Source of the DNA: Aequorivita aquimaris
GTDB lineage: Bacteria; Bacteroidota; Bacteroidia; Flavobacteriales; Flavobacteriaceae
Direction of reading: 5' to 3'
NCBI RefSeq assembly: GCF_001573155.1
Contig: NZ_JRWG01000003.1
Location: forward strand, 186,001 to 250,000
Length of the DNA stretch: 64,000 nt
A program made the position numbers and the translations under genes. The notes under the pieces were generated by a model. That model searched no databases. It was not told where the DNA came from and worked only from the letters and a program-made list of their open reading frames with translations. Positions 1 through 64,000 of this stretch are shown here, in pieces. Positions within the stretch are counted from its first letter, which is position 1, and each line of letters starts with the position of its first letter.

Positions 1-1791
1 TTCCGAAATAACCTTATGTGCAATTGTTCTACGCAATTCGCCAATGTTTGGCATATTTTGATATTTCGTAAAACGTTTAAGACCCATCAGCATCGCCCGT
101 TGTTCGTCCCCTTCAGCAAAAGAAAGAATGGCTTCCTTAGCTTTCACGGTAATTATATCAACGGCGTGGTAAAGGTATAATTGCGACATCGCAATTTGTT
201 CCTTTTGCGAATCCTCACCGAAGCGTTCCGCGTTCTTTTCAGTACGAAGGATTGCGCTTTCAGCCATATAAATTTCAATCAAAATATCTGCCGCTGCCAT
301 TAGCGTTTGCTGATGTTCCTCCAGTTCAGTGCCGTATTTTTGAACGGCGCTTCCGGCAACCATTAAGAATACTTTTTTCAGTTTGGCGATCATCGCTTTT
401 TCCTCTGAAAGCAATTCCGAAAAATCGGGCGTTTCAAAAGAAGGGATTCCCATTAATTCTGCGGCTACTGCCTGTGCGGGGTTCAGAAGATCTACGTGAC
501 CTTTCATTGCTTTTTTCACCAACATTCCCACTGCCAGCATACGGTTGATTTCATTTGTTCCTTCGTAAATACGGGCAATACGGGCATCGCGCCAGGCAGA
601 TTCCATTGGGGTATCTGCGCTGTAGCCCATTCCGCCGTAGATTTGGATTCCCTCGTCACTACAGTTTTGAATATCTTCGGAAACGGCTACTTTCAAAATG
701 GAACATTCAATGGCGTATTCCTCTACACCTTTTAATTCAGCTTCTTGGTGGCTGTTTCCAGCTTTCACGCGAAGTGCGATTCGGTCCTCAATATTCTTTC
801 CGGCTCGGTAACTGGCACTTTCACCCACATACGCACTGGTTGCCATTTCGGCCAATTTCAGTTTTATTGCCCCAAAAGATGAAATGGGCACATTGAATTG
901 AATTCGCTCATTTGCGTACTGAACAGCATTTGCTATTACACGGCGTTGTGCGTCAAGACTAGCCGCAGCAAGTTTTATTCTCCCTACGTTCAGGGCGTTC
1001 ATTGCAATTTTAAACCCTTCACCGCGTTCGCCCAACATATTTTCAACAGGAACTTTTGTATCACTGAAGAAAACCTGACGGGTAGAGGAGGAGTGGATTC
1101 CGAGTTTCTTTTCTTCCTCGCCCATTGAGATTCCGTTTTCGGGATCATTTTCAACAATAAAGCCTGTTATGTATTTATCATCTTCAATTCGTGCAAAAAC
1201 AATCATGGTATGACAGAAACCTGAATTTGAAATCCACATTTTCTGCCCACTGATTTTGTAATATTTTCCGTCTTCGGAAAGTACTGCTTTTGTCTTTCCG
1301 CTGTTGGCGTCGCTTCCCGCACTTGGTTCAGTCAGCGCATATGCGCCAAACCATTCGCCCGTGGCGAGTTTTGGAACGTATTTTTTCTTTTGTTCCTCCG
1401 TTCCATAAAGTGTAATAGGAAGCGTACCGATACCCGTATGTGCGCCAAATGCCGTAGCCACAGAGCCCGTTGCGCCTGAAATGTAATCGCAAACCAGCAT
1501 TGTGGTCACAAAACCCATTCCGAGCCCGCCATATTCTTCGGGAACAGCTACGCCAAGTAAGCCCATTTCGCCGGCTTTACGCATAACTTCTTCGGTTAGC
1601 GCATAGTTTTTATGCTCAAACTCTTCTTTCTTTGGCCAAATTTCGCGATCTACAAATTCTTTCACGGAATCGCGCATCATTTTTTGTTCTTCGGAAAAAT
1701 CTTCTGGGGTGAAGACGTCTTCAGCTTTAGTTTCCTTTACAAGAAATTGTCCGCCGCGAAGCAATTCGTTATTTTTTGTTTCAGTTTCCAT
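1..1791 (-). CDS. Acyl-CoA dehydrogenase, FadE-like (3' end cut by window edge)
   Basis: The enzyme introduces the trans-2 double bond into acyl-CoA with FAD, the first step of beta-oxidation. I translated 597 codons from an ATG at 1791 with no stop before base 1, so the C-terminus lies outside. The ACAD signature YALTEPSAGSD is at residues 151-161, and YEGTNEINR at 409-417 carries the likely catalytic glutamate (E410, by analogy with the medium-chain enzyme). About 170 residues follow the core, as in the roughly 600-residue bacterial FadE-like enzymes, so only a few residues are probably missing. It lies 23 bp after the thiolase stop on the same strand, as the last visible gene of the fatty acid operon. 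Electrons would pass to an electron-transfer flavoprotein encoded elsewhere. Confidence 0.95.
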   Translation of the reverse strand, partial: METETKNNELLRGGQFLVKETKAEDVFTPEDFSEEQKMMRDSVKEFVDREIWPKKEEFEHKNYALTEEVMRKAGEMGLLGVAVPEEYGGLGMGFVTTMLVCDYISGATGSVATAFGAHTGIGTLPITLYGTEEQKKKYVPKLATGEWFGAYALTEPSAGSDANSGKTKAVLSEDGKYYKISGQKMWISNSGFCHTMIVFARIEDDKYITGFIVENDPENGISMGEEEKKLGIHSSSTRQVFFSDTKVPVENMLGERGEGFKIAMNALNVGRIKLAAASLDAQRRVIANAVQYANERIQFNVPISSFGAIKLKLAEMATSAYVGESASYRAGKNIEDRIALRVKAGNSHQEAELKGVEEYAIECSILKVAVSEDIQNCSDEGIQIYGGMGYSADTPMESAWRDARIARIYEGTNEINRMLAVGMLVKKAMKGHVDLLNPAQAVAAELMGIPSFETPDFSELLSEEKAMIAKLKKVFLMVAGSAVQKYGTELEEHQQTLMAAADILIEIYMAESAILRTEKNAERFGEDSQKEQIAMSQLYLYHAVDIITVKAKEAILSFAEGDEQRAMLMGLKRFTKYQNMPNIGELRRTIAHKVISE

Positions 1792-1814
1792 TACTCTATA
1801 ATTTTGTTAAGTTG

Positions 1815-3011
1815 TTATTTCAAAAATTCATAAACCCCCGCAGCACCTTGTCCGGTACCAACACACATTGTCACCATTCCGTATTTTCCTTGTAGGTTTC
1901 GCTTGCGCATTTCATCAAAAAGTTGCACGGAAAGTTTTGCGCCAGTACAGCCCAATGGGTGTCCCAATGCGATTGCGCCTCCATTTACATTTACTTTTTC
2001 TTTATCCAAACCAAGTTCACGGATTACGGCCAAAGATTGTGAGGCAAAGGCTTCGTTTAATTCTATGAGTTCCATTTGGTCCTGCTTCAATCCAGCTTGT
2101 TTTAAAGCCTTTGGAATTGCGTAAACCGGACCAATTCCCATAATGCTGGGCTCTACGCCAACAGCTGCAAAGCTTACCAATCTGGCAATCGGCTCAAGAT
2201 TTAGTTCCTTTACCATTTCCTCGCTCATAATAACGGCAAAGGCAGCACCGTCGCTCATTTGTGAGGAATTACCTGCGGTAACACTTCCGCCTTGTGCAAA
2301 AACGGGGCGAAGTTTAGAAAGCGCTTCAATGTTTGTTCCTTTTCGTGGGCCTTCGTCTTTATTAACTGTGTATTTTTCAGTTACTTTTTTGCCTGAATCG
2401 TTTACGAAAGTGTGCTCTACTTCAATAGGCACAATTTGATCCTGAAAACGATTTTCATCCTGCGCTTTTAATGCACGCATTTGACTTGTGTAAGCAAACT
2501 CATCTTGGTCCTCACGGGAAACGTTGTATTTTTTGGCAACTGCTTCCGCAGTCAATCCCATATTCCAGTAATAATCTTCGTGGCCTTCTTTTGCCAATTT
2601 ATAATCTGGAACAGGTTTGTAACCACCCATTGGAATGTAACTCATACTTTCAGCACCTCCTGCAATGATGCAATCTGCCATTCCTGTTTGGATTTTGGCC
2701 GCAGCAATTGAAATGGTTTCCAGGCCAGAAGCGCAATAACGGTTAACCGTCATTCCGGGAATGTCCACTATATCCAACCCCATTAACGAGATCAATCTAC
2801 CCATATTGAGGCCTTGCTCGGCTTCGGGCATGGCATTACCCACGATTACGTCATCAATTCGTTTTTTGTCGAGTTGCGGCAATTCGTTCATTAGATATTT
2901 AATGGTTTCCGCGGCCAGTTCATCCGGTCTTTTAAAACGGAAAACTCCGCGAGGCGCTTTGCCCACTGCGGTTCTGTATGCTTTTACTATATATGCGGTT
3001 CTTTGTTTCAT
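1815..3011 (-). CDS. fadA: Acetyl-CoA C-acyltransferase (3-ketoacyl-CoA thiolase)
   Basis: This thiolase cleaves 3-ketoacyl-CoA with CoA to give acetyl-CoA and a shortened acyl-CoA, the last step of the beta-oxidation cycle. The 398 residues match the usual length. The acyl-accepting cysteine is C93 in NRYCASGLE. The second active-site loop [10 protein letters not shown] has H351, and the C-terminal [10 protein letters not shown] has the proton-relay C383, so all catalytic residues are present. It sits between the hydroxyacyl dehydrogenase/hydratase gene (89 bp upstream) and the acyl-CoA dehydrogenase (23 bp downstream), all on the minus strand, consistent with one degradative operon. A biosynthetic acetoacetyl-CoA thiolase role is possible, but the neighbours argue for degradation. 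Confidence 0.95.
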
Positions 3012-3100
3012 AATTTGTTTTTTTAGAGAAGAGAGTAGAGAATAAAGAAAATAGATCTGTAGCTTCTCTGTTCTTTTATCTCTGTTCTTTATTCTTTTTT

Positions 3101-5509
3101 CTAATTTCTCAAAGGTTTCCCTTTCTGTATCATATGTTGAAGTCTTTCCAAAGTTTTTCGTTCCCCCGTCAAACTTAGGAATGCTTCTCTTTCAAGATCA
3201 AGCAAATATTGTTCGCTTACGTAGCTTGCTTCACTTAAATCGCCTCCCGCCATTACATAAGCGAGTTTATTCGCAATTTTTTTATCGTGTTCGCTAATGT
3301 AGTTTCCGGCCACCATTTGGTCGGTTCCCACTAAAAACATTCCCAAAGCTTGTTTTCCAAGTACTTTTACATCGGTTCGAGGAATTGGTTTCGTATAACT
3401 TTGATCAGCCATAAAACGCGCAACGGCTTTTGCCGCAGCTATCTGTCTTGCTTCGTTTACAATTACAATATCCTTTCCTTTTTGAAGAATTCCGGTATCA
3501 TAAGCCTCATAAGCAGAAGTGGAGACCTTCGCCATTCCGATGGTCAAGAAATAGTCCTGTAGCCTGTTCAATTCCACATCATCTTTTTTGAAAGTATCGC
3601 TGGCGCGCATTGCCATTTCCTTGGAGCCTCCACCGCCGGGAATTACCCCAACACCAAATTCAACCAACCCAATGTAGCTTTCGGCTGCAGCCACAACGCG
3701 GTCTGCGTGAAGTGTAAATTCACAACCACCGCCCAAAGTCATTCCGCGAGGGGCTACCACAACTGGGATAGAGGAGTAGCGAAGACGCATACTGGTATCT
3801 TGAAAATATTTTACCGCAGCGTTCAATTCTTCATATTCCTGTTCTACCGCCATCATAAAAATCATCCCAATATTGGCGCCAACAGAGAAGTTTTTTCCTT
3901 GATTGGCAATTACCAAACCGTCAAAACTAGCTTCTGCCAAATCAATCGCTTTATTTACACCAGCCAAAACATCACCACCAATACTGTTCATTTTGCTTCG
4001 GAATTCCACATTTAGAATACCATCGCCCAAATCTTCAACCACTACATCTTTATTGCTCCATACTTCCTTGGATTTTCGGATGTTGTCCAAAATGATAAAG
4101 GAATCCTGTCCGGGTATTTTTTTATGTGTTTTGTCTGGAATGCTATAATAATAGGTGTTTCCATCTCGAACATCGTAAAAACTATCCACGCCACTCTCAA
4201 GCATTTCAGTTACCCAAGCTGCCGGTTCCTTCCCTAAATCCTTAATTAGTTCAATTCCCTTTTTTACGCCAATGGCATCCCAAATTTCGAAGGGGCCATT
4301 TTCCCAGCCAAAACCTGCTTTCATTGCGTCATCAATCTTATAAAGCTCGTCGGTTATTTCGGGAATTCGTTTTGAAACGTAAGCGAACATCGCCCCGAAG
4401 TTTTTTCGATAGAATTCGCCAGCCTTGTCTTCACCTTTTATAAGAATTGGGAAACGGTCGGAAACTTTGTCAACCGATTTTGTTTTTTCCAAAGTGCCGA
4501 AAGATGCTTTTTTACTTTTTCGGTATTCCATTGAATCGAGGTCGAGCGATAGGATTTCACTGCTGCCGTCATCATTTTTCACTTTTTTGTAAAAACCTTG
4601 TCCGCTTTTGCTTCCCAACCATTTGTTTTCCATCATCGTATCGATGAAGCCGGGAATTTGGAAGATACCGTGTTCCTCGTCATCGGGAACGTTATCGTAA
4701 ATTCCTTTTGAAACGTGCACCAAAGTATCCAACCCTACAACATCAACAGTACGGAAGGTTGCTGATTTTGGGCGGCCGATTACGGGGCCGGTCAATTTAT
4801 CCACTTCCTCAATAGTCAGTCCCATTTCCTTCACTTGGTGAAAAAGGCTTTGTATACCGAAGATTCCGATTCTATTTCCTATAAATGCAGGAGTATCTTT
4901 TGCGACCACGGAGGTTTTTCCGAGGAATTTTTCGCCGTATTCATTTAAAAACTCCAAAACTTCGGGAGAGGTTTTTGGACCGGGAATGATTTCAAAAAGT
5001 TTTAGATAGCGGGGCGGATTGAAAAAGTGCGTGCCGCAGAAGTGTTTCTGAAAATCCTCGCTATGGCCTTCACTCATTAAATGGATTGGAATTCCGGAGG
5101 TGTTTGTGGTAATGAGCGTGCCTTCTTTTCTGTGTTTTGCAAGGTTTTCAAAGACTTGTTTTTTAATATCCAAACGTTCTACCACAACTTCAATAATCCA
5201 ATCAGCAGTTTTCACTTTTGAAATATCATCTTCCAAATTTCCGGTGGAGATTCGTTTTGCAAAATCCTTGTGATAGAGTGGGGCAGGGTTGCTTTTTATG
5301 GCTTTTTGCAAATCGTCGTTTACAATTCGGTTTCGCACCACTTTGTCTTCAAGGGTAAGCCCTTTTTTCTTTTCGGCATCATTAAGCTCACGCGGAACAA
5401 TATCGAGCAATAGCACTTCCACGCCAATATTGGCGCAATGGCAGGCTATACCGCTTCCCATAATTCCGGAACCGATTACCGCTACTTTGTTAATTCTTCT
5501 TTTTGACAT
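3101..5509 (-). CDS. fadB: 3-hydroxyacyl-CoA dehydrogenase / enoyl-CoA hydratase fusion
   Basis: This bifunctional beta-oxidation enzyme (802 residues) hydrates enoyl-CoA and oxidises the resulting 3-hydroxyacyl-CoA with NAD. The N-terminus carries the Rossmann motif VIGSGIMGSGIA (residues 10-21), followed by the C-terminal domain of the dehydrogenase with GTHFFNPPRY. The crotonase domain comes last: the oxyanion region MTLGGGCEF and the segment GLVEFGVGVIPGGGG keep the glutamates expected for hydration. This order, dehydrogenase first and hydratase last, is the reverse of Escherichia coli FadB and is common in Bacteroidota. It follows the MarR regulator by 84 bp and precedes thiolase, so it is probably co-transcribed with both. 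Confidence 0.95.
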   Translation of the reverse strand: MSKRRINKVAVIGSGIMGSGIACHCANIGVEVLLLDIVPRELNDAEKKKGLTLEDKVVRNRIVNDDLQKAIKSNPAPLYHKDFAKRISTGNLEDDISKVKTADWIIEVVVERLDIKKQVFENLAKHRKEGTLITTNTSGIPIHLMSEGHSEDFQKHFCGTHFFNPPRYLKLFEIIPGPKTSPEVLEFLNEYGEKFLGKTSVVAKDTPAFIGNRIGIFGIQSLFHQVKEMGLTIEEVDKLTGPVIGRPKSATFRTVDVVGLDTLVHVSKGIYDNVPDDEEHGIFQIPGFIDTMMENKWLGSKSGQGFYKKVKNDDGSSEILSLDLDSMEYRKSKKASFGTLEKTKSVDKVSDRFPILIKGEDKAGEFYRKNFGAMFAYVSKRIPEITDELYKIDDAMKAGFGWENGPFEIWDAIGVKKGIELIKDLGKEPAAWVTEMLESGVDSFYDVRDGNTYYYSIPDKTHKKIPGQDSFIILDNIRKSKEVWSNKDVVVEDLGDGILNVEFRSKMNSIGGDVLAGVNKAIDLAEASFDGLVIANQGKNFSVGANIGMIFMMAVEQEYEELNAAVKYFQDTSMRLRYSSIPVVVAPRGMTLGGGCEFTLHADRVVAAAESYIGLVEFGVGVIPGGGGSKEMAMRASDTFKKDDVELNRLQDYFLTIGMAKVSTSAYEAYDTGILQKGKDIVIVNEARQIAAAKAVARFMADQSYTKPIPRTDVKVLGKQALGMFLVGTDQMVAGNYISEHDKKIANKLAYVMAGGDLSEASYVSEQYLLDLEREAFLSLTGERKTLERLQHMIQKGKPLRN

Positions 5510-5563
5510 ATTTTTTAAAGTTATTGGTTAATAGTTATTCGTTAATTGGGTTTTAACTATTTT

Positions 5564-5591
5564 CCTAATTCCTAATTCCTAATTCCTAATT
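5564..5591. repeat. Heptamer tandem array (CCTAATT x4)
   Basis: Four perfect copies of cctaatt lie between the marR stop codon (5594) and the start of the fadB-like gene (5509). This is one of several short tandem arrays in intergenic gaps of this window. Confidence 0.85.
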
Positions 5592-5593
5592 CT

Positions 5594-6034
5594 CTATTCA
5601 GACTCGTATATTTTTTTTGAGTTGATCAACTCATTAATAGTATTTGCTACCTTTCTAAAAATTTGCAATTCCTCTGCGGGTACATTTTTTTGGACAGCCT
5701 CATCAAAACCTAAAACCACCCCTTTTGAAAATTCGCGCATTTCCTTTCCGAAGGGCGTTAAGTGTATCAACACTCCACGGCCATCCTCAGGGTTCGGCTT
5801 TCGCTCAATCAATCCTTTTTGTTCCATAGATTTCAAGGTGCGTGAAAGGCTGGTGGCCTCCATTCCCATTTTGGGCCCAAGTGCCGTTGATGGCGTACCG
5901 TCTTCGGGATCAATGCTTATTAGGGCAAAGCCCGTGGCCATGGTACTACCTTTTTTTCCCGCTTCTTCATTGTACATTTTTGTTACGCTCATCCACGTTG
6001 AGCGCAGAATATAATCTATTGTTTTTTCCTTCAT
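5594..6034 (-). CDS. MarR family transcriptional regulator
   Basis: This 146-residue protein has the MarR winged-helix layout: an N-terminal dimerisation helix, a recognition region around ATSLSRTLKSMEQKGLIERK (about 81-100) and the wing NPEDGRGVLIHLTPFGKE (about 102-119). MarR proteins usually repress their own operon and release DNA on binding a small ligand. As first gene of the run marR, fadB, fadA, fadE, this one is a good candidate for an acyl-CoA-responsive regulator of fatty acid breakdown, an inference from position only. A TAnnTTTG match (6061-6068) and a small palindrome (6081-6092) lie upstream and could serve autoregulation. Confidence 0.92.
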   Translation of the reverse strand: MKEKTIDYILRSTWMSVTKMYNEEAGKKGSTMATGFALISIDPEDGTPSTALGPKMGMEATSLSRTLKSMEQKGLIERKPNPEDGRGVLIHLTPFGKEMREFSKGVVLGFDEAVQKNVPAEELQIFRKVANTINELINSKKIYESE

Positions 6035-6060
6035 TAAAAGTCCTTGAAAAAATGGAATAT

Positions 6061-6068
6061 CAAATATA
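6061..6068 (-). promoter_or_regulatory. Putative -7 promoter element of marR operon
   Basis: The minus strand reads TATATTTG, a full match to the Bacteroidota -7 consensus TAnnTTTG, 27 bp upstream of the marR start codon. No clear -33 TTTG is seen at the usual spacing. Confidence 0.5.
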
Positions 6069-6080
6069 CAAAAAATTTAT

Positions 6081-6092
6081 TATGCACGCATA
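6081..6092. promoter_or_regulatory. Candidate MarR operator palindrome
   Basis: TATGC-AC-GCATA has perfect 5-bp arms and lies 13-24 bp upstream of the putative -7 element, over the -33 region of the marR promoter. Its position suits autoregulation. The arms are short, so chance is possible. Confidence 0.35.
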
Positions 6093-6108
6093 GTAAATTA
6101 AGAACAAA

Positions 6109-6636
6109 TTATTTGTTTTTCACTTTTGAATAATCAAGTTTTCCGTCCACGATTTGTGCTGGTTGGGTATAGGGATGTTCCGTAGCTGAGTTTTCTGACA
6201 TAATGTGCATCACTTTCCAGCCTTCAACTTTTAAAATATCTGCGATTAAAGAGCGGTGACAGCTCCACCACACGGCTTCTGCACACATTATTGCAGTTCG
6301 TTTTTCTGAAGCGATTTCCTTTAGAATACTTAAAGAATGCTGAAATTGCTCCGTTTGCATATAATCTGCATACCCTTTAAAGGAATCGAGCCGCCAGGCA
6401 TCATTTTTTGAATTTGGCTCTGGTTTTCTCCGACCGCCCAAGTCAACAAGATGTTTGTAATCAATTTTGTTCTCGGGAAGCGATACTGTTAGGCTTTCTT
6501 TGTTATACTGCGGAAATTTTCGGGAGCCGGGAAAATGGCGAACGTCCACAAGTGTTTCAATCTTAAAGGAATTCAGCAACTTTATAAATTCTTCGATGGA
6601 ACGTGTGGAATGGCCTATGGTCCAAATGGTTTTCAT
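6109..6636 (-). CDS. DUF488 family protein
   Basis: This 175-residue cytosolic protein of unknown function has the family hallmarks: N-terminal TIGHSTRSIEEF (residues 6-17), LVDVRHFPGSRKFPQYN (33-49), LGGRR (about 67-71), and the C-terminal MCAEAVWWSCHRSLIADIL segment with conserved Cys, Cys-His and Arg. These conserved polar residues suggest an enzyme or nucleotide-binding role, but no activity can be named from sequence. It precedes marR by 74 bp on the same strand and may be transcribed independently from a TATCTTTA element near 6661-6668. Family membership is secure; function is not. Confidence 0.9.
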   Translation of the reverse strand: MKTIWTIGHSTRSIEEFIKLLNSFKIETLVDVRHFPGSRKFPQYNKESLTVSLPENKIDYKHLVDLGGRRKPEPNSKNDAWRLDSFKGYADYMQTEQFQHSLSILKEIASEKRTAIMCAEAVWWSCHRSLIADILKVEGWKVMHIMSENSATEHPYTQPAQIVDGKLDYSKVKNK

Positions 6637-6705
6637 TTCAAAAGAAAAAGTTTTCTTTTAAAGATATGAAATAGGTTAGGAGGGGAAGGGTAGTTTAACG
6701 GAATT

Positions 6706-7032
6706 TTAATTCGCAACAAATTTCAACCCCACTATGGAGGCAATGAGGGTAGAAAGAAAGAAAACACGCCAAAAAGTTGCCGGTTCGTTAAAATAGAATA
6801 TACCCACCAAGACCGTGCCCACGGCGCCAATACCCGTCCAAACCGCGTAGGCAGTGCCGATGGGAAGCGTTTTTGTAGCTTTTATAAGCAGAAACATACT
6901 AATGGAAAGGCAAATTAAAAAACCTCCGAACCACAATTTTGAATCGAGGCCAGAGGTTTCCTTTACTTTTCCCAAACAGGCTGCGAAAGACACTTCAAAT
7001 AGGCCAGCTATAATTAGTAGGAGCCAATTCAT
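6706..7032 (-). CDS. SMR family small multidrug/guanidinium transporter
   Basis: This 108-residue inner membrane protein has four transmembrane helices, the normal size and topology of small multidrug resistance transporters. The essential membrane glutamate is E13 in LFEVSFAACLGK, and the signature GTAYAVWTGIGAVGTVLVGI falls in helix 3. These antiporters act as dimers and exchange protons for cationic drugs (EmrE type) or guanidinium (SugE/Gdx type); sequence alone does not decide which. It starts 6 bp after the acyl-CoA ligase stop on the same strand, so the two are probably co-transcribed. Confidence 0.92.
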   Translation of the reverse strand: MNWLLLIIAGLFEVSFAACLGKVKETSGLDSKLWFGGFLICLSISMFLLIKATKTLPIGTAYAVWTGIGAVGTVLVGIFYFNEPATFWRVFFLSTLIASIVGLKFVAN

Positions 7033-7038
7033 GAATAT

Positions 7039-8820
7039 TTAGGAATTATGCTCATAAATCTTATTGTACAAGTCTAAATACTTTTCTTTGATTATTTTCC
7101 GTTTCATTTTCATGGTAGGGGTTAGGTGGCCACCTTCAATACTCCATTGCTCAGGGGTAAGTTCAAATCTTTTAACCTTTTCCCACTTTCCAAAACGCTC
7201 GTTGTAAAAATCAACTTCTTTTTGAATACGGTCTATAACGGCTTGGTTTTTTACCATTTCTTTTGGATCTGAAGGAATATTTCTTCCTTTTTTGCTTCCC
7301 CATTCCTTGATGAATTCAAAATCGGGCTGGATTAGTGCAGCCGGCATTTTTTCACCTTCGCCCACAACCATTATCTGGTCTATAAAACGGGACTGTTTCA
7401 TAGCATTCTCAATAAGTTGTGGCGCCACATATTTTCCGCCGCTAGTCTTGAACATTTCTTTCTTGCGGTCCGTAATTTTTAAAAAACCTTCACTATCAAC
7501 CTCCCCAATATCGCCTGTGTGGAAATAACCATTTTTCAGTACCTCCTCAGTCTGTTCCTGATTTTTGTAATAACCACACATTACCTGCGGACCTTTTACT
7601 AAAATTTCGCCATCCTCGGCAATTTTTACTTCGGTATCCCTTAGCGGTTTGCCTACTGTACCAATTTTAAAACCGTGGTTACGCATATCGTTCACCGAAA
7701 CTACGGGCGAAGTTTCCGTAAGACCATAACCCTCCATTACCGGTATTTGTGCAGCATTGAAAACCCTTGCCAAACGCGGCTGCAGTGCAGCACTGCCGGA
7801 AGCGATGGCTTTTAGGTTTCCACCCAAGGCTTCGCGCCATTTGCTGAAAATCAATTTATTGGCGAGTTTCAATTGGGTTTCATACCACCAACCATTTTGG
7901 CCATAGGGTTCGTATTTTAGCCCTAATTCTATTGCCCAAAAGAAAAGCTTTTTCTTTATTCCCGTAAGTTCGGCGCCCTTGGCATAGATTTTATCATACA
8001 CCTTCTCCAGCAAACGCGGAACGGCAGTCATCACTTCAGGTTTAACTTCCTTTAAATTATCGCTAATAGTTTCCAGACTTTCTGCGAAATGGATGCTCAC
8101 CCCACAGTATTGGTACATATAGAGAATCATTCGCTCATAGATATGGCAAACGGGCAAGAAACTTAATGACTTTGATTTTCCGAAATCTAAGGGCAAACGT
8201 TCCACACTATATTTTGAATTTGAAGCTATATTTTTATGCGAAAGCATTACGCCTTTTGGTTTTCCGGTAGTACCGGAAGTATAAATTAAGGTTGCCAAAT
8301 CATCTTCACTAATGGCTTCCTTTCTTTTGTCTAATTCGTCTTGGTTGCTTTCGTCCTTTCCTTCATCCAAAACTTCTTGCCAGTTTTTGGCGCCTTCAAT
8401 TTCATCAAAAGTGTAAACTTCCTTCAAGGATGGCACATTGTTTCTAATTTTCTGGACTTTATCGTAAACCTCCTTACAGGAGACAAAACAGTAAACAGAC
8501 TCACTATGGTTTAAAACGTATTCATATTCATCCTCAGAAATGGTAGGGTAAATTGGCACATCCTGTGCGCCTGTTTGCATAATGCCAATATCGCAGATAT
8601 TCCATTCGGTGCGATTGGTCATAGATATTATTGCCACTTTATCGTTGGGGTTTACGCCCAGTCGCATTAAACCACGGCTTAACGCATTGGCCTTATCTAT
8701 ATATTCCTGAGTGGATGTGGCTTTCCATTCACCGTTATATTTTGTGACAAGGGCTTTTTCCTGAGGATATTTTTCAAGTTGATAATATGGAAAGTCGAAG
8801 AGTCTTTTTGGGTCTTTCAT
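7039..8820 (-). CDS. fadD: Long-chain fatty acid-CoA ligase (AMP-binding)
   Basis: The enzyme activates free fatty acids to acyl-CoA through an acyl-adenylate, feeding the oxidation genes downstream on the same strand. The 593 residues carry the P-loop-like A3 motif LIYTSGTTGKPKGVMLSH (about 177-194), the A5 motif GYGLTETSPVV and the A7/A8 block GYFHTGDIGEVDSEGFLKIT followed by DRKKEMFKTSGGKYVAP, all intact. It resembles the Bacteroidota FAA1-like long-chain synthetases, which are membrane-associated. The start ATG at 8820 is the first in-frame methionine. A lytTR operon terminator lies between this gene and the upstream regulator, so it probably has its own promoter. Confidence 0.94.
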   Translation of the reverse strand: MKDPKRLFDFPYYQLEKYPQEKALVTKYNGEWKATSTQEYIDKANALSRGLMRLGVNPNDKVAIISMTNRTEWNICDIGIMQTGAQDVPIYPTISEDEYEYVLNHSESVYCFVSCKEVYDKVQKIRNNVPSLKEVYTFDEIEGAKNWQEVLDEGKDESNQDELDKRKEAISEDDLATLIYTSGTTGKPKGVMLSHKNIASNSKYSVERLPLDFGKSKSLSFLPVCHIYERMILYMYQYCGVSIHFAESLETISDNLKEVKPEVMTAVPRLLEKVYDKIYAKGAELTGIKKKLFFWAIELGLKYEPYGQNGWWYETQLKLANKLIFSKWREALGGNLKAIASGSAALQPRLARVFNAAQIPVMEGYGLTETSPVVSVNDMRNHGFKIGTVGKPLRDTEVKIAEDGEILVKGPQVMCGYYKNQEQTEEVLKNGYFHTGDIGEVDSEGFLKITDRKKEMFKTSGGKYVAPQLIENAMKQSRFIDQIMVVGEGEKMPAALIQPDFEFIKEWGSKKGRNIPSDPKEMVKNQAVIDRIQKEVDFYNERFGKWEKVKRFELTPEQWSIEGGHLTPTMKMKRKIIKEKYLDLYNKIYEHNS

Positions 8821-8872
8821 GATAGAATTATTAAGGAAGTGAAAATAACGATTTTTTTTAAGTTTTGCTGAA

Positions 8873-8910
8873 ATAAAAAAGGAACACCAAATCGTGTGTT
8901 CCTTAAAAAA
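8873..8910 (-). terminator. Intrinsic terminator of the LytT-type operon
   Basis: Perfect 9-bp arms AAGGAACAC/GTGTTCCTT (8879-8887 and 8896-8904) are followed on the minus strand by a T-rich run. It lies about 150 bp past the response regulator stop; nothing else is recognised between 8911 and 9053. Confidence 0.8.
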
Positions 8911-9053
8911 TAGTTGTGTTTTAGGAAAGACATTTTTTTAGTGGCTAATTTACAGCTTTAAGTGATGCTTAGTTATATTGAGAATAGGCTCTCCCTAAAT
9001 AAATTTAGTAGTGAGGGTTGTATAAACCTTACAAATCTGCTTGAAACCTATAT

Positions 9054-9806
9054 TTAAGTAAATTTCATAATTTTAAAGAAATCTTCCTTTTTGCTCCGCG
9101 AAATGCTTACCGTCTCACCATTGTTCATAAGGATGTAGCCTCCATCTGCCTTCACATATTTTCTTACTTCATTTAGATTGATTAAATAGCTGTTGTGCAC
9201 GCGCATAAAATGCTGTTCATTAAGTAAATTTTCGTATTCTTTTAAATGCTTGCTCACCAACAAACTTGGGCCATTGGTAAGTTTAAATGTTGTATAACTA
9301 CCCTCTGCCTTACAGTATATTATTTCTTCAACATTTATAAATTCATATCCATCTACTGTGGCCAAACAAATCCTATGGTTGCTCGGTTGAGGCTGTTTCA
9401 AATTATATATGAGCGTTTCCAGCTGTTTGCTGTATGATTTTTTATCTTTTGCTTTTTTAGCTTTTTCCAAAGCTTTTTGGAGTTCGTCTAAATCGATGGG
9501 CTTCAGCAGATAATCCAACGAGCTGAATTTTACGGCCTTTAGGGCATACTGTTCGAAAGCAGTGGTGAAAATAACTTCAAAATGGACATCTTCCAACTGG
9601 TCTAAAATGTCGAAACCGGTACCGCTCTGTAGTTCTATGTCCAAAAATACGAGGTCAGGTCGGTGAGCCCTTATTGCCGAAATGGCTTCCATTATATTAC
9701 TGGCTGTCATCGTAACTTCCACATCGTTGCAAAATTCCGTTACAAGATTTTTTAGGGTTTCGCGGCTGTGTTTTTCGTCGTCAACAATTATAGTTTTTAA
9801 ATTCAT
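9054..9806 (-). CDS. LytTR family response regulator
   Basis: This 250-residue regulator has an N-terminal receiver domain with the acidic pair D9-D10, the phosphoacceptor D56 in LVFLDIELQ, T80 in FTTAFEQ and the lysine of LLKPID. A linker rich in Lys/Ala follows (about 118-135), then a LytTR DNA-binding domain from about 145 to the end (ICLATVDGYEF, MRVHNSYLINLNEVRKY, ISRSKK). Such proteins bind direct repeats upstream of target promoters once phosphorylated by a LytS-type kinase. It follows the intact kinase by 11 bp and closes the three-gene operon. Target genes are not evident. Confidence 0.95.
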   Translation of the reverse strand: MNLKTIIVDDEKHSRETLKNLVTEFCNDVEVTMTASNIMEAISAIRAHRPDLVFLDIELQSGTGFDILDQLEDVHFEVIFTTAFEQYALKAVKFSSLDYLLKPIDLDELQKALEKAKKAKDKKSYSKQLETLIYNLKQPQPSNHRICLATVDGYEFINVEEIIYCKAEGSYTTFKLTNGPSLLVSKHLKEYENLLNEQHFMRVHNSYLINLNEVRKYVKADGGYILMNNGETVSISRSKKEDFFKIMKFT

Positions 9807-9817
9807 GTCTTTTGGTA

Positions 9818-11656
9818 TTACTCAATAGATATTTTTATGATAACCAATGTGCCTTCGGACTCGCCTGCGGCATTGATTTTATCGATGATTTCAATACTGT
9901 TTTCTTCAGAATTGTTCAGCAGTTCCAAACGTTTTTCAGTCACTTTAATGCCCCTCGATTTTTTGGGTATTTTTAAAACTGACTTCCTTTCGGCAGAAGC
10001 CTTTCGGCCAATTCCGTTGTCCTCAACTTCACAAACAATAAAACGTTTTTCCTTTTTAAAGCTTATTTTCAGGCATTTATCATTTCCAGATTTATTACGA
10101 AGGCCATGCAGAATGGCATTTTCCACAAAAGGCTGCACGAGAAGGGCAGGAATTTCTACCGAGTGCACATCTAGATTTTCAGCCACTGAAACGTTATAAG
10201 TGAAGGAATCATCAAAACGTAGTGCCTCAAGAGCTAGATATTTTTTTAATAGCGAAATTTCCTCACTCAAGACAATATTTCCCTGAATGGAGCTTTCCAA
10301 AAGGTTTCGCATAATAATGCTGAATTTATTTAGGTATTTTATTGCGGCCTCTTTATTGTTTTCCGTAATTAAATGTTGGATTGAACTGAGCGAATTGAAC
10401 ACAAAATGGGGATTCATCTGCGCACGCAATGCAGTAACTTTATTTTCAAACGCCTCCTGTTTCAATTTTTGCTGTTGCCTATAATGAAGTTTTATTTTAT
10501 AGTTTAAGCCCAAACCGAAGAGTAAAACTTCCAACGAGGAACCCATTATCATATAATTTTTGTTTAGTGTAAAAAGCATTCCCAATGCCCCGGCGGTAAA
10601 TGCCAAGGAACCGATGACAATAAAATAGGCCAACCTGTTCTTAGCAAAAACCAGCAGATATATTAAGGAAACAGCTGCAAAGAGGGACATTATGGAGCGA
10701 TGGATGTTCATTAATGTGAAATGGGCCTCAAAACTTTGGGTAAACAAAAGAAAAGTTTCTATTACCAAAAAGGAGAAAAGGAGAATTGCCACTGCGTAAA
10801 TGGCTTTGTCGAGTTTCGGATAATTTCTATCTGTTTCCAAATAGTACTTGGCAAAACTTACATAAAAAAGGTTTATCCAAATTTGTAATTGCGAGTGGGT
10901 CAAATACCCAATATATGGGTAGTTATCATTTAAAAAAGTTTCAAAATCGAATGCGCTCTTGCCCAAATAGAGCAAAAGACAGAATATGTACAGGGCATAA
11001 AATAAAAAGTCCGCACGTTGCACGGTCCCATATGTTATGACTATAAAAATTAAGATAAACAAAAATGCCCCAATAAATAGATATAAAGGAATTTGTGATA
11101 TCATTTCGCGTTTCGTTAAATATGTATTGCGAAATTGGTGCGATTGTTCCGTTTCAAAAGTGAAGGTTAACGCTGTCGGTTTTTTATTGGAAGTGTACCT
11201 TTTTACTTTTAAAAGCAAAAAAGAGTTTTGAAAAAGTTCACTTTTTTTGAAAAGTATGCCTCGTGTGGGAAGATTGGGTGCAGCTATATCGCGTCTGTTA
11301 AAATATCCAAAATCGCGTGAAGTAATCCCGTCTTTTGCTTTTGAAAAGGATTGCACCTCCAAAAATCTTCCGGCGTGTAAAAAATATGAGATACCTTCCT
11401 CCAACATATCCGAATATCCCGAAAAATCTAACTTTAGCCAATAGGCATCTTTCCCGTTTGATTGTTTTGGGAAAATGTCATTGTCAGTAAACAAAAGCGG
11501 GCGGCTTACCAAATAACCTACGGAAACCGTATCGTTTATGGCTTTATAATAAGTAACCGGTACAGAAAACTGCATCCCATTTTGGGCCAAACTAACCGAA
11601 TTTCCCAATAAAAGAAAGCAGAGAAAAATGTAAAAATAATTATAACAAATGCGCAT
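9818..11656 (-). CDS. Sensor histidine kinase, 7TMR-DISM plus LytS-type kinase
   Basis: This 612-residue membrane kinase has a signal peptide (about 1-24), an extracytoplasmic DISM-type beta domain to about 185, seven membrane helices between about 188 and 388, then a LytS-family kinase. Phosphoacceptor H417 lies in RAQMNPHFVFNSL, the N box has N513 in VENAILHG, and the G1 box is DNGIG at 546-550, so the ATP site looks complete. The likely role is sensing a ligand or envelope state and phosphorylating the LytTR regulator 11 bp downstream. Its start is 3 bp after the stop of the GAF kinase-like gene, indicating tight co-transcription. Confidence 0.94.
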   Translation of the reverse strand: MRICYNYFYIFLCFLLLGNSVSLAQNGMQFSVPVTYYKAINDTVSVGYLVSRPLLFTDNDIFPKQSNGKDAYWLKLDFSGYSDMLEEGISYFLHAGRFLEVQSFSKAKDGITSRDFGYFNRRDIAAPNLPTRGILFKKSELFQNSFLLLKVKRYTSNKKPTALTFTFETEQSHQFRNTYLTKREMISQIPLYLFIGAFLFILIFIVITYGTVQRADFLFYALYIFCLLLYLGKSAFDFETFLNDNYPYIGYLTHSQLQIWINLFYVSFAKYYLETDRNYPKLDKAIYAVAILLFSFLVIETFLLFTQSFEAHFTLMNIHRSIMSLFAAVSLIYLLVFAKNRLAYFIVIGSLAFTAGALGMLFTLNKNYMIMGSSLEVLLFGLGLNYKIKLHYRQQQKLKQEAFENKVTALRAQMNPHFVFNSLSSIQHLITENNKEAAIKYLNKFSIIMRNLLESSIQGNIVLSEEISLLKKYLALEALRFDDSFTYNVSVAENLDVHSVEIPALLVQPFVENAILHGLRNKSGNDKCLKISFKKEKRFIVCEVEDNGIGRKASAERKSVLKIPKKSRGIKVTEKRLELLNNSEENSIEIIDKINAAGESEGTLVIIKISIE

Positions 11657-11659
11657 AGG

Positions 11660-12856
11660 CTAAATCAAATTTGGCAATACCAATATCATATACCCACTGT
11701 CTGAATTTTCACGTTTGGTGAAGTGAATTTTTTTTTCAATTACATAACTTTTCAATTTTCGCAACATTCGTATTTGATCCTGCCACTTTACAAGCTGTTC
11801 CCTGTATTCCGGGGTATAGTTGGTATCTGCTGTTGTTGCATCGTATGTAAACGATATAGTAATAAATACCCGTTGTGTGTTTGCCCGAAAGTGTGCCTTT
11901 ATTTTATAATTTCTGAACTGCTTGTAAATAGCGTATTCTATACTGTTTTCTAACAAGGTTTGCAGAACAAATGAGGGTATGGCCACAGCGTCCAAATCTG
12001 TTTCTTCCTCCACTTGTATCTCATATTCTATCAGGTTGCCATAGCGTAATTTTTGAAGTGTGAGGTATCCTTTTAGCATCGCAACTTCCTCGGCCAGGTT
12101 TACCGTTTCACTTTCCATATGTTTTATGTAAAAACGGATGAGCTTACTGAAAACGGAGAGATAATTTAGTGCCAGTTTTTTTTCTTCTGAAGTAATAAAA
12201 TACTGGATTGCGTTTAGCGCATTAAAAATAAAATGCGGATTCATTTGCGAGCGGAAGGCCTTTAACTTGAGCTGCAGCATTTCTTCCCTTACTTGCAAAA
12301 GCTTTTCCTGCTCGTTTTTTATTTTTGCATCATTCCGAATGTTTTCAATTTTTATAGCGCACATTGCTGCAATGGCGGTCAATATACGCTCATGTTGTGG
12401 GCTAAAGAAATTTTTCCGTGGATGCTCGCAGTCTATTATCCCGATAACCTCATCGTTAATTTTTATAGGAATGGTAATTTCTGAAAATCTTCTTTCGTCA
12501 TCAACAATATATCTAAAATCCTTGGAAGTATCTGGAATAATCTCGGCAACTCCCGAAACCGCAACACTCCCCGAAATGCCTTCCCCTAATTTTATAACTG
12601 CGGGACAATATATTTCTCTGTCCTTTGGATTTTTGGGACCAAACGCAGCTTTTTGCAGCAGTTCATTTTTTTGATGGTCTATTAAATATACCACACAATC
12701 TGTGAAGCCTAATTTAGAGATACAGTTTTTGGCAAGGTCCCAAAGTACATCATCTATTGTGGTTTGGTGATGTATGGAATTTGAAAAATAGACAAGTATC
12801 TCCTCAAATTGGTCGAAGGTTAACAACTTTTGCTTGTTAGGGTTTAAGGTTTTCAA
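11660..12856 (-). CDS. GAF domain LytS-type kinase with degenerate ATP site
   Basis: This 398-residue soluble protein has a GAF domain (about 20-172), a coiled linker (about 175-200) and a LytS-type kinase region. The phosphoacceptor H208 in QMNPHFIFNAL and N304 in LLENSIEYA are kept. The glycine-rich G1 box expected near 337-345 is missing: the stretch after FITISF reads TYDATTADTNY, and no second glycine box is seen. It may therefore be a pseudokinase or phosphotransfer partner. The start is a TTG at 12856; an upstream in-frame stop 15 bp away leaves no ATG alternative. It is the first gene of the operon with the intact kinase and LytTR regulator. Confidence 0.88.
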   Translation of the reverse strand: MKTLNPNKQKLLTFDQFEEILVYFSNSIHHQTTIDDVLWDLAKNCISKLGFTDCVVYLIDHQKNELLQKAAFGPKNPKDREIYCPAVIKLGEGISGSVAVSGVAEIIPDTSKDFRYIVDDERRFSEITIPIKINDEVIGIIDCEHPRKNFFSPQHERILTAIAAMCAIKIENIRNDAKIKNEQEKLLQVREEMLQLKLKAFRSQMNPHFIFNALNAIQYFITSEEKKLALNYLSVFSKLIRFYIKHMESETVNLAEEVAMLKGYLTLQKLRYGNLIEYEIQVEEETDLDAVAIPSFVLQTLLENSIEYAIYKQFRNYKIKAHFRANTQRVFITISFTYDATTADTNYTPEYREQLVKWQDQIRMLRKLKSYVIEKKIHFTKRENSDSGYMILVLPNLI

Positions 12857-12896
12857 ACAAACGGGAATTTAATGGTTCGTTAAACATATATATATT

Positions 12897-13466
12897 TTAA
12901 AGATATAATTTTTTGGAATATAGACTTTCCCATTCATTTCTAAGCATAGCGTACTGATATTCACTTCCCCATTTTCCATTAAAAAATATATTTTCTACAA
13001 AATGGCCTTCTTTTTTAAAGCCAATGCTTTCTAAAAGTTTTATGGAAGCAATGTTTTCCACATCAACCGTTTCCTTCACTCTGTGAAAATCATTAATTGT
13101 GAAAAGGAAATTCAGTATACCAAGCATTGTTTCTTTTGCATACCCTTTTTGTTGTTCAGGATGTGAAATTGTAATGCCTATTTCCGCTATGCGAATATCG
13201 TTTTGCTCAAGTTTGATTGCACAATCTCCAATAATTTTTTCAGTTTGTTTGTTTTCGATTCCGTATTGAACCCATTGTCCAGGCTGCCCGAATTTTTTTC
13301 CAACTTGTTCATCAATAAACATTTTTGCCTGTGCCATTGTTAGTACGCCAGAACCTTGGTATTTTGTTACTTGTGGATTTGAGCGGTAAAAATGGAATTC
13401 GAGCAGGTCTGACATTTTTAAGCTTCGTATTATAAGCCTGGGGGTATTTATTTTTAATTTTTTCAT
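12897..13466 (-). CDS. GNAT family N-acetyltransferase
   Basis: This 189-residue enzyme is of the RimJ/RimL-like branch that acetylates small molecules or protein N-termini with acetyl-CoA. It opens with TPRLIIRSLKMSDLLEFH, typical of this group, has the acetyl-CoA-binding signature HPEQQKGYAKETMLGIL near residues 108-124, and the later NIASIKLLESIGFKKEG. I start it at the ATG at 13466; a TTG two codons upstream is the only alternative. It begins 7 bp after the stop of a second GNAT gene, so the two form a pair. Substrate unknown. Confidence 0.9.
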   Translation of the reverse strand: MKKLKINTPRLIIRSLKMSDLLEFHFYRSNPQVTKYQGSGVLTMAQAKMFIDEQVGKKFGQPGQWVQYGIENKQTEKIIGDCAIKLEQNDIRIAEIGITISHPEQQKGYAKETMLGILNFLFTINDFHRVKETVDVENIASIKLLESIGFKKEGHFVENIFFNGKWGSEYQYAMLRNEWESLYSKKLYL

Positions 13467-13473
13467 TGGCAAC

Positions 13474-13926
13474 TCATTTATCTTTTTTAAAATGACGGTT
13501 TATCCAGAGCCACGCATCTCCAATTCCTTCATCTTGGACAATTCCTGAAAATTCAAAACCGTTTTTTTGCAAAATAGTGGTCGATGCATTATTCTGTGGA
13601 GCGGTCTTCGCCGTTATATTCAAGTTCTCATCTTTACTATGGGCGATTTTGATTAACTGACTGCAGGCAAAACCTGCAATGCCTTGCCCTTCATATTCTT
13701 TGAAGGTCCAATAGGAAATTTCAACCCTTCCCTTTTCCGGTGGTCCCACAAACCCGCAGGAACCAACAATTTTATTCTCATTAATAATAAAGTAACCCAC
13801 CCACGGAAGTGTAAACCCTATTTTTTTATAAAAATCTTCATATAGGTTTAGTAGTTCTCGATAATTTTCTGAATTACAATTTTGCTTCAATTTTAATGGG
13901 TTTCTTTCAATTATCTCTAGCTTCAT
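13474..13926 (-). CDS. GNAT family N-acetyltransferase
   Basis: This 150-residue GNAT-fold protein includes YFIINENKIVGSCGFVGPPE (strand 2-3 region), ISYWTFKEYEGQGIAGFACS with the acetyl-CoA loop EGQGIA, and NNASTTILQKNGFEFSGIV, the typical C-terminal substrate-side motif. It shares the overall fold with the neighbouring acetyltransferase but little sequence, so recent duplication is not indicated. It is first of the two-gene acetyltransferase unit. Substrate cannot be told; the ASTTILQKNGF motif is frequent in RimJ/RimL-like enzymes. Confidence 0.88.
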   Translation of the reverse strand: MKLEIIERNPLKLKQNCNSENYRELLNLYEDFYKKIGFTLPWVGYFIINENKIVGSCGFVGPPEKGRVEISYWTFKEYEGQGIAGFACSQLIKIAHSKDENLNITAKTAPQNNASTTILQKNGFEFSGIVQDEGIGDAWLWINRHFKKDK

Positions 13927-14077
13927 ACATGTTAAAAAAGTTTTATCCGTATTTTTTAGATTTTGAGTTATTTAGGTGTTAAAAAATATTTACCCATGCT
14001 ATAGTTCCGTGGAACGTTAAGGTGAGATTTTAAAAAATCTACCTATTTTATGCAAATTGCAATATAAAATTAGGGAA

Positions 14078-15235
14078 TTACCGTTTTAAAATTTTATAGG
14101 TTGCCGAACTACCTTCAGCTGTAACTTTCATAATATATATTCCAGATTGTAAATGTGAAAGATCGATGTTTTTCTTTGTTGCATTGATTTTTTGGTTATA
14201 CACTTTTTGACCCATAACATTGAATATATTTACTTCACAGATATTGGTTTCTGCATTAAAATTAATTTCATTTGTAAAGGGATTTGGGTAATAAACAAAA
14301 CCTTCCAATTCATTTTCTGAAACACCCAATACCATGGATTCAATAGTAACATCTGCATAGGGCTCCAATGTTGATGCAAAAATGTAATACCAATTACCTG
14401 CTTCAGTTGTGATGCTGGCAGTGTTTTGAATACCACATGGATTTTCAGTTTGCACCACGTGTTCCAGATCTGAACCACTTTGCGCATCACCTTCGTTCAA
14501 TGATTTATAAAAAATAATTGAACTTATAATATTATCACTACTCATTAGTGCTGAAACATCCATGCTGACTTCCGAATAAAATTTATACCAAATACCAGGA
14601 ACATCTTCGGTATTACAGCCATTCTGACCACCATCCATTTCATGTGTCGCTAGAAGAAAATGAATGTCTTCATAAGTATTGTTAGGGGTATTAACAGATA
14701 CTTCAGTTGCCATAGAGATAAAATCATTTTCAGGAGAAGCGAATGTATTGGAAACATTGATAGCAATAGTAGATACATCAATATTTCTCATAAAGATGTA
14801 ATAGTAGGTATCTGTTATGGTATCGATTTGTGAAAGATTCCCAAACGCACACAGATTGGAGGGCTGATCTACATAGGTAAGTTGGCTTGCATTTGTGACA
14901 TTTCCGTTATCTGCTGAATAAAATGTCACGATTGCACCATTATTTGTTTGGATAAATGCGCTTACGTTTCCATTTTTAGTAGCATGGAATTTATACCAAA
15001 TTCCGCCAACCACTTGGTTGCAACCAGAGGATGATCCGTCCCCAGTGAAAGTTGCATCGGGAAAGTTTACATTGGCGTCGTTATAATAAAGCGGTCCATA
15101 ATTTAGGTCGATGGCGTTTTCTATTCGATCATTTGTCGGTGGCGCAAAAGTTGCTGGATTGCCGGCAAATACGTTCTCATTCATAAGGAGCAGTAATGTG
15201 AATAATAAAATGATTTGTGTGATTGTTGTTTTCAT
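14078..15235 (-). CDS. Secreted protein with T9SS C-terminal sorting domain (paralogue 1)
   Basis: This 385-residue protein has a signal peptide (residues 1-24, ending near NVFAG), two repeats of a beta-sandwich-like unit marked by GIWYKFHATKNGNVSA and GIWYKFYSEVSMDVSA, and a type IX sorting domain from about 315 (YYPNPFTNEINFNAE, NVMGQKVYNQ, LQSGIYIMKV). It should cross the outer membrane and be surface-attached or released. Each unit also shares the pattern ACGI/ACAFG then YYYIFM, with conserved cysteines. No enzymatic motif is recognised; adhesion or carbohydrate binding is possible. It is a tandem paralogue of the next gene upstream, same strand. Confidence 0.85.
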   Translation of the reverse strand: MKTTITQIILLFTLLLLMNENVFAGNPATFAPPTNDRIENAIDLNYGPLYYNDANVNFPDATFTGDGSSSGCNQVVGGIWYKFHATKNGNVSAFIQTNNGAIVTFYSADNGNVTNASQLTYVDQPSNLCAFGNLSQIDTITDTYYYIFMRNIDVSTIAINVSNTFASPENDFISMATEVSVNTPNNTYEDIHFLLATHEMDGGQNGCNTEDVPGIWYKFYSEVSMDVSALMSSDNIISSIIFYKSLNEGDAQSGSDLEHVVQTENPCGIQNTASITTEAGNWYYIFASTLEPYADVTIESMVLGVSENELEGFVYYPNPFTNEINFNAETNICEVNIFNVMGQKVYNQKINATKKNIDLSHLQSGIYIMKVTAEGSSATYKILKR

Positions 15236-15358
15236 AATTAAGTTTTTAGGATTTCAATAGTTCAAAACTACTTCGGCTTTCCGTTACTAATCCTGACCAA
15301 TTGACAAATGGTAGTTTTCAATTGATATATTTCACGTTTATAATTATTGCATATTGCA

Positions 15359-15392
15359 ATAAAAAGCCGTTCTTAAAAAGAGAACGGCTTCG
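15359..15392 (-). terminator. Intrinsic terminator after T9SS paralogue 2
   Basis: AGCCGTTCT/AGAACGGCT arms (15365-15373, 15381-15389) are followed on the minus strand by a T-run. It ends the 15425-16588 transcript, so paralogue 1 probably has a separate promoter. Confidence 0.8.
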
Positions 15393-15424
15393 CGAAATAG
15401 AGTATCTATATGGTGCCAAAAAGC

Positions 15425-16588
15425 CTATTCTTTTAAAATTCTATAGTTTGCAGTATTTCCTTCTGATGTTACACACATCACGTAAACCCCTTTACTCAGA
15501 CTCGAAATGTTTATCGCTTTGTTTGAAGAATTCATTTTTGCTGCGAAAACCACTTGCCCCAATAAATTGTATATATTCACTTCTTCTATTATTGTTTTTG
15601 CACTTAGATTTAATTCATCCTTCACAGGGTTTGGATAAAACTTAAAATCTTCCAACACATTTTCTGAAGTTCCCAGAACTTGACTTGCATTAATGATTAC
15701 ATTGGCATAAGGCTGGCTTGCGGAAAATGCAAACAGATAGTATGTAATACCAACCTCGGCCAAAATACTTGAAGTATTGTTGAAGGTACAGGGGTTGGTT
15801 GGTTGGTCCACCAAATTTAGTTCGGCCCCGGAAGAAACATTTGGGTGGGTGGCGGAATAGAAGAGCATGGCACTTTCGCTTGCGGGGCTCCCCTCCATAA
15901 GGGCTTCAATAGTGCCGTTAACTTCTGGTGTAATTTTGTACCAAACTCCTGCATATCCACTAGTTGAGCAGAAAGGCTGTCCGCCATCATTTGTGTCAGT
16001 TGTAACTAAAAAATGTATGTTGTTGTCTATTAATGGTTGAGAACTTTGGGCAATGTCAGTTGCGTTTTCTATCAAATCGTTTGCGGGAATCTGGAAAGCA
16101 CCGATGGTATTTACCAATACATTTGATATAACTAAATTTCGCATATAAATGTAATAGGTTTTTCCAGTGGTAACATGAATACTGGCCAAGGGGTTTGAAG
16201 CACAGGGGTTGTCAGTTTCATCTATATAAGTTAACTGCATACCTGTGGAGGCGTTTGCGGGCCCTTCAAAAAAAACGACCACAGCTTCATCCGGATTAAC
16301 AATTCCTGCCGCAACACTTCCATTTTTTGTGGCTGTAAATTTATACCAAACTCCCGGTTGTGAAACACCGCATCCCACAACGGGCGTATGGTCGTTTGTG
16401 TTTGTGGCTTCGGGAAAATTTACATTCATTCCATTATATGGAGAAGCTGGACCAAAGTTAAGATTGATGGCGTTTTCAATTAGATCGTTGGAGGGCGGAG
16501 CGATCATAATAGGATTGCTAGACGCTTCCAATTTTTGGCTAAACACGAAAGTGAATAATAGCATTGAGATAATGTGTACTGATTTCAT
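15425..16588 (-). CDS. Secreted protein with T9SS C-terminal sorting domain (paralogue 2)
   Basis: This 387-residue protein is a close structural copy of the gene downstream: signal peptide (1-22), the shared opening PPSNDLIENAINLNFGP, two units marked by GVWYKFTATKNGSVAAG and GVWYKITPEVNGTIEAL, and a sorting domain from about 315 (FYPNPVKDELNLSAK, NLLGQVVF, LSKGVYVMCV). Secretion through the Por machinery is expected. Function beyond that is unknown. Alignment across the full length, the same domain order and shared cysteine spacing indicate tandem duplication followed by divergence; the terminator between them suggests independent expression. Confidence 0.85.
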   Translation of the reverse strand: MKSVHIISMLLFTFVFSQKLEASSNPIMIAPPSNDLIENAINLNFGPASPYNGMNVNFPEATNTNDHTPVVGCGVSQPGVWYKFTATKNGSVAAGIVNPDEAVVVFFEGPANASTGMQLTYIDETDNPCASNPLASIHVTTGKTYYIYMRNLVISNVLVNTIGAFQIPANDLIENATDIAQSSQPLIDNNIHFLVTTDTNDGGQPFCSTSGYAGVWYKITPEVNGTIEALMEGSPASESAMLFYSATHPNVSSGAELNLVDQPTNPCTFNNTSSILAEVGITYYLFAFSASQPYANVIINASQVLGTSENVLEDFKFYPNPVKDELNLSAKTIIEEVNIYNLLGQVVFAAKMNSSNKAINISSLSKGVYVMCVTSEGNTANYRILKE

Positions 16589-17089
16589 GGTTTAATAGTT
16601 TATAGTTTTATATGATGGGGCAAATGTATATGTGAGCACTATTTTGAAATGTTGTTAATTGATAAACGTTACGTTTGAATTGATAGATTGCACAAATCCC
16701 GAATTCCAAATCACAATGCTAAAGCCTAAAGCCTTCAGCTTACAGCTAATAGCCAAAAGACGTAGGAAGGTAAGTCGCAAGAGTATCGCTCAACTGTTTA
16801 CGCATACACATATTCACGGATTCACCTATTCATCATCCCATCCAACCGACAACCGACGTATGACTGCTGCGCTGAAAGACATAAGAAGTAAGACAAGACA
16901 TACTCTCTAAGCACATACTAACAAATTAACAACTCATGCTTCACGCTTCATAACTGCCAACCGCCAAAAGCATGGAGCGCCACGAATCAAGGCTCAATTC
17001 TAAAGCCTCACGTCTTATTCAGAAACAACTGAATTTTTAAAAATAAATTTTATATTAGCAGTATCTCCCCAGCCCTAAATCTTTAAACT
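16589..17089. other. Intergenic region without a supported gene
   Basis: Some 500 bp lie between the T9SS paralogue and the HTH gene. An 83-codon frame at 16659-16910 has unnatural composition and no homology I recognise. The stretch 16720-16880 is rich in short imperfect direct repeats (for example aaccgac twice near 16847). It looks like repeat-degraded DNA at the edge of the accessory island. Confidence 0.5.
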
Positions 17090-17320
17090 ATGGATAAAGA
17101 ACCTATCAAAAATGGGTCTAAGGACCTGTCGAGAATTCGCCTGTTGAAGGATGAACAGATTATTGAGTTATTTGGAATTAGCAAATCCTGCCTTTATCGA
17201 TGGCGAAAAAAAGGTGAAATTCCTTTTATGAAAATTGGAAGCACCCATTTCTACCTTGAAGATGTAATTTTAAAAATGCTCTATATGCGTGGGGGCAGGC
17301 TTCCTGATGATGAGATTTGA
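17090..17320 (+). CDS. Excisionase-like helix-turn-helix protein
   Basis: This 76-residue protein consists almost wholly of a MerR/HTH_17-type DNA-binding domain: KDEQIIELFGISKSCLYRWR forms the helix-turn-helix (about 21-40) and GEIPFMKIGSTHFYLEDVI the wing (43-61). Proteins of this kind in Bacteroidota are commonly excisionases or small regulators of integrated mobile elements. No integrase is in the window, so it may be a remnant. It stands alone on the plus strand at the left edge of an accessory island, and its stop codon runs straight into a heptamer array. A perfect 18-bp tandem repeat about 250 bp downstream could be a binding site. Confidence 0.75.
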   Translation: MDKEPIKNGSKDLSRIRLLKDEQIIELFGISKSCLYRWRKKGEIPFMKIGSTHFYLEDVILKMLYMRGGRLPDDEI

Positions 17321-17364
17321 GACGTGAGACGTGAGACGTGAGACGTGAGACGTGAGACGTGAGA
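17319..17364. repeat. Heptamer tandem array (GAGACGT x6.5)
   Basis: Six perfect copies of gagacgt plus a partial copy begin inside the TGA stop codon of the HTH gene. Copy number could vary by slippage without touching the protein. Confidence 0.95.
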
Positions 17365-17380
17365 TTTTTTCTTAACCAAC

Positions 17381-17408
17381 ACCAAACACCAAACCCCAAA
17401 CCCCAAAC
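17381..17408. repeat. Heptamer tandem array (ACCAAAC/CCCAAAC x4)
   Basis: Two copies of accaaac are followed by two of cccaaac, a second 7-bp array 16 bp after the first. Confidence 0.8.
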
Positions 17409-17566
17409 AATTTACAACCCTACATTTTAACGAGTAAATAAATTTAATTGTAAACGAAATAGTATTTATTAATATATTTACTGCTCTCCCCTTTTATATA
17501 AAACCTTTAGGCTGGTTAGGGCTTGTTTGGGTTTTGTATGCTTAAAAATTTTGGAAGATTATTGAT

Positions 17567-17602
17567 AAAGTGGGGTAATGTACAAAAGTGGGGTAATGTA
17601 CA
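17567..17602. repeat. Perfect 18-bp tandem direct repeat
   Basis: The unit AAAGTGGGGTAATGTACA occurs twice head to tail with no mismatch (17567-17584, 17585-17602). Such sites suit a DNA-binding protein, or are left from the end of a mobile element such as an IS21-type terminus; neither is proven. Confidence 0.85.
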
Positions 17603-17650
17603 TATGGGGATAACAGCCATAGCGATTTAAAAACATGCGTATATATACAC

Positions 17651-18463
17651 GTTGCCCACAATTATGAAAAACAACTTTGCAATATTAATTTCACTACTGA
17701 TTGGATATTCTGTTTTTGGACAGAAAACACCAATATCATTTGTGAATAATGAAAGAGCAAAGGATACAATTAGAGACTTTGTATCAGATTGGGATGAAAG
17801 AATAAGCGAAATTACTCTAACATCAAAAACGGAATTTGAATTTCGAAGTTTTCCGTCGTGGTCAAGTTGCTTAACTTGGAGAGAATATTATGGAACTTGG
17901 GAAAGGAAAAATGATACTCTAATTTTTTCTGACCAATACGAAGTTGTTGAAAATGACGCACGATTTATATTTTCGAACAAAAATCAGAACAAACACTATC
18001 AACTTGAATTCAGAACTGATAAAAACTCAAAATTGTCTGAAAAAAACATTAAAATACAATTTGTTTATGATTATGATGCGGATTTAAAAGATGTTAAGCG
18101 TGAAATGAAATTGGATAATAACTTTAGTTTAAAAATTCTTTTCAGTGACATTCCTAACCGCAAAAAATTAGCATCAATTAGATATGAATATTTTCTACCA
18201 AACGGTGAAAAGCGATATGGTTATATAACAGAAAATCAAACTGTGAATGAAAAAGAAAGTGACCTTCCAAATCAAATCGGAATTATATTGGTTGAGAAAC
18301 CCAAAAAAGAAATTATTTATAGAGTCACTAAAGCGATTTTATTAGATGACAAACTCAAAATTATCTCAAAAGAAAAGAATAAATCTGACTTGCCAGATTA
18401 TACCGGAGAAATTGAATTTAAAGACTTTTATGAAAAACTGAATGGAGAATAACTGTGGGCAAC
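17651..18463. mobile_element. Putative single-gene cassette bounded by inverted repeats
   Basis: GTTGCCCACA at 17651-17660 is matched by its exact reverse complement TGTGGGCAAC at 18454-18463. The repeat pair encloses exactly one gene: the start codon is 3 bp inside the left copy and the stop codon 1 bp before the right copy. The enclosed gene is visibly richer in A+T than its neighbours. From memory, similar GTTG-containing inverted repeats around lone hypothetical genes recur in Bacteroidota genomes, but I cannot verify that here, and no recombinase is present. Confidence 0.55.
17664..18452 (+). CDS. Secreted hypothetical protein, cassette cargo
   Basis: I do not recognise this 262-residue protein. 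It starts with a clear signal peptide (MKNNFAILISLLIGYSVFGQ), followed by a mostly beta, charged region. The segment WSSCLTWREYYGTWERKNDTL resembles the short lipocalin-like 'GTW' motif seen in many small Bacteroidota secreted proteins, and suggests a beta-barrel or sandwich N-terminal half. I use the ATG at 17664; a TTG at 17652 lies within the inverted repeat and is unlikely. Codon use is A+T-rich relative to surrounding genes, and the gene fills the space between the inverted repeats exactly, both signs of lateral transfer. Confidence 0.75.
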   Translation: MKNNFAILISLLIGYSVFGQKTPISFVNNERAKDTIRDFVSDWDERISEITLTSKTEFEFRSFPSWSSCLTWREYYGTWERKNDTLIFSDQYEVVENDARFIFSNKNQNKHYQLEFRTDKNSKLSEKNIKIQFVYDYDADLKDVKREMKLDNNFSLKILFSDIPNRKKLASIRYEYFLPNGEKRYGYITENQTVNEKESDLPNQIGIILVEKPKKEIIYRVTKAILLDDKLKIISKEKNKSDLPDYTGEIEFKDFYEKLNGE

Positions 18464-18473
18464 AATGTATCCT

Positions 18474-18635
18474 ATGAAAAGCACTAATCCCGTTCCAAAA
18501 AATAGTAGTCACTTGTTTAATAATGAAAATAGGCCGACCGTATCCACGATTAAGCAAGTTCCTCCCTGTATGGAATACTGTTTTAAACATAAAAAGTATG
18601 TACGGGAAAAACCATACTACCATCAAGACAAATAG
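18474..18635 (+). CDS. Small hypothetical protein (53 aa)
   Basis: A 53-codon ATG frame ends 5 bp before the start of the following gene, suggesting translational coupling. The product is basic and polar, with a C-x3-C pair (PPCMEYC, residues 31-36) and a Lys/Tyr-rich tail ending HQDK; it has no signal peptide or membrane segment. I recognise no family. Its base composition is closer to the downstream 151-residue gene than to the cassette gene just upstream, so it may belong to the original locus into which the cassette inserted. It could be spurious. Confidence 0.45.
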   Translation: MKSTNPVPKNSSHLFNNENRPTVSTIKQVPPCMEYCFKHKKYVREKPYYHQDK

Positions 18636-18640
18636 CTATT

Positions 18641-19096
18641 ATGAAATACCGTGAAAAACTACTAAAGCTGATAATCGAAGGCTCGGTCCAAGAGTTTCAG
18701 CAATGGCTCATTTCGCAACCCGCACTTGACCAGCCAGCCATTATGCGCGAACTTAAACAACTGGGCGAGCTTCCTCCAGAAGAGGGCGGTGGCAACATAC
18801 TGGATACCGTGGAAGCGTTTAAGACCTATGACAGTGTAATTGATAAATATGAGGACGCCATTCTTGACGAGAAGTTGGTCAAACAGCAGGTGATAATGGC
18901 CGAAGAGGAGTTGACCAAACACGTGCAACAGATGCGCCAAACCCACCCAAACCTTCGGGAGTACGTTATTGCGTCTATTGTAAATAATGAAGCTAACGCC
19001 GGCCTTATGCGCAGTCTAGCCAAAAGAATAATAGCCCTTGAAAAAATAGAGAACAGCTATAACCCTGAAAACTGGAAGCAATTACCTGAATTGTAA
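18641..19096 (+). CDS. Hypothetical protein (151 aa), helical
   Basis: This is an uncharacterised, acidic, almost wholly alpha-helical soluble protein without signal peptide. Residues 60-105 (DSVIDKYEDAILDEKLVKQQ through EEELTKHVQQMRQ) could form a coiled coil. It ends with NPENWKQLPEL. Good codon structure and a defined start 5 bp after the 53-codon frame support a real gene. It lies between the cassette and the convergent purL, in the accessory island. A role as a partner of a mobile-element or phage protein is conceivable but unsupported. Confidence 0.7.
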   Translation: MKYREKLLKLIIEGSVQEFQQWLISQPALDQPAIMRELKQLGELPPEEGGGNILDTVEAFKTYDSVIDKYEDAILDEKLVKQQVIMAEEELTKHVQQMRQTHPNLREYVIASIVNNEANAGLMRSLAKRIIALEKIENSYNPENWKQLPEL

Positions 19097-19107
19097 AGCC
19101 CCAAGCT

Positions 19108-19130
19108 GGCGCGCATTTGCAACGCGTGCC
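19108..19130. repeat. REP-like palindrome
   Basis: The interrupted palindrome GGC-GC-GCattTGCAACGC-GT-GCC sits in the gap between the convergent 151-residue gene and purL, flanked by direct CAAGCTGG copies (19102-19109, 19131-19138). A related unit occurs at 29609-29630. It may also act as a transcription terminator. Confidence 0.65.
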
Positions 19131-19190
19131 CAAGCTGGAAGATCCTCCGGTGGCCCTTAATAATTTCTTTAAAAAAACTAAACGAAAATA

Positions 19191-22100
19191 TTACTTCTGC
19201 TCAATCCACTCCCGGGCATTGACCAAGGCTTGAACCCAAGGCGAAACTTCATCATTTTTTCTATCCTTTGGGTAATACGCCCAGTTCCAAGGAAAAGTAG
19301 AACGCTCCAAATGCGGCATCATAACCAAATGTCTTCCGGTTTTATCGGTCATCATCGCCGTGTTGAAATCGCTGCCGTTGGGATTGGCCGGTAACGCATC
19401 GTAGCCGTATTTCGCTACAATCTTATAATGGCTTTCCGCCTTTGGAAAACTGAATTTCCCTTCCCCGTGTGCAGACCAGATTCCCAAAGTACTTCCCGCC
19501 ATTGAAGATAGCATCACGGAATTGTTCTCCTGAATTTTCACCGAAGTAAACACACATTCAAACTTGCCTGTATCGTTATGGAGCATTTTCGGCTTTTCAT
19601 CATCTTCGGGATTTAAAAGGCCGAGCTCCACAAAAAGCTGGCAACCGTTACAGACGCCCAGGGAAAGTGTATCGTCTTTTGCAAAGAAATTCTTTAGGGC
19701 CGTGTTCGCTTTTTCGTTGTACAAAAACGAGCCTGCCCAACCTTTTGCGCTACCCAAAACGTCGCTATTGCTGAAACCTCCAACGGCCACCAATAGTTTT
19801 ATGTCTTCCAAATCCTCCCGGCCTTCAATCAGGTCGGTCATATGCACATCCTTTACATCAAAACCTGCAAGGTGCATCATATAGGCCATTTCGCGCTCAC
19901 TGTTGCTGCCTTTTTCGCGGATTACCGCTGCCTTTGGCCGCTCCCCTCCTTTGGAGGGTTTGGGGGAGAACTTTCCAGTGAAATCCTTCGGAAACTCAAA
20001 AGTTAACGGTTGGTTCTTATAATTATCAAAACGCGCTTTTGCCAGTCTTTCGCCACTTTGGTTTTTGTCCAATAAATACGAAGTATTGTACCAAGCATCG
20101 CGCATTTCAGAAATAGAAAATTCTAATTCTTTATTGTTATTTTTTATTGAAAGGGAATCACTTTCTGAAACAGTTCCAATCTTTTGGAAATCGATTTTAT
20201 TATCAGAAAGCATTTTTTCAACCAAAGCATCATCCGAAGCTTGAATGACAACGCCACAGTTTTCAGCAAACAATACTTTCACCAAATCACTTTCCTCTAA
20301 ACTTGAAAGGTCCAAATCTGCTCCCAAATCCACATCTGCAAAACACATTTCAAGCAAAGTGGTAATCAATCCACCCGAGGCCACATCGTGCCCGGCAAGG
20401 ATTTTTTCCTCTCGAATCAATTCCTGCAGCGTGTTGAAAACGGTTTTTACATATTCCGCACTTTTCACCGTTGGTGCGTCATTTCCTATGGCATTCAAAA
20501 TCTGTCCAAAAGAGGAACCGCCCAGTTTAAAATCGTCCTGCGAAATGTTTATGTAATAAAGAGAACCTCCGTTTCTCTGCAGAACAGGCTCCACAACCTT
20601 TTGAATATCATTGCAATTTCCCGCGGCAGAAATAATCACGGTTCCGGGAGAAATTACTTCGCCATCCTTGTATTTCTGCTTCATCGATAGCGAATCTTTT
20701 CCAGTGGGGACATTGATTCCCAAATCAATCGCAAAGTCGGAAACGGCTTTTACGGCGGCATAAAGTCTGGCATCTTCGCCTTCGTTATTGCAGGGCCACA
20801 TCCAGTTTGCGGAAAGGGAAACACTTTTTAAACCATCCTTCAACGGCGCCCAAACAATGTTGGTAAGCGATTCTGTAATGGCATTGCGCGAACCGGCAGC
20901 AGGGTCAATTAAAGCCGTTAATGGCGAATGACCAATACTCGTTGCAACCCCTTCCTTTCCGTGGAAATCCAGCGCCATTACGCCGCAGTTGTTCAATGGA
21001 AGTTGTAACGGTCCTGCGGTTTGCTGTTTGGCAACGCGGCCCGTAACACAACGGTCCACTTTGTTGGTAAGCCAGTCCTTACAGGCCACGGCTTCCAATT
21101 GGAGCACTTGCTCCAAATATTCTTTTATGCTGGAAACTTCGTAAGCAGCATTTTTATAATTCCTGTTTACGGTTTTGTCCTTCATTATGGTTTTTGGCGA
21201 GCTGCCGAACATATCTTCCAAAGCGAAATCCATTGGCTTTTCACCTTTTTCATTTTCAAAGCAGAAGCGTCTATCGCCGGTAACGTGGCCTACTTCATAC
21301 ATGGGTGAGCGCTCTCTGTCTGCCACTTTTTGAAGTTTTTGGATATTCTCTTTGCCAATAATAAGGCCCATGCGTTCCTGGCTTTCGTTGCCCATAATTT
21401 CCTTTGCGGAAAGGGTAGGGTCGCCAATGGGGAGTTTGTCCAAATCAATTTTTCCGCCCGTGTCTTCCACCAATTCGCTTAAGCAATTTAAGTGCCCACC
21501 AGCGCCGTGATCGTGAATGGAAACAATTGGGTTTTCATCACTTTCAACCATTGCGCGGATGGCGTTTGCGGCGCGTTTCTGCATTTCGGGATTGCTCCGT
21601 TGGATTGCGTTCAATTCAATACCACTGCTAAATTCCCCCGTATCTGCCGAAGACACCGCGGCACCGCCCATCCCGATACGGTAATTGTCACCGCCTAAAA
21701 CTACAATTTTATCGCCTTCCTGCGGTTTGTCCTTAATGGCCTGGCTTGCCTTTCCGTAACCGATTCCGCCAGCCAGCATAATCACTTTATCGAAGCCTAA
21801 TCGGCGAGCATCCTCTTCGTGTTCAAACGTAAGTACAGAACCTGCAATCAAGGGTTGTCCGAATTTATTTCCAAAATCTGAAGCTCCGTTGCTGGCTTTA
21901 ATCAATATATCAAGCGGCGTTTGGTAGAGCCAATCGCGTTCTTTCATACTTTTTTCCCAGGGACGCTCTTCATTTAACCGAGAATATGAAGTCATATAAA
22001 CCGCAGTTCCCGCCAATGGTAAGGAACCTTTACCGCCAGCCAAGCGGTCACGGATTTCCCCACCGCTTCCGGTTGCCGCGCCGTTAAAGGGCTCCACGGT

Positions 22101-22871
22101 TGTTGGGAAGTTGTGGGTTTCCGCTTTAAGCGAAATTACACTTTCAAAATCTTTTTCCTCGTACCAATCAGGCTTGTCGCCACTTTTTGGGGCCCATTGT
22201 TTCACATTCGGGCCTTTTACGAATGCCACGTTATCCTTGTATGCCGAAACAATATCATTCGGGTTTTCAGCTGAAGTCTTTTTTATTAATTTGAATAGGG
22301 AAGTAGGCATTTCCTTGCCGTCTATTTCAAAAGTGCCGTTGAAAATTTTGTGGCGGCAATGCTCGCTATTTACTTGGCTAAAGCCGAAAACTTCACTGTC
22401 TGTAAGTTTTCGTCCTAGTTTTTTGGAAAGATTTTCAAGATATTCAACTTCTTCGGAATTTAATGCTAAACCTTCCTTTTGGTTGTATTCGGAAATATTA
22501 TCAATTTCCAAAATAGGTTCGGGCTGAATGTGGATGTCAAAAATATCCTGATCCAATTGGTTGAATTTCTGCGAAAGCATAGGATCGAAAGTTCCTTTTT
22601 CAATCTTGTGGTTGTGAAACTCTTCAATACGGATAATTCCATCAATGCCCATATTTTGGGTAATTTCAACGGCATTGGTACTCCAAGGCGTAATCATTGC
22701 GGCACGTGGCCCAACAAAAAAATCCGTCGCGTTTGTAAACAGGACGGATTGCTTTATTTTAGGTTGGTTGCCGAAAAGCCATTCCAACTTTTTAATGTTT
22801 TCTTCTGAAATTTCTCCCTGGGTCTGGACTCCAAAAACAGTGTTTTCAACGTTCCCGAAAAAGTGAATCAT
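19191..22871 (-). CDS. purL: Phosphoribosylformylglycinamidine synthase
   Basis: This large single-chain PurL (1226 residues) makes FGAM from FGAR, ATP and glutamine, the fourth step of purine synthesis. The first half has the ATP/metal-binding region SLKAETHNFPTTVEPFNGAATG and GGAAVSSADTG; the second half repeats the AIRS fold (LTALIDPAAGSRNAITESLTN, NVPTGKDSLSMKQ). The C-terminal glutamine amidotransferase domain keeps the nucleophile in LGVCNGCQLF and the histidine/glutamate in SAHGEGKFSF. Length and order match the Proteobacterial long form rather than the split PurS-PurQ-PurL. It is transcribed alone; a TATCTTTG -7 element lies 32 bp upstream of the start. Confidence 0.98.
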   Translation of the reverse strand: MIHFFGNVENTVFGVQTQGEISEENIKKLEWLFGNQPKIKQSVLFTNATDFFVGPRAAMITPWSTNAVEITQNMGIDGIIRIEEFHNHKIEKGTFDPMLSQKFNQLDQDIFDIHIQPEPILEIDNISEYNQKEGLALNSEEVEYLENLSKKLGRKLTDSEVFGFSQVNSEHCRHKIFNGTFEIDGKEMPTSLFKLIKKTSAENPNDIVSAYKDNVAFVKGPNVKQWAPKSGDKPDWYEEKDFESVISLKAETHNFPTTVEPFNGAATGSGGEIRDRLAGGKGSLPLAGTAVYMTSYSRLNEERPWEKSMKERDWLYQTPLDILIKASNGASDFGNKFGQPLIAGSVLTFEHEEDARRLGFDKVIMLAGGIGYGKASQAIKDKPQEGDKIVVLGGDNYRIGMGGAAVSSADTGEFSSGIELNAIQRSNPEMQKRAANAIRAMVESDENPIVSIHDHGAGGHLNCLSELVEDTGGKIDLDKLPIGDPTLSAKEIMGNESQERMGLIIGKENIQKLQKVADRERSPMYEVGHVTGDRRFCFENEKGEKPMDFALEDMFGSSPKTIMKDKTVNRNYKNAAYEVSSIKEYLEQVLQLEAVACKDWLTNKVDRCVTGRVAKQQTAGPLQLPLNNCGVMALDFHGKEGVATSIGHSPLTALIDPAAGSRNAITESLTNIVWAPLKDGLKSVSLSANWMWPCNNEGEDARLYAAVKAVSDFAIDLGINVPTGKDSLSMKQKYKDGEVISPGTVIISAAGNCNDIQKVVEPVLQRNGGSLYYINISQDDFKLGGSSFGQILNAIGNDAPTVKSAEYVKTVFNTLQELIREEKILAGHDVASGGLITTLLEMCFADVDLGADLDLSSLEESDLVKVLFAENCGVVIQASDDALVEKMLSDNKIDFQKIGTVSESDSLSIKNNNKELEFSISEMRDAWYNTSYLLDKNQSGERLAKARFDNYKNQPLTFEFPKDFTGKFSPKPSKGGERPKAAVIREKGSNSEREMAYMMHLAGFDVKDVHMTDLIEGREDLEDIKLLVAVGGFSNSDVLGSAKGWAGSFLYNEKANTALKNFFAKDDTLSLGVCNGCQLFVELGLLNPEDDEKPKMLHNDTGKFECVFTSVKIQENNSVMLSSMAGSTLGIWSAHGEGKFSFPKAESHYKIVAKYGYDALPANPNGSDFNTAMMTDKTGRHLVMMPHLERSTFPWNWAYYPKDRKNDEVSPWVQALVNAREWIEQK

Positions 22872-22902
22872 CCTTTTGAATATTTGATGTTTTTTGAAGG
22901 TG

Positions 22903-22910
22903 CAAAGATA
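22903..22910 (-). promoter_or_regulatory. Putative -7 element of purL
   Basis: The minus strand reads TATCTTTG (consensus TAnnTTTG), 31 bp before the purL start. No clear -33 element or PurR-type operator was seen. Confidence 0.55.
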
Positions 22911-23048
22911 ACCAATTTTGAAGGATTTTTAATCACATAAAAATGTAAGATTTATGAGTCCTCAATTTATTATAAACTTCTGGTTATTAACAATTAATAA
23001 TTAAGGAATATGCCTTACCTTTCCTCTTCAATTTTTTAAAATCAAACC

Positions 23049-25967
23049 ATGAAACTTAAAAAACTACTATTTGTAGCCTGTATGCTATTTGGACTGGGAG
23101 CATATTCCCAGGAAACTTTTCCGCCAGACGAAGTTATTGTTGGAACTTTTATAGGAAAAACAATTCCATTGAGGGATTTTGCCCTTCAAGAAGAAAATCT
23201 TGATCAAACTATTAAGGAAATCAGAATTGTACAAAACGGTTCACGCTATCACGAACAAGTAAATGCAAATGCCTTGCCCATGGGTATTGACCAAACAGTT
23301 CAAAAGAACTTTGGAAATATCCAAACTAGGGCGATTGAACAAAATTTTATAGGGGCTTCCTCTTCAGAGTCAGGTTTTGTTCCGCCCGATCCTACTGGAG
23401 CAGCGGGACCCAACCATTACGTTCATGCGGTTAACTCTATCGTAAAGATTTTTGACAAAACGGGCAATCTTGTAGTTGGCCCCGTAGCTTTGGGAACATT
23501 TTTAGGAATTGGTTCCAATTCCGGAGATCCCATTGTGCTTTACGATCAATTGGCAGACCGTTGGTTTGTTAGTGAATTTGGTTCATTAAACAATTCACTT
23601 GCAATAGGCGTTTCTGAAACAAATGATCCCACGGGTGCTTACAATGTATATCAATATACCTTTGGAAGCTTTCCTGATTATCCCCATTATAGCGTTTGGC
23701 ACGACGCTTATTATCTAACAGCCAATATTGGAACAACAAATAAGGTTTATGCGGTTGAAAGAGATGTAATGTTGGCTGGGGGAGCTAATCCAAAGATTGT
23801 GGGCTTTCCGCTTCCAGGCGCTACCCAAAACACAAATACGGTTTTAAGTCCAGAACCGGCAAACCTATTAGGGACCACTTATCCTGCAGATGTTCCTGGA
23901 TATGTAACATATCTTCAAGATGATGGATGGTCGGGGGTTACTTTTGACCATTTAAAAGTTTGGGAAATTGATCTTGACTGGAACACAACAAGTAATTCTA
24001 CAATATCGGCACCTCTTGAAATACCGACCGCTCCTTTTAATTCTGTGTTTGCTCCTTTTGGGTCTGGTGATGTGGCCCAACCAGGCACTAACCAAAAGAT
24101 TGATATGATTGGGGGTATAATATCTTATGCGCCTAACTATAGAAGCTTCGCCGGTCACAATAGCTGGGTAATCACTTTTAATACAGATATTGATGGCAAT
24201 GACACTTCCGGCATTCGATGGATTGAACTTCGAAATGACGCTTCAAACCCTTGGTCCATATTTCAAGAAGGCACCTATGCACCTGCGGATGGAAATAGTC
24301 GCTTTATGGGAAGTGCGGGAATGGATGCCGCAGGAAATATTGGCCTTGCATTTAACATAGCCAGTGGCTCCCTTAAAGCGGGAATACGCTATACGGGTAG
24401 ATTTGACGGAGATCCACTTGGTCAAATGACAGTTGCCGAGACTGAAATAATTCCTGGTGCTGGCGTACAAACGTTTACCAATAGATTTGGTGACTATTCA
24501 CATTTAACTTTAGATCCGGATAATTTCACTTTTTGGCACACAGCGGAATATTTTTCATCAGATAACAACTGGAGAACCCAAATTGCTGCATTCACATTGT
24601 CTGGAGGTTTTGCTAAAGATGTAGGTGTTAACGCATTAATTCAACCGGAAAATGGAATTTTGACAAATGCCGAAACAGTTGAGGTAAGCATCCGAAATTT
24701 CGGAACTGCGGCTCAAGCAAATATTCCTTTGGAACTTCGTGTGGACGGCAACCTGATTGCTTCTGAAACTTTCTCGGGGAGTATAGCTGCAGGTTCGACG
24801 GCAAACTATACCTTTTCTCAAACAATTGACTTGTCAAACCCCGGACAAACATATTCTATTCAAGTTAAATCTAATCTGGCGGGAGACGAATTTCCTGCTA
24901 ATGATCCATTCACAAAAGATATCACACATCTTTTGGCGAATGATGTTGGAGCTTTAGAGATTACAGCGCCAATATCTGGTTCAGGTTTGGGCAACGAAAC
25001 TATCACTGCAACGATAAAAAACTTTGGGGCTAATACACAATCAAATTTTAATGTACAGTATGTTATAAATGGTGGTACGCCCGTGGTTGAAACCTTTATG
25101 GGACCTATTGATTCCGAACAGGAGATGAGCTATAGTTTTACACAAACAGCAGATTTTACAGCGCTGGGTGTTTATAACGTAACTGTCTCAACTTCTTTGG
25201 CAGGTGATGCCAATGCTGCGAATGATGCCGTTACAACCGAAATAGAAAACATTTTATGCCAGCCCTTTTTGAACTGTGAATTTGGTGATGGTTTTCAATT
25301 ATTTTCAGTTGCAGAAATAAATAATCCTTCAGCTTGTGAAGGTTATGGCGATTTTACCAACCTTGTAGCCAATTTGGCACCGGATAGCACAAATGAATTG
25401 ACCATAACCACTGGCTATGGCGATCAATTTGTGAAAGTTTGGATTGATTTTAATGATGATTCCACGTTTACTGCAGATGAGGTTGTAGTTGATAATGTAG
25501 AGATTGCCTCTGGTCAAGGACAGGGAACCTATACAGTTACAATGGATTTGGTTGTACCCCCAGGAGTAGCAATGGGCCCGCACCGAATGCGTGCAAAGAC
25601 CAATTGGAATGGCCAAGTGCCGGCAGACGCCTGTGAAGAAACCAGCTTCGGAGAAACTGAAGACTATACCGCAAATATTGGAACACTTGGTGTAAATGAC
25701 TTTTCAATCAGCAAAGGGGATTTGATAATTACATCAGAAAACAACAAAAATTTTGAAATAAACTTTATAACAGCATATGAGGGAACAGCTTATTTAGCAA
25801 TTTATAATATGCTGGGGCAACAACTTAAGGTGAAGATGCTAGATAAGATAGGTAATTCTTTTAAGGCAAAGCTCGATATGAGGGAAGCGGCAAGTGGAGT
25901 TTATCTTGTAAGGGTAGGTGGCCAATACACCAAATCTTTTAAAACGGCACGAATTATTGTAAAATAA
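23049..25967 (+). CDS. Large secreted T9SS protein with CARDB-like and GEVED domains
   Basis: This 972-residue exported protein has a signal peptide (1-20), a long N-terminal region with a beta-propeller-like character (SGFVPPDPTGAAGPNHYVHAVN near 115, then repeated WFVSEFG, HNSWVITFNTDIDG segments), two CARDB-like adhesion repeats (KDVGVNALIQPENG about 525, NDVGALEITAPISG about 635), a GEVED-type domain (VWIDFNDDSTFTADEVV to SFGETEDYTANIG, about 800-880) and a T9SS sorting domain at the end (YLAIYNMLGQQLKVKML, ASGVYLVRVGGQ). It is probably a cell-surface or secreted structural or adhesive protein. No protease catalytic motif was found. Confidence 0.85.
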   Translation: MKLKKLLFVACMLFGLGAYSQETFPPDEVIVGTFIGKTIPLRDFALQEENLDQTIKEIRIVQNGSRYHEQVNANALPMGIDQTVQKNFGNIQTRAIEQNFIGASSSESGFVPPDPTGAAGPNHYVHAVNSIVKIFDKTGNLVVGPVALGTFLGIGSNSGDPIVLYDQLADRWFVSEFGSLNNSLAIGVSETNDPTGAYNVYQYTFGSFPDYPHYSVWHDAYYLTANIGTTNKVYAVERDVMLAGGANPKIVGFPLPGATQNTNTVLSPEPANLLGTTYPADVPGYVTYLQDDGWSGVTFDHLKVWEIDLDWNTTSNSTISAPLEIPTAPFNSVFAPFGSGDVAQPGTNQKIDMIGGIISYAPNYRSFAGHNSWVITFNTDIDGNDTSGIRWIELRNDASNPWSIFQEGTYAPADGNSRFMGSAGMDAAGNIGLAFNIASGSLKAGIRYTGRFDGDPLGQMTVAETEIIPGAGVQTFTNRFGDYSHLTLDPDNFTFWHTAEYFSSDNNWRTQIAAFTLSGGFAKDVGVNALIQPENGILTNAETVEVSIRNFGTAAQANIPLELRVDGNLIASETFSGSIAAGSTANYTFSQTIDLSNPGQTYSIQVKSNLAGDEFPANDPFTKDITHLLANDVGALEITAPISGSGLGNETITATIKNFGANTQSNFNVQYVINGGTPVVETFMGPIDSEQEMSYSFTQTADFTALGVYNVTVSTSLAGDANAANDAVTTEIENILCQPFLNCEFGDGFQLFSVAEINNPSACEGYGDFTNLVANLAPDSTNELTITTGYGDQFVKVWIDFNDDSTFTADEVVVDNVEIASGQGQGTYTVTMDLVVPPGVAMGPHRMRAKTNWNGQVPADACEETSFGETEDYTANIGTLGVNDFSISKGDLIITSENNKNFEINFITAYEGTAYLAIYNMLGQQLKVKMLDKIGNSFKAKLDMREAASGVYLVRVGGQYTKSFKTARIIVK

Positions 25968-25995
25968 ATTATTCGCTGAAATAATCCAAAAATGA

Positions 25996-26020
25996 AAAGA
26001 GCGGGCATTGCCCGCTCTTT
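25996..26020. terminator. Bidirectional intrinsic terminator
   Basis: A 12-bp perfect stem AAAGAGCGGGCA/TGCCCGCTCTTT with a 1-nt nominal loop lies between the convergent T9SS gene and the endonuclease gene; T-rich on the plus side. Confidence 0.9.
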
Positions 26021-26040
26021 CTTTATATTGTTCAATTTTT

Positions 26041-27084
26041 TTATTGAACCACAATTTTTTTGATAATTTTTCTTTCAGAAGAGACCAATTCTAAAAGATA
26101 GACTCCACTGTTGAGATTTGAAACATCCACTTTCTTTTCAGAAGAATTGAAAGTGTTGAACAATATTCGTCTTCCTGAAATATCATATATTGAATAATTA
26201 TTAACAGAAAAGGAGGTATTGTCCTCAACCCAAATAATTTCAGAAGTTGGATTTGGATACACTGAAATATTTTCCGCAATAAATTCTTCGGTTCCAATTA
26301 AACCCCAGCGATCTTCTGCAGCGGGGCCACCCCAAATAAGCGTTGCCAAATATGGGTTGTCAATAAAAGGATTTCGGTTTCCGTAAAAATTTTCCAAATA
26401 CGGGTTTCGTTGGTCTTCAAAATCTGTAACAGGGTCTTCAGCGTTCCATTGCAAGTAAACTTGTAGCATTTCTGTAGAGCCTTGTAAAGCCCCATTGCCG
26501 TTTAAGGAAGGTTTGCAACGATCGCCATATCGGGTGTACATATACATCATTATTCTAGCAACATCACCTTTCCATTCATCACCGGGATACCAATATCCAC
26601 TTCCTACATCACCAGCGTTCCCAGAGCCATCTGCAAATTTCTTGCTTCCGCGGTTGTTGTTCATTTGCTGGTCAGTTGGGCGAATGTTGTGTGGATCTGC
26701 ACCAATTCCGGTAGTGCCATTATCTACATTTCCCATCGAAGGATTTGCGTTTGACCGGGCAAAAGTATGTTCGCGGTTGTATTGACAACTGCTACCTCCA
26801 AAATCATCCTTGTCGCGGCTTCGGTCTGTAGTGCAACTTCCCGAATTGTCATAACCGTAAAGCAACAAAACATTATTATTGTTTTCGGGATCTTCATCTG
26901 TGATTTTCATGGAATCACGTGTATCGCCATAATTGAAAGATGTGCTTGCATTTTCAATTTTTTGTTGCAGGGCAAAATATAAGTCTTGCCCAGTTAAGGA
27001 AAGATTAACATCATCATAATAAGGCTGTTGGGCAAAAAGGGTTTGTAGGCTTAATAAAAGAAATAGGGTAAATATTTTGTTCAT
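26041..27084 (-). CDS. Secreted endonuclease I with T9SS sorting domain
   Basis: This 347-residue exported nuclease of the EndA/NucM (endonuclease I) family cuts DNA and RNA non-specifically outside the cell. After a signal peptide (1-18), the core has the metal-finger region NREHTFARS (about 103-111, with the catalytic His), DPHNIRPTDQQMNNNRGSK (about 134-152) and GDVARIMMYMYTRYGDRC, then RNPYLENFYGNRNPFID. The last 75 residues form a T9SS C-terminal domain (VYPNPTSEIIW, YDISGRRILF, LNSGVYLLELV), absent from the Proteobacterial enzymes. Probable roles are nutrient (phosphate, nucleotide) scavenging or biofilm DNA turnover. Confidence 0.94.
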   Translation of the reverse strand: MNKIFTLFLLLSLQTLFAQQPYYDDVNLSLTGQDLYFALQQKIENASTSFNYGDTRDSMKITDEDPENNNNVLLLYGYDNSGSCTTDRSRDKDDFGGSSCQYNREHTFARSNANPSMGNVDNGTTGIGADPHNIRPTDQQMNNNRGSKKFADGSGNAGDVGSGYWYPGDEWKGDVARIMMYMYTRYGDRCKPSLNGNGALQGSTEMLQVYLQWNAEDPVTDFEDQRNPYLENFYGNRNPFIDNPYLATLIWGGPAAEDRWGLIGTEEFIAENISVYPNPTSEIIWVEDNTSFSVNNYSIYDISGRRILFNTFNSSEKKVDVSNLNSGVYLLELVSSERKIIKKIVVQ

Positions 27085-27104
27085 TTTTTAATAGTATTTT
27101 GAAA

Positions 27105-28316
27105 TTAATCTTTTTTTTGCAGCAAAGAAATATAAAATCCATCAAATCCGCTTTTGCTGGGCATTATTTTTTCTTCATTTAACAGTGTGAAATCTTTTCC
27201 GGCTTCACGGGCCAGGAAATCCTTTACCTGCAATTCGTTTTCCGAAGGAAGAATGGAGCAAGTGGCGTAAACCAACTGCCCGCCCGGTTTTACCATTCGG
27301 GAGTAGCTGTCCAGCAATTCTTTTTGTGTGGCGCGAATATTATCCAAAAACTCAGGCCGCAATTTCCACTTGGCATCCGGATTTCTTCTTAAAACGCCCA
27401 GACCGGAGCAAGGAGCATCGATCAACACCTTATCTGCTTTATCGATCAGCTTTTTTATCACTTTGGTGGAATCGATCACGCGGGTTTCAATATTGAAAAT
27501 ATCGTTGCGTCGGGCACGACGTTTCAGCTCGTTCAACTTGTTTTCATAAATATCCATGGCAATCAATTGGCCTTTGTTCTCCATCATCGTGGCAATGTGA
27601 AGGCTTTTTCCACCCGCTCCCGCACACGCATCTATTACGTGCATTCCGGGTTTTGGGTCGAGGATTTCCGCAACTTTCTGTGAAGACGCATCCTGCACTT
27701 CAAACAGCCCATTCTTAAAGGCATCGGTTGTGAACACGTTTGCGCGCTCCTTCAGCTTCAACGCATCGGGATAACCGCTCAAAATTTCGGTTTCTATTTC
27801 AAGGTCGGCCAATTCATTTTGCAGGTTTTCAACCGTGGTTTTTAAGGTATTCACTCGTAGCACCACGTCGGCCTGTTGGTTTAGCGCGGCAATTTCCTTG
27901 TCCCACTTTTTGCCGAGTTCCTTCTGTCCCAATTCATCCAACCAATCGGGGATGGATTCGCGGTATTTTCTGATTTTTGAGAGCTCGTCAAATTTCCCTT
28001 TTATGCGGCGGGTTGGCGTGTCCTCAAACTGTTTCCATTCAGGGATGGCAATTCCGTTCAGTGTGGCCCAAACCGTGAACAACCTGAAAAGATTGGGACG
28101 GTCAAAGGGTTCGCGCACTTCGGCAATCTCGGCATAGAGCCGTTTCCAGCGTACAATGTCGTAGGTGGTTTCGGCTATAAAGGCACGATCGCGGGCGCCC
28201 CAACGCTTGTCGCGCTTTAAGGTATTTTTTAGCACCTTGTCCGCTTGCTTGTTTTCGTTAAAAATCAAGTGAAGGGAATCTATGGTGGCGAATACTAAAT
28301 TTCTGTGTAATTTCAT
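27105..28316 (-). CDS. RsmB/NOP family RNA (cytosine-5) methyltransferase
   Basis: A 403-residue SAM-dependent enzyme that methylates a cytosine at C5 in rRNA or tRNA. The N-terminal third resembles the NusB-like domain of RsmB (KRDKRWGARDRAFIAETTYD). The catalytic domain has the SAM motif VIDACAGAGGKSLHIATMM (about 230-248), the DAPCSGLGVLRRNPDAKWKL motif with the motif IV cysteine (about 300-319), and the nucleophile-bearing YATCSILPSENE (about 352-363), so both cysteines are present. It starts just downstream of a consensus TACCTTTG element and is transcribed towards the endonuclease gene, 20 bp away. Confidence 0.93.
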   Translation of the reverse strand: MKLHRNLVFATIDSLHLIFNENKQADKVLKNTLKRDKRWGARDRAFIAETTYDIVRWKRLYAEIAEVREPFDRPNLFRLFTVWATLNGIAIPEWKQFEDTPTRRIKGKFDELSKIRKYRESIPDWLDELGQKELGKKWDKEIAALNQQADVVLRVNTLKTTVENLQNELADLEIETEILSGYPDALKLKERANVFTTDAFKNGLFEVQDASSQKVAEILDPKPGMHVIDACAGAGGKSLHIATMMENKGQLIAMDIYENKLNELKRRARRNDIFNIETRVIDSTKVIKKLIDKADKVLIDAPCSGLGVLRRNPDAKWKLRPEFLDNIRATQKELLDSYSRMVKPGGQLVYATCSILPSENELQVKDFLAREAGKDFTLLNEEKIMPSKSGFDGFYISLLQKKD

Positions 28317-28335
28317 TTTCTGCGTTTTGCGATTG

Positions 28336-28343
28336 CAAAGGTA
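28336..28343 (-). promoter_or_regulatory. Putative -7 element of the RNA methyltransferase gene
   Basis: The minus strand reads TACCTTTG (consensus TAnnTTTG) 19 bp upstream of the start codon, implying a very short leader. Confidence 0.55.
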
Positions 28344-28364
28344 TCTTTTTAAACTTAGATTTTT

Positions 28365-28426
28365 GAAATACGAAATACGAAATACGAAATCGAAATGGAA
28401 ATGGAAATGGAAATGGAAATGGAAAT
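28365..28426. repeat. Short tandem arrays (GAAATAC x3, then GGAAAT-type x6)
   Basis: Three perfect 7-bp units gaaatac with a partial fourth run into a 6-bp array cgaaat/ggaaat. It lies in the divergent gap between the RNA methyltransferase and the Ycf48-like gene. Confidence 0.9.
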
Positions 28427-28436
28427 AGCCTTTAAG

Positions 28437-28476
28437 TAACTCAGTAACTCAGTAACTCAGTAACTCAGTAACTCAA
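28437..28476. repeat. Octamer tandem array (TAACTCAG x5)
   Basis: Four perfect copies of taactcag and one with a terminal A follow the previous array by 10 bp, ending about 65 bp before the lipoprotein start codon. Confidence 0.9.
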
Positions 28477-28518
28477 TAACCCAACAACCCAAAAACCCAT
28501 TTGAAATTTTAGAATCAC

Positions 28519-28526
28519 TACTTTTG
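28519..28526 (+). promoter_or_regulatory. Putative -7 element of the Ycf48-like lipoprotein gene
   Basis: TACTTTTG matches TAnnTTTG, with TTTG at 28500-28503 (15-bp spacer, shorter than usual). The start ATG is only 15 bp after the element. Confidence 0.5.
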
Positions 28527-28541
28527 CCAAAAATTGAATCT

Positions 28542-29585
28542 ATGCGTCTTGCCATTGCCACGTTACTCGTCCTTTTTCTTTTTTCCTGTGAAAAGAAAAC
28601 TGAAATTGAAATCAATTCCGTTGAAATTACGCCCGTATTTATTGATAGCCTGAGCATTCGTGCCATCCAACCGTTGGATGAAAATAGGGTTTGGTTTGCC
28701 GCGGATAAAGGAAAGGTAGGATTGATTGACGGCGATACGCCAAAGCTCGCAATCATAAAATACGGCGATTCGTTGCTGCATTTTCGTTCCATCGCCGCCA
28801 CTAAGGAAGCGGTGTTTGTTTTGAGTATCTCCAATCCCGCAGTGCTGTACAAAATTGGCTTTAACGGTACCGAAGCGACCAATATTGAAGAAGTCTATAA
28901 CGAAAAAGGCGAAAAGGTTTTCTACGATTCCATGAAATTTTGGAACGAAAACGAAGGCATTGCCATTGGCGACCCCGTGGAAGATTGTATGTCCATAATC
29001 ATCACTCGCGACGGTGGGAACACTTGGGAAAAACTGCCGTGCGACAATTTGCCGAAAGTGGAAAGAGGAGAAGCAGCTTTTGCGGCCAGCAATAGCAACA
29101 TCGCTATTTTTGGCGACAATGCTTGGGTTGCGACCGGAGGAAGAAAATCGCGAGTAATGCACACGGGCGACAAAGGAAAAACTTGGGAAGTTTTTGATAC
29201 GCCAATTGTTCAAGGAAAGGCGATGACGGGTATTTACAGCATTGATTTTAGGGATGAACAGCATGGAATCATTTTCGGTGGCAATTGGGAGAACAAATCT
29301 TTTAACGAAGGTAATAAGGCCATCACCAAAAACGGCGGCAAAACTTGGAAACTGATTGCCAACGGCAAAGAACCCGGGTATCGTTCTTCAGTAAAATATA
29401 TTCCGGGAACGGAAGGGCAGGGGATAGTGGCCATCGGCTCGCCCGGTATTTCCTTTAGCGGCGACGGCGGCAAAAACTGGAAACTTCTTTCAAAAGAAGG
29501 CTTTTTCGCAATTGAATTTGTAAATGATAGCCTTGCTTTCGCTTCGGGGAATAATCGTATTTCAAAATTGATTTTTAGGAAATAA
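28542..29585 (+). CDS. Ycf48/BNR-repeat lipoprotein
   Basis: This 347-residue protein has a lipoprotein signal (MRLAIATLLVLFLFSCEKK, lipobox Cys at about 16) and should be membrane-anchored outside the cytoplasm. The rest is a beta-propeller made of BNR/Ycf48-like repeats with Asp/Gly-Gly-x-TW signatures: TRDGGNTWEKLPCD, TGDKGKTWEVFDT, TKNGGKTWKLIANG and SGDGGKNWKLLS. In photosynthetic organisms the related Ycf48 helps photosystem II assembly; in Flavobacteria the role is unknown, and 'oxidoreductase' labels given to relatives are not supported by any cofactor motif. I place the start at ATG 28542 because it opens the signal peptide and follows a promoter element; a TTG lies 18 bp upstream. 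Confidence 0.9.
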   Translation: MRLAIATLLVLFLFSCEKKTEIEINSVEITPVFIDSLSIRAIQPLDENRVWFAADKGKVGLIDGDTPKLAIIKYGDSLLHFRSIAATKEAVFVLSISNPAVLYKIGFNGTEATNIEEVYNEKGEKVFYDSMKFWNENEGIAIGDPVEDCMSIIITRDGGNTWEKLPCDNLPKVERGEAAFAASNSNIAIFGDNAWVATGGRKSRVMHTGDKGKTWEVFDTPIVQGKAMTGIYSIDFRDEQHGIIFGGNWENKSFNEGNKAITKNGGKTWKLIANGKEPGYRSSVKYIPGTEGQGIVAIGSPGISFSGDGGKNWKLLSKEGFFAIEFVNDSLAFASGNNRISKLIFRK

Positions 29586-29608
29586 TATAAAGATTCTCTT
29601 TTGGAGTG

Positions 29609-29653
29609 GGCATGAGTTGCAACTCGCGCCAGCAAAGTTGCAGACTCGCCAGC
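29609..29653. repeat. REP-like palindromic repeat pair
   Basis: GGCatGAGTTGCAACTCgcGCC (29609-29630) followed by a degenerate unit (29632-29653) resembles the palindrome at 19108-19130 in the opposite orientation. It lies in the gap between convergent genes. Confidence 0.6.
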
Positions 29654-29664
29654 CCAACTTTTTT

Positions 29665-29711
29665 ACCACGAATACACGAATATTTTCACATTATCATTCG
29701 TGAATTCGTGG
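29665..29711. terminator. Inverted repeat of the CCACGAATTCACGAAT family
   Basis: Arms 29666-29681 and 29696-29711 pair with one mismatch, loop 14 nt, between convergent genes. The same sequence recurs at 43354-43401, and a looser version at 58933-58981. Confidence 0.65.
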
Positions 29712-29718
29712 CTGATTT

Positions 29719-31425
29719 TTATGTTTCTTCTGAAAGGATTATTTCCGCATCATTTTTCTTCGGGAAAAATAGCTGTAATAAAATAGCAATTCCCATAACA
29801 ATTGCGCAACCCACCAAATTCAGCCACAGATAGGGCATAAGGTCGATGTACCAAAAATAGATAATGATAATTTGGGTGATAAGCGCTGCAATAAAAACCG
29901 CTTTGCTGCGCACGTATTTTATAAAAAACGCGAGAAGAAATATACCCAGAACATTTCCGTAGAAAATGGAGCCAATGATATTTACAAGCTGAATCAGGTT
30001 GTCGAATAAATGGGCGGTACAGGCTACCAAAATCGCTATAATTCCCCATAAAAGCGTAAACCCGCGCGACGCGGCTACATAATGTCTTTCGCGTTTGCCG
30101 GGAACGTTGCGTTTATAAAGGTCGATGGTTGTCGTGCTTCCCAACGCATTAAGTTCAGAAGCGGTGGATGACATAGCCGCGCTTAAAATCACGGCCAGCA
30201 GCAACCCGATTAAGCCGCGTGGAAGATTGTTAAGGATAAAGTGGATAAAAACGTAATCCTTATCGTTGGTCTCCGCATTTGGATTTGCCTTTTTGATTAC
30301 GGCCACAGATTGTTCACGCAACAGTTTTTCAGTATTGTTGAGTTGCTCAATTTCGTTGGCCAAAATTTGCTTGGCGGCATCGCTTTCCGCTTTGGAATAA
30401 CTTATCTGCGTGGCCGCCAATTCTTGGTCGATTGCTTCCTTTTGAACTTCCAAAGCCTTGTATTCACCCGCATATTCCGATTTTTTTACGTCTTTTACCG
30501 CAGCAGGGTTAAAGTGCAATGGGGAACTATTGAACTGATAAAAAACAAAGACCATAACCCCCACGAGCAATATAAAAAATTGCATCGGTACTTTCAGCAA
30601 GCCGTTCATAATAAGACCCATCTGGCTTTGTTTCACGCTTCGGCCCGAAAGATAACGTTGCACTTGGCTTTGGTCGGTTCCGAAATAGGAGAGAGCCAGA
30701 AAAGTTCCGCCAATGATTCCGCTCCAAAAAGTATAGCGGTTATCAAAATCAAAAGAAAAATCGAGGATGTCCATTTTACCGTTCGCACCGGCAATTTCAA
30801 GTGCTTTGGAAAAAGAAATATCAAGCGGAAGATAATTCAGTATCAAAAGAAAGGCAATCAACATTCCGAAGAAAATAACCGCCATCTGCTGTTTTTGGGT
30901 AACGCTCACGGCCTTTGTGCCGCCGCTCACGGTGTAAATAATTACGAGCACGCCGATGATGATATTCAGATAAATCAAATTCCAACCCAATACTGCCGAA
31001 AGTATGATGGAAGGCGCAAAAATGGTAATTCCGCAAGCCAGTCCGCGCTGTATTAAAAATAATATTGCGGTCAGTGTTCGTGTTTTTTTATCGAAACGGC
31101 TTTCTAAATATTCATAAGCAGTATAAACGTTTAGTTTGTGATAAATTGGGATAAAAACCAAACAGATAATTACCATCGCAATGGGCAATCCAAAATAGAA
31201 CTGCACAAAGCCCATCCCATCGTGAAAGGCCTGCCCGGGAGTGGAGAGGAAGGTTATGGCACTGGCCTGGGTAGCCATAACGCTAAGCCCAATAGTCCAC
31301 CAATGCGCGGTGCTTCCACCTTTTAAATAATCGCCCACATCGCGCTGCTGCCGCGATTTCCAAGTGCCGTAAAGCACGATAAAAAGAAGGGTCCCAATTA
31401 AAACAATCCAATCAATCTGCTGCAT
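29719..31425 (-). CDS. Sodium:solute symporter family protein
   Basis: This 568-residue inner membrane protein of the SSS (SLC5-like) family has the N-terminal GTWKSRQQRDVGDYLKGGST then GLSVMATQASAITFLSTPGQ (conserved sodium-site helix 1), and about 13 predicted helices including LTAILFLIQRGLACGITIFAP and ALSYFGTDQSQVQRYLSGRS. A charged insert (about 320-365) separates two membrane halves. It takes up an organic solute with sodium; relatives are annotated for sugars, sialic acid or amino acids, and the substrate cannot be read here. Its ATG follows immediately after the stop codon of a 36-residue membrane protein, so the two are coupled. Confidence 0.93.
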   Translation of the reverse strand: MQQIDWIVLIGTLLFIVLYGTWKSRQQRDVGDYLKGGSTAHWWTIGLSVMATQASAITFLSTPGQAFHDGMGFVQFYFGLPIAMVIICLVFIPIYHKLNVYTAYEYLESRFDKKTRTLTAILFLIQRGLACGITIFAPSIILSAVLGWNLIYLNIIIGVLVIIYTVSGGTKAVSVTQKQQMAVIFFGMLIAFLLILNYLPLDISFSKALEIAGANGKMDILDFSFDFDNRYTFWSGIIGGTFLALSYFGTDQSQVQRYLSGRSVKQSQMGLIMNGLLKVPMQFFILLVGVMVFVFYQFNSSPLHFNPAAVKDVKKSEYAGEYKALEVQKEAIDQELAATQISYSKAESDAAKQILANEIEQLNNTEKLLREQSVAVIKKANPNAETNDKDYVFIHFILNNLPRGLIGLLLAVILSAAMSSTASELNALGSTTTIDLYKRNVPGKRERHYVAASRGFTLLWGIIAILVACTAHLFDNLIQLVNIIGSIFYGNVLGIFLLAFFIKYVRSKAVFIAALITQIIIIYFWYIDLMPYLWLNLVGCAIVMGIAILLQLFFPKKNDAEIILSEET

Positions 31426-31536
31426 TTAGGCGAAGTTTTGCATTAGTAAATAAAACAGATAGATGTAAACAGCATTGAATAGGAGCACTAAGGTGTAGCT
31501 CCATTTCCAGTTGAATTTTTGTTTTTCTTCGGTCAC
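31426..31536 (-). CDS. Small membrane protein coupled to the sodium:solute symporter (36 aa)
   Basis: A 36-residue frame starting with GTG at 31536 ends in a TAA that touches the ATG of the symporter. It has a hydrophilic N-terminus (TEEKQKFNWKWSYTLV) and a single hydrophobic helix (LVLLFNAVYIYLFYLLM). Gene pairs of a tiny one- or two-helix protein followed by an SSS transporter are known in bacteria (the DUF997/YhdT-like and DUF485-like partners), and I infer a similar accessory role, perhaps in assembly or stability. The 10-bp gap from the upstream deacetylase gene suggests a three-gene operon. Direct junction with the symporter makes chance unlikely. Confidence 0.7.
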   Translation of the reverse strand: MTEEKQKFNWKWSYTLVLLFNAVYIYLFYLLMQNFA

Positions 31537-31546
31537 GTTTCTTAAA

Positions 31547-34039
31547 TTATTTCCCTATTGACAGCATATTCGCAAACAATCGATAAGCCCCGGGAACGCC
31601 GGCGGGCAGTTCGCGGAAAAAGCTCAACCCCGTATAAATATAATACCCTTTTTCGTATTTGGCCACCAGCAGCGAGCCTTTTGTCATTTTCTCGCCTTTG
31701 TCGCGCATTCCGAGGATTGGCGTAAACTCCTTGGCCCATTCATCGGGAAAGTACAGGCCGCGTTCCTGTACCCAACCCTCAAAATCTGTTTGGGTAATTT
31801 TATTTGGGGTGTTTAAGACAGGGTTTTCGGGGGCAAGTATTTTTACTTCCGAAAATTCATCGGTTACACGGTCGCGAGATAATTTTAGTTCGTAAGGCGC
31901 CAGGTTTTCGGTAACCAAACCGCGACTGGTATTGTACTGCACGATGAGCGTTCCGCCATTTTCAACATATTTATTTAGGGCAGGCTGTGCAAAGGTAAGC
32001 TCTGGGACGGTGTTGTACGCACGGATACCGACAACAATGGCATCAAAATTTTGAAGGTTTTCTGCGGAAATATTTGAAGGGTCAATGGTTGTAACCGAAT
32101 AGCCAATCTGTTTCAGACTTTCGGGAATGGCATCGCCCGCGCCGTTTATATAGCCAATGTTTTGCCCTTTTTTCTGAATGTCGATTTTTGCAACTTTCGC
32201 TTCGGAAGGCAATAACACACTTTGATACGGAATGTGCTCATAATCGATGGTCACCAATTCCCTGTCGAAAATTCTTCCCTCAGCATTTACAATTGGTTTT
32301 AAAAAACCTTCACTTTGTCCGCTTGGAGGAGTTACTGTAAAATTAAAGGTTTTAGTTTCGCCATTTCTGTCAAGCTGAAATGTTTGCTGCGAAGGCGCTA
32401 CTTGCCAACCTTCGGGATGTTGAAGGCTTATGGTTCCGGAAATGCTATCCTTTCCCGCGCGTACAATTACTGAAACAGTTTCAGCTTCATCGTTGGCGAA
32501 AATCAAGACTTTTTCGGGGATGGAAGCGGTAACTTCGGGCAAAACATCCAACGGACGATAGACTTCGCCTTTTACGGGGTCGTTGAATTTGTAAATTATA
32601 TCCTTCGTAAAAGGAATGGTAGCGTTACCAAATTGCATTTCAAAAGTAAGTTGTTCCAAAGTGGGCGTTTCGGGCAGCCCAATCAAGGCTTCGGGCGCGG
32701 TGTACATGCCGACGCTTCCTTTTTCGTTCAGCCAATAGGGCGACGAGTAGGGCGGATTGTTATTTCCGGCTGAAACAGGTATTTCGATATTTTTCTTTTC
32801 ATTAAAAGGAAGTTTTTCCGATGCACTCCACAGCACTTTTCCTTCAGAATTTTTCAACGATTTTAAGACTACCTCTGCCTTTCCGCGGTTGACGGCTTCA
32901 ACATTAACCTTAAAGTTTTCATTTGGATTAACTAAATTTGCTTCGGAAACGGCTTCAATAAAAATACCGCCGCAATCCAAAATGAGTTGTTTCAATTGTT
33001 CGAGCTTTATTTTTCGCCAATGGGTATCTTTCAAATTTGAGACCAAGTGATACGCTTTCAAAAGCTGCGGCAACATTTCCGAAGGGTTTTTAAAGTTGAA
33101 ATTTTCCTCCAACGGATTCAAAATAGCTCCGATCTCCTTTCCGCCTTCCAGTCTGGACCAGTTTGTATTGATGCCTTCAAAAAGGTTGTTGTCCGAAGGT
33201 TTGCTTCCCTTCAGCAGTTCCAAATATTCCGTTTCGGTTCCTCGGGAGCCTGTACTGCCAAAGCCCTGCGATTTGTGCATACTCCTGCTCAACGAAGCTA
33301 TTTCTCCATTGGAAAGCCCGAGCGTCGGAAAGTAGTTGCCCGTTTCAACGGAAACCATTTGCGATTTATCGGCTTTTTCAAATTTTTCCTGGCTGCCGTA
33401 AAACCACCACGAAGTATTGAAGAACAGACGCTGCGGTTTCCAAACGCCATATTCGGCAGCCGATTTTGGAAATTTGGAAGCGTCGTCAGCCATATCAAAA
33501 GCCTCCAGGCTCAACATGGCCGAGGCCGTGTGATGGCCATGCGTGCTGCCGGGACTGCGATGGTCAAAACGGTTTACGATTATATCTGGCCTGAATTTGC
33601 GAATCGTCATCACGACATCGCCCAGCACCTCATTTTTTGTCCAAAACTCAAATGTTTCCTCCGGGTTTTTGCTATAACCGAAATCGTTCGCGCGGGTAAA
33701 AAACTGGTACCCGCCGTCAATTTTTCGTGCTTCCAGCAATTCCTGGGTGCGGATTACGCCCAAAAGTTCGCGCAGTTCGGGGCCAACAAGGTTTTGTCCG
33801 CCATCGCCACGGGTTATGGAAAGATAGACTGTATTTGCGTGCACATCGTTCACCAAATAGGAAATGAGCCGCGTGTTTTCATCATCGGGATGTGCGGCAA
33901 TATACAATGCGGAACCTACAAAATTCAACTTTTGCAGGTCGTGATATATTTCGGAAGCGGTAGGTTTTTTGGGAGCTTGCGCGACTGCGACTATCGAAAA
34001 AAATAAAAATAGAAGTCGGAAAAAAAACGGTTTGTGCAT
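31547..34039 (-). CDS. PIG-L (LmbE-like) family deacetylase, exported
   Basis: This 830-residue exported protein begins with a signal peptide (MHKPFFFRLLFLFFSIVAVA). The LmbE/PIG-L zinc motif AHPDDE falls at 49-54 and the second metal-site motif HRSPGSTHGHHTA about residue 156. Members remove acetyl groups from N-acetylglucosaminyl compounds; here the substrate is unknown. The long C-terminal part (from about 290) has beta-sandwich segments and a final glutamine amidotransferase-like fold (DAIVVGIRAYNTV, GGTLIVQYNTSR). I choose the ATG at 34039: a further ATG at 34075 would lie at or before the predicted transcription start set by the TATCTTTG element at 34073-34080. Confidence 0.9.
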   Translation of the reverse strand: MHKPFFFRLLFLFFSIVAVAQAPKKPTASEIYHDLQKLNFVGSALYIAAHPDDENTRLISYLVNDVHANTVYLSITRGDGGQNLVGPELRELLGVIRTQELLEARKIDGGYQFFTRANDFGYSKNPEETFEFWTKNEVLGDVVMTIRKFRPDIIVNRFDHRSPGSTHGHHTASAMLSLEAFDMADDASKFPKSAAEYGVWKPQRLFFNTSWWFYGSQEKFEKADKSQMVSVETGNYFPTLGLSNGEIASLSRSMHKSQGFGSTGSRGTETEYLELLKGSKPSDNNLFEGINTNWSRLEGGKEIGAILNPLEENFNFKNPSEMLPQLLKAYHLVSNLKDTHWRKIKLEQLKQLILDCGGIFIEAVSEANLVNPNENFKVNVEAVNRGKAEVVLKSLKNSEGKVLWSASEKLPFNEKKNIEIPVSAGNNNPPYSSPYWLNEKGSVGMYTAPEALIGLPETPTLEQLTFEMQFGNATIPFTKDIIYKFNDPVKGEVYRPLDVLPEVTASIPEKVLIFANDEAETVSVIVRAGKDSISGTISLQHPEGWQVAPSQQTFQLDRNGETKTFNFTVTPPSGQSEGFLKPIVNAEGRIFDRELVTIDYEHIPYQSVLLPSEAKVAKIDIQKKGQNIGYINGAGDAIPESLKQIGYSVTTIDPSNISAENLQNFDAIVVGIRAYNTVPELTFAQPALNKYVENGGTLIVQYNTSRGLVTENLAPYELKLSRDRVTDEFSEVKILAPENPVLNTPNKITQTDFEGWVQERGLYFPDEWAKEFTPILGMRDKGEKMTKGSLLVAKYEKGYYIYTGLSFFRELPAGVPGAYRLFANMLSIGK

Positions 34040-34072
34040 AAATTGTAAGTGCTGATTTATTCGAAAACCCTT

Positions 34073-34080
34073 CAAAGATA
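34073..34080 (-). promoter_or_regulatory. Putative -7 element of the PIG-L deacetylase gene
   Basis: The minus strand reads TATCTTTG, matching TAnnTTTG, 33 bp before the preferred start; it fixes the start at 34039 rather than 34075. Confidence 0.6.
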
Positions 34081-34094
34081 CTTATTTGTGAAAA

Positions 34095-34655
34095 TTATTC
34101 GTGGGGAAGACCTTCCTTATTTTTATCATGTTCGTGCTGTTGTTCGTGAAAATCTTCGGCCTTTACAATACTCACGCCTTTTTGGAGCATCATGCTGTTG
34201 GGGTAGGTAACGATTTCATTATCCTTTGTATGCAAAATAATATGAAAGGTTTTTATATCCTCAATAATTCCTTCACAGGGCATTTCCTTATCGTGTATTT
34301 TTATATAGTCGCCTATTTTGTATGGAAATGTGAAAAACATAATCACGCCGCTCGTTACGTTGCTCAAAATGGACCATTGCGCAAAAAAGGCGATACCAAT
34401 AACCGCAAAAACTGACGACATTACCAACCCCAGATTTCTAAAATCCACTCCCCAAATAAGTATAAGTCCTAAAACCATAAGAAAGAAAACACCAAAATCC
34501 ACGTGTTTCATTATAAGCCCTGTGCGGTGCTCCAGCCTTTCTATTTTTTTGGCGAAATTGCGGACGGTTCTTTTGAGCATGACCCTGATAAATAGCAATA
34601 CCAGAATCAATACGGCTGACTCTATAAGTTGAAGGGTGTGTTCTTGAATGTTCAT
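34095..34655 (-). CDS. Small mechanosensitive channel, MscS family
   Basis: This 186-residue inner membrane protein has three predicted helices followed by the MscS beta domain. Helix 1 is IESAVLILVLLFIRVML; the third helix SVFAVIGIAFFAQWSILSNV lines the pore, followed by SGVIMFFTFPYKIGDYIKI, the typical beta-domain start. It lacks the large C-terminal cage of Escherichia coli MscS (286 residues), as short flavobacterial members do. It should release solutes when membrane tension rises. It starts 5 bp after the lipoprotein gene upstream, so it may be part of that transcript. Confidence 0.92.
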   Translation of the reverse strand: MNIQEHTLQLIESAVLILVLLFIRVMLKRTVRNFAKKIERLEHRTGLIMKHVDFGVFFLMVLGLILIWGVDFRNLGLVMSSVFAVIGIAFFAQWSILSNVTSGVIMFFTFPYKIGDYIKIHDKEMPCEGIIEDIKTFHIILHTKDNEIVTYPNSMMLQKGVSIVKAEDFHEQQHEHDKNKEGLPHE

Positions 34656-34660
34656 ATTTT

Positions 34661-35596
34661 CTATTTCAGTTGAAGCGAATCGCGCAGGTTGAGGTTTTCA
34701 TTTCTGTTTTTGGTCCAATAATCGCTTTTTATCCTTTTCAGTTTGGTAGCCGTGGTTTTCAGTCGCAGTGTGTCGTTTTGGTCTGCGGCGTTTACCTCTT
34801 CCCATTTTTCAATTTCGTACGGAAAAGTGCTGCTGAAAAAAAGCATTAACTGCCGCTGTAAATCGGGATAATTCAATGTATAAATGGTTATGGAATCGCC
34901 CTGTTTCAAACTGGCAAAAGCATTGTGTTCCTTTATTTCCTTGTGCCGAAGCCGTAAATATTCAAACGAAGGGATAATCATTACATCGCCCGTGGGCAAT
35001 TCTTCGGGATTGATTCTTATAAGGTTCCAAAGTTCGTTTTCCAAATAGGTTTTTGGCAAAGAGAGTTTTTGGTCTGCCTCGCCCTGAAAATAGGAGTGCG
35101 ATTCAATTTCAAAATCATCGCGGGTGTTGAGTTGCATATAAACCTGGCCGCACCATTCCTGCACGCTGTTGGTGATTTTTAACGGATGCTCTTTCGTTGC
35201 AATCGGACTGAATGTGCTGGTCATTATGGAATACGGATAAATGCCGGTATTGAAATTCTTCATTTGGTTCAATTTCATCACCGAAATATTTTCTTCGGAA
35301 GCATTGTTCGCTTTTACCTGCGCATCCGGTAAAAAATCTTCCGTAACAAAGATGTTGACCGCTGTTCCTTCCCGAATCTCACCATACCGCTCTTGCATCA
35401 GGCTATACGAGGTTATTTCGGCAGTTCCGCTGTACCAATAATCTTTAAATTCCTTTGAAATGTTCCGTGGGGTCGCAGTTATGGCAGCTTTCTTTTTGGC
35501 TGAAATTTTTTGTGAATCACTTTTTTCTTCGGAAGAATTACAACCGCTCAGCAACATTAAAAAAATGAGAAGAGGAAAGAATCTGAAATAGTCCAT
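34661..35596 (-). CDS. Conserved lipoprotein beside maf, function unknown
   Basis: This is a 311-residue lipoprotein (MDYFRFFPLLIFLMLLSGC, lipobox Cys 19). No catalytic motif is seen; the body is polar and beta-rich (ITSYSLMQERYGEIREGTAV, YPYSIMTSTFSP), with conserved aromatic residues such as SVQEWCGQVYMQL. Similar genes next to maf are often misnamed 'septum formation inhibitor Maf', which the sequence does not support. I start it at 35596 because of the signal peptide; a TATTTTTG element at 35615-35622 sits between this ATG and the maf stop. Upstream in-frame ATG codons overlap maf and lie before the promoter. Confidence 0.8.
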   Translation of the reverse strand: MDYFRFFPLLIFLMLLSGCNSSEEKSDSQKISAKKKAAITATPRNISKEFKDYWYSGTAEITSYSLMQERYGEIREGTAVNIFVTEDFLPDAQVKANNASEENISVMKLNQMKNFNTGIYPYSIMTSTFSPIATKEHPLKITNSVQEWCGQVYMQLNTRDDFEIESHSYFQGEADQKLSLPKTYLENELWNLIRINPEELPTGDVMIIPSFEYLRLRHKEIKEHNAFASLKQGDSITIYTLNYPDLQRQLMLFFSSTFPYEIEKWEEVNAADQNDTLRLKTTATKLKRIKSDYWTKNRNENLNLRDSLQLK

Positions 35597-35614
35597 TATT
35601 CGAAGAATTTTGCC

Positions 35615-35622
35615 CAAAAATA
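35615..35622 (-). promoter_or_regulatory. Putative -7 element of the maf-adjacent lipoprotein gene
   Basis: The minus strand reads TATTTTTG (TAnnTTTG), 18 bp before the ATG at 35596 and in the gap downstream of maf, so transcription starts separately there. Confidence 0.5.
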
Positions 35623-35630
35623 CCACAAAT

Positions 35631-36218
35631 TCAACGGTTGGCAATCTCGGTTAACGTTTTATAAACAAGTCGCGTGGGCAACCCCATCACATTAAAATAG
35701 CAGCCTTCAATTTTTTCGATGCCTATGTAGCCGATCCACTCCTGAATGCCGTAACTTCCAGCTTTATCAAAAGGTTTGTAGTTTTCTATGTAGAAATCAA
35801 TTTCTTCATCAGAAAGTTTTTTAAACCAAACTTTTGTAACATCGTTCACTGTTTTCTGAAATTCTTTTGAAGTAAAACACACCGAAGTGATAACTTCGTG
35901 CATTTGCCCGCTTAAATTTTGAAGCATCTCTTTGGCCTCGCCAAAATCTTTCGGTTTGCCGAGGGCTTTTTCGTCCTTCCAAACAATCGTATCGCTGGTA
36001 ATAAGAATGTCATTTTCGTCTAAATCGAGAAAAACGGATGCTTTAAGTTGTGAAAGATAATCGGTTATTTCTGAACGTGTTAAATTATTCGGATAAGTTT
36101 CATCAACAGCCTTTACCTGAATGGTAAAATCCAGATTCAATCCCTTGAAAAAAGCCTGTCTGCGCGGCGAGCCGGAAGCGAGGATGATGTTGTGGTTTTT
36201 TAATTTTTCGCGAAGCAT
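35631..36218 (-). CDS. maf: Maf family nucleoside triphosphate pyrophosphatase
   Basis: The 195-residue cytosolic enzyme hydrolyses non-canonical or excess dTTP/UTP-type nucleotides to monophosphates. The hallmark ASGSPRRQAFF lies at about 14-24, the acidic residues of the VDETYPNN region and ITSDTIVWKDEKALGKPKDF at about 80-100, and the C-terminal FDKAGSYGIQEWIGYIGIE (about 145-163) is the usual Maf motif. I prefer the ATG at 36218, since the seven codons upstream (from 36239) fall in a degenerate heptamer repeat. Downstream it is followed by the unknown lipoprotein, a common flavobacterial order. Confidence 0.93.
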   Translation of the reverse strand: MLREKLKNHNIILASGSPRRQAFFKGLNLDFTIQVKAVDETYPNNLTRSEITDYLSQLKASVFLDLDENDILITSDTIVWKDEKALGKPKDFGEAKEMLQNLSGQMHEVITSVCFTSKEFQKTVNDVTKVWFKKLSDEEIDFYIENYKPFDKAGSYGIQEWIGYIGIEKIEGCYFNVMGLPTRLVYKTLTEIANR

Positions 36219-36223
36219 TTTTG

Positions 36224-36264
36224 AGGTTTCAGGTTTCAAGATTCAAGTTTCAGGATCAGGTTTT
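36224..36264. repeat. Degenerate heptamer array (AGGTTTC-like)
   Basis: Two perfect aggtttc units are followed by aagattc, aagtttc, aggatc and aggtttt, a decayed array between maf and the UbiA gene. Confidence 0.6.
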
Positions 36265-36271
36265 GGGTAAA

Positions 36272-37186
36272 TTATTTCAAAATTACAAATTGATACATCG
36301 GAATGGAGCATATTCCCAAAAACATAATGATTTTCAACAGTTTTGAAAGAAATCCGTATTCCTTTGGCGAGTCGGCATCCCAAGATTTTATACAGAAATA
36401 GAGCAGCGGCGCAACAATGGCAAACAGAAAATAAAGCAGCAAGGTTTGTTGGTTGTATAAATTTTCATACATATAAAAAACAACGCCTAAAGTCATAAAC
36501 ACACCCAAAAGGAACACTATCGAAATGGTTCTTTTTCGCCCCAAAGCAATGGGTAATGTGTTTATGCCTCCCTTTTTGTCGCCGTTGATGTCCTGTAAAT
36601 CCTTTACAATTTCTCGTATGAAATTTATGAAAAACGCAAACAACGCATAATGCAGCACAATTTTAAAAACGGCCGATTGTGTAGCTTGGTTCTGTGGCGT
36701 AATTGCAGGGAATAAATCAAAAAGCGCTACAATTATTAGGCTCATCGCGACCAAGGCTGAAACCAGGAGATTGCCGATGAGCAATATTCCTTTTAAATAG
36801 GAGGCATACAAATAAAGCAAGGCCGAAAAAACGATAAACAGCGCAGCAAAACTCGGCTTGCCGATGCTGTTGGCAAGATAAAAACCTATCGCGACACCTG
36901 CAATGTTGAAAAGTACAAAAAGCCTGTTCGCATTGCGTTCCGAAATCCTTTTGCCGATTAAAACCTTATTCGGTTTGTTGACTTTGTCAATTTCCACATC
37001 GTAAATATCGTTGATGATATTTCCCGCAGCGGCTATGCAGATTGTGGCTATTACGAGCAAGGTAAAACTGAAATTGGTCAAGGCCGTATCTACCCCAAAA
37101 GGCTGAAACAGGCTGTATTTTATGAAAACCTGCATTAGGGCGATAAACACCAGGTTTTGGTAACGGATGAGGTTTAGGTAGTTCAA
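36272..37186 (-). CDS. UbiA family prenyltransferase (GGGP-type)
   Basis: This 304-residue membrane enzyme has about eight helices and the first Asp-rich motif NDIYDVEID (59-67), which binds the Mg-prenyl diphosphate; a second, EIVKDLQDINGDKKGG, lies near 190-205. In Flavobacteriia such proteins are usually annotated as geranylgeranylglycerol-phosphate geranylgeranyltransferase, an archaeal-lipid type reaction, but the substrate is not proven by sequence and a menaquinone-like role is possible. The start is TTG at 37186: an in-frame TAA lies 4-6 bp upstream and no ATG is available before residue 18. It begins about 85 bp before a heptamer array separating it from kdsC. Confidence 0.85.
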   Translation of the reverse strand: MNYLNLIRYQNLVFIALMQVFIKYSLFQPFGVDTALTNFSFTLLVIATICIAAAGNIINDIYDVEIDKVNKPNKVLIGKRISERNANRLFVLFNIAGVAIGFYLANSIGKPSFAALFIVFSALLYLYASYLKGILLIGNLLVSALVAMSLIIVALFDLFPAITPQNQATQSAVFKIVLHYALFAFFINFIREIVKDLQDINGDKKGGINTLPIALGRKRTISIVFLLGVFMTLGVVFYMYENLYNQQTLLLYFLFAIVAPLLYFCIKSWDADSPKEYGFLSKLLKIIMFLGICSIPMYQFVILK

Positions 37187-37231
37187 GGTTTAATTTTGAA
37201 AGTTTTATATTCTATGAATGCTTTTCGGATA

Positions 37232-37266
37232 ACAAATGACAAATGACAAATGACAGATGACGGATG
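37232..37266. repeat. Heptamer tandem array (ACAAATG x3 plus two variants)
   Basis: Three perfect acaaatg units then acagatg and acggatg lie in the gap between kdsC and the UbiA gene. Confidence 0.85.
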
Positions 37267-37303
37267 AAGTTTGGCAGATTTCATCCCGCACCCCGCACCC
37301 AGC

Positions 37304-37831
37304 TTAATCATACTTTGCGCTCACGCCCTCCGTAACTTTCCATTTTCCCTGCACTTTCAGCACTTGTTCAATCACATCGCGAACACAGCCTTTACCGCCC
37401 TTTTTATGGGATATGTATTTTGAAATCGCTTTGATTTCGGGAACAGCGTCTTGCGGACACGTGGGCAGGCCCACTTCCTGCATAATTTCATAATCTGGAA
37501 GGTCATCGCCCATAAATAAAGTGTTTTCTCGCTTTATATTGTTGGTTTTTAAATATTCTTCTAGAATTTGTGTTTTTTGATGGGAGCCCAAAAATATGTC
37601 CTTCACGCCCAAATTTTGCAGCCGCACGCGCACGCCTTCATTGGAACCACCCGAGATAACGCAAACATTATAACCTTGGTCAACCGCTGTTTTTAGTCCG
37701 TAACCATCTTTAATGTTCATCGTCCGAAACATCTCACCCTCGGTATTTACTTGGATTGTACCATCGGTCAAAACGCCGTCCACATCAAAAATGAAGGTGG
37801 TTATGTGTTTTAAATATTCTTTATAGCTCAT
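37304..37831 (-). CDS. kdsC: 3-deoxy-D-manno-octulosonate 8-phosphate phosphatase
   Basis: This 175-residue HAD phosphatase releases KDO from KDO-8-phosphate, a step of lipopolysaccharide inner-core synthesis. HAD motif I is FDVDGVLTDG (residues 15-24, with nucleophile D16 and D18), motif II VISGG (about 57-61), and motif IV MGDDLPDYEIM (about 107-117). It has the C0-type architecture without cap domain, as expected for KdsC tetramers. It starts 16 bp after the stop of the DUF2520 gene upstream on the same strand, and probably shares its transcript. Confidence 0.93.
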   Translation of the reverse strand: MSYKEYLKHITTFIFDVDGVLTDGTIQVNTEGEMFRTMNIKDGYGLKTAVDQGYNVCVISGGSNEGVRVRLQNLGVKDIFLGSHQKTQILEEYLKTNNIKRENTLFMGDDLPDYEIMQEVGLPTCPQDAVPEIKAISKYISHKKGGKGCVRDVIEQVLKVQGKWKVTEGVSAKYD

Positions 37832-37846
37832 ATATTTGGTGTTTTT

Positions 37847-38596
37847 TTAGTCTTTCTTCAGCGCTTTTGTAAACATTTCATAAAAATCTCTGTAAGAGTT
37901 ATTTTCCAACAAATGTAAATGTTTTTCAATGGTTTTTTTGTCGTTCCTTTTTGCAGGGCCAGTCTGCGCTTCTTCGGGGGAAAGGGTTTTAATCTTTGAA
38001 GCGGTTTCAGCAATCAGCGGTTTCAGCAAATCGAACGGCAACTTTTCGTCCTTTAAAATTTCACTGCCAATGCCGTATAAGTGATTCACGAAATTGTTCA
38101 CGAACACCGCGGCAAGATGCAGCTTGGCTCTTTTTTCCGAAGAAATTTCTACTACATTTTCTGAAATGGTCTCGCCCAATTTTCGCAGCAGCTCCAAATC
38201 GGCGGGGTTTTCGGCTTCTATGCAAATAGGAATCTCCTTAAAAGCAACTTTCCGCTGCTTGGAAAAAGTCTGTAACGGATAGAAGACACCGCGTCGGTTT
38301 TTTGCGGCAAGTGCGTTCATTGCAGCACCGCCGGAAGTGTGCACTACCAATTTATTTTGAAATGAAAGCGACTCGGAAAAGCTTGAAATTGCATCATCGG
38401 GAATCCCGATTATGTAAATATCTGCATCGGCAATTTTTGAAATATCATCGGTAAAGGGAATCTTTTCAAAAGGCGAAATCATTTTGATAATATTTCTGTT
38501 AAAAACCTGTATTACAGAAACTTTCGAATTATTATGTAAAGCATTGAGTAAATGGCTATTTACATTTCCGAAGCCTAATAAAACTACCTTTATCAT
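37847..38596 (-). CDS. Rossmann-like and DUF2520 domain protein
   Basis: This 249-residue cytosolic protein has an N-terminal NAD(P)-binding Rossmann motif (VVLLGFGNVNSHLLNAL, residues 4-20) followed by DIYIIGIPDDAISSFSE, as in 6-phosphogluconate- and F420-dependent-type reductases. The C-terminal half matches DUF2520: AKLHLAAVFVNNFVNHLYGIG (about 158-178) and LIAETASKIKTLSPEEAQTGPAKRND. An oxidoreductase role is likely but the substrate is unknown. It leads a unit with kdsC, 16 bp downstream. A promoter lies in the region after 38596, which also holds A/G-rich sequence without features. Confidence 0.88.
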   Translation of the reverse strand: MIKVVLLGFGNVNSHLLNALHNNSKVSVIQVFNRNIIKMISPFEKIPFTDDISKIADADIYIIGIPDDAISSFSESLSFQNKLVVHTSGGAAMNALAAKNRRGVFYPLQTFSKQRKVAFKEIPICIEAENPADLELLRKLGETISENVVEISSEKRAKLHLAAVFVNNFVNHLYGIGSEILKDEKLPFDLLKPLIAETASKIKTLSPEEAQTGPAKRNDKKTIEKHLHLLENNSYRDFYEMFTKALKKD

Positions 38597-38722
38597 AGTG
38601 CGAAGTTAGCGGTTTTTAGAAAAAAGGAATAGAGAAAAAAAGAATAAAGAAAGATGTAATCAAAATTCTTGTTGTAATACAAACTCGTCTTTCCTCTTTC
38701 CACTTTGCGCTGCCAAAAATTT

Positions 38723-39310
38723 TCAACGGAAGACTTTGTGCTTTATCAATTTTATCTCGCCGTCTTGTTCCAGTTGCTTGATGGCGCGAATTACGGTTTC
38801 CACGCGCTGCCCGGTCAAGTCGGCAATTTGCTGACGGGTCAGTTCTACTTGAAAAAGTTCTTCGGAACCGTATTTTCGTTTTAAAAAATCTATCAAGGTC
38901 AAGATGCGATGTTCGGGCGGATGTACTGAAATTTCCTTTAAAATGGTGGCTTTGTAATAGAGCCGTTTTGCTAGGGCCTTGGTAAATTTTAGGTTTATTT
39001 CAGGGTTTTCGGTAAGCAATTCAAACAATTTTGTTTTGCTCAATTTGTACAGCTGCGTTTGCTTTACGGCCGAAGCGGAAGCGGGATATTTAAAATCGCC
39101 CAGCAATGGCGGCTCGCCAAAACTTTCCCCGTCGTAAAAGATGCCCTGTACAAATTCCTTTCCCTGTTCGTTGATGTTGAACATTTTTACCTCGCCGGTC
39201 TTTATCTGAAAATAGAAATCTGCCCGCTTATTTTCGTGAAGAATTATTTCCGAAGCCTTAATATTTTCAAGGGTTGCGCCGTAGTTCAACAGTAAATTTT
39301 CTGGAATCAT
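38723..39310 (-). CDS. Crp/Fnr family transcriptional regulator
   Basis: The 195-residue regulator has an N-terminal cyclic nucleotide-binding-like beta roll (about 20-110, with GEPPLLGDFKYPASASA in the ligand pocket position), a dimer helix and a C-terminal winged HTH (LTRQQIADLTGQRVETVIRA, 158-176). No N-terminal cysteine cluster is present, so it is not an iron-sulphur FNR. The recognition helix keeps E171 and R175, the E-x3-R pair that reads TGA half-sites. A perfect TTTATGA-N6-TCATAAA palindrome lies just upstream of its start, suggesting autoregulation. It is divergent from the small membrane protein and haemoglobin genes, which it may control. Confidence 0.93.
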   Translation of the reverse strand: MIPENLLLNYGATLENIKASEIILHENKRADFYFQIKTGEVKMFNINEQGKEFVQGIFYDGESFGEPPLLGDFKYPASASAVKQTQLYKLSKTKLFELLTENPEINLKFTKALAKRLYYKATILKEISVHPPEHRILTLIDFLKRKYGSEELFQVELTRQQIADLTGQRVETVIRAIKQLEQDGEIKLIKHKVFR

Positions 39311-39313
39311 GGG

Positions 39314-39333
39314 TTTATGATTTGCCTCATAAA
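39314..39333. promoter_or_regulatory. Candidate Crp-family operator
   Basis: TTTATGA (39314-39320) and TCATAAA (39327-39333) are perfect arms separated by 6 bp, the spacing of CRP sites with TGA half-sites. It begins 4 bp upstream of the regulator start codon and 59 bp before the divergent gene. Confidence 0.6.
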
Positions 39334-39391
39334 ATAAGGCCTGTTCTGCATTGTAAATTTACACCTTAAAAATCAAAACCCTATTTATATT

Positions 39392-39679
39392 ATGAAAACC
39401 CTATCTATAAAGAAATTGCAGGACGAATTTGTACACGATTATTATATGTATATTCCGCTGTCCATTATCATAAATAGCTGCATAGGCTCTATTGCCGCCA
39501 TGACAATTTTGGCGCAGGGAACGGGTCTTATTACCGGCATTGAGCTTACTCTTTGCGTTGCACTGTGTATGGGCTATAATGCGGCTTTGCTTGCAGGAAC
39601 AAATAGAAAATTTGCCTTTTGGTTATTGGTGGTAAGTTTAGTCGTAAACATGTTGTTGATTTTAATAACTTTGCTATAA
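39392..39679 (+). CDS. Small integral membrane protein (95 aa), unknown
   Basis: This 95-residue protein has three predicted hydrophobic helices: YIPLSIIINSCIGSIAAMTILA (about 22-43), TGIELTLCVALCMGYNAALLAG (about 49-70) and FWLLVVSLVVNMLLILITLL (about 76-95). The short cytosolic N-terminus contains DEFVHDYYMY. I know no named family. It sits between the divergent Crp-type regulator and the truncated haemoglobin gene, whose start is 3 bp after this stop, so it is very probably co-expressed with the haemoglobin. A role in stress or gas-related physiology is only inference. Confidence 0.78.
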   Translation: MKTLSIKKLQDEFVHDYYMYIPLSIIINSCIGSIAAMTILAQGTGLITGIELTLCVALCMGYNAALLAGTNRKFAFWLLVVSLVVNMLLILITLL

Positions 39680-39682
39680 AAA

Positions 39683-40090
39683 ATGGCAAGAAAGAAAATT
39701 GAATCCCGCGAAGATGTGTCTTTGCTCGTTAATACATTCTATGGAAAAGTGAGGAAGGACACGCTTCTCGGGCCTATTTTCAATGGAATCATAACAGATT
39801 GGGAAACCCACCTTGAACTTCTTACCGATTTTTGGGAGACCAATCTTTTCTTTAAGCGAAAATACTTCGGAAACCCGATGCACGCACACATTGAGGTTGA
39901 TAAAAAAGTGGGGGGAACCATCAACGAACTTCACTTTGGCACGTGGATTAACCTATGGCACCAAACCATCAACGAACTTTTTGAGGGCGAAACCGCCAAT
40001 ATCGCAAAAAACCGGGCGAGAAATATGGGGACCTTCATTCACCTGAACATTTTTAATGCCCGAAATGAGACTTCAAAAAAGCCCGAATAG
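39683..40090 (+). CDS. Group III truncated haemoglobin
   Basis: The 135-residue protein has the 2-on-2 globin layout of group III (Ctb-like): LVNTFYGKVRKDTLLGPIF near the start, then LLTDFWETNLFF, and GNPMHAHIEV (about 63-72), whose H69 is the likely proximal haem ligand. W92 in TWINLWHQ matches the conserved group III tryptophan. Such proteins bind O2 or NO; in Campylobacter the relative is part of the nitrosative stress response. It follows the small membrane protein by 3 bp. The next gene is the CcsB-CcsA protein, 62 bp downstream with its own promoter element. Confidence 0.9.
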   Translation: MARKKIESREDVSLLVNTFYGKVRKDTLLGPIFNGIITDWETHLELLTDFWETNLFFKRKYFGNPMHAHIEVDKKVGGTINELHFGTWINLWHQTINELFEGETANIAKNRARNMGTFIHLNIFNARNETSKKPE

Positions 40091-40127
40091 TTAACAGATT
40101 TAAGTAGTCTAAATGGGCGCAATTCCT

Positions 40128-40135
40128 TATTTTTG
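40128..40135 (+). promoter_or_regulatory. Putative -7 element of the CcsB-CcsA gene
   Basis: TATTTTTG fits TAnnTTTG, 17 bp before the ATG at 40153. Confidence 0.5.
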
Positions 40136-40152
40136 CGCCAAAATTTCCTATA

Positions 40153-43100
40153 ATGCAAAAAAAGATTGCTTCCGTTCTTTTCTCCACTCGATTAACCGCC
40201 GTTTTATTTATAGTTTTTGCAGCAGCCATGGCTGCCGGAACCTTTATGGATGCCGATTCCCAAAGTCCGCCAACTCCCTACACGCGCGAACTTATCTACA
40301 ACGCGTGGTGGTTTGAGGCAATTATGTTGCTTTTCGTAATCAACTTTGTCGGAAATATATTTCGATATAATCTTCACAAGCGCAAAATGTGGGCTTCGTT
40401 GATGCTTCACGTATCTTTTATTTTGGTGATTATTGGTGCTTTTGTAACGCGTTACATAGGTTTTGAAGGCGTTATGCACATTCGCGAAGGCCAAACTGAA
40501 AATACCATTCTTTCGGAACAGACCTACCTCGATGTATTTATTGATGGCGATTATATGATTGATGGCGTGGCGCAACGGAGAAAGGTGAAACCTAAAAAAT
40601 TGAGACTTTCAGAAAAGCTGAACAACGACTTTAAAATAGAAACCGATTATAACAATCAACCGGTAACTATTAAATATAAAGATTTTATTGATGGCGCCGT
40701 GGAAGGCCTAACACCGAACGAAAACGGCGAGGAATATATGAAAATCGTGGAATCTGGCGATGGCGAGCGTCACGACCATTGGGTGAAAGTGGGAGAGGTC
40801 TCAAATATCCACAACATACTTTTTGCGGTTAACAAACCTACGGAAGGCGCTATAAACATAACTTATTCCGAAGATGGGGAGTACACCATCTCCAGTCCAT
40901 TTGAGGGCGACTATATGCGAATGGCAGACCAATTGCAGGGTGAGGTTGTTGCAGACAGTGTGCAGCCTTTCAATCTGCGCTCCCTGTACCGAATTGGCGG
41001 TATTTCGTTCGTAGTGCCGGAACCTGTCACTAAAGGTGAGTTCGGGATAGTGGCGGCCACTCCCGACCAGCCGAATAATCAGGATGCTCTGATTCTTGAA
41101 ATATCTTCGGGCGACGAAACAAAAACGGTTTCCTTGCTCGGCGGCAAAGGGACAGCGCCCAATCCGGTGGAAACGGAAATTGCAGGCTTAAAAGTTTATA
41201 CCAGTTATGGTTCTAAGGAAATTGAACTGCCATTCAGCATAACTTTAAACGATTTTATTGCAGAAAAATATCCCGGTACAGAAAAAGGGTATTCTTCCTT
41301 CAAAAGTAAAGTCACCGTAATAAATGAGGACAAAACCCATTTTGATGCAGACATCTTTATGAACAACGTGCTGGACCACGAAGGGTATCGGTTCTTCCAG
41401 TCCGGTTTCGACCCCGATGAAGGAGGGACAATCCTCTCCGTAAACCACGATTGGTGGGGCACTTGGATAACCTATATTGGCTATTTCTTTTTGTACCTCG
41501 GTTTAATGGCCATTCTGTTTAGCAAGCATAGCCGTTTTGGAAAACTGGAGGAAATTTTAAGCAGAATAAAGCGAAAGAAAAAGAATATGGTTACCGTAAT
41601 GATATTGCTATTTTCCCTCTCTGGATTTTCCCAGCAGCATCCGCCCTCTGCGCACACACCTCCTCCGAAAGCGCAAATTGACTCATTGATAAAGGCAAAC
41701 GCTGTAAGCAAGGAGCACGCGGCTGAATTTGGCCATCTGATAATTCAGGACAACGGGCGGATGAAACCCGTAAATACCTTTGCAAGCGAGCTTTTGCGTA
41801 AAATAAGCAGAAGTGAAACCTATGAAGGCTTGGATGCGAATCAGGTTTTTATTTCGATGACAGAATTTCCTCGTCTTTGGGTAGAAGTTCCTTTGATTGC
41901 CTTAAAACGCGGCAACGACAGTATCCGCCATGTGGCCGGTGTGCCCGAGGGCCAAAAGGATATTGCCCTGCTCGATCTTTTTGATGAAAAAGGAAATTAT
42001 AAGTTGGAGCCTTATTTGGAAGCCGCAACGCGCACCAATACGCCCAACCAATTTCAGAAGGACTTTATTCGCGCCCACGAAAACTTTTCACTTTTGAATG
42101 CTGCCCTTAGCGGAAGCATTCTGAAAATTTTCCCCATTCCCGGCGATGAAGGCAACAAATGGGTTTCGTATCCGGAATTGGGAGAGGCTAATTTAAAAGG
42201 AATGGATTCCTTATATGCCAAAAATATTCTGCCACTATATTTTGATAGTTTAAAGAAAGCGCGCCAAACCGGAGATTATACACAGGCGAATGAATTTTTG
42301 CAAAGCATAACCAACTTCCAGAAAAAATATGGAGAAGAAGTGATGCCTTCAGAAAATAAACTTCGCGCAGAGACCATTTATAATAAGGCCGATATTTTCA
42401 ACAGGCTTTATAAATATTTTGCCATTTTCGGAATTTTGATGATGGTTTTCATAATAGCACAACTGTTTAAGGACCGCAAAATACTTCGCACCCTCATCAA
42501 AGGTTCCAAAATTATAATGTGGGTATTCTTTGTTTTGATGACGCTGGGTCTGGCCTTGCGCTGGTACGTGAGTGGCCACGCCCCGTGGAGTGATGCTTAT
42601 GAATCCGTAGTATATGTGGCTTGGGCTACAATATTTTTTGGATTGGCATTTGGAAGACGAAGCGATTTAACCGTAGCCTCCACAGCTTTTGCGGGTGCCA
42701 TCATACTTTGGGTAGCCCACGAAAATTGGTTAGACCCATCCATATCAACCTTACAGCCTGTTTTGGACAGTTATTGGTTGATGATACACGTGGCGGTGAT
42801 AGTAATGAGCTACGGACCTTTCACCTTGGGAATGATTCTGGGCGCAACATCGTTGTTCCTAATGATTTTTACCACAAAGCGAAATTTCAAAAATATGGAA
42901 ATCAACATTAGCGAGTTGACCGTTGTAACGGAAATGGCGCTGACCGTTGGTTTGGTGTTGCTCACCATTGGTAACTTTTTGGGGGGCCAATGGGCCAACG
43001 AAAGCTGGGGGCGCTATTGGGGCTGGGACCCGAAAGAAACCTGGGCGCTTATCAGTATTATGATTTACGCGTTTGTAATCCATGCGCGCCTTGTTCCCGG

Positions 43101-43347
43101 GCTTCGAGGACGCTGGACGTTTAACGTTTTGGCGATGTTTGCCTACGCCTCAATAATGATGACCTATTTTGGGGTGAATTTTTACCTGAGCGGCTTACAT
43201 TCCTACGCAAGCGGGGATGCACCTGCAACCCCAACGTTCGTTTGGTGGATAACGCTGTTTGCAGTTATTTTGAGTGCCGTGGCGTATTTTAGATATAAAA
43301 AGTTTTATGGGAAGAAAAGCAAGTCTAAAAAGAAAGCTATTGAATAA
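40153..43347 (+). CDS. Cytochrome c biogenesis fusion (CcsB-CcsA, system II)
   Basis: This 1064-residue inner membrane protein joins ResB/CcsB (N-terminal helices to about 100, then a large periplasmic domain, then a helix near 445) with CcsA (helices from about 755 to 1045). System II delivers and ligates haem to apocytochrome c at the outer face of the membrane. CcsA contains the haem-handling WWD-type motif WANESWGRYWGWDPKE (947-962) and nearby histidines (for example WVAHENWLDPS, LMIHVAV). Fusion of the two parts is typical in Bacteroidota and epsilonproteobacteria. Transcription ends at the inverted repeat shared with fumC. Confidence 0.95.
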   Translation: MQKKIASVLFSTRLTAVLFIVFAAAMAAGTFMDADSQSPPTPYTRELIYNAWWFEAIMLLFVINFVGNIFRYNLHKRKMWASLMLHVSFILVIIGAFVTRYIGFEGVMHIREGQTENTILSEQTYLDVFIDGDYMIDGVAQRRKVKPKKLRLSEKLNNDFKIETDYNNQPVTIKYKDFIDGAVEGLTPNENGEEYMKIVESGDGERHDHWVKVGEVSNIHNILFAVNKPTEGAINITYSEDGEYTISSPFEGDYMRMADQLQGEVVADSVQPFNLRSLYRIGGISFVVPEPVTKGEFGIVAATPDQPNNQDALILEISSGDETKTVSLLGGKGTAPNPVETEIAGLKVYTSYGSKEIELPFSITLNDFIAEKYPGTEKGYSSFKSKVTVINEDKTHFDADIFMNNVLDHEGYRFFQSGFDPDEGGTILSVNHDWWGTWITYIGYFFLYLGLMAILFSKHSRFGKLEEILSRIKRKKKNMVTVMILLFSLSGFSQQHPPSAHTPPPKAQIDSLIKANAVSKEHAAEFGHLIIQDNGRMKPVNTFASELLRKISRSETYEGLDANQVFISMTEFPRLWVEVPLIALKRGNDSIRHVAGVPEGQKDIALLDLFDEKGNYKLEPYLEAATRTNTPNQFQKDFIRAHENFSLLNAALSGSILKIFPIPGDEGNKWVSYPELGEANLKGMDSLYAKNILPLYFDSLKKARQTGDYTQANEFLQSITNFQKKYGEEVMPSENKLRAETIYNKADIFNRLYKYFAIFGILMMVFIIAQLFKDRKILRTLIKGSKIIMWVFFVLMTLGLALRWYVSGHAPWSDAYESVVYVAWATIFFGLAFGRRSDLTVASTAFAGAIILWVAHENWLDPSISTLQPVLDSYWLMIHVAVIVMSYGPFTLGMILGATSLFLMIFTTKRNFKNMEINISELTVVTEMALTVGLVLLTIGNFLGGQWANESWGRYWGWDPKETWALISIMIYAFVIHARLVPGLRGRWTFNVLAMFAYASIMMTYFGVNFYLSGLHSYASGDAPATPTFVWWITLFAVILSAVAYFRYKKFYGKKSKSKKKAIE

Positions 43348-43353
43348 AAAATG

Positions 43354-43401
43354 ACCACGAATTCACGAATATTTTTAAATAATTATTCGTGAATTCGTGG
43401 T
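43354..43401. terminator. Bidirectional inverted repeat of the CCACGAATTCACGAAT family
   Basis: Perfect 17-bp arms (43354-43370, 43385-43401) with 14-nt A+T-rich loop lie between convergent CcsB-CcsA and fumC genes. The arm sequence matches the repeat at 29665-29711. Confidence 0.75.
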
Positions 43402-43427
43402 TTATGAAATCTACAATCGTCAATCAA

Positions 43428-44813
43428 TTAAACCATATCTTCCGGTTTAACCCATTCATCAAACTCTTCGGCAGTTAAATAGCCGAGATTTACAGCTTCT
43501 TCCTTTAGCGTTGTACCGTTTTTATGTGCCGTGTTTGCAATTTCCGCAGCTTTGTAATAACCTATCTTTGGATTGAGGGCAGTAACCAGCATCAAGCTAT
43601 TGTTCAACTGTTTTTTGATTACTTCGTAATTCGGTTCAATTCCCTGTGCGCAATGCTCGTCAAAAGAAACACAAGCATCGCCAATAAGTTGCGCCGATTG
43701 CAGGAAATTTGCCGCCATCACGGGTTTAAAAACGTTCAATTCAAATTGTCCCTGCATCCCGCCAACGGCAATTGCCATATCGTTGCCAATAACCTGTGCG
43801 CAGACCATTGTTAACGCTTCGCACTGCGTTGGGTTTACCTTTCCTGGCATAATGGAAGAACCGGGTTCGTTTGCTGGAATGATGATTTCGCCAATACCGC
43901 TTCTTGGGCCGCTGGCGAGCATACGCACGTCGTTCGCAATTTTATTCAATGAAACCGCCAATTGTTTTAAAGCGCCGTGGCTTTCCACAAAAGCGTCGTG
44001 CGATGCCAATGCCTCAAATTTGTTTTGTGCAGTTTTGAATGGCAAGCCTGTAAATTTTGCAATGTATTCGGAAACTTTCACATCGTAGCCTTTTGGGGTA
44101 TTTAATCCCGTACCGACGGCGGTTCCGCCAAGAGCAAGTTCGGCCAAATGTGGCAGGGTGTTTTTTAAGGCTTTAATTCCGTGCTCTAGCTGTGCTGCAT
44201 ACCCGCTAAATTCCTGCCCGAGGGTGAGGGGAGTGGCGTCCATAAAATGGGTGCGGCCTATTTTTACCACATCCTTGAATTCCGATGCTTTTTTGGAAAG
44301 GGTTTTCTGAAGCTGCTCCACACCGGGAATGGTATTTTCAATCAATTTTTTGTACGCCGCAATGTGCATACCCGTTGGGAAAGTATCGTTTGATGATTGC
44401 GATTTGTTCACATCGTCATTGGGTTGGAGGATTTTTTCGCCTTCGCCTATGGTTTTTCCCGCAAGTTGGTGGGCACGGTTCGCAATCACTTCATTAACGT
44501 TCATATTGCTTTGGGTACCGCTTCCCGTTTGCCAGATTACTAGCGGAAACTGATCGTCGTGCTTTCCTTCCAAAATTTCATCGCAAACCTTGGCAATCAA
44601 ATCTCTTTTTTCTTCGGAAAGTACGCCGAGGTCGCAATTGGTATAGGCGGCTGCTTTCTTCAAATAGGCAAACCCGTAAATAATTTCCATGGGCATGGAA
44701 GCACGCGGGCCGATTTTAAAATTTTCAAAAGAACGCTCGGTTTGCGCGCCCCAAAGTTTGTCGGCGGGTACTTTTACCTCGCCCATAGTGTCTTTTTCTA
44801 TTCTATATTGCAT
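43428..44813 (-). CDS. fumC: Class II fumarate hydratase
   Basis: This iron-independent enzyme of the citric acid cycle interconverts fumarate and L-malate. The 461 residues have the superfamily signature [11 protein letters not shown] (about 316-326), the helical core [19 protein letters not shown] (about 97-115), [14 protein letters not shown] and the substrate loop [17 protein letters not shown] (about 185-201) with its conserved histidine. The C-terminal domain includes [21 protein letters not shown]. It is transcribed alone from a consensus TACCTTTG promoter and ends at the shared inverted repeat. Aspartase or argininosuccinate lyase is ruled out by the fumarase-specific segments. Confidence 0.96.
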
Positions 44814-44874
44814 TGTGAATGTGTTTTGAAAGTTTATAAATGAACTCTTCGTACAAAGTTTTAGAGCTCAAAGG

Positions 44875-44882
44875 CAAAGGTA
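44875..44882 (-). promoter_or_regulatory. Putative -7 element of fumC
   Basis: The minus strand reads TACCTTTG; a TTG (44903-44905) lies 20 bp upstream as a candidate -33 element. The leader is about 55 bp. Confidence 0.65.
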
Positions 44883-44973
44883 ACGAAAAGGCAAAAGTTG
44901 TTCAACCCGCACGGCTGTTTATTTGTTGTGAATAAATCGAAAAGTTTTGTTGCCGTTTTTCAAAAAAACCTAT

Positions 44974-44981
44974 TATCTTTG
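44974..44981 (+). promoter_or_regulatory. Putative -7 element of the 56-residue membrane protein gene
   Basis: TATCTTTG matches TAnnTTTG, with TTG at 44950-44952 (21-bp spacer) and ATG 25 bp downstream at 45006. Confidence 0.6.
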
Positions 44982-45005
44982 GGGCATCATTTAAAACGCC
45001 ACATC

Positions 45006-45176
45006 ATGTTTACATTTGAACAATATTTAGGTTTTCTTGCTTTTTTAACCATTCTTACTATGGGTTTTTGGTTAATGATATTCTTAGTGAGTATTCTTCC
45101 CTATTGGATTGGAGGCGCACTTTATGAAAACTGGAAATTGAAGCGTGAGGCAAAACGTAGAAACGAAATGAAGTAA
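45006..45176 (+). CDS. Small membrane protein (56 aa), unknown
   Basis: I place the start at ATG 45006, not the longer frame from 44898, because a consensus promoter lies between. The 56-residue product has one long hydrophobic helix (FLAFLTILTMGFWLMIFLVSILPYW split by a Gly/Trp turn) and a positively charged tail (ENWKLKREAKRRNEMK) that should stay in the cytoplasm. I recognise no family. It has its own promoter and shares a strong bidirectional terminator with the convergent TonB-dependent receptor gene. The terminator and promoter argue for a real gene. Confidence 0.68.
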   Translation: MFTFEQYLGFLAFLTILTMGFWLMIFLVSILPYWIGGALYENWKLKREAKRRNEMK

Positions 45177-45196
45177 ATACTTATAAATTTTATATT

Positions 45197-45228
45197 AAAA
45201 AAGGGAACCAATTTGGTTCCCTTTTTTT
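45197..45228. terminator. Bidirectional intrinsic terminator
   Basis: A strong GGGAACC/GGTTCCC hairpin flanked by A and T runs, giving a U-tract in both directions, lies between the convergent small membrane protein and receptor genes. Confidence 0.92.
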
Positions 45229-45247
45229 AATTGGCAATCAATCGTGT

Positions 45248-47743
45248 TTAACCTTCAAAACCACCATCATCTTCACCATTACCATTTCTTTCAGGACGCT
45301 GGCGTTGCTTTTTCTGATTAAATCTATAGGTAAACGTAAGTGTTACCTGGCGTTGTCTCCACTGAAATTCACTTTCACTGGTAAATGTGTCGGTTGTAGT
45401 AATACTGTTTCTTTTACGTGAATTGAAAAGGTCTCTTACGTTCAAGGCTAATGTAGCGTTATCATTAATAATGTCTTTGCTCATTGCCATATCGACGGAG
45501 AGAATACCTTCAGATTCTGTTTGGGAGTTATTGGATGGCCCTCTGTAAAAAGCATTGGTCTGCCATTCAATCTTTGCCGGAAGTTTCACTTTGCTGCTGA
45601 AACGCCCAAAATAACTTGTGTTTTCGGCTCCGTAATCTACATTATTATAAAACCCTTCAGTCTTGAACAGAAAATAGTTAAAACTTCCGTTCAGGTTAAG
45701 CCATTTTGTAGGATTATAAAGCAGTCCAAATTCAAAGCCATAACGTTCGTTGGTGGAAAGGTTTATAGGAATAGTACGGATTACCGGAATTCCGTTACTG
45801 GTTACCTCTCCGGTTTCCTCTTGCACTCTTTCAAATGCATCGGTTTCGTACTGGTAATAGATAGAGGATGTTAATGTAAGTTTCTTCCAGCGTTTTAAAT
45901 ACCCTAAATCAAAAGCGCTTGCGTATGCCGGATCCAAATCAGGATTTCCCTGGAATACATTTGCTTCACTGGAACGTGACGGGAACGGGTTAATGAACCA
46001 GTTGCGCGGTCTATTTATACGTCTGTTGTAACCAAGTGTGATGTTTTCGTTTTCCTTCAACTCATAGGTAAGGTTTACCGTTGGAAAAAGACCTGTATAG
46101 TTTTTATCAAAATTTAAGTCAAAAGCAGTGTTGCCGGTAATATTTTCAGCGTCCACTTTACCCTTTAATTGTGTGTTTTCCAATCGAAGCCCTAATAGGA
46201 AAGAAAACTTTCCTAATTTATTTCCATATTGCGAATAAAAGGCGTGCACGTTTTCGTTATAGGTGAAAATATTGGAGATGCGATCATTTCTTATAAAATT
46301 CCCTGTAGTACCATCTTCTTCAAATAAAGTGTAATCCGTAATAGATTCTTCAAAATTACCGCGATAGCCTGCTTCGAACTGTGCATTTTCACCTATAGGA
46401 AGTACATAATCTACTTGCGCTAAATATTCTTTCTGGTCTTCTTTTTGAATAATATCTTCTGCCGGGAGTGGATCAATGGTTGGGAAAATAAGTCTTTCCG
46501 TGATAAAGGATGTTTCAGTTTCCGTATCGTTCTCATATTGAAAATCGGCTGTAAGCTTGTGGCCGTTATCGTTAAATTCATTTACATAATTCAATGATAA
46601 TTGATAGGTTTCGTCATCTTCACCTTCGTTTTCAATTCTCGTAATCTGTTGTTCAACAGTATTGTCATTGTAGTTGAAGGTATTGTTGGTAGTTTCATCA
46701 TTACCATCTCCTTTGCGGTAAAATGCACTTGCCGTAACGGAAGAGCGATCAGTTAAAAAATATTCAATACCCAAGTTGGTATTGAATCCTTTTCCCATAC
46801 GCTCATATTTTCTGCGCTCTATTACTTGATCGAATTGAGGATCTGTCGTCACGGGATTTCCATCGTCATCCAGCACCGTACGCGAGAAATATCTATTGTC
46901 AAAAAAGGCGTTTCCGGGACTGTTTCTGTAATACACGCCCGTGGTGTTGAAAATATTAAACTTGTCGGTTCTTAGGTTAATATTACCGGTGGCGTTACTA
47001 TTTAAAGGTACTCCCAAACTTGTGCTAAGCGAGCCGTTTAAACCAAGTGTTTTTTCTTTTTTGAGGATGATGTTTAAAATTCCGGCAGTTCCCTCGGCAT
47101 CATAACGGGCAGAAGGTGAAGTAATAACCTCTACACGCTCAATGGCCTCTGCGGGCAGCTGTCGCAAAGCATCGGTAGAGCCGAACCCCGCTATTGCAGA
47201 TGGCTTGCCGTTTATAAGAATGCGTACGTTATCATTTCCGCGGAGCGCAATGGCGCCATCTACATCTACCGTAACCGATGGAACATTGTTCAATGCATCA
47301 CTAACGGTAGCGCCACCTGCGGTAAGGTCCTTACCTATATTATATATTTTTTTATCGAGCCTTACTTGAACTTCAGTAGTCTCAGCACGTACCACAACTT
47401 CATCTAAACTAGCAACATCCAAAGCCAGTTTTACTGTAGGAAGGGTAGTATTTTTATTTAGGTTTTGGTTTGGAACTTCTTTTGGTTTATAGGAAATAAA
47501 CTCATATTTCACGGTATAAACACCTGCTGGTACATCAATGCTGTATTTTCCCTCGGTATCTGTTATTCCTCCAGTAACGGTTTTTCCCTGTTTGTTTATA
47601 AAGGAAACAGTGGAATATTCTAAAGGATAATCAGTGCCTTCTTCAAGAATAAGGCCTTTAATGTTAACTTCTTTTTTTTCAGGGTTTTGTGCCATCAAGA
47701 GTGAGGTGGCAAAAGCGAATAGTATTAAGAGGTTGATTTTCAT
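45248..47743 (-). CDS. TonB-dependent outer membrane receptor with carboxypeptidase-like domain
   Basis: This 831-residue protein has a signal peptide (1-18), a carboxypeptidase-regulatory-like beta domain (about 25-110: VNIKGLILEEGTDYPLEYST, DTEGKYSIDVPAG), a TonB plug (about 120-225: LDEVVVRAETTEVQ, VSDALNNVPSVTVDVDGAI, LRGNDNVRILINGKPSA, PSARYDAEGTAGILNIILKK) and an outer membrane beta-barrel of the OMP_b-brl_3 type to the end (YRFNQKKQRQRPER). It should import a large or scarce substrate using TonB energy; substrate unknown. It lacks a SusD-like partner, so glycan uptake is less likely. Transcribed alone, ending at the terminator shared with the small membrane gene. Confidence 0.92.
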   Translation of the reverse strand: MKINLLILFAFATSLLMAQNPEKKEVNIKGLILEEGTDYPLEYSTVSFINKQGKTVTGGITDTEGKYSIDVPAGVYTVKYEFISYKPKEVPNQNLNKNTTLPTVKLALDVASLDEVVVRAETTEVQVRLDKKIYNIGKDLTAGGATVSDALNNVPSVTVDVDGAIALRGNDNVRILINGKPSAIAGFGSTDALRQLPAEAIERVEVITSPSARYDAEGTAGILNIILKKEKTLGLNGSLSTSLGVPLNSNATGNINLRTDKFNIFNTTGVYYRNSPGNAFFDNRYFSRTVLDDDGNPVTTDPQFDQVIERRKYERMGKGFNTNLGIEYFLTDRSSVTASAFYRKGDGNDETTNNTFNYNDNTVEQQITRIENEGEDDETYQLSLNYVNEFNDNGHKLTADFQYENDTETETSFITERLIFPTIDPLPAEDIIQKEDQKEYLAQVDYVLPIGENAQFEAGYRGNFEESITDYTLFEEDGTTGNFIRNDRISNIFTYNENVHAFYSQYGNKLGKFSFLLGLRLENTQLKGKVDAENITGNTAFDLNFDKNYTGLFPTVNLTYELKENENITLGYNRRINRPRNWFINPFPSRSSEANVFQGNPDLDPAYASAFDLGYLKRWKKLTLTSSIYYQYETDAFERVQEETGEVTSNGIPVIRTIPINLSTNERYGFEFGLLYNPTKWLNLNGSFNYFLFKTEGFYNNVDYGAENTSYFGRFSSKVKLPAKIEWQTNAFYRGPSNNSQTESEGILSVDMAMSKDIINDNATLALNVRDLFNSRKRNSITTTDTFTSESEFQWRQRQVTLTFTYRFNQKKQRQRPERNGNGEDDGGFEG

Positions 47744-47827
47744 GTAATTTTTAGCAATTTTGACCCACGAAAATAGCCGTGGTTTAATTGGAAACTGCTA
47801 AATTCTTGTTAAATAAAGATGCTCAAA

Positions 47828-48169
47828 CTATAAAATATCCAGCACTCTCTCGGGAGGTCTGCCCACAACGGCGTGCGTGCCCTTTATGGCTATGGGCCGT
47901 TCAATCAATTTCGGATGTTGAATCATGGCATCTATAACCTCTTCATTGGTGAGATTCTTCCCTTTGTAATTTTCCCTCCAATCAGGTTCCTGCGTCCTTA
48001 CAAGTTTGATTGGGTCTATGCCCAAAAGTTCTATAACTTGCTTCAACTCTTGGTGCGTGGGCGGGTTTTCAAGATATTTTACAATTTCAATGGTTTCGCC
48101 TTCTTCTTCCAAAAGTTGAAGAGCTTGGCGCGATTTGCTGCAGCGGGGATTGTGGTAGAGGGTCGTCAT
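47828..48169 (-). CDS. ArsC/Spx-type arsenate reductase (glutaredoxin-dependent) family
   Basis: This 113-residue thioredoxin-fold protein of the ArsC family has the catalytic cysteine C10 in HNPRCSKSRQAL, the classical motif of glutaredoxin-coupled arsenate reductase, and the Arg-rich ERPIAIKGTHAVVGRPPE near the end (about 90-107), which in ArsC holds the oxyanion arginine. It would reduce arsenate to arsenite. Related YffB-like proteins share the fold, but the CSKSR active site favours ArsC. No other ars gene is nearby. It lies 16 bp downstream of a 159-residue unknown gene on the same strand. Confidence 0.88.
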   Translation of the reverse strand: MTTLYHNPRCSKSRQALQLLEEEGETIEIVKYLENPPTHQELKQVIELLGIDPIKLVRTQEPDWRENYKGKNLTNEEVIDAMIQHPKLIERPIAIKGTHAVVGRPPERVLDIL

Positions 48170-48185
48170 ATTTTATAATAAAATT

Positions 48186-48665
48186 TTACTTTTTTGATAA
48201 TTCTTCCAGTTCCAATTTATAGTCATATTGCAAATCTTCGTGCAGGGTTTCTACTTTTTTTGAAATATAATCTATCTGCCGGTTGTATAAATTGGTAAGG
48301 GTAGTATTTCGATTTATGGATGGTTTGAAGTTTTTCAACTTTTCACAAAAATAGAGCAAAAGTTCCACTTCGGTCTCTTTGTTTTGCGAATAGCGAATGA
48401 ATTTTTTAAGCTCCCTCAAAATTTTCCGGACGCTCTTTTTTATGTAGAAAAATGTTTTGGTATTTATAGTTTCAAAATCTGTATCAACCTTGGCTTTTAC
48501 GCTTTGGATGAACGTTTCCTCACCTGCAGATTCAAACAAAAGATAGGTGAGTAGCTCCTTATTTTCCTTTTTGAATTTTGCAAGGCGAAGGCAAAGCTCC
48601 AGCAATTCCTGGGTGGAGCGGTGGTTTAGTTCGGTTTTTATTTCTTTGAGCGATGCAGCCTTCAT
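48186..48665 (-). CDS. Hypothetical protein (159 aa), helical
   Basis: An unknown cytosolic protein, 159 residues, highly charged and helix-rich, without signal peptide. The recurring pattern of leucines and lysines (LLELCLRLAKFKKENKELL; KSVRKILRELKKFIRYSQNK; YISKKVETLHEDLQYDYKLE) suggests stacked helices or a coiled coil at the C-terminus. I recognise no family. It is probably co-transcribed with the ArsC-like gene, 16 bp downstream. Divergent from the outer membrane operon starting at 48818; a short palindrome between them could regulate either direction. Confidence 0.75.
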   Translation of the reverse strand: MKAASLKEIKTELNHRSTQELLELCLRLAKFKKENKELLTYLLFESAGEETFIQSVKAKVDTDFETINTKTFFYIKKSVRKILRELKKFIRYSQNKETEVELLLYFCEKLKNFKPSINRNTTLTNLYNRQIDYISKKVETLHEDLQYDYKLELEELSKK

Positions 48666-48746
48666 ATAAGGTGTTGATAATAGTAAAATATTTAATCTCG
48701 GTTTTGCACGAAGATATATTCTTATGAATAAAAAATTTCAGATTGA

Positions 48747-48760
48747 CCGTTATTTAACGG
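48747..48760. promoter_or_regulatory. Candidate operator palindrome in divergent gap
   Basis: CCGTTA-TT-TAACGG has perfect 6-bp arms between divergent genes (start codons at 48665 and 48818). Confidence 0.35.
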
Positions 48761-48817
48761 AACGATTTTTAGATTGGTACTCATTTTTATGTACTTTTAA
48801 AATCGTAAAATTCTGAA

Positions 48818-49552
48818 ATGAAAATACTAAAAACCTTCCAACCTTTTCTATTTTGTTCGTTGTTTCCTCTGGCGACATTTTCACAAGCAAATTTACCGGA
48901 TAAAATTTATGAAACCTATGATAAAATCGTGGGACTGGACAACACGGGCCTGTATAACGGGACGGAGTTCACAGATCTGTTTTTGAATACGGACGGCACG
49001 TTTAGATATTACCAAGATTATGATTACACAAAAGGTTCGGTTACTTACAATGGCCAGTATTACGTAAATATCCTGCTGAAATACGATCTGTTGCGCGATA
49101 ATCTGCTCACGCGGTCTGATGACAATCTGAGCATTTTTAATGTGAAATTAATTCCTGGGTTTGTAGATTCATTTTCAATCCACAACCACAAATTTGTGAG
49201 ACTTCCCAATGTGGATTTGGGTTTTGGCGGAAATGGTTTTTATGAAGCCGCCTATCTTGGCTATGATTTGGAACTGTACATCAAGCACACAAAAAAAATG
49301 AAGGATAGAGCCCTGAGGAACGGAATTCAATACAGATTTTCTGAAGCCAATTATTATGTGTTGAAATATAATGGGAAGTATTCCCTCGTTGGCTCCCCAC
49401 GGGACATTCGGCAACTGCTTCCGGAGAAAGCTGGGGAAATTCGTGAGTTTTACAAAAGTTATAAAACCATCCGAAAATCGAACCCAGACTTATTTATGAC
49501 CAAGCTTGTTACCTATCTCGATGGGCGGGATTCCAACTCAAACCAACAGTAA
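48818..49552 (+). CDS. Hypothetical exported protein at the head of a receptor operon
   Basis: This 244-residue protein has a signal peptide (MKILKTFQPFLFCSLFPLATFSQ), so it is exported. The body is rich in Tyr and Asn with beta-type patterns (IYETYDKIVGLDNTGLYNGTEF, FRYYQDYDYTKGSVTYNGQY). No domain is recognised. It is followed, after 19 bp, by a TonB-dependent receptor gene, and together with the DUF4249 and macroglobulin-like genes forms a four-gene run with gaps under 20 bp, so it is probably part of the same outer membrane uptake or assembly system. Confidence 0.75.
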   Translation: MKILKTFQPFLFCSLFPLATFSQANLPDKIYETYDKIVGLDNTGLYNGTEFTDLFLNTDGTFRYYQDYDYTKGSVTYNGQYYVNILLKYDLLRDNLLTRSDDNLSIFNVKLIPGFVDSFSIHNHKFVRLPNVDLGFGGNGFYEAAYLGYDLELYIKHTKKMKDRALRNGIQYRFSEANYYVLKYNGKYSLVGSPRDIRQLLPEKAGEIREFYKSYKTIRKSNPDLFMTKLVTYLDGRDSNSNQQ

Positions 49553-49571
49553 CCTGAAGCCAAAGTTCTGC

Positions 49572-52331
49572 ATGAAAAATATAATTCTTGTCCTCGCCAT
49601 AGTTTTAATGTCATCACCTGGGCTTTTTGGGCAAAACAACCAAAACATAACCGCAAGTTTTAAGAATACGCCGCTAAAGGAAGCAATTTTGAAGGTTGAA
49701 TCGCTTTCAGAAAAAATCTTCTATTTTGATGAAGCGTGGCTGAAGGGTCATTTTGTGACGAAGGATTTTCAGAATGAGTCCCTTCGTGAGGTGCTGGACG
49801 AGCTTTTCAGCAATACAAATATCAACTATATTTTGAAGGATGGCAAAGTCATCTTGCTGAACAATACTTACATTTATACCGAACTGCCCCCAGATTATTT
49901 TAACGAAGCAAAACCCGATAAAAACGCAGTTGAAAATAATAACGCGCCCATTTTTCAAGAGGAATATATTTCACAGGGCGCCGTTCAGACCAGAAAATTG
50001 GTTACCATTGGCAAACAACGCCCCAACGTCGCTAACAAAACATATACGCTCTCGGGTGTTTTTAGAAATTCAAAGACCGGGGAACCGCTTCAAAATCTTT
50101 CCATTTCTACCATTGACAGGACAAAATATGCCGTAACCGATGCCGAAGGCCGCTACAGTATTCGGCTTCCGTATGGTCTGAATAAGTTGGAGACCAATCT
50201 TTTGGGATTTGAAAAAATTCGGCAGGATATAATTATGTACGGCGATGGCTCGCTAAATATCGACTTGCGCGAAAACACCGAATCGCTTGAAGAAGTTGTG
50301 GTAAAATCAAACAAAGACGCCAACGTGCGCGATGCCGTGGTGGGCGTTACCAATATTGATATTGAATCCATTAAAACCATTCCCCTTGTTTTAGGCGAGC
50401 GCGATATTTTAAAAGTCGCCACAACCATGCCCGGAATAAAAACCACTGGTGAAGGTTCCAGCGGCTTTAACGTGCGCGGCGGCAGGGCAGACCAAAACCT
50501 AATTTTACTGGATGATGCCGTGTTGTATAATCCATCGCACTTTTTGGGTTTCTTTTCTGCGGTAAATCCCTTTACCACCGGAAGCCTTGAAATTTACAAG
50601 GCGAGCATTCCCTCTGAATACGGGGGAAGGCTCTCCTCGGTTTTTGATATTGAAACCAAATCGGGCGATATGGAAAAATTTAAAGGTGAGGGTTCCGTAG
50701 GGCCAATTACCGCCAATCTTGCCGTTGAAGTGCCCATTGTGAAGGAAAAAGCTTCAGTAATAGCCGGTTTTAGAGCTACCTATTCCGATTGGATTTTAAG
50801 AAGTCTTGACGAAGAGGAACTGAAAAACAGCGAGGCTTCCTTTTATGATGGCATTGTGAAGTACAAGCACAATATTGATAACAACAATTCCCTACAAGGT
50901 ACTTTTTATTATAGCAAAGATCGTTTCAGCATAACTTCAGATTCTATTTTTGATTACAGCAACCGCTTAATTTCCTTGAAGTACGGTCATACCTTCAGCG
51001 AAAGGAGTAGGGCAGAACTCATTTTGGTAAACAGCCAATACAAATATGGAGTGAACTATGAGGCAGACGCCAACGAGGATTTCGATTTTGGGTATGAGTT
51101 GAACGAATATCAGGCAAAGTTGAATCTCAATTACAAATTAAGCCCCAAGCATAAACTTAGCTATGGGTTGAGCAGTAAACTGTATTCCATAGACCCGGGA
51201 AATATTGTACCTATTGGCCCCAACTCTGATGTAGACCCCAAGTCCATCGACCGTGAAAAAGGATTGGAATCGGCCCTGTATCTTTCAGACTTGTTTGAAG
51301 TTAGTGACAAGTTTTTGCTGGATTTGGGATTGCGCTATTCGTTTTATATGGCGCTGGGTCCTTCCATCCAAAATGTTTATGAGGAAGGTGTTCCCAAAAG
51401 TGAAAGTTCGGTGATTGAAGTACGGGAGTTCGGTAAAAACGAATCGATTAAAACATACAGCGGCCCGGAATATCGCATTGCCGCGCGCTATTTATTGGGC
51501 AATGATTTTTCGGTAAAGGGAGGCTTTAACAGAACTATCCAATATTTGCATCTTCTTTCTACAAATACAACCCAATCGCCTACGGATATTTGGAAACTAT
51601 CGGATTTGAACATTGCCCCGCAACGCGCCAACCAGTACAGTCTCGGGTTTTTTAAAAATCTTCCCGGCAAGGATGTAGAATTCAGCTTGGAAGGATATTA
51701 CAAAACGATGGAGGATTTGCTGGATTATAAAATAGGCGCCCAATTAATTTTGAACGATGACCTCGAAACAGACCTTTTACAAGGCGAGGGAAGGGCTTAC
51801 GGTGTAGAGTTTTTGGTAAAAAAGAACTCGGGGAGATTCAATGGATATGTGGGGTACAGTTATTCCCGGTCAGAGGTTAAACTGGACAGTCAGCTTATGC
51901 AGGAGCGGGTTAACAATGGCGAGTTTTTTCCGGCAAATTATGACAAGCCTCACGACTTTTCGGTAGTTGCTAATTATAAGTTGACCAAGCGCTTTAGTTT
52001 TTCTGGAAATTTCACCTATCAAACGGGAAGACCGATTACCTATCCTATTGGGCGGTATGTTTTTGCAGGGGAGGAGCAGGTGCTTTACAGCGACCGCAAC
52101 CAGTTCCGGATTCCGGATTATTACAGGCTGGATCTGGGCGTGAACATAGAGGGCAACCATAAATTGAATAAACTTGCGCATAGTTTTATAAACATTTCGG
52201 TATATAATGTTTTAGGAAGAAATAATCCATATTCGGTATTTTTTGTAAATGAGGAAGGGCAGATTAAGGCTTATAAAACATCAATTTTTTCAGTGCCGGT
52301 GCCAACTATAACGTATAACTTTAAGTTTTAG
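49572..52331 (+). CDS. TonB-dependent receptor with STN and carboxypeptidase-like domains
   Basis: This 919-residue receptor starts at ATG 49572, which opens a signal peptide (MKNIILVLAIVLMSSPGLFG). An STN (secretin/TonB short) domain follows (about 25-100; FKNTPLKEAILKVES, NESLREVLDELFSNTN), then a carboxypeptidase-like beta domain (about 160-240; LSGVFRNSKTGEPLQNLSI, TDAEGRYSIRLP), a plug (about 260-360; GFNVRGGRADQNLILLDDAV) and a barrel. The STN domain often signals to anti-sigma factors, but no FecR/sigma pair is next to this gene. The following DUF4249 gene starts 5 bp after the stop, a pairing seen often in Bacteroidota. Confidence 0.92.
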   Translation: MKNIILVLAIVLMSSPGLFGQNNQNITASFKNTPLKEAILKVESLSEKIFYFDEAWLKGHFVTKDFQNESLREVLDELFSNTNINYILKDGKVILLNNTYIYTELPPDYFNEAKPDKNAVENNNAPIFQEEYISQGAVQTRKLVTIGKQRPNVANKTYTLSGVFRNSKTGEPLQNLSISTIDRTKYAVTDAEGRYSIRLPYGLNKLETNLLGFEKIRQDIIMYGDGSLNIDLRENTESLEEVVVKSNKDANVRDAVVGVTNIDIESIKTIPLVLGERDILKVATTMPGIKTTGEGSSGFNVRGGRADQNLILLDDAVLYNPSHFLGFFSAVNPFTTGSLEIYKASIPSEYGGRLSSVFDIETKSGDMEKFKGEGSVGPITANLAVEVPIVKEKASVIAGFRATYSDWILRSLDEEELKNSEASFYDGIVKYKHNIDNNNSLQGTFYYSKDRFSITSDSIFDYSNRLISLKYGHTFSERSRAELILVNSQYKYGVNYEADANEDFDFGYELNEYQAKLNLNYKLSPKHKLSYGLSSKLYSIDPGNIVPIGPNSDVDPKSIDREKGLESALYLSDLFEVSDKFLLDLGLRYSFYMALGPSIQNVYEEGVPKSESSVIEVREFGKNESIKTYSGPEYRIAARYLLGNDFSVKGGFNRTIQYLHLLSTNTTQSPTDIWKLSDLNIAPQRANQYSLGFFKNLPGKDVEFSLEGYYKTMEDLLDYKIGAQLILNDDLETDLLQGEGRAYGVEFLVKKNSGRFNGYVGYSYSRSEVKLDSQLMQERVNNGEFFPANYDKPHDFSVVANYKLTKRFSFSGNFTYQTGRPITYPIGRYVFAGEEQVLYSDRNQFRIPDYYRLDLGVNIEGNHKLNKLAHSFINISVYNVLGRNNPYSVFFVNEEGQIKAYKTSIFSVPVPTITYNFKF

Positions 52332-52336
52332 GAATT

Positions 52337-53545
52337 ATGAGGTTACGATTCTTATGTACCACATTCATTTCATTAATGCTTTTGCAAATAAGTTGCACAG
52401 AGCCTTATGAAATTGAAACTGTAGATTTTGAAAGTGTTTTGGTAGTGGAAAGCACCATTACCAATGAAGTAAAACCACAAGTTGTAAAACTAAGTAAAAC
52501 TTCAAGGCTCGAAGATCCGGAAATTTTAATTGTGAACAACGCCACAGTTACTGTATCAGCAAGCAATGGCGATAATTATAGTTTTTATTGGGATAGTGAG
52601 TCCGATAATTATTTATCTGAACAGCCGTTTAGCGCGGCCCCCAATACATCTTATATTTTAAAGATTGTCACTTCAGATGGGAAGCGTTATTCGTCAACTG
52701 CAGTTACATTGCCACCCTCAGTGGAAATAGGTGAGCTGTATGCGGAACGAATTGTAGATGCCACTGATAACAAGGATGGCGTTCAAGTTTTGGTGGACAC
52801 AGAAGATTTAACAGGGCAAGCAAAATATTATAGATATGAGTACGAAGAGACCTATAAAATTATCACTCCCAATCCTTCTCCATATATTTCAGAAATTATT
52901 AATTATAATCCTTCCACTGGAAGTTATGAAGTAGTTTTAACTCCTCGGGAGCCTGAAGAAATATGTTATTCTACTGAATTTTCATCTGGAATTAGCCAAA
53001 TTACTACAACAGAGTTAAATGAAAATAGGATTTTTCGCTTTCCAGTGCGTTATTTGTCAAAATTTGATGCTAAGCTGCAAACCCGATACAGTATTCTGGT
53101 AAAACAATATGCGCAAAGTGTAGAGGCCTATACATTTTATAAAATAATAGATGAGCTTGGTAGTATTGAAAGCCTTTTATCGCAAGGTCAGCCCGGTTAC
53201 GTTGCCGGCAATATGGTTTCTGAAGCAAATCCTCAAGAAAAAGTTTTGGGTTTCTTTGAGGCGTCATCAATGACATCAAAAAGAATTTATTTTAATTACG
53301 AGGACTTTAACTTGGAAAAACCACCCTATTTTGTGGATTGTGATTTACTATTGCTAGATTACCGCGACAATACGTCACTGGATAACGATCCGGACGAGCG
53401 CGAAATAATCTATAATTACTTAACCTACTATGATTATCAGGTAGTAAGTTTTGCCCAAAATTTTTTATACACTATCGCTAAGCCAGAATGCACCGTGTGC
53501 ACTTCTTTTTCATCAAATGTAAAACCCAGTTTTTGGGAAGATTGA
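52337..53545 (+). CDS. DUF4249 domain lipoprotein
   Basis: This 402-residue lipoprotein (MRLRFLCTTFISLMLLQISC, lipobox Cys 20) matches DUF4249, a Bacteroidota family found beside TonB-dependent receptors and thought to work with them. The N-terminal half is beta-rich: VVESTITNEVKPQVVKLSKT and VTVSASNGDNYSFYWD; the later part has conserved aromatic and Asp residues (IYFNYEDFNLEKPPYFVDCD), and the last 15 residues hold a C-x2-C motif (PECTVCTSF). It starts 5 bp after the receptor stop. It may be a surface-exposed ligand-capture or receptor-assembly partner; that is inference. Confidence 0.88.
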   Translation: MRLRFLCTTFISLMLLQISCTEPYEIETVDFESVLVVESTITNEVKPQVVKLSKTSRLEDPEILIVNNATVTVSASNGDNYSFYWDSESDNYLSEQPFSAAPNTSYILKIVTSDGKRYSSTAVTLPPSVEIGELYAERIVDATDNKDGVQVLVDTEDLTGQAKYYRYEYEETYKIITPNPSPYISEIINYNPSTGSYEVVLTPREPEEICYSTEFSSGISQITTTELNENRIFRFPVRYLSKFDAKLQTRYSILVKQYAQSVEAYTFYKIIDELGSIESLLSQGQPGYVAGNMVSEANPQEKVLGFFEASSMTSKRIYFNYEDFNLEKPPYFVDCDLLLLDYRDNTSLDNDPDEREIIYNYLTYYDYQVVSFAQNFLYTIAKPECTVCTSFSSNVKPSFWED

Positions 53546-53547
53546 TT

Positions 53548-55281
53548 ATGGTTAAAAAATTAGTTTTTATAATTTTCGCTTTTTTAGGATTTTTTGCGAC
53601 AGCCCAAATTCCTAAAAATAATGTTACCGTTGATGTAAGTATTTTTCCCAAGGAAACTGTAGCACTATCCATTAATTCAGAAGTGTTGCTTGCTGGAGAA
53701 TTGCTTCAGTATAAAGTTTACATACTCAATACTTCAAACAGAAAAGGCCTATTAAGTAAAGTGGTTTATGTATCGCTGAGGAATCAAAAAGATTCGCTAG
53801 TCTTTAATCATAAAATAAAGGTTGAAAACGGGGTTGCAAATGGAGATTTTTTTCTGCCATCTAATTTGCAAACGGGTGTTTATAATTTGATTGGATATAC
53901 TAACTTTTCAAGGAATAACATTCAAGATGCTTTTGCAGAGAAGTCCATTTATATTATAAATACTTTCAAAAAAAATGAACTCGTCAATACAACACAGGAT
54001 ACAATTTTTATAAGTGCATTGACTGAAAACCCTGTTGAAAATTCTGGAAGTGATGGCAGTTCCGAAGTATTTGAAACTATTTTGAATAAAGAAACATTTG
54101 GTTTTCGAGAAAAAGTGGACTTAAAACTGAAAAGCAACTCCAGCATTGCAAATGGAAGTTACAGATTGTCGGTAAGAAAGGTAAACCCGGTTGAAGTTTC
54201 CGGTGAAGTTATAAAAGCCAAAACAGCTATTCCATCAGAAAACTTTTATTTGCCAGAACTGCGGGGCGAACTAATTTCAGGTGTTGTTCTCTCCAAGCTT
54301 GGTGATGTTCCTTTGGCAAATAGGGAAGTAGCGCTCACCATACCAGGAAAGGATTTTGTTTATAAAATTGCTAAAACCAATAGCGAGGGGCGTTTTTTCT
54401 TTTCGGTGGCAGAAGGTTATGGTTCAGAAAAAAGTATCGTGCAATTATATGGAGATGAAGCTACAAGGCGAGATTTTAAAATTGTTATGGATGAAAAAAA
54501 TTTTCATTTAAACCAAGACGAGCCCTATTTTTTAAAATTAGACAAACAATTAAAAGATTGGCTAGAAGAACGTAGCGTACAATTGCAAGTTGAGAATGCC
54601 TATTTTGATGTAAAGAAGGACAGTATTTTAAAAAATAAATTCAACTCTATATTTTATGATAATTTAGGAACCGTTTTTTTACTTGATGATTATACAAGGT
54701 TTCCTACCGTAAGAGAAACTTTTATAGAGGTAATTACTCTGGCAGCAATTAGAGGAACTGGAGATAATGCTAAATTTATTGTAAACAACGAGTATGATCC
54801 TAATAGAATAGCAAAGTTTAATGACATTGACCCATTGGTGCTTGTGGATGGAATTTTAATCCAGAACAATGAAGAACTCATAAATTACAATGCCCGCGAT
54901 ATTGAAAGTATACGTGTGGTCAACGAACCGTATCGATATGGATCTAAAATTTTTAGTGGAATTATAGCTGTAGAAACCAAAAACGGAAATTTTGTTCCAA
55001 ATCTATCTCACGATTATTTGAAAGAAATTGAGCTTCCGCCCCTTATTAAACAAAAAAAATATTATAGACCAGATTATAGTAATAAGGAAGTACAGGCTAG
55101 AATTCCAGATTATCGCATTCAACTTTTCTGGGAACCAAATGTTCAATTTTCCGGCGGAAGTTATTCAACAACTTTTTATACGTCGGACGTGTCGGGTACT
55201 TATGAAATATCAATAGAAGGTTTTAGTGAGGATGGTAAATATTATTTGGCTAAATATTATTTTAAAATTATAGACAAATAG
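53548..55281 (+). CDS. Exported MG2-like protein with TonB plug-like C-terminal segment
   Basis: The start is ATG 53548, which begins a signal peptide (MVKKLVFIIFAFLGFFATAQ), 2 bp after the DUF4249 stop; 577 residues. The N-terminal part resembles macroglobulin MG2-type domains (INSEVLLAGELLQYKVYIL, SLRNQKDSLVFNHKI, GDFFLPSNLQTGVYNLIGYT), followed by a carboxypeptidase-like unit (LSKLGDVPLANREVALTI). Near residues 435-490 comes a plug-like element (DPLVLVDGILIQNNEELINY; DIESIRVVNEPY; KIFSGIIAVETKNG), normally a TonB receptor domain, but no barrel follows. It may be a periplasmic or surface partner that docks with the receptor encoded upstream. No thioester motif is seen. Confidence 0.82.
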   Translation: MVKKLVFIIFAFLGFFATAQIPKNNVTVDVSIFPKETVALSINSEVLLAGELLQYKVYILNTSNRKGLLSKVVYVSLRNQKDSLVFNHKIKVENGVANGDFFLPSNLQTGVYNLIGYTNFSRNNIQDAFAEKSIYIINTFKKNELVNTTQDTIFISALTENPVENSGSDGSSEVFETILNKETFGFREKVDLKLKSNSSIANGSYRLSVRKVNPVEVSGEVIKAKTAIPSENFYLPELRGELISGVVLSKLGDVPLANREVALTIPGKDFVYKIAKTNSEGRFFFSVAEGYGSEKSIVQLYGDEATRRDFKIVMDEKNFHLNQDEPYFLKLDKQLKDWLEERSVQLQVENAYFDVKKDSILKNKFNSIFYDNLGTVFLLDDYTRFPTVRETFIEVITLAAIRGTGDNAKFIVNNEYDPNRIAKFNDIDPLVLVDGILIQNNEELINYNARDIESIRVVNEPYRYGSKIFSGIIAVETKNGNFVPNLSHDYLKEIELPPLIKQKKYYRPDYSNKEVQARIPDYRIQLFWEPNVQFSGGSYSTTFYTSDVSGTYEISIEGFSEDGKYYLAKYYFKIIDK

Positions 55282-55379
55282 CTTTTGGTTTTAAAAAAGG
55301 TGATTTCATTGTTAAAATTTGAATAAAAATGTTTTAACTTTATTCACTTTGACTAAACAACTTTCAAGCCAACCACCTT

Positions 55380-55550
55380 ATGCTTCATTGGAAAGCTATA
55401 TACATTATACTAACAATAGTCTTCGCAGTTGTGGGTTTTATCGGGATTGGTGATGGCGGGCTTGAACCTGCAAAATATATTTCTGGAATTTTTCTACTTT
55501 TGCTTTTGGCTTTTTGGGCAACCGATTTTCTGGGAAGGCGTAAAAGTTAA
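55380..55550 (+). CDS. DUF1328 (YtjA-like) small membrane protein, 56 aa
   Basis: This 56-residue two-helix inner membrane protein matches the YtjA/DUF1328 pattern: MLHWKAIYIILTIVFAVVGF, a Gly-rich turn (GIGDGG), ISGIFLLLLLAFWATDFLG and a terminal GRRKS as in the family's GRRK ending. Function is unknown; relatives are induced by envelope or osmotic stress. It lies about 100 bp past the outer membrane operon. Length equals the family norm (about 54-60). It is followed by the orphan TPP riboswitch, which has its own probable promoter; no relation between the two is evident. Confidence 0.78.
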   Translation: MLHWKAIYIILTIVFAVVGFIGIGDGGLEPAKYISGIFLLLLLAFWATDFLGRRKS

Positions 55551-55587
55551 AATATTGAAAATGAACATTTTGTGTAAATAATTTTTG

Positions 55588-55595
55588 TAACTTTA
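55588..55595 (+). promoter_or_regulatory. Putative -7 element of the TPP riboswitch RNA
   Basis: TAACTTTA (TAnnTTTG with the last base changed) with TTTG at 55569-55572 upstream (15-bp spacer). It would place the transcription start near 55602, exactly at the base of stem P1. Confidence 0.4.
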
Positions 55596-55602
55596 CAAGA
55601 CT

Positions 55603-55690
55603 ATCATATCGGGGTGCTTAAGTTTTAAAAACAGCTGAGAATATACCCGCAAAACTTCGAAACGGATAATGCCAGCAGAAGGAATATGAT
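55603..55690 (+). ncRNA. TPP riboswitch (thi-box), orphan
   Basis: The conserved parts of the thiamine pyrophosphate aptamer appear in order: P1 left ATCATAT (55603-55609), CGGGGTGC (55610-55617), the variable stem, GCTGAGA (55634-55640), TACCCG (55644-55649), CGGATAATGCCAGC (55663-55676), GAAGGAA (55678-55684) and P1 right ATATGAT (55684-55690), the exact complement of P1 left. TPP riboswitches normally sit before thiamine synthesis or transport genes. Here an intrinsic terminator starts 4 bp after the aptamer, and the next gene, prfB, runs on the opposite strand. It does not lead into any plus-strand gene for over 1.2 kb. Confidence 0.92.
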
Positions 55691-55693
55691 TTG

Positions 55694-55738
55694 CAAAGGG
55701 AACGAAGATTTGTTCAAATCTTGTTCCCTTTGTTTTTT
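55694..55738 (+). terminator. Intrinsic terminator directly after the TPP aptamer
   Basis: Arms 55694-55711 and 55715-55731 pair over 17 bp with one bulged G, and a run of six T (55733-55738) follows on the plus strand. The hairpin does not overlap the aptamer, so I see no switch between terminator and antiterminator. The T-run overlaps the prfB stop codon. Confidence 0.9.
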
Positions 55739-56844
55739 AAAGCTCATCACTTTTCTCCTTCTGCCCAGTCATCATCAAATACGCCTTTAAAAACTCGTCA
55801 ATCTCACCGTCCAGCATTGCATCTGTATTTCCGGTTTCGTGGCCTGTACGTACATCTTTTACAAGTTTGTATGGGTGTAACACATAGTTGCGTATTTGCG
55901 AGCCCCATTCTATGGCAAGTTTGTTGTCCTCAATTTCGGCACGCTGTGCCATTTGCTTACGAAGTTCAATTTCATACAATTGCGATTTGAGCATCTGCAT
56001 CGCTTTTTCGCGGTTGTCCAACTGGCTTCGTGTTTCGCTGTTGTGAATAACAATACCGGAAGGGTGGTGGGTAAGTATGGCTTTTGTTTCTACCTTGTTT
56101 ACATTCTGGCCGCCAGCACCGCTACTGCGGGCAAATTCCCAGGAAATATCGGCTGGGTTTATTTCAATTTCAATGGTATCATCAACCAATGGGTAAACAT
56201 ACACACTAGCAAAACTTGTATGTCGCTTTGCGTTGCTATCAAAAGGAGAAATACGCACCAAGCGGTGTACGCCGTTTTCGCTTTTTAGCCAGCCAAAAGC
56301 ATATTCGCCTTCAATTTCCAGCGTTACGGTCTTTACGCCCGCCACATCGCCGGCCTGAAAGTTGAGTTCCTTTACTTTAAAATTGTTTTTTTGGGCCCAC
56401 ATAAGGTACATGCGCATAAGCATTTGTGCCCAATCGCAGCTTTCGGTTCCGCCGGCGCCCGCGGTAATCTGTAGTACAGCGCTCATGTCGTCGCCTTCTT
56501 CGCCCAGCATATTGCGGAACTCCAAATCTTCAATTGCAGATTCAGCCTTTTCAAAGGCCACATCTACATTTTCAGGTTTTCCTTCGCCGTCTTTGTAAAA
56601 TTCAAGTAGAATTTCAGCTTCTTCGGTAAGTGTTTTTGCGGTTTCGTAATCGGTAACCCATTTTTTTTTGGTACGTAGCACTTTCATAAAAGCTTCTGCT
56701 TCCTGCGGATTGTTCCAAAAGTTGGGGTCAAAGGTTTTTTCTTCGTCGTTTGTAATCTCTATGCTTTTTCCGGCAATGTCAAAGATAGCGCCTTAAGGCA
56801 TCTAACCGCACCTTAAGGTCTTTGATTTGGTCTGTTGTAGTCAT
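55737..56844 (-). CDS. prfB: Peptide chain release factor 2, programmed +1 frameshift
   Basis: RF2 ends translation at UAA and UGA. Reading from ATG 56844, frame one gives 21 codons (ending LRRYL) and then the in-frame UGA of CTT-TGA-C at 56784-56778. A +1 shift continues at GAC (56780-56778) and the main frame to the stop at 55737, making 368 residues, the usual RF2 length. The stop-recognition motif SPF lies in VRISPFDSNAKRHTSF, and the catalytic GGQ in SSGAGGQNVNKVETKA. RF2 shortage slows reading of UGA and favours the shift, a known autoregulatory loop. A TATTTTTG promoter element precedes it. It is convergent with the orphan TPP riboswitch, whose terminator touches its stop codon. Confidence 0.95.
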
Positions 56845-56863
56845 TTTTGGATAAGAATTTCAG

Positions 56864-56871
56864 CAAAAATA
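56864..56871 (-). promoter_or_regulatory. Putative -7 element of prfB
   Basis: The minus strand reads TATTTTTG (TAnnTTTG), 20 bp upstream of the prfB start. Confidence 0.5.
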
Positions 56872-56954
56872 CTATTAACTTCGTGAGCTAAACGAATATT
56901 TCGGCTAATTTTATGGTTTCTTATAAAAACGTATTTCTCAAAATATTTTTACAA

Positions 56955-57584
56955 ATGAAAAAACTACTATTTTTATTTACAGTGCTTATAACTGCTGCAG
57001 GTTTTACTCAAAATGATGAAGCGTATGTGGATGCTAAGGTTGCCCAAAAAATGGCGGAACTTGAATTACAGCAAAACCCTGAGTACTTCTTTAGAAAGGA
57101 TTACTGCGATGGCAATATCCAGATGTTTAATTTGCCCGGCGGAAAGCTTTGCACTTCAAAATCTACCTATTATTCTGTGTATGTTTTTTGGAGCGAAGAT
57201 GAAGATGTTATGAAGCTTCAAAAGTTTGATAATTGTGGAAGCTTTATGCCTATAAGCATTAGTAAAAAAAGCACATTAGGAAAACTACTTAAAGATAAAA
57301 ACGCGTTAAGAGAAGGGGAGGTAAAACCCTATGAAGGAGAGAAAATTGACGAAAATGCTTTCGGAAATATGTCAGTTCAGTCTTGCCATAAGGAGTATAA
57401 GTTTGTTTTTGGAGGAAAACCCTTTGAAAAAAAATTTAAGGAATTTGACTTGACAAATGATTCAAAATATAAAAATATTAATGCCGAGCATAACAATTCA
57501 CTGGAACTTATAAAGATGGACAATATTATTTCTGAAATGATTAAAAACTTTGACGAAAATGGAAAATTCTTCCGAGAAAACTAA
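56955..57584 (+). CDS. Hypothetical exported protein (209 aa)
   Basis: I start this at ATG 56955, which begins a signal peptide (MKKLLFLFTVLITAAGFTQ); the upstream ATG at 56913 would add an unlikely N-terminus. The mature part is polar with several conserved-looking cysteines (FRKDYCDGNIQMF, GGKLCTSKSTYY, KFDNCGSFMPIS, VQSCHKEYKF), which may form disulphides outside the cytoplasm. No family is recognised. It is 9 bp upstream of the threonine aldolase gene on the same strand, so the two may be co-transcribed. Confidence 0.75.
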   Translation: MKKLLFLFTVLITAAGFTQNDEAYVDAKVAQKMAELELQQNPEYFFRKDYCDGNIQMFNLPGGKLCTSKSTYYSVYVFWSEDEDVMKLQKFDNCGSFMPISISKKSTLGKLLKDKNALREGEVKPYEGEKIDENAFGNMSVQSCHKEYKFVFGGKPFEKKFKEFDLTNDSKYKNINAEHNNSLELIKMDNIISEMIKNFDENGKFFREN

Positions 57585-57593
57585 AAGCTGATA

Positions 57594-58619
57594 ATGATAA
57601 TAGATTTAAGAAGCGATACGGTAACCAAACCCACGAAGGGAATGATGCAGGCAATTTTGGAAGCCGAAGTAGGGGATGACGTATATAAAGAAGATCCAAC
57701 CACAAATAGACTGGAAAAAAAATTGGCAGATATGTTTGGGATGGATACTGCATTATTTTTCCCAACTGGCAGTATGGCGAACCAGGCTGCCATAAAAATG
57801 CACACCCAACCGGGCGAACAGTTGATAGCAGATAAATGGGCGCACGTTTATAATTATGAAGGTGGTGGGGTTTCTTTCAATAGTGGTGTATCGTGCAAGT
57901 TGATTGACGGACACAGAGGGATGATTACAGCTGAGCAAGTGGCCGAAAACATTAATCCGCCTGATTTTTACCACAGTCCGCTCACTAGTTTGGTCTGTTT
58001 GGAAAACACGACAAATAAAGGTGGGGGTGCCTGTTATGATTTTTCAGAAATTGAAAAAATCCGCAAAGTTTGCAACGACCACAATTTAGGTTTGCATTTA
58101 GACGGCGCACGAGTTTGGAACGCTTTGGTTGCCAAAAAAGAAGATCCGAAAGACTACGGAAAAATTTTTGATACCGTCTCAGTATGTTTAAGTAAAGGGT
58201 TGGGTACGCCTATGGGGAGCGTTTTAATAGGAAAAAAAGAAATTATGCAGAAAGCAATGCGCATCCGGAAAGTTTTGGGTGGCGGCATGCGGCAGATTGG
58301 TTTTATGGCAGCGGCTGGAATCTATGCTCTGGACAATCAAATTGAGCGTTTAGCGGAAGACCATAAAAAGGCTTTTGAAATTGCAGAGGTACTGTCACAG
58401 CAACAATTTGTAAAAAAAGTAGAGCCTACTGAAACGAATATTGTGATATTTTACTTGGCTGGAGAAATATCTGAAGAGAAATTCATGAATGATCTTCTTC
58501 AAAAAAATATTAAAATTAGCGCAATGGGGCAGGGCAAGCTACGTATTGTTACCCACCTTGATTATACTAATGAAATGCACGAAACATTCCTTGAAACACT
58601 TACAGAATACCCAACTTAA
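57594..58619 (+). CDS. ltaE: Low-specificity L-threonine aldolase family
   Basis: This 341-residue PLP enzyme cleaves L-threonine or L-allo-threonine to glycine and acetaldehyde. N-terminal MIIDLRSDTVTKPTKGMMQ (residues 1-19) is the family signature; EVGDDVYKEDPTTNRLEKKL follows (about 25-44), then LFFPTGSMANQAAIKMH and the cofactor-binding HLDGARVWNALVA (about 168-180). The PLP lysine is in VCLSKGLGTPMGS, near residue 200. Strict substrate choice between L-threonine and L-allo-threonine cannot be told. Preceded by an exported unknown protein 9 bp upstream. Confidence 0.94.
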   Translation: MIIDLRSDTVTKPTKGMMQAILEAEVGDDVYKEDPTTNRLEKKLADMFGMDTALFFPTGSMANQAAIKMHTQPGEQLIADKWAHVYNYEGGGVSFNSGVSCKLIDGHRGMITAEQVAENINPPDFYHSPLTSLVCLENTTNKGGGACYDFSEIEKIRKVCNDHNLGLHLDGARVWNALVAKKEDPKDYGKIFDTVSVCLSKGLGTPMGSVLIGKKEIMQKAMRIRKVLGGGMRQIGFMAAAGIYALDNQIERLAEDHKKAFEIAEVLSQQQFVKKVEPTETNIVIFYLAGEISEEKFMNDLLQKNIKISAMGQGKLRIVTHLDYTNEMHETFLETLTEYPT

Positions 58620-58686
58620 AATTTCTTTTTTTGGATTATTGTAGGTTTCGTTAATTTTAAAGAAAATATTTAAAACTTAAAGCATT

Positions 58687-58926
58687 ATGTCAGAACAGGT
58701 TCAAATGATTCCAGGAAATTCATTAATTACAAAAACTCCCGAAGAAGGGAGGCAGCTAGCCGTTAAAATGGCGCGATTGGTAATTAAGGCAACACAACCG
58801 GATGCATCGGTTCGTGAAAAACTAAGACCTATTTATGCCCAGGACGCTGCAATGCTCATCGCTATAGGGCAGGTAGTTGCAACTGAATTTGCAACTATTG
58901 CTGCTGCGAATAATTATTGGAAATAA
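58687..58926 (+). CDS. Hypothetical protein (79 aa)
   Basis: This small protein has no signal peptide or membrane segment. It is predominantly helical (EGRQLAVKMARLVIKATQPD, DAAMLIAIGQVVATEFATIA), ending in AANNYWK. I know no family. It stands alone, 67 bp after threonine aldolase, and is convergent with the YegP gene; a loose inverted repeat serves as terminator between them. Good codon pattern and A-rich leader support a real gene, but the function is open. Confidence 0.7.
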   Translation: MSEQVQMIPGNSLITKTPEEGRQLAVKMARLVIKATQPDASVREKLRPIYAQDAAMLIAIGQVVATEFATIAAANNYWK

Positions 58927-58932
58927 TATAAA

Positions 58933-58981
58933 AGCCACAAATCCACAAAAAATTTTAAAACGATTTTTTGGATTCGTGGCT
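58933..58981. terminator. Imperfect inverted repeat between convergent genes
   Basis: Arms at 58933-58953 and 58963-58981 (GCCACAAATCCA-like and TGGATTCGTGGC) resemble the CCACGAATTCACGAAT repeats at 29665 and 43354 but are less perfect. Confidence 0.5.
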
Positions 58982-58986
58982 AAAGT

Positions 58987-59307
58987 TTACTCAACTTCTT
59001 TCACCGTAGCACCGGGTGCGTTCTTTCGGACGGATTCAATTCCGTTTTTAGCTCCACTCTCAGCGGCATACATTTGGCTGCTGCCAATAATTTGCCCATT
59101 TGTTGCTTTAATGTTGAAATGGATTTTTCCGTTTTTTGCGGTTTTCATTTCAAAACTGCTGTCTTTTCCGCAGTTTTTTTGAACAGATTCTATCCCGTTC
59201 ATTGCAGAAGCTTTTGTAGCGTACATTTGGCTGGTTAAAATAACTTGACCATTGGCTGCTTTAAGTACAAAGTGAAATTTATCACCACTTTTTTTAAGTT
59301 CAAACAT
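58987..59307 (-). CDS. YegP family protein, two DUF1508 repeats
   Basis: This 106-residue protein contains two DUF1508 units, FELKKSGDKFHFVLKAANGQ VILTSQMYATKASAM (about 2-36) and FEMKTAKNGKIHFNIKATNGQ IIGSSQMYAA (about 51-80), each followed by NGIESV. YegP relatives are small cytosolic proteins of unknown function, sometimes found in stress regulons and beside DNA repair genes. Conserved duplication supports identification. It precedes nothing on its strand; ybaB upstream is separated by about 100 bp of A+T-rich DNA with no features. Confidence 0.92.
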   Translation of the reverse strand: MFELKKSGDKFHFVLKAANGQVILTSQMYATKASAMNGIESVQKNCGKDSSFEMKTAKNGKIHFNIKATNGQIIGSSQMYAAESGAKNGIESVRKNAPGATVKEVE

Positions 59308-59409
59308 AATTAGGTGTTTAAGGTTTATTGAATATTTGAATGCTCAATATCGTGAAAAATAAGATGTTTAAAAAATTGCTGAACGCATTTATAATAAGTT
59401 TAGCATTAT

Positions 59410-59733
59410 TTATTTAAACATATCCATCCCAGGAATATTTGGCATACCTTCTTTTGCAACGGCAGCCACTTCTGTTTCGTGAACATTAGTAGCTTTTTCG
59501 ATGGCTTTATTCAAAGTAAGGATTAGGTAATCTTCCAATTGCTCTTTGTCTTCCAGCAAAGCATCGTCAATTTCAATCGTTTTGATCTGTCGGTTTGCGG
59601 TAAGGGTTATTTTTAGAAGTCCGTCGCTGCTGCTTTCATCAATCATTACGGTGTCCAAACGTTTTTTTGTAGCTTCTACTTTCTCTTGGGTTTCTTTTAG
59701 TTTGCCCATCATTCCCATTAAATCTCCAAACAT
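59410..59733 (-). CDS. Nucleoid-associated protein YbaB/EbfC
   Basis: The 107-residue DNA-binding protein of the YbaB/EbfC family forms tweezer-like dimers. The family core is seen as [20 protein letters not shown] (1-20), then [22 protein letters not shown] (34-55) and [20 protein letters not shown] (about 67-86), ending PNIPGMDMF. It helps organise the nucleoid. Unlike many bacteria, it is not next to recR or dnaX here. The start lies 25 bp below a consensus TAAATTTG -7 element. Confidence 0.93.
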
Positions 59734-59757
59734 ATTTTTTTGTATTTAAGTTTGATG

Positions 59758-59765
59758 CAAATTTA
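59758..59765 (-). promoter_or_regulatory. Putative -7 element of the ybaB-like gene
   Basis: The minus strand reads TAAATTTG (TAnnTTTG), 25 bp before the start codon, in the narrow divergent gap to the S9 peptidase gene. Confidence 0.5.
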
Positions 59766-59796
59766 CTAATTTGCCTAGCTATTCAAAAATAATATA

Positions 59797-61935
59797 ATGA
59801 TTCAAAAATCCACCTTCTTTTCAATTGCTTCCCTTATTTTTGCCGCTTCAATATACGCGCAGGAAACTTCAAAAAAAACTATGGAAATTACTCCCCCGAA
59901 AGCAGAAAAAATAGCCAAGGAATTAAAAGCCCACGATGATATACGCATTGATAATTATTACTGGCTCAACAATCCCGAGGATGAAAAAGTGATTAATTAT
60001 TTGAAGGAAGAGAACGAATATTACGAATCGATGACGGCGCACACCAAAAAGTTCAAAGAAGATCTTTTTGAGGAAATGAAGGCGCGCATAAAGGAGGATG
60101 ACGAATCAGTTCCATATAAATTAAACGGTTATTACTACATCACTAGGTATGAAATAGGGAAAGATTACCCTATTTACACTAGAAAAAAAGGAAGCTTGGA
60201 GGCCACCGAAGAAATTCTTTTTGATGTGAATGAAATGGCGAAGGATTATTCCTATTACAACCTTACGGGTCTAAATGTTTCCGAAGATAACAAACTGGTT
60301 TCATTTGGGGTAGATACTTTAAGCAGAAGAAAATACGACATCTATATAAAAAACCTTGAAACGGGCGAGATTTACCCAGAGCGCATTCCGCTAACTACGG
60401 GAAGCGCCACTTGGGGCAGCGACAATAAAACCCTTTTCTACACCCGGAAGGATGAAAAAACCCTACGTGCCGATCGAATTTATCGTCACACCCTGGGCAC
60501 GGACCCAATTGCGGACGAACTTGTTTTTACGGAAAATGACGATACCTTCAACACTTACGTTTATAAAACAAAGTCGAAAAAATTTATTGTCATTGGCAGT
60601 TACAGCACCCTTACCTCAGAGTTTCGGGTTCTAAGAGCTGATAGGCCCACGGGAGATTTCAAAATCTTTCAACCGCGCGAAAGAGGGTTGGAGTACAGTA
60701 TTTCGCACTACGGCAACAATTGGTACGTTTTGACAAACAAGGACAAAGCGCTCAATTTCAAACTCATGAAAACCTCAGAAGATAAAACTTCCAAAGAAAA
60801 TTGGGAAGATATGATACCGCATCGCGATGATGTGCTTTTGGAAGACATTGATATTTTTAAGGATTATTTGGTGGTAAGCGAACGAAATAATGGGCTCACA
60901 AAGCTTCGTATAAAAAAATGGAATGGCAAGGAAGATTATTATCTGCCTTTTGATAATGAAACCTACACAGCCTTCACGACCCAAAACCCCGAATTCGACA
61001 CCAAAATTCTTCGCTATGGCTACAATTCCTTGAATACGCCCGCTTCGGTAATAGATTTCAATATGGAAACTAAGGAGAAAACGGTTTTAAAAGAAACGGA
61101 AGTTTTAGGCGGAAAGTTTGATAAAGATAATTATGAAACCGAGCGTTTATGGGCAACCGCCGCAGATGGCACCAAAATACCGATGTCTGTTATTTATAGA
61201 AAAGGAATTAAAAAAGATGGTAAAAACCCAACGCTGGTTTATGGGTATGGTTCCTATGGTGCCACGATAGACCCATACTTTTCGTCCGTGCGATTAAGTC
61301 TGTTGGACCGTGGGTTTATTTTTGCAATTGCCCACGTTCGCGGCGGCGAATATATGGGCAGACAATGGTACGAAGACGGAAAATTGTTGAAAAAGAAAAA
61401 CACCTTCACCGATTTTATTGACGCTTCAAAATACTTGGTTGAGCAGGGCTACACTTCCCCGGAACATCTCTATGCTTCCGGCGGGTCCGCGGGCGGCCTT
61501 TTGATGGGCGCTGTAATAAATATGGCTCCCCACTTATATAATGGTGTGATTGCTTCGGTGCCTTTTGTTGATGTGGTTACAACAATGCTCGATGATTCCA
61601 TACCATTAACTACGGGTGAATATGACGAATGGGGAAACCCTAATGAGGTGGAATACTATAATTATATGAAAAGCTATTCGCCTTATGACAATGTTGAAGC
61701 AAAAGCCTATCCAAATATGCTCGTAACTACCGGGCTTCACGATAGTCAAGTGCAATATTGGGAACCTGCTAAATGGGTGGCGAAGCTTCGCGATTTGAAA
61801 ACTGATAACAATACATTGTTATTACAAACCAATATGGATGCAGGCCATGGCGGGGCTTCCGGGCGTTTTGAAGCCTTAAAGGAAGTAGCTATGGATTATG
61901 CCTTTCTATTGGATTTGGAAGGAATTAAGGAGTAA
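59797..61935 (+). CDS. S9 family peptidase (oligopeptidase B/prolyl oligopeptidase type)
   Basis: This 712-residue protein begins with a signal peptide (MIQKSTFFSIASLIFAASIYA), so it is probably periplasmic. The beta-propeller domain runs to about 430, and the alpha/beta-hydrolase domain holds the nucleophile S564 in ASGGSAGGLLMG, the aspartate in LVTTGLHDSQVQYWEP (about 643-658) and the histidine in MDAGHGGASGRFEA (about 680-693), a full Ser-Asp-His triad. It hydrolyses short peptides after Arg/Lys (oligopeptidase B) or Pro; propeller sequence HDDIRIDNYYWLNNPEDEKV suggests oligopeptidase B. Export is typical of the Bacteroidota versions. Confidence 0.95.
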   Translation: MIQKSTFFSIASLIFAASIYAQETSKKTMEITPPKAEKIAKELKAHDDIRIDNYYWLNNPEDEKVINYLKEENEYYESMTAHTKKFKEDLFEEMKARIKEDDESVPYKLNGYYYITRYEIGKDYPIYTRKKGSLEATEEILFDVNEMAKDYSYYNLTGLNVSEDNKLVSFGVDTLSRRKYDIYIKNLETGEIYPERIPLTTGSATWGSDNKTLFYTRKDEKTLRADRIYRHTLGTDPIADELVFTENDDTFNTYVYKTKSKKFIVIGSYSTLTSEFRVLRADRPTGDFKIFQPRERGLEYSISHYGNNWYVLTNKDKALNFKLMKTSEDKTSKENWEDMIPHRDDVLLEDIDIFKDYLVVSERNNGLTKLRIKKWNGKEDYYLPFDNETYTAFTTQNPEFDTKILRYGYNSLNTPASVIDFNMETKEKTVLKETEVLGGKFDKDNYETERLWATAADGTKIPMSVIYRKGIKKDGKNPTLVYGYGSYGATIDPYFSSVRLSLLDRGFIFAIAHVRGGEYMGRQWYEDGKLLKKKNTFTDFIDASKYLVEQGYTSPEHLYASGGSAGGLLMGAVINMAPHLYNGVIASVPFVDVVTTMLDDSIPLTTGEYDEWGNPNEVEYYNYMKSYSPYDNVEAKAYPNMLVTTGLHDSQVQYWEPAKWVAKLRDLKTDNNTLLLQTNMDAGHGGASGRFEALKEVAMDYAFLLDLEGIKE

Positions 61936-61949
61936 TAAAAATAATTCCT

Positions 61950-61957
61950 TACCTTTG
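61950..61957 (+). promoter_or_regulatory. Putative -7 element of the cysteine synthase-like gene
   Basis: TACCTTTG matches TAnnTTTG, followed by a 56-bp leader holding a small TTCAGTTT/AAACTGAA hairpin (61971-61987). Confidence 0.55.
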
Positions 61958-62013
61958 TGCGGTTAAAATTTTCAGTTTAAAACTGAAGTCATTTTAAAAC
62001 GAACTCCCTCTTT

Positions 62014-63051
62014 ATGAAAGAAGAAATAAAAGCCCACAATAACGTGTTGGAACTTATAGGCAACACACCGTTGATTAAGCTTAACAAGATTACCCAAAAG
62101 ATGAAGGGTAATTATTTCGCAAAGGTTGAAGCATTCAACCCGGGGCATTCTACAAAAGACCGCATTGCACTTTACATTATTGAAGAAGCCGAAAGAAAAG
62201 GCATTTTAAAACCTGGCGACACCATTATTGAGACCACCAGTGGCAATACAGGTTTCAGTATTGCGATGGTTAGCATCATTAAGGGTTACGAATGTATTTT
62301 GGCAGTAAGTTCAAAATCCTCGGCAGATAAGATTGATATGCTGAAAACCATGGGCGCCAAGGTTTATGTGTGCCCGGCCCACGTGAGCGCGGACGATCCA
62401 CGTTCATATTACGAAGTTGCGAAAAGACTTCACAACGAAATAAAAGGTTCGGTTTATATCAATCAATATTTTAACGAGTTGAATATTGATGCGCATTACC
62501 AAACTACCGGCCCAGAAATCTGGGAGCAGACTGCTGGTAAAATCACACATTTAGTGGCTTGCAGCGGAACTGGAGGAACAATCTCTGGAACGGCTCGTTT
62601 CTTAAAAGAGCAAAACCCGAATATAAAAGTTATAGGAATCGACGCTTACGGCTCGGTTCTTCAAAAATATCACCAAACCAAGGAGTTTGACGCAAACGAA
62701 ATCTATCCCTACCGAATTGAAGGTTTGGGCAAGAATTTAATTCCAACCGCAACCGATTTCAATATTATTGATAAGTTTGAAAAAGTAACGGACGAGAGCA
62801 GCGCGCACACGGCCCGTGAGCTTGCAAAAACCGAAGGGCTGTTTGTAGGGTACACCAGCGGCGCGGCGATGCAGGGTTTGAAACAGTTGGAAGAAGAAGG
62901 CGAATTTGATGAAAACAGCAACATTGTAGTTATATTCCCAGACCACGGTTCACGATATATGAGTAAGATTTACAACGATGATTGGATGAACCAGCAAGGT
63001 TTCTTTGATTCTGAAACTGCAGAAATTCATAAAATTGAGTACGTAAAGTAA
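62014..63051 (+). CDS. PLP-dependent cysteine synthase family protein
   Basis: This 345-residue fold-type II PLP enzyme matches the cysteine synthase/cystathionine beta-synthase family. The PLP lysine is K48 in [25 protein letters not shown] (about 71-83) is the asparagine loop; [15 protein letters not shown] (about 187-201) holds the phosphate. In bacteria such proteins make cysteine from O-acetylserine, or cystathionine from serine and homocysteine; the extra C-terminal piece lacks CBS domains and function is not settled. It is transcribed alone from a TACCTTTG promoter, and the hairpin at 63103-63134 follows. Confidence 0.92.
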
Positions 63052-63102
63052 TTTTAGACCCGCCTACCACTAGGCAGGTTTACGATTTTAGATATACGAT
63101 TT

Positions 63103-63134
63103 AAAAACCGATTGTTATTTTCAATCGGTTTTTT
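63103..63134 (+). terminator. Intrinsic terminator after the cysteine synthase-like gene
   Basis: AAAAACCGATTG pairs with CAATCGGTTTTT and is followed by T residues on the plus strand, loop 7 nt. Confidence 0.88.
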
Positions 63135-63196
63135 ATTTGGATTTGGGTTGTCTAAAATCTCACGACTAAAATCCAATATCTCACAAATAATTTAAT

Positions 63197-63204
63197 TAAT
63201 TTTG
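63197..63204 (+). promoter_or_regulatory. Putative -7 element of the serine palmitoyltransferase-like gene
   Basis: TAATTTTG fits TAnnTTTG, 25 bp before the start codon at 63230. Confidence 0.55.
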
Positions 63205-63229
63205 TCCCAAATTTTTAACTAAAGATTTA

Positions 63230-64000
63230 ATGAAAGATTTATTCGATAAAATCTATAAAGATAAAGGTCCATTGGGAAAATGGGCCGAACAAGCGGAAGG
63301 CTACTTTGTTTTCCCAAAACTGGAAGGCCCCATTTCCAATAGAATGAAATTTAAGGGCAAGGAGGTAATCACTTGGAGCATCAATGATTATTTAGGGCTT
63401 GCCAACCACCCTGAAGTTAGAAAGGTAGATGCCGAAGCCGCCAAAAAATGGGGTTCTGCCTACCCAATGGGTGCACGAATGATGAGCGGCCATACCGATC
63501 TTCACGAACAACTTCAAAGAGAACTCGCAGCATTTGTACATAAAGAAGCAGCTTATTTGCTGAATTTTGGATACCAGGGAATGGTTTCAACCATAGACGC
63601 GCTTGTTTCAAAAGACGATGTGATTGTTTACGATGTTGATGCCCATGCTTGTATTATTGATGGCGTTCGTCTTCATTTGGGCCAGCGCTTTACTTACAAG
63701 CACAACGATATGGAAAGTATCGAAAAAAACCTGCAGCGCGCCACAAAAGTTGCCGAAAAAACGGGTGGCGGAATTCTTCTTATTTCTGAAGGTGTTTTCG
63801 GAATGCGCGGCGAGCAAGGAAAATTGAAAGAAATTATTGCACTTAAGGAAAAATACAATTTCCGATTTTTCGTGGATGATGCCCATGGTTTCGGAACGCT
63901 TGGAAAAACAGGTGCCGGAGCAGGTGAGGAGCAGGGAGTGCAAGATGGAATAGACGTATATTTTGCAACTTTCGCAAAATCCATGGCGAGTACGGGAGCA
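63230..64000 (+). CDS. Aminotransferase, alpha-oxoamine synthase family (serine palmitoyltransferase-like), 3' end cut
   Basis: 257 codons from ATG 63230 run off the right edge (a whole enzyme is about 400-420 residues). The fold-type I PLP motifs are present: INDYLGLANHPEV (about 50-62), GARMMSGHTDLHEQLQRELA (about 82-101), YDVDAHACIIDGVRLH with the cofactor-stacking histidine (about 133-148), FVDDAHGFGTLGKTG (PLP-binding Asp, about 215-229) and the Schiff-base lysine K250 in FAKSMASTG. Members condense acyl-CoA with an amino acid. In Bacteroidota this branch is mostly serine palmitoyltransferase, the first step of sphingolipid synthesis, or 2-amino-3-ketobutyrate ligase; the truncated view cannot fully decide. 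Confidence 0.88.
   Translation, partial: MKDLFDKIYKDKGPLGKWAEQAEGYFVFPKLEGPISNRMKFKGKEVITWSINDYLGLANHPEVRKVDAEAAKKWGSAYPMGARMMSGHTDLHEQLQRELAAFVHKEAAYLLNFGYQGMVSTIDALVSKDDVIVYDVDAHACIIDGVRLHLGQRFTYKHNDMESIEKNLQRATKVAEKTGGGILLISEGVFGMRGEQGKLKEIIALKEKYNFRFFVDDAHGFGTLGKTGAGAGEEQGVQDGIDVYFATFAKSMASTGA

Follow-up and report, generated by a model that had tools for sequence, protein, structure and literature searches.

What does a TPP aptamer do when no gene follows it? The window, a 64,000-nt stretch of the Aequorivita aquimaris genome (contig NZ_JRWG01000003.1), carries such an aptamer within 55588-55738, closed by its own terminator and facing the convergent release factor gene prfB. The initial annotation offered three meanings for it: the remnant of a lost thi gene, a stand-alone thiamine pyrophosphate-sensing RNA, or, on read-through, a thiamine-dependent antisense RNA to prfB. 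We found the aptamer to be real, in its coordinates and its anatomy, and the stand-alone sensing RNA to be the best fit among the three. On balance we favor a small RNA gene in its own right in the Flavobacteriaceae, whose product would act in trans and probably senses TPP. The basis, by comparison of sequences, is architecture, covariation, purifying selection, a promoter motif, the terminator, and independence from neighboring genes; transcription, ligand binding, and trans action of the stand-alone RNA we infer.

Anatomy of the unit in the window

A covariance search of a 701-base stretch returned a full-length RF00059 match (model positions 1-105 of 105) at 55600-55700 on the plus strand, with 47.9 bits and an E value of 3e-8. 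This score lies under the Rfam gathering score of 54.3, and a standard Rfam scan of the window therefore lists nothing here. Two covariance models of our own, R1 built from Aequorivita units and the broader R2, match 55600-55740 end to end, the window copy being in both training sets. The features are as follows.

55380..55550, +, 56-aa ORF, the upstream neighbor, which also precedes the unit at most of the Aequorivita loci examined and has no Pfam match
55588..55595, +, -7 promoter box TAACTTTA of the TAnnTTTA type, read in the sequence
55600..55738, +, predicted stand-alone RNA of ~139 nt, from box, aptamer, and terminator
55600..55700, +, TPP aptamer match (RF00059), 47.9 bits, under the gathering score
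55603..55609, +, P1 5' strand (model match, fold, covariation)
55610..55613, +, P2 5' strand, CGGG (alignment and covariation)
55616..55618, +, P3 5' strand, GCU (alignment and covariation)
55633..55635, +, P3 3' strand, AGC (alignment and covariation)
55636..55640, +, UGAGA pyrimidine-binding T-loop (motif count; role as given in PMC3764141)
55646..55649, +, P2 3' strand, CCCG (alignment and covariation)
55655..55658, +, P4 5' strand, CUUC (alignment and covariation)
55664..55665, +, P5 5' strand, GG (alignment and covariation)
55672..55673, +, P5 3' strand, CC (alignment and covariation)
55678..55681, +, P4 3' strand, GAAG (alignment and covariation)
55684..55690, +, P1 3' strand (model match, fold, covariation)
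55694..55738, +, intrinsic terminator, stem CAAAGGGAAC...GUUCCCUUUG (55694-55732) and T-run (sequence, fold, covariation)
55737..56844, -, convergent prfB (release factor 2) with +1 frameshift, a neighbor outside the unit (ORF 55737-56687, Pfam PCRF and RF-1)

Much of the first description holds. P1 is indeed a perfect 7-bp helix, 55603-55609 with 55684-55690, and the T-run at 55733-55738 overlaps the stop codon of prfB (TTA on the plus strand, 55737-55739). A terminator does follow P1, its stem at 55694-55732 leaving a gap of 3 nt, not the 4 first given. The statement that all conserved aptamer blocks are present stands except at two places: P5 has only two G-C pairs, and the pyrophosphate/metal site reads C60, C77, A78, so that G60 and G78 are absent. 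These three positions were assigned by E. coli thiM numbering, with a mapping that we take to be correct. G60, C77, and G78 are important at this site of the E. coli thiM aptamer, according to PMC3764141.

Folding of the 139-nt unit gives -36.5 kcal/mol, with a z of -3.33 relative to shuffled sequences; taken by itself, the aptamer is no more stable than its shuffles (z 0.20). According to PMC9723704, the flavobacterial promoter consensus is TAnnTTTG at -12 to -5, and because the box spans these positions the start is predicted at 55600. Comparison thus supports the proposal of a self-contained RNA with a predicted start at the base of P1, at ~139 nt where ~137 had been given. Opposite the unit, prfB starts at 56844 and requires a +1 frameshift to join the 55737-56687 frame, the upstream frame having been read by eye. 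The window holds at 56770-56844 a CUUUGAC, which we take to be the classical +1 frameshift motif of prfB.

Conservation and distribution

Checking related genomes for conservation of the aptamer, we found the unit intact in 21 of 28 Aequorivita genomes; all 28 have prfB. Two more genomes carry degraded copies, with a damaged aptamer core in G018 (91.6 bits with R2) and the 3' half only in G014. G013 and G019 retain a terminator remnant only, and G009, G026, and G027 have no trace of the unit beside prfB. An RF00059 search of these seven genomes gave no match except a TonB-type leader in G019. Lost or decayed in 7/28 genomes, the unit is therefore dispensable. It also stands apart from prfB in several genomes: other minus-strand genes separate the two in G003, G005, and G017, the last with an additional terminator remnant beside prfB, and by coordinates a gap of ~1 kb lies between them in G025. 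The unit thus does not depend on prfB.

The 21 Aequorivita units align with a mean column identity of 89%, and the mean pairwise identity of the RNA is 87%. For the flanks, the corresponding value is 52% over the 45 nt upstream and 26% over the 40 nt downstream, and the fourfold sites of prfB reach 43% (15 full-length sequences recovered, 20 tried). Judged by this comparison, the unit is under purifying selection in Aequorivita. Two of the 21 (in G021 and G001) reach the RF00059 gathering score. Separately, in one Aequorivita locus (L021 of G010, 496-1444) the prfB match is split, one part covering residues 1-25 and the other 51-316, which suggests that the gene has an internal deletion or frameshift or was wrongly assembled.

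Run on 84,980 named species genomes, a degenerate aptamer pattern matched 23 stretches: 14 in Aequorivita, one in 'Flavobacteriaceae bacterium UBA3591', and eight in Formosa, Arcticiflavibacter, Thermobacterium, Ulvibacter (2), Marixanthomonas, Pukyongia, and Luteirhabdus, these eight with the aptamer-terminator unit at loci other than that of Aequorivita. R1 and R2 were then run on 397 Flavobacteriaceae genomes, and R2 at E ≤ 1e-8 matched 40 of them. On reading the loci we removed five: G140, G236, and G406, canonical leaders before receptor genes; G272, where a gene follows; and G080 (L156), with a canonical-looking aptamer, its own terminator, and a convergent gene downstream. The unit is thus in 35/397 genomes (three of them Aequorivita) and 25 of 237 sampled genera, counts that rest on the two models and on reading of loci; in most genera sampled it was not found. 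Since only the best eight candidates per genome were scored, under strict filters, 35 is probably a lower bound. G258 and G314 have two copies each.

Members of a clade have the unit at the same locus, which changes from one clade to another. In other genera, prfB adjoins the unit again in L127 and L134 and is the second gene downstream in L132. Beyond the family, 395 genomes of the order and 296 of the phylum (overlapping samples) gave no match above 63.5 bits outside Flavobacteriaceae. Of the 38 new loci from these samples we examined 35; one, L153, was an already-known unit, L177 had no aptamer in its slice, and the others, besides L156 and L185, look canonical, with a gene close behind. 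L185 (G851, from another Bacteroidota family) has a TPP aptamer with its own P1 running directly into a T-run and a convergent ORF downstream, and may represent another type of stand-alone TPP RNA. Five genomes of its family have two to three R2 matches each; the others have one.

Standard scans largely pass the unit over: 6 of 20 unit loci from other genera reached the RF00059 gathering score and 14 were missed, and at gathering score Rfam named no other RNA at the unit in these 20. In the window, 7 kb upstream of the unit (47828-48665), lie an ORF that we take to be ArsC-like and a 159-aa neighbor. G350, G150, and G127 have similar pairs directly upstream of the unit, a hint of a shared ancestral neighborhood.

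For structural comparison we assembled 60 distinct units: 21 from Aequorivita, 34 from the family search, and five named loci, leaving out the degraded copies of G014 and G018 and three named loci identical to counted ones. Aligned with R2, 97.8% of helix cells are paired, and 24 of the 31 pairs, counting those of the terminator, show double changes (7/7 in P1, 6/10 in the terminator stem). Double-change cells number 200, compared with 43.2 ± 5.6 after shuffling and 20-40 for slid controls; fitting the alignment to R2 favors structure, and the training set of R2 included most of the 60 units. An earlier 46-row alignment had 134 such cells against 30.7. MAFFT on Aequorivita alone gave three pairs with double changes, the divergence there being too low for a test. 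Within these bounds, the P1-P5 TPP-type architecture is supported by covariation.

The terminator hairpin is conserved as CAAAGGGAA/UUCCCUUUG, with CAAAGGGAA exact in 43/60 units and a mean energy of -19.6 kcal/mol. The T-loop reads CTGAGA in 58 units and CTGA[A/G]A in all 60. The four lowest R2 scores, 65.0-84.3 bits, belong to L193-L195 and L200, which have a looser aptamer core. One locus dropped earlier, L197 of G272 (3001-3160, 68.1 bits), combines a GGGGAAUA...UAUUCCCC terminator with a TPP-like aptamer and has a Major-royal-jelly/SMP-30-like gene ~150 nt from the aptamer start. As a gene follows this pair, a cis form of the unit may exist.

Ligand and switching

With the TPP riboswitch (RF00059) the units share the two-arm P1-P5 fold and, in most, the GGGGUGC, CUGAGA, ACCC, and UAAU blocks. 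P4 in contrast is mostly CUU(C)/(G)AAG where the riboswitch has CCU(G)/AGG, and the positions of the pyrophosphate/metal site vary. The P4 5' strand with position 60 reads CTTC in 32 units, CTTG in eight, CTTA in five, and CTTT in three; four have other sequences and eight were uncaught by the pattern. Most of the 60, like the window copy, lack G60 and G78, and TPP binding is therefore not assured.

A functional stand-alone RNA whose aptamer no longer senses TPP, binding a thiamine-related ligand that lacks the pyrophosphate or serving as a scaffold only, is accordingly worth weighing, and we rate it as rather unlikely. It would explain why the pyrimidine side is conserved (CTGA[A/G]A in 60/60) while positions 60 and 78 vary, and it agrees with the retention of G60, C77, and G78 in all six thi-operon aptamers that the pattern recovered from nine loci tried. 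However, the 20 TonB-type leaders of carrier genomes (L204-L223), cis riboswitches by position, also lack CG at 77-78 in every case, 17 of them being of the CCU[A/G]GAACAG-GUAAUG-CUGUUUAGG type. The 77-78 change is thus common in flavobacterial cis leaders and does not require a new ligand, which weakens an altered ligand as the explanation of the 60/78 changes. TPP remains the likeliest ligand of the stand-alone RNA.

Besides the unit, the window genome carries an ordinary TPP riboswitch at G000:C10:10035-10198 (32.2 bits), followed by a 726-aa ORF that reads as TonB-dependent receptor-like. PMC7366714 places three putative TPP riboswitches of Bacteroides thetaiotaomicron in 5' UTRs.

The observation that classical switching is not seen also holds. 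In the 60 units no antiterminator was detectable: pairing of terminator arms with the aptamer was no better than in shuffles (mean z 0.02, one unit below -2; the test had no positive control). An antiterminator picked by eye in the window, CAAAACUUCG against CGAAGAUUUG, is missing from several relatives and was set aside on this ground and on the duplex result.

Gene context and mode of action

Gene context was taken from a simple ORF caller (at least 90 aa, unit-overlapping ORFs left out), which overlooks short genes, the 56-aa ORF among them. The downstream neighbor is convergent in 49/60 units and on the same strand, 160-635 nt away, in 11. In none of the 60 does a plus-strand ORF of at least 90 aa start within 160 nt of the end of the unit (L197 of G272 having been dropped beforehand), in agreement with the initial statement that no gene follows. 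By contrast, 15 canonical TPP loci are, by reading, immediately followed by receptor, thiS/thiC, or transporter genes. Upstream, the neighbor lies on the same strand in 43 units, is divergent in 15, and is out of reach in two.

These neighbors bear on a cis attenuator, in which low TPP would allow read-through and so yield a transcript antisense to the convergent gene, prfB in the window. In Listeria a riboswitch is known to control an antisense RNA (Mellin 2013, as cited in PMC8383071), and both the 49 convergent neighbors and the place of prfB beside the unit in most Aequorivita and again in L127 and L134 suit this reading. It is nonetheless improbable: the terminator is separate from the aptamer with no antiterminator above shuffles, 11 units lack a convergent neighbor, and the neighbor varies between lineages and even inside Aequorivita. 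The thiamine-dependent prfB antisense proposed for the window is not supported, in particular given the genes between unit and prfB in G003, G005, and G017, and the different neighbor genes in most other genera.

An origin in the 3' UTR or 3' end of the upstream gene has a slim chance. The upstream gene runs in the same direction in 43/58 units, several of them 53-67 nt away, and in the window the 56-aa ORF ends ~50 nt upstream; against this, the divergent upstream gene in 15/58 units excludes a 3' UTR in those, and in G003, where the contig ends 369 bases ahead of the unit, no 56-aa ORF was found over that length. The promoter box also speaks against it, a TAnnTTT box standing at the start of 56/60 units. 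It reads TAnnTTTA in 53, TAnnTTT followed by T or C in three, and never TAnnTTTG; four units have none. TAnnTTT[A/G] occurs in 44 of 420 control windows. Canonical TonB-type TPP leaders, taken from 20 of the 35 carriers, have TAnnTTTG in 20/20. Of the -7/-33 promoter pair first proposed, the -7 box is thus conserved and the -33 element is not evident, a TTG standing at about the right distance in 15 of 56 boxed units.

A riboswitch remnant after loss of a thi gene would fit the lack of a following gene and of a ThiC match in the window's genome, yet purifying selection, covariation, the 0/60 units with a plus-strand ORF close behind, and visible decay confined to the few genomes losing the unit make it very improbable.

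Having a predicted start of its own, an aptamer, its own stop, no cis target, and no detectable antiterminator, the unit is best read as a free trans-acting RNA. RNA polymerase would start at the base of P1 from the TAnnTTTA promoter, the nascent RNA would adopt the TPP-type aptamer fold, and the strong terminator a few bases past P1 would release an RNA of ~130-146 nt, with no competing structure detected. This RNA would have no cis gene to switch; most likely, the ligand (probably TPP or a close thiamine compound) would alter its shape, stability, or accessibility, and it would then act in trans on another RNA or on a protein. We give about an even chance to a wider reading: a class of free TPP-type aptamer RNAs that has left the 5' leader, has its own promoter and terminator, reports thiamine in trans, spans at least 25 genera, and is separate from the cis TPP riboswitches of the same genomes.

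Among known systems, the TPP riboswitch differs in being followed by a gene; in the unit the terminator is separate, no alternative pairing is detectable, and the promoter is TAnnTTTA. Riboswitches are generally cis-acting. Trans-acting riboswitch RNAs are described as rare (PMC7266159), with SreA, Rli55, and EutX as examples (PMC8383071), and the trans-acting cases in these two reviews arise from switched leaders or transcripts. SreA/SreB of Listeria, SAM riboswitch transcripts that act in trans as the unit is predicted to do, likewise are aptamer-terminator RNAs (PMC8383071); SreA, though, is the terminated leader of a gene with switched termination, whereas the unit has no gene and no switch was detected. 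Rli55 and EutX, B12-riboswitch small RNAs that sequester EutV, also join a metabolite aptamer to their own small RNA (same source); in those systems the riboswitch determines the RNA that is produced, and this RNA binds EutV, while the unit adds only a conserved terminator hairpin. Flavo-1 (RF01705) is a Bacteroidetes structured RNA that PMC2864571, as we take its column to mean, does not mark as cis-regulatory; it had no match at gathering score in the window or the 20 unit loci. PMC2211319 mentions a single metagenomic TPP riboswitch that no ORF follows. The open-licence PMC papers searched, a portion of what is in print, gave no description of this stand-alone TPP-aptamer RNA.

From promoter, fold, and terminator, the unit is a predicted discrete small RNA with a metabolite aptamer. 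If this is right, a widely conserved free-standing TPP aptamer gene would make a metabolite aptamer the sensor of a true small RNA, and would offer a testable route to vitamin B1 coordination in carriers that mostly lack ThiC. ThiC is in 3/35 carriers versus 11/35 genomes without the unit, a control set biased in that 19 of its 35 genomes were picked from weaker unit-model matches, some of them thi-operon riboswitches (L165, L175); among the 16 chosen otherwise ThiC is in three. We claim no association of the unit with thiamine synthesis.

As a candidate target we considered the TonB-receptor TPP leader, whose AAAGGGG and CCCCUUUU might pair in trans with the terminator stem CAAAGGG/CCCUUUG. 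The idea is unsupported because stem variants (GAGAA, GGAAA, and UGGGA types) lack matching changes in the leaders, as compared by eye in 20 carrier-genome leaders, some only partly covered. The stem half-site CAAAGGGAAC has 12 sites in its own genome versus nine for a reversed control pattern, an uninformative difference. The TonB-type leaders themselves (L204, L214-L216, and others) end in a conserved CCCCUUUUAUUCG...CGAAUG element; within them, CCCCUUUU is able to pair with the aptamer AAAGGGG, and AUUCG with the start-codon region, which suggests a putative translational expression platform.
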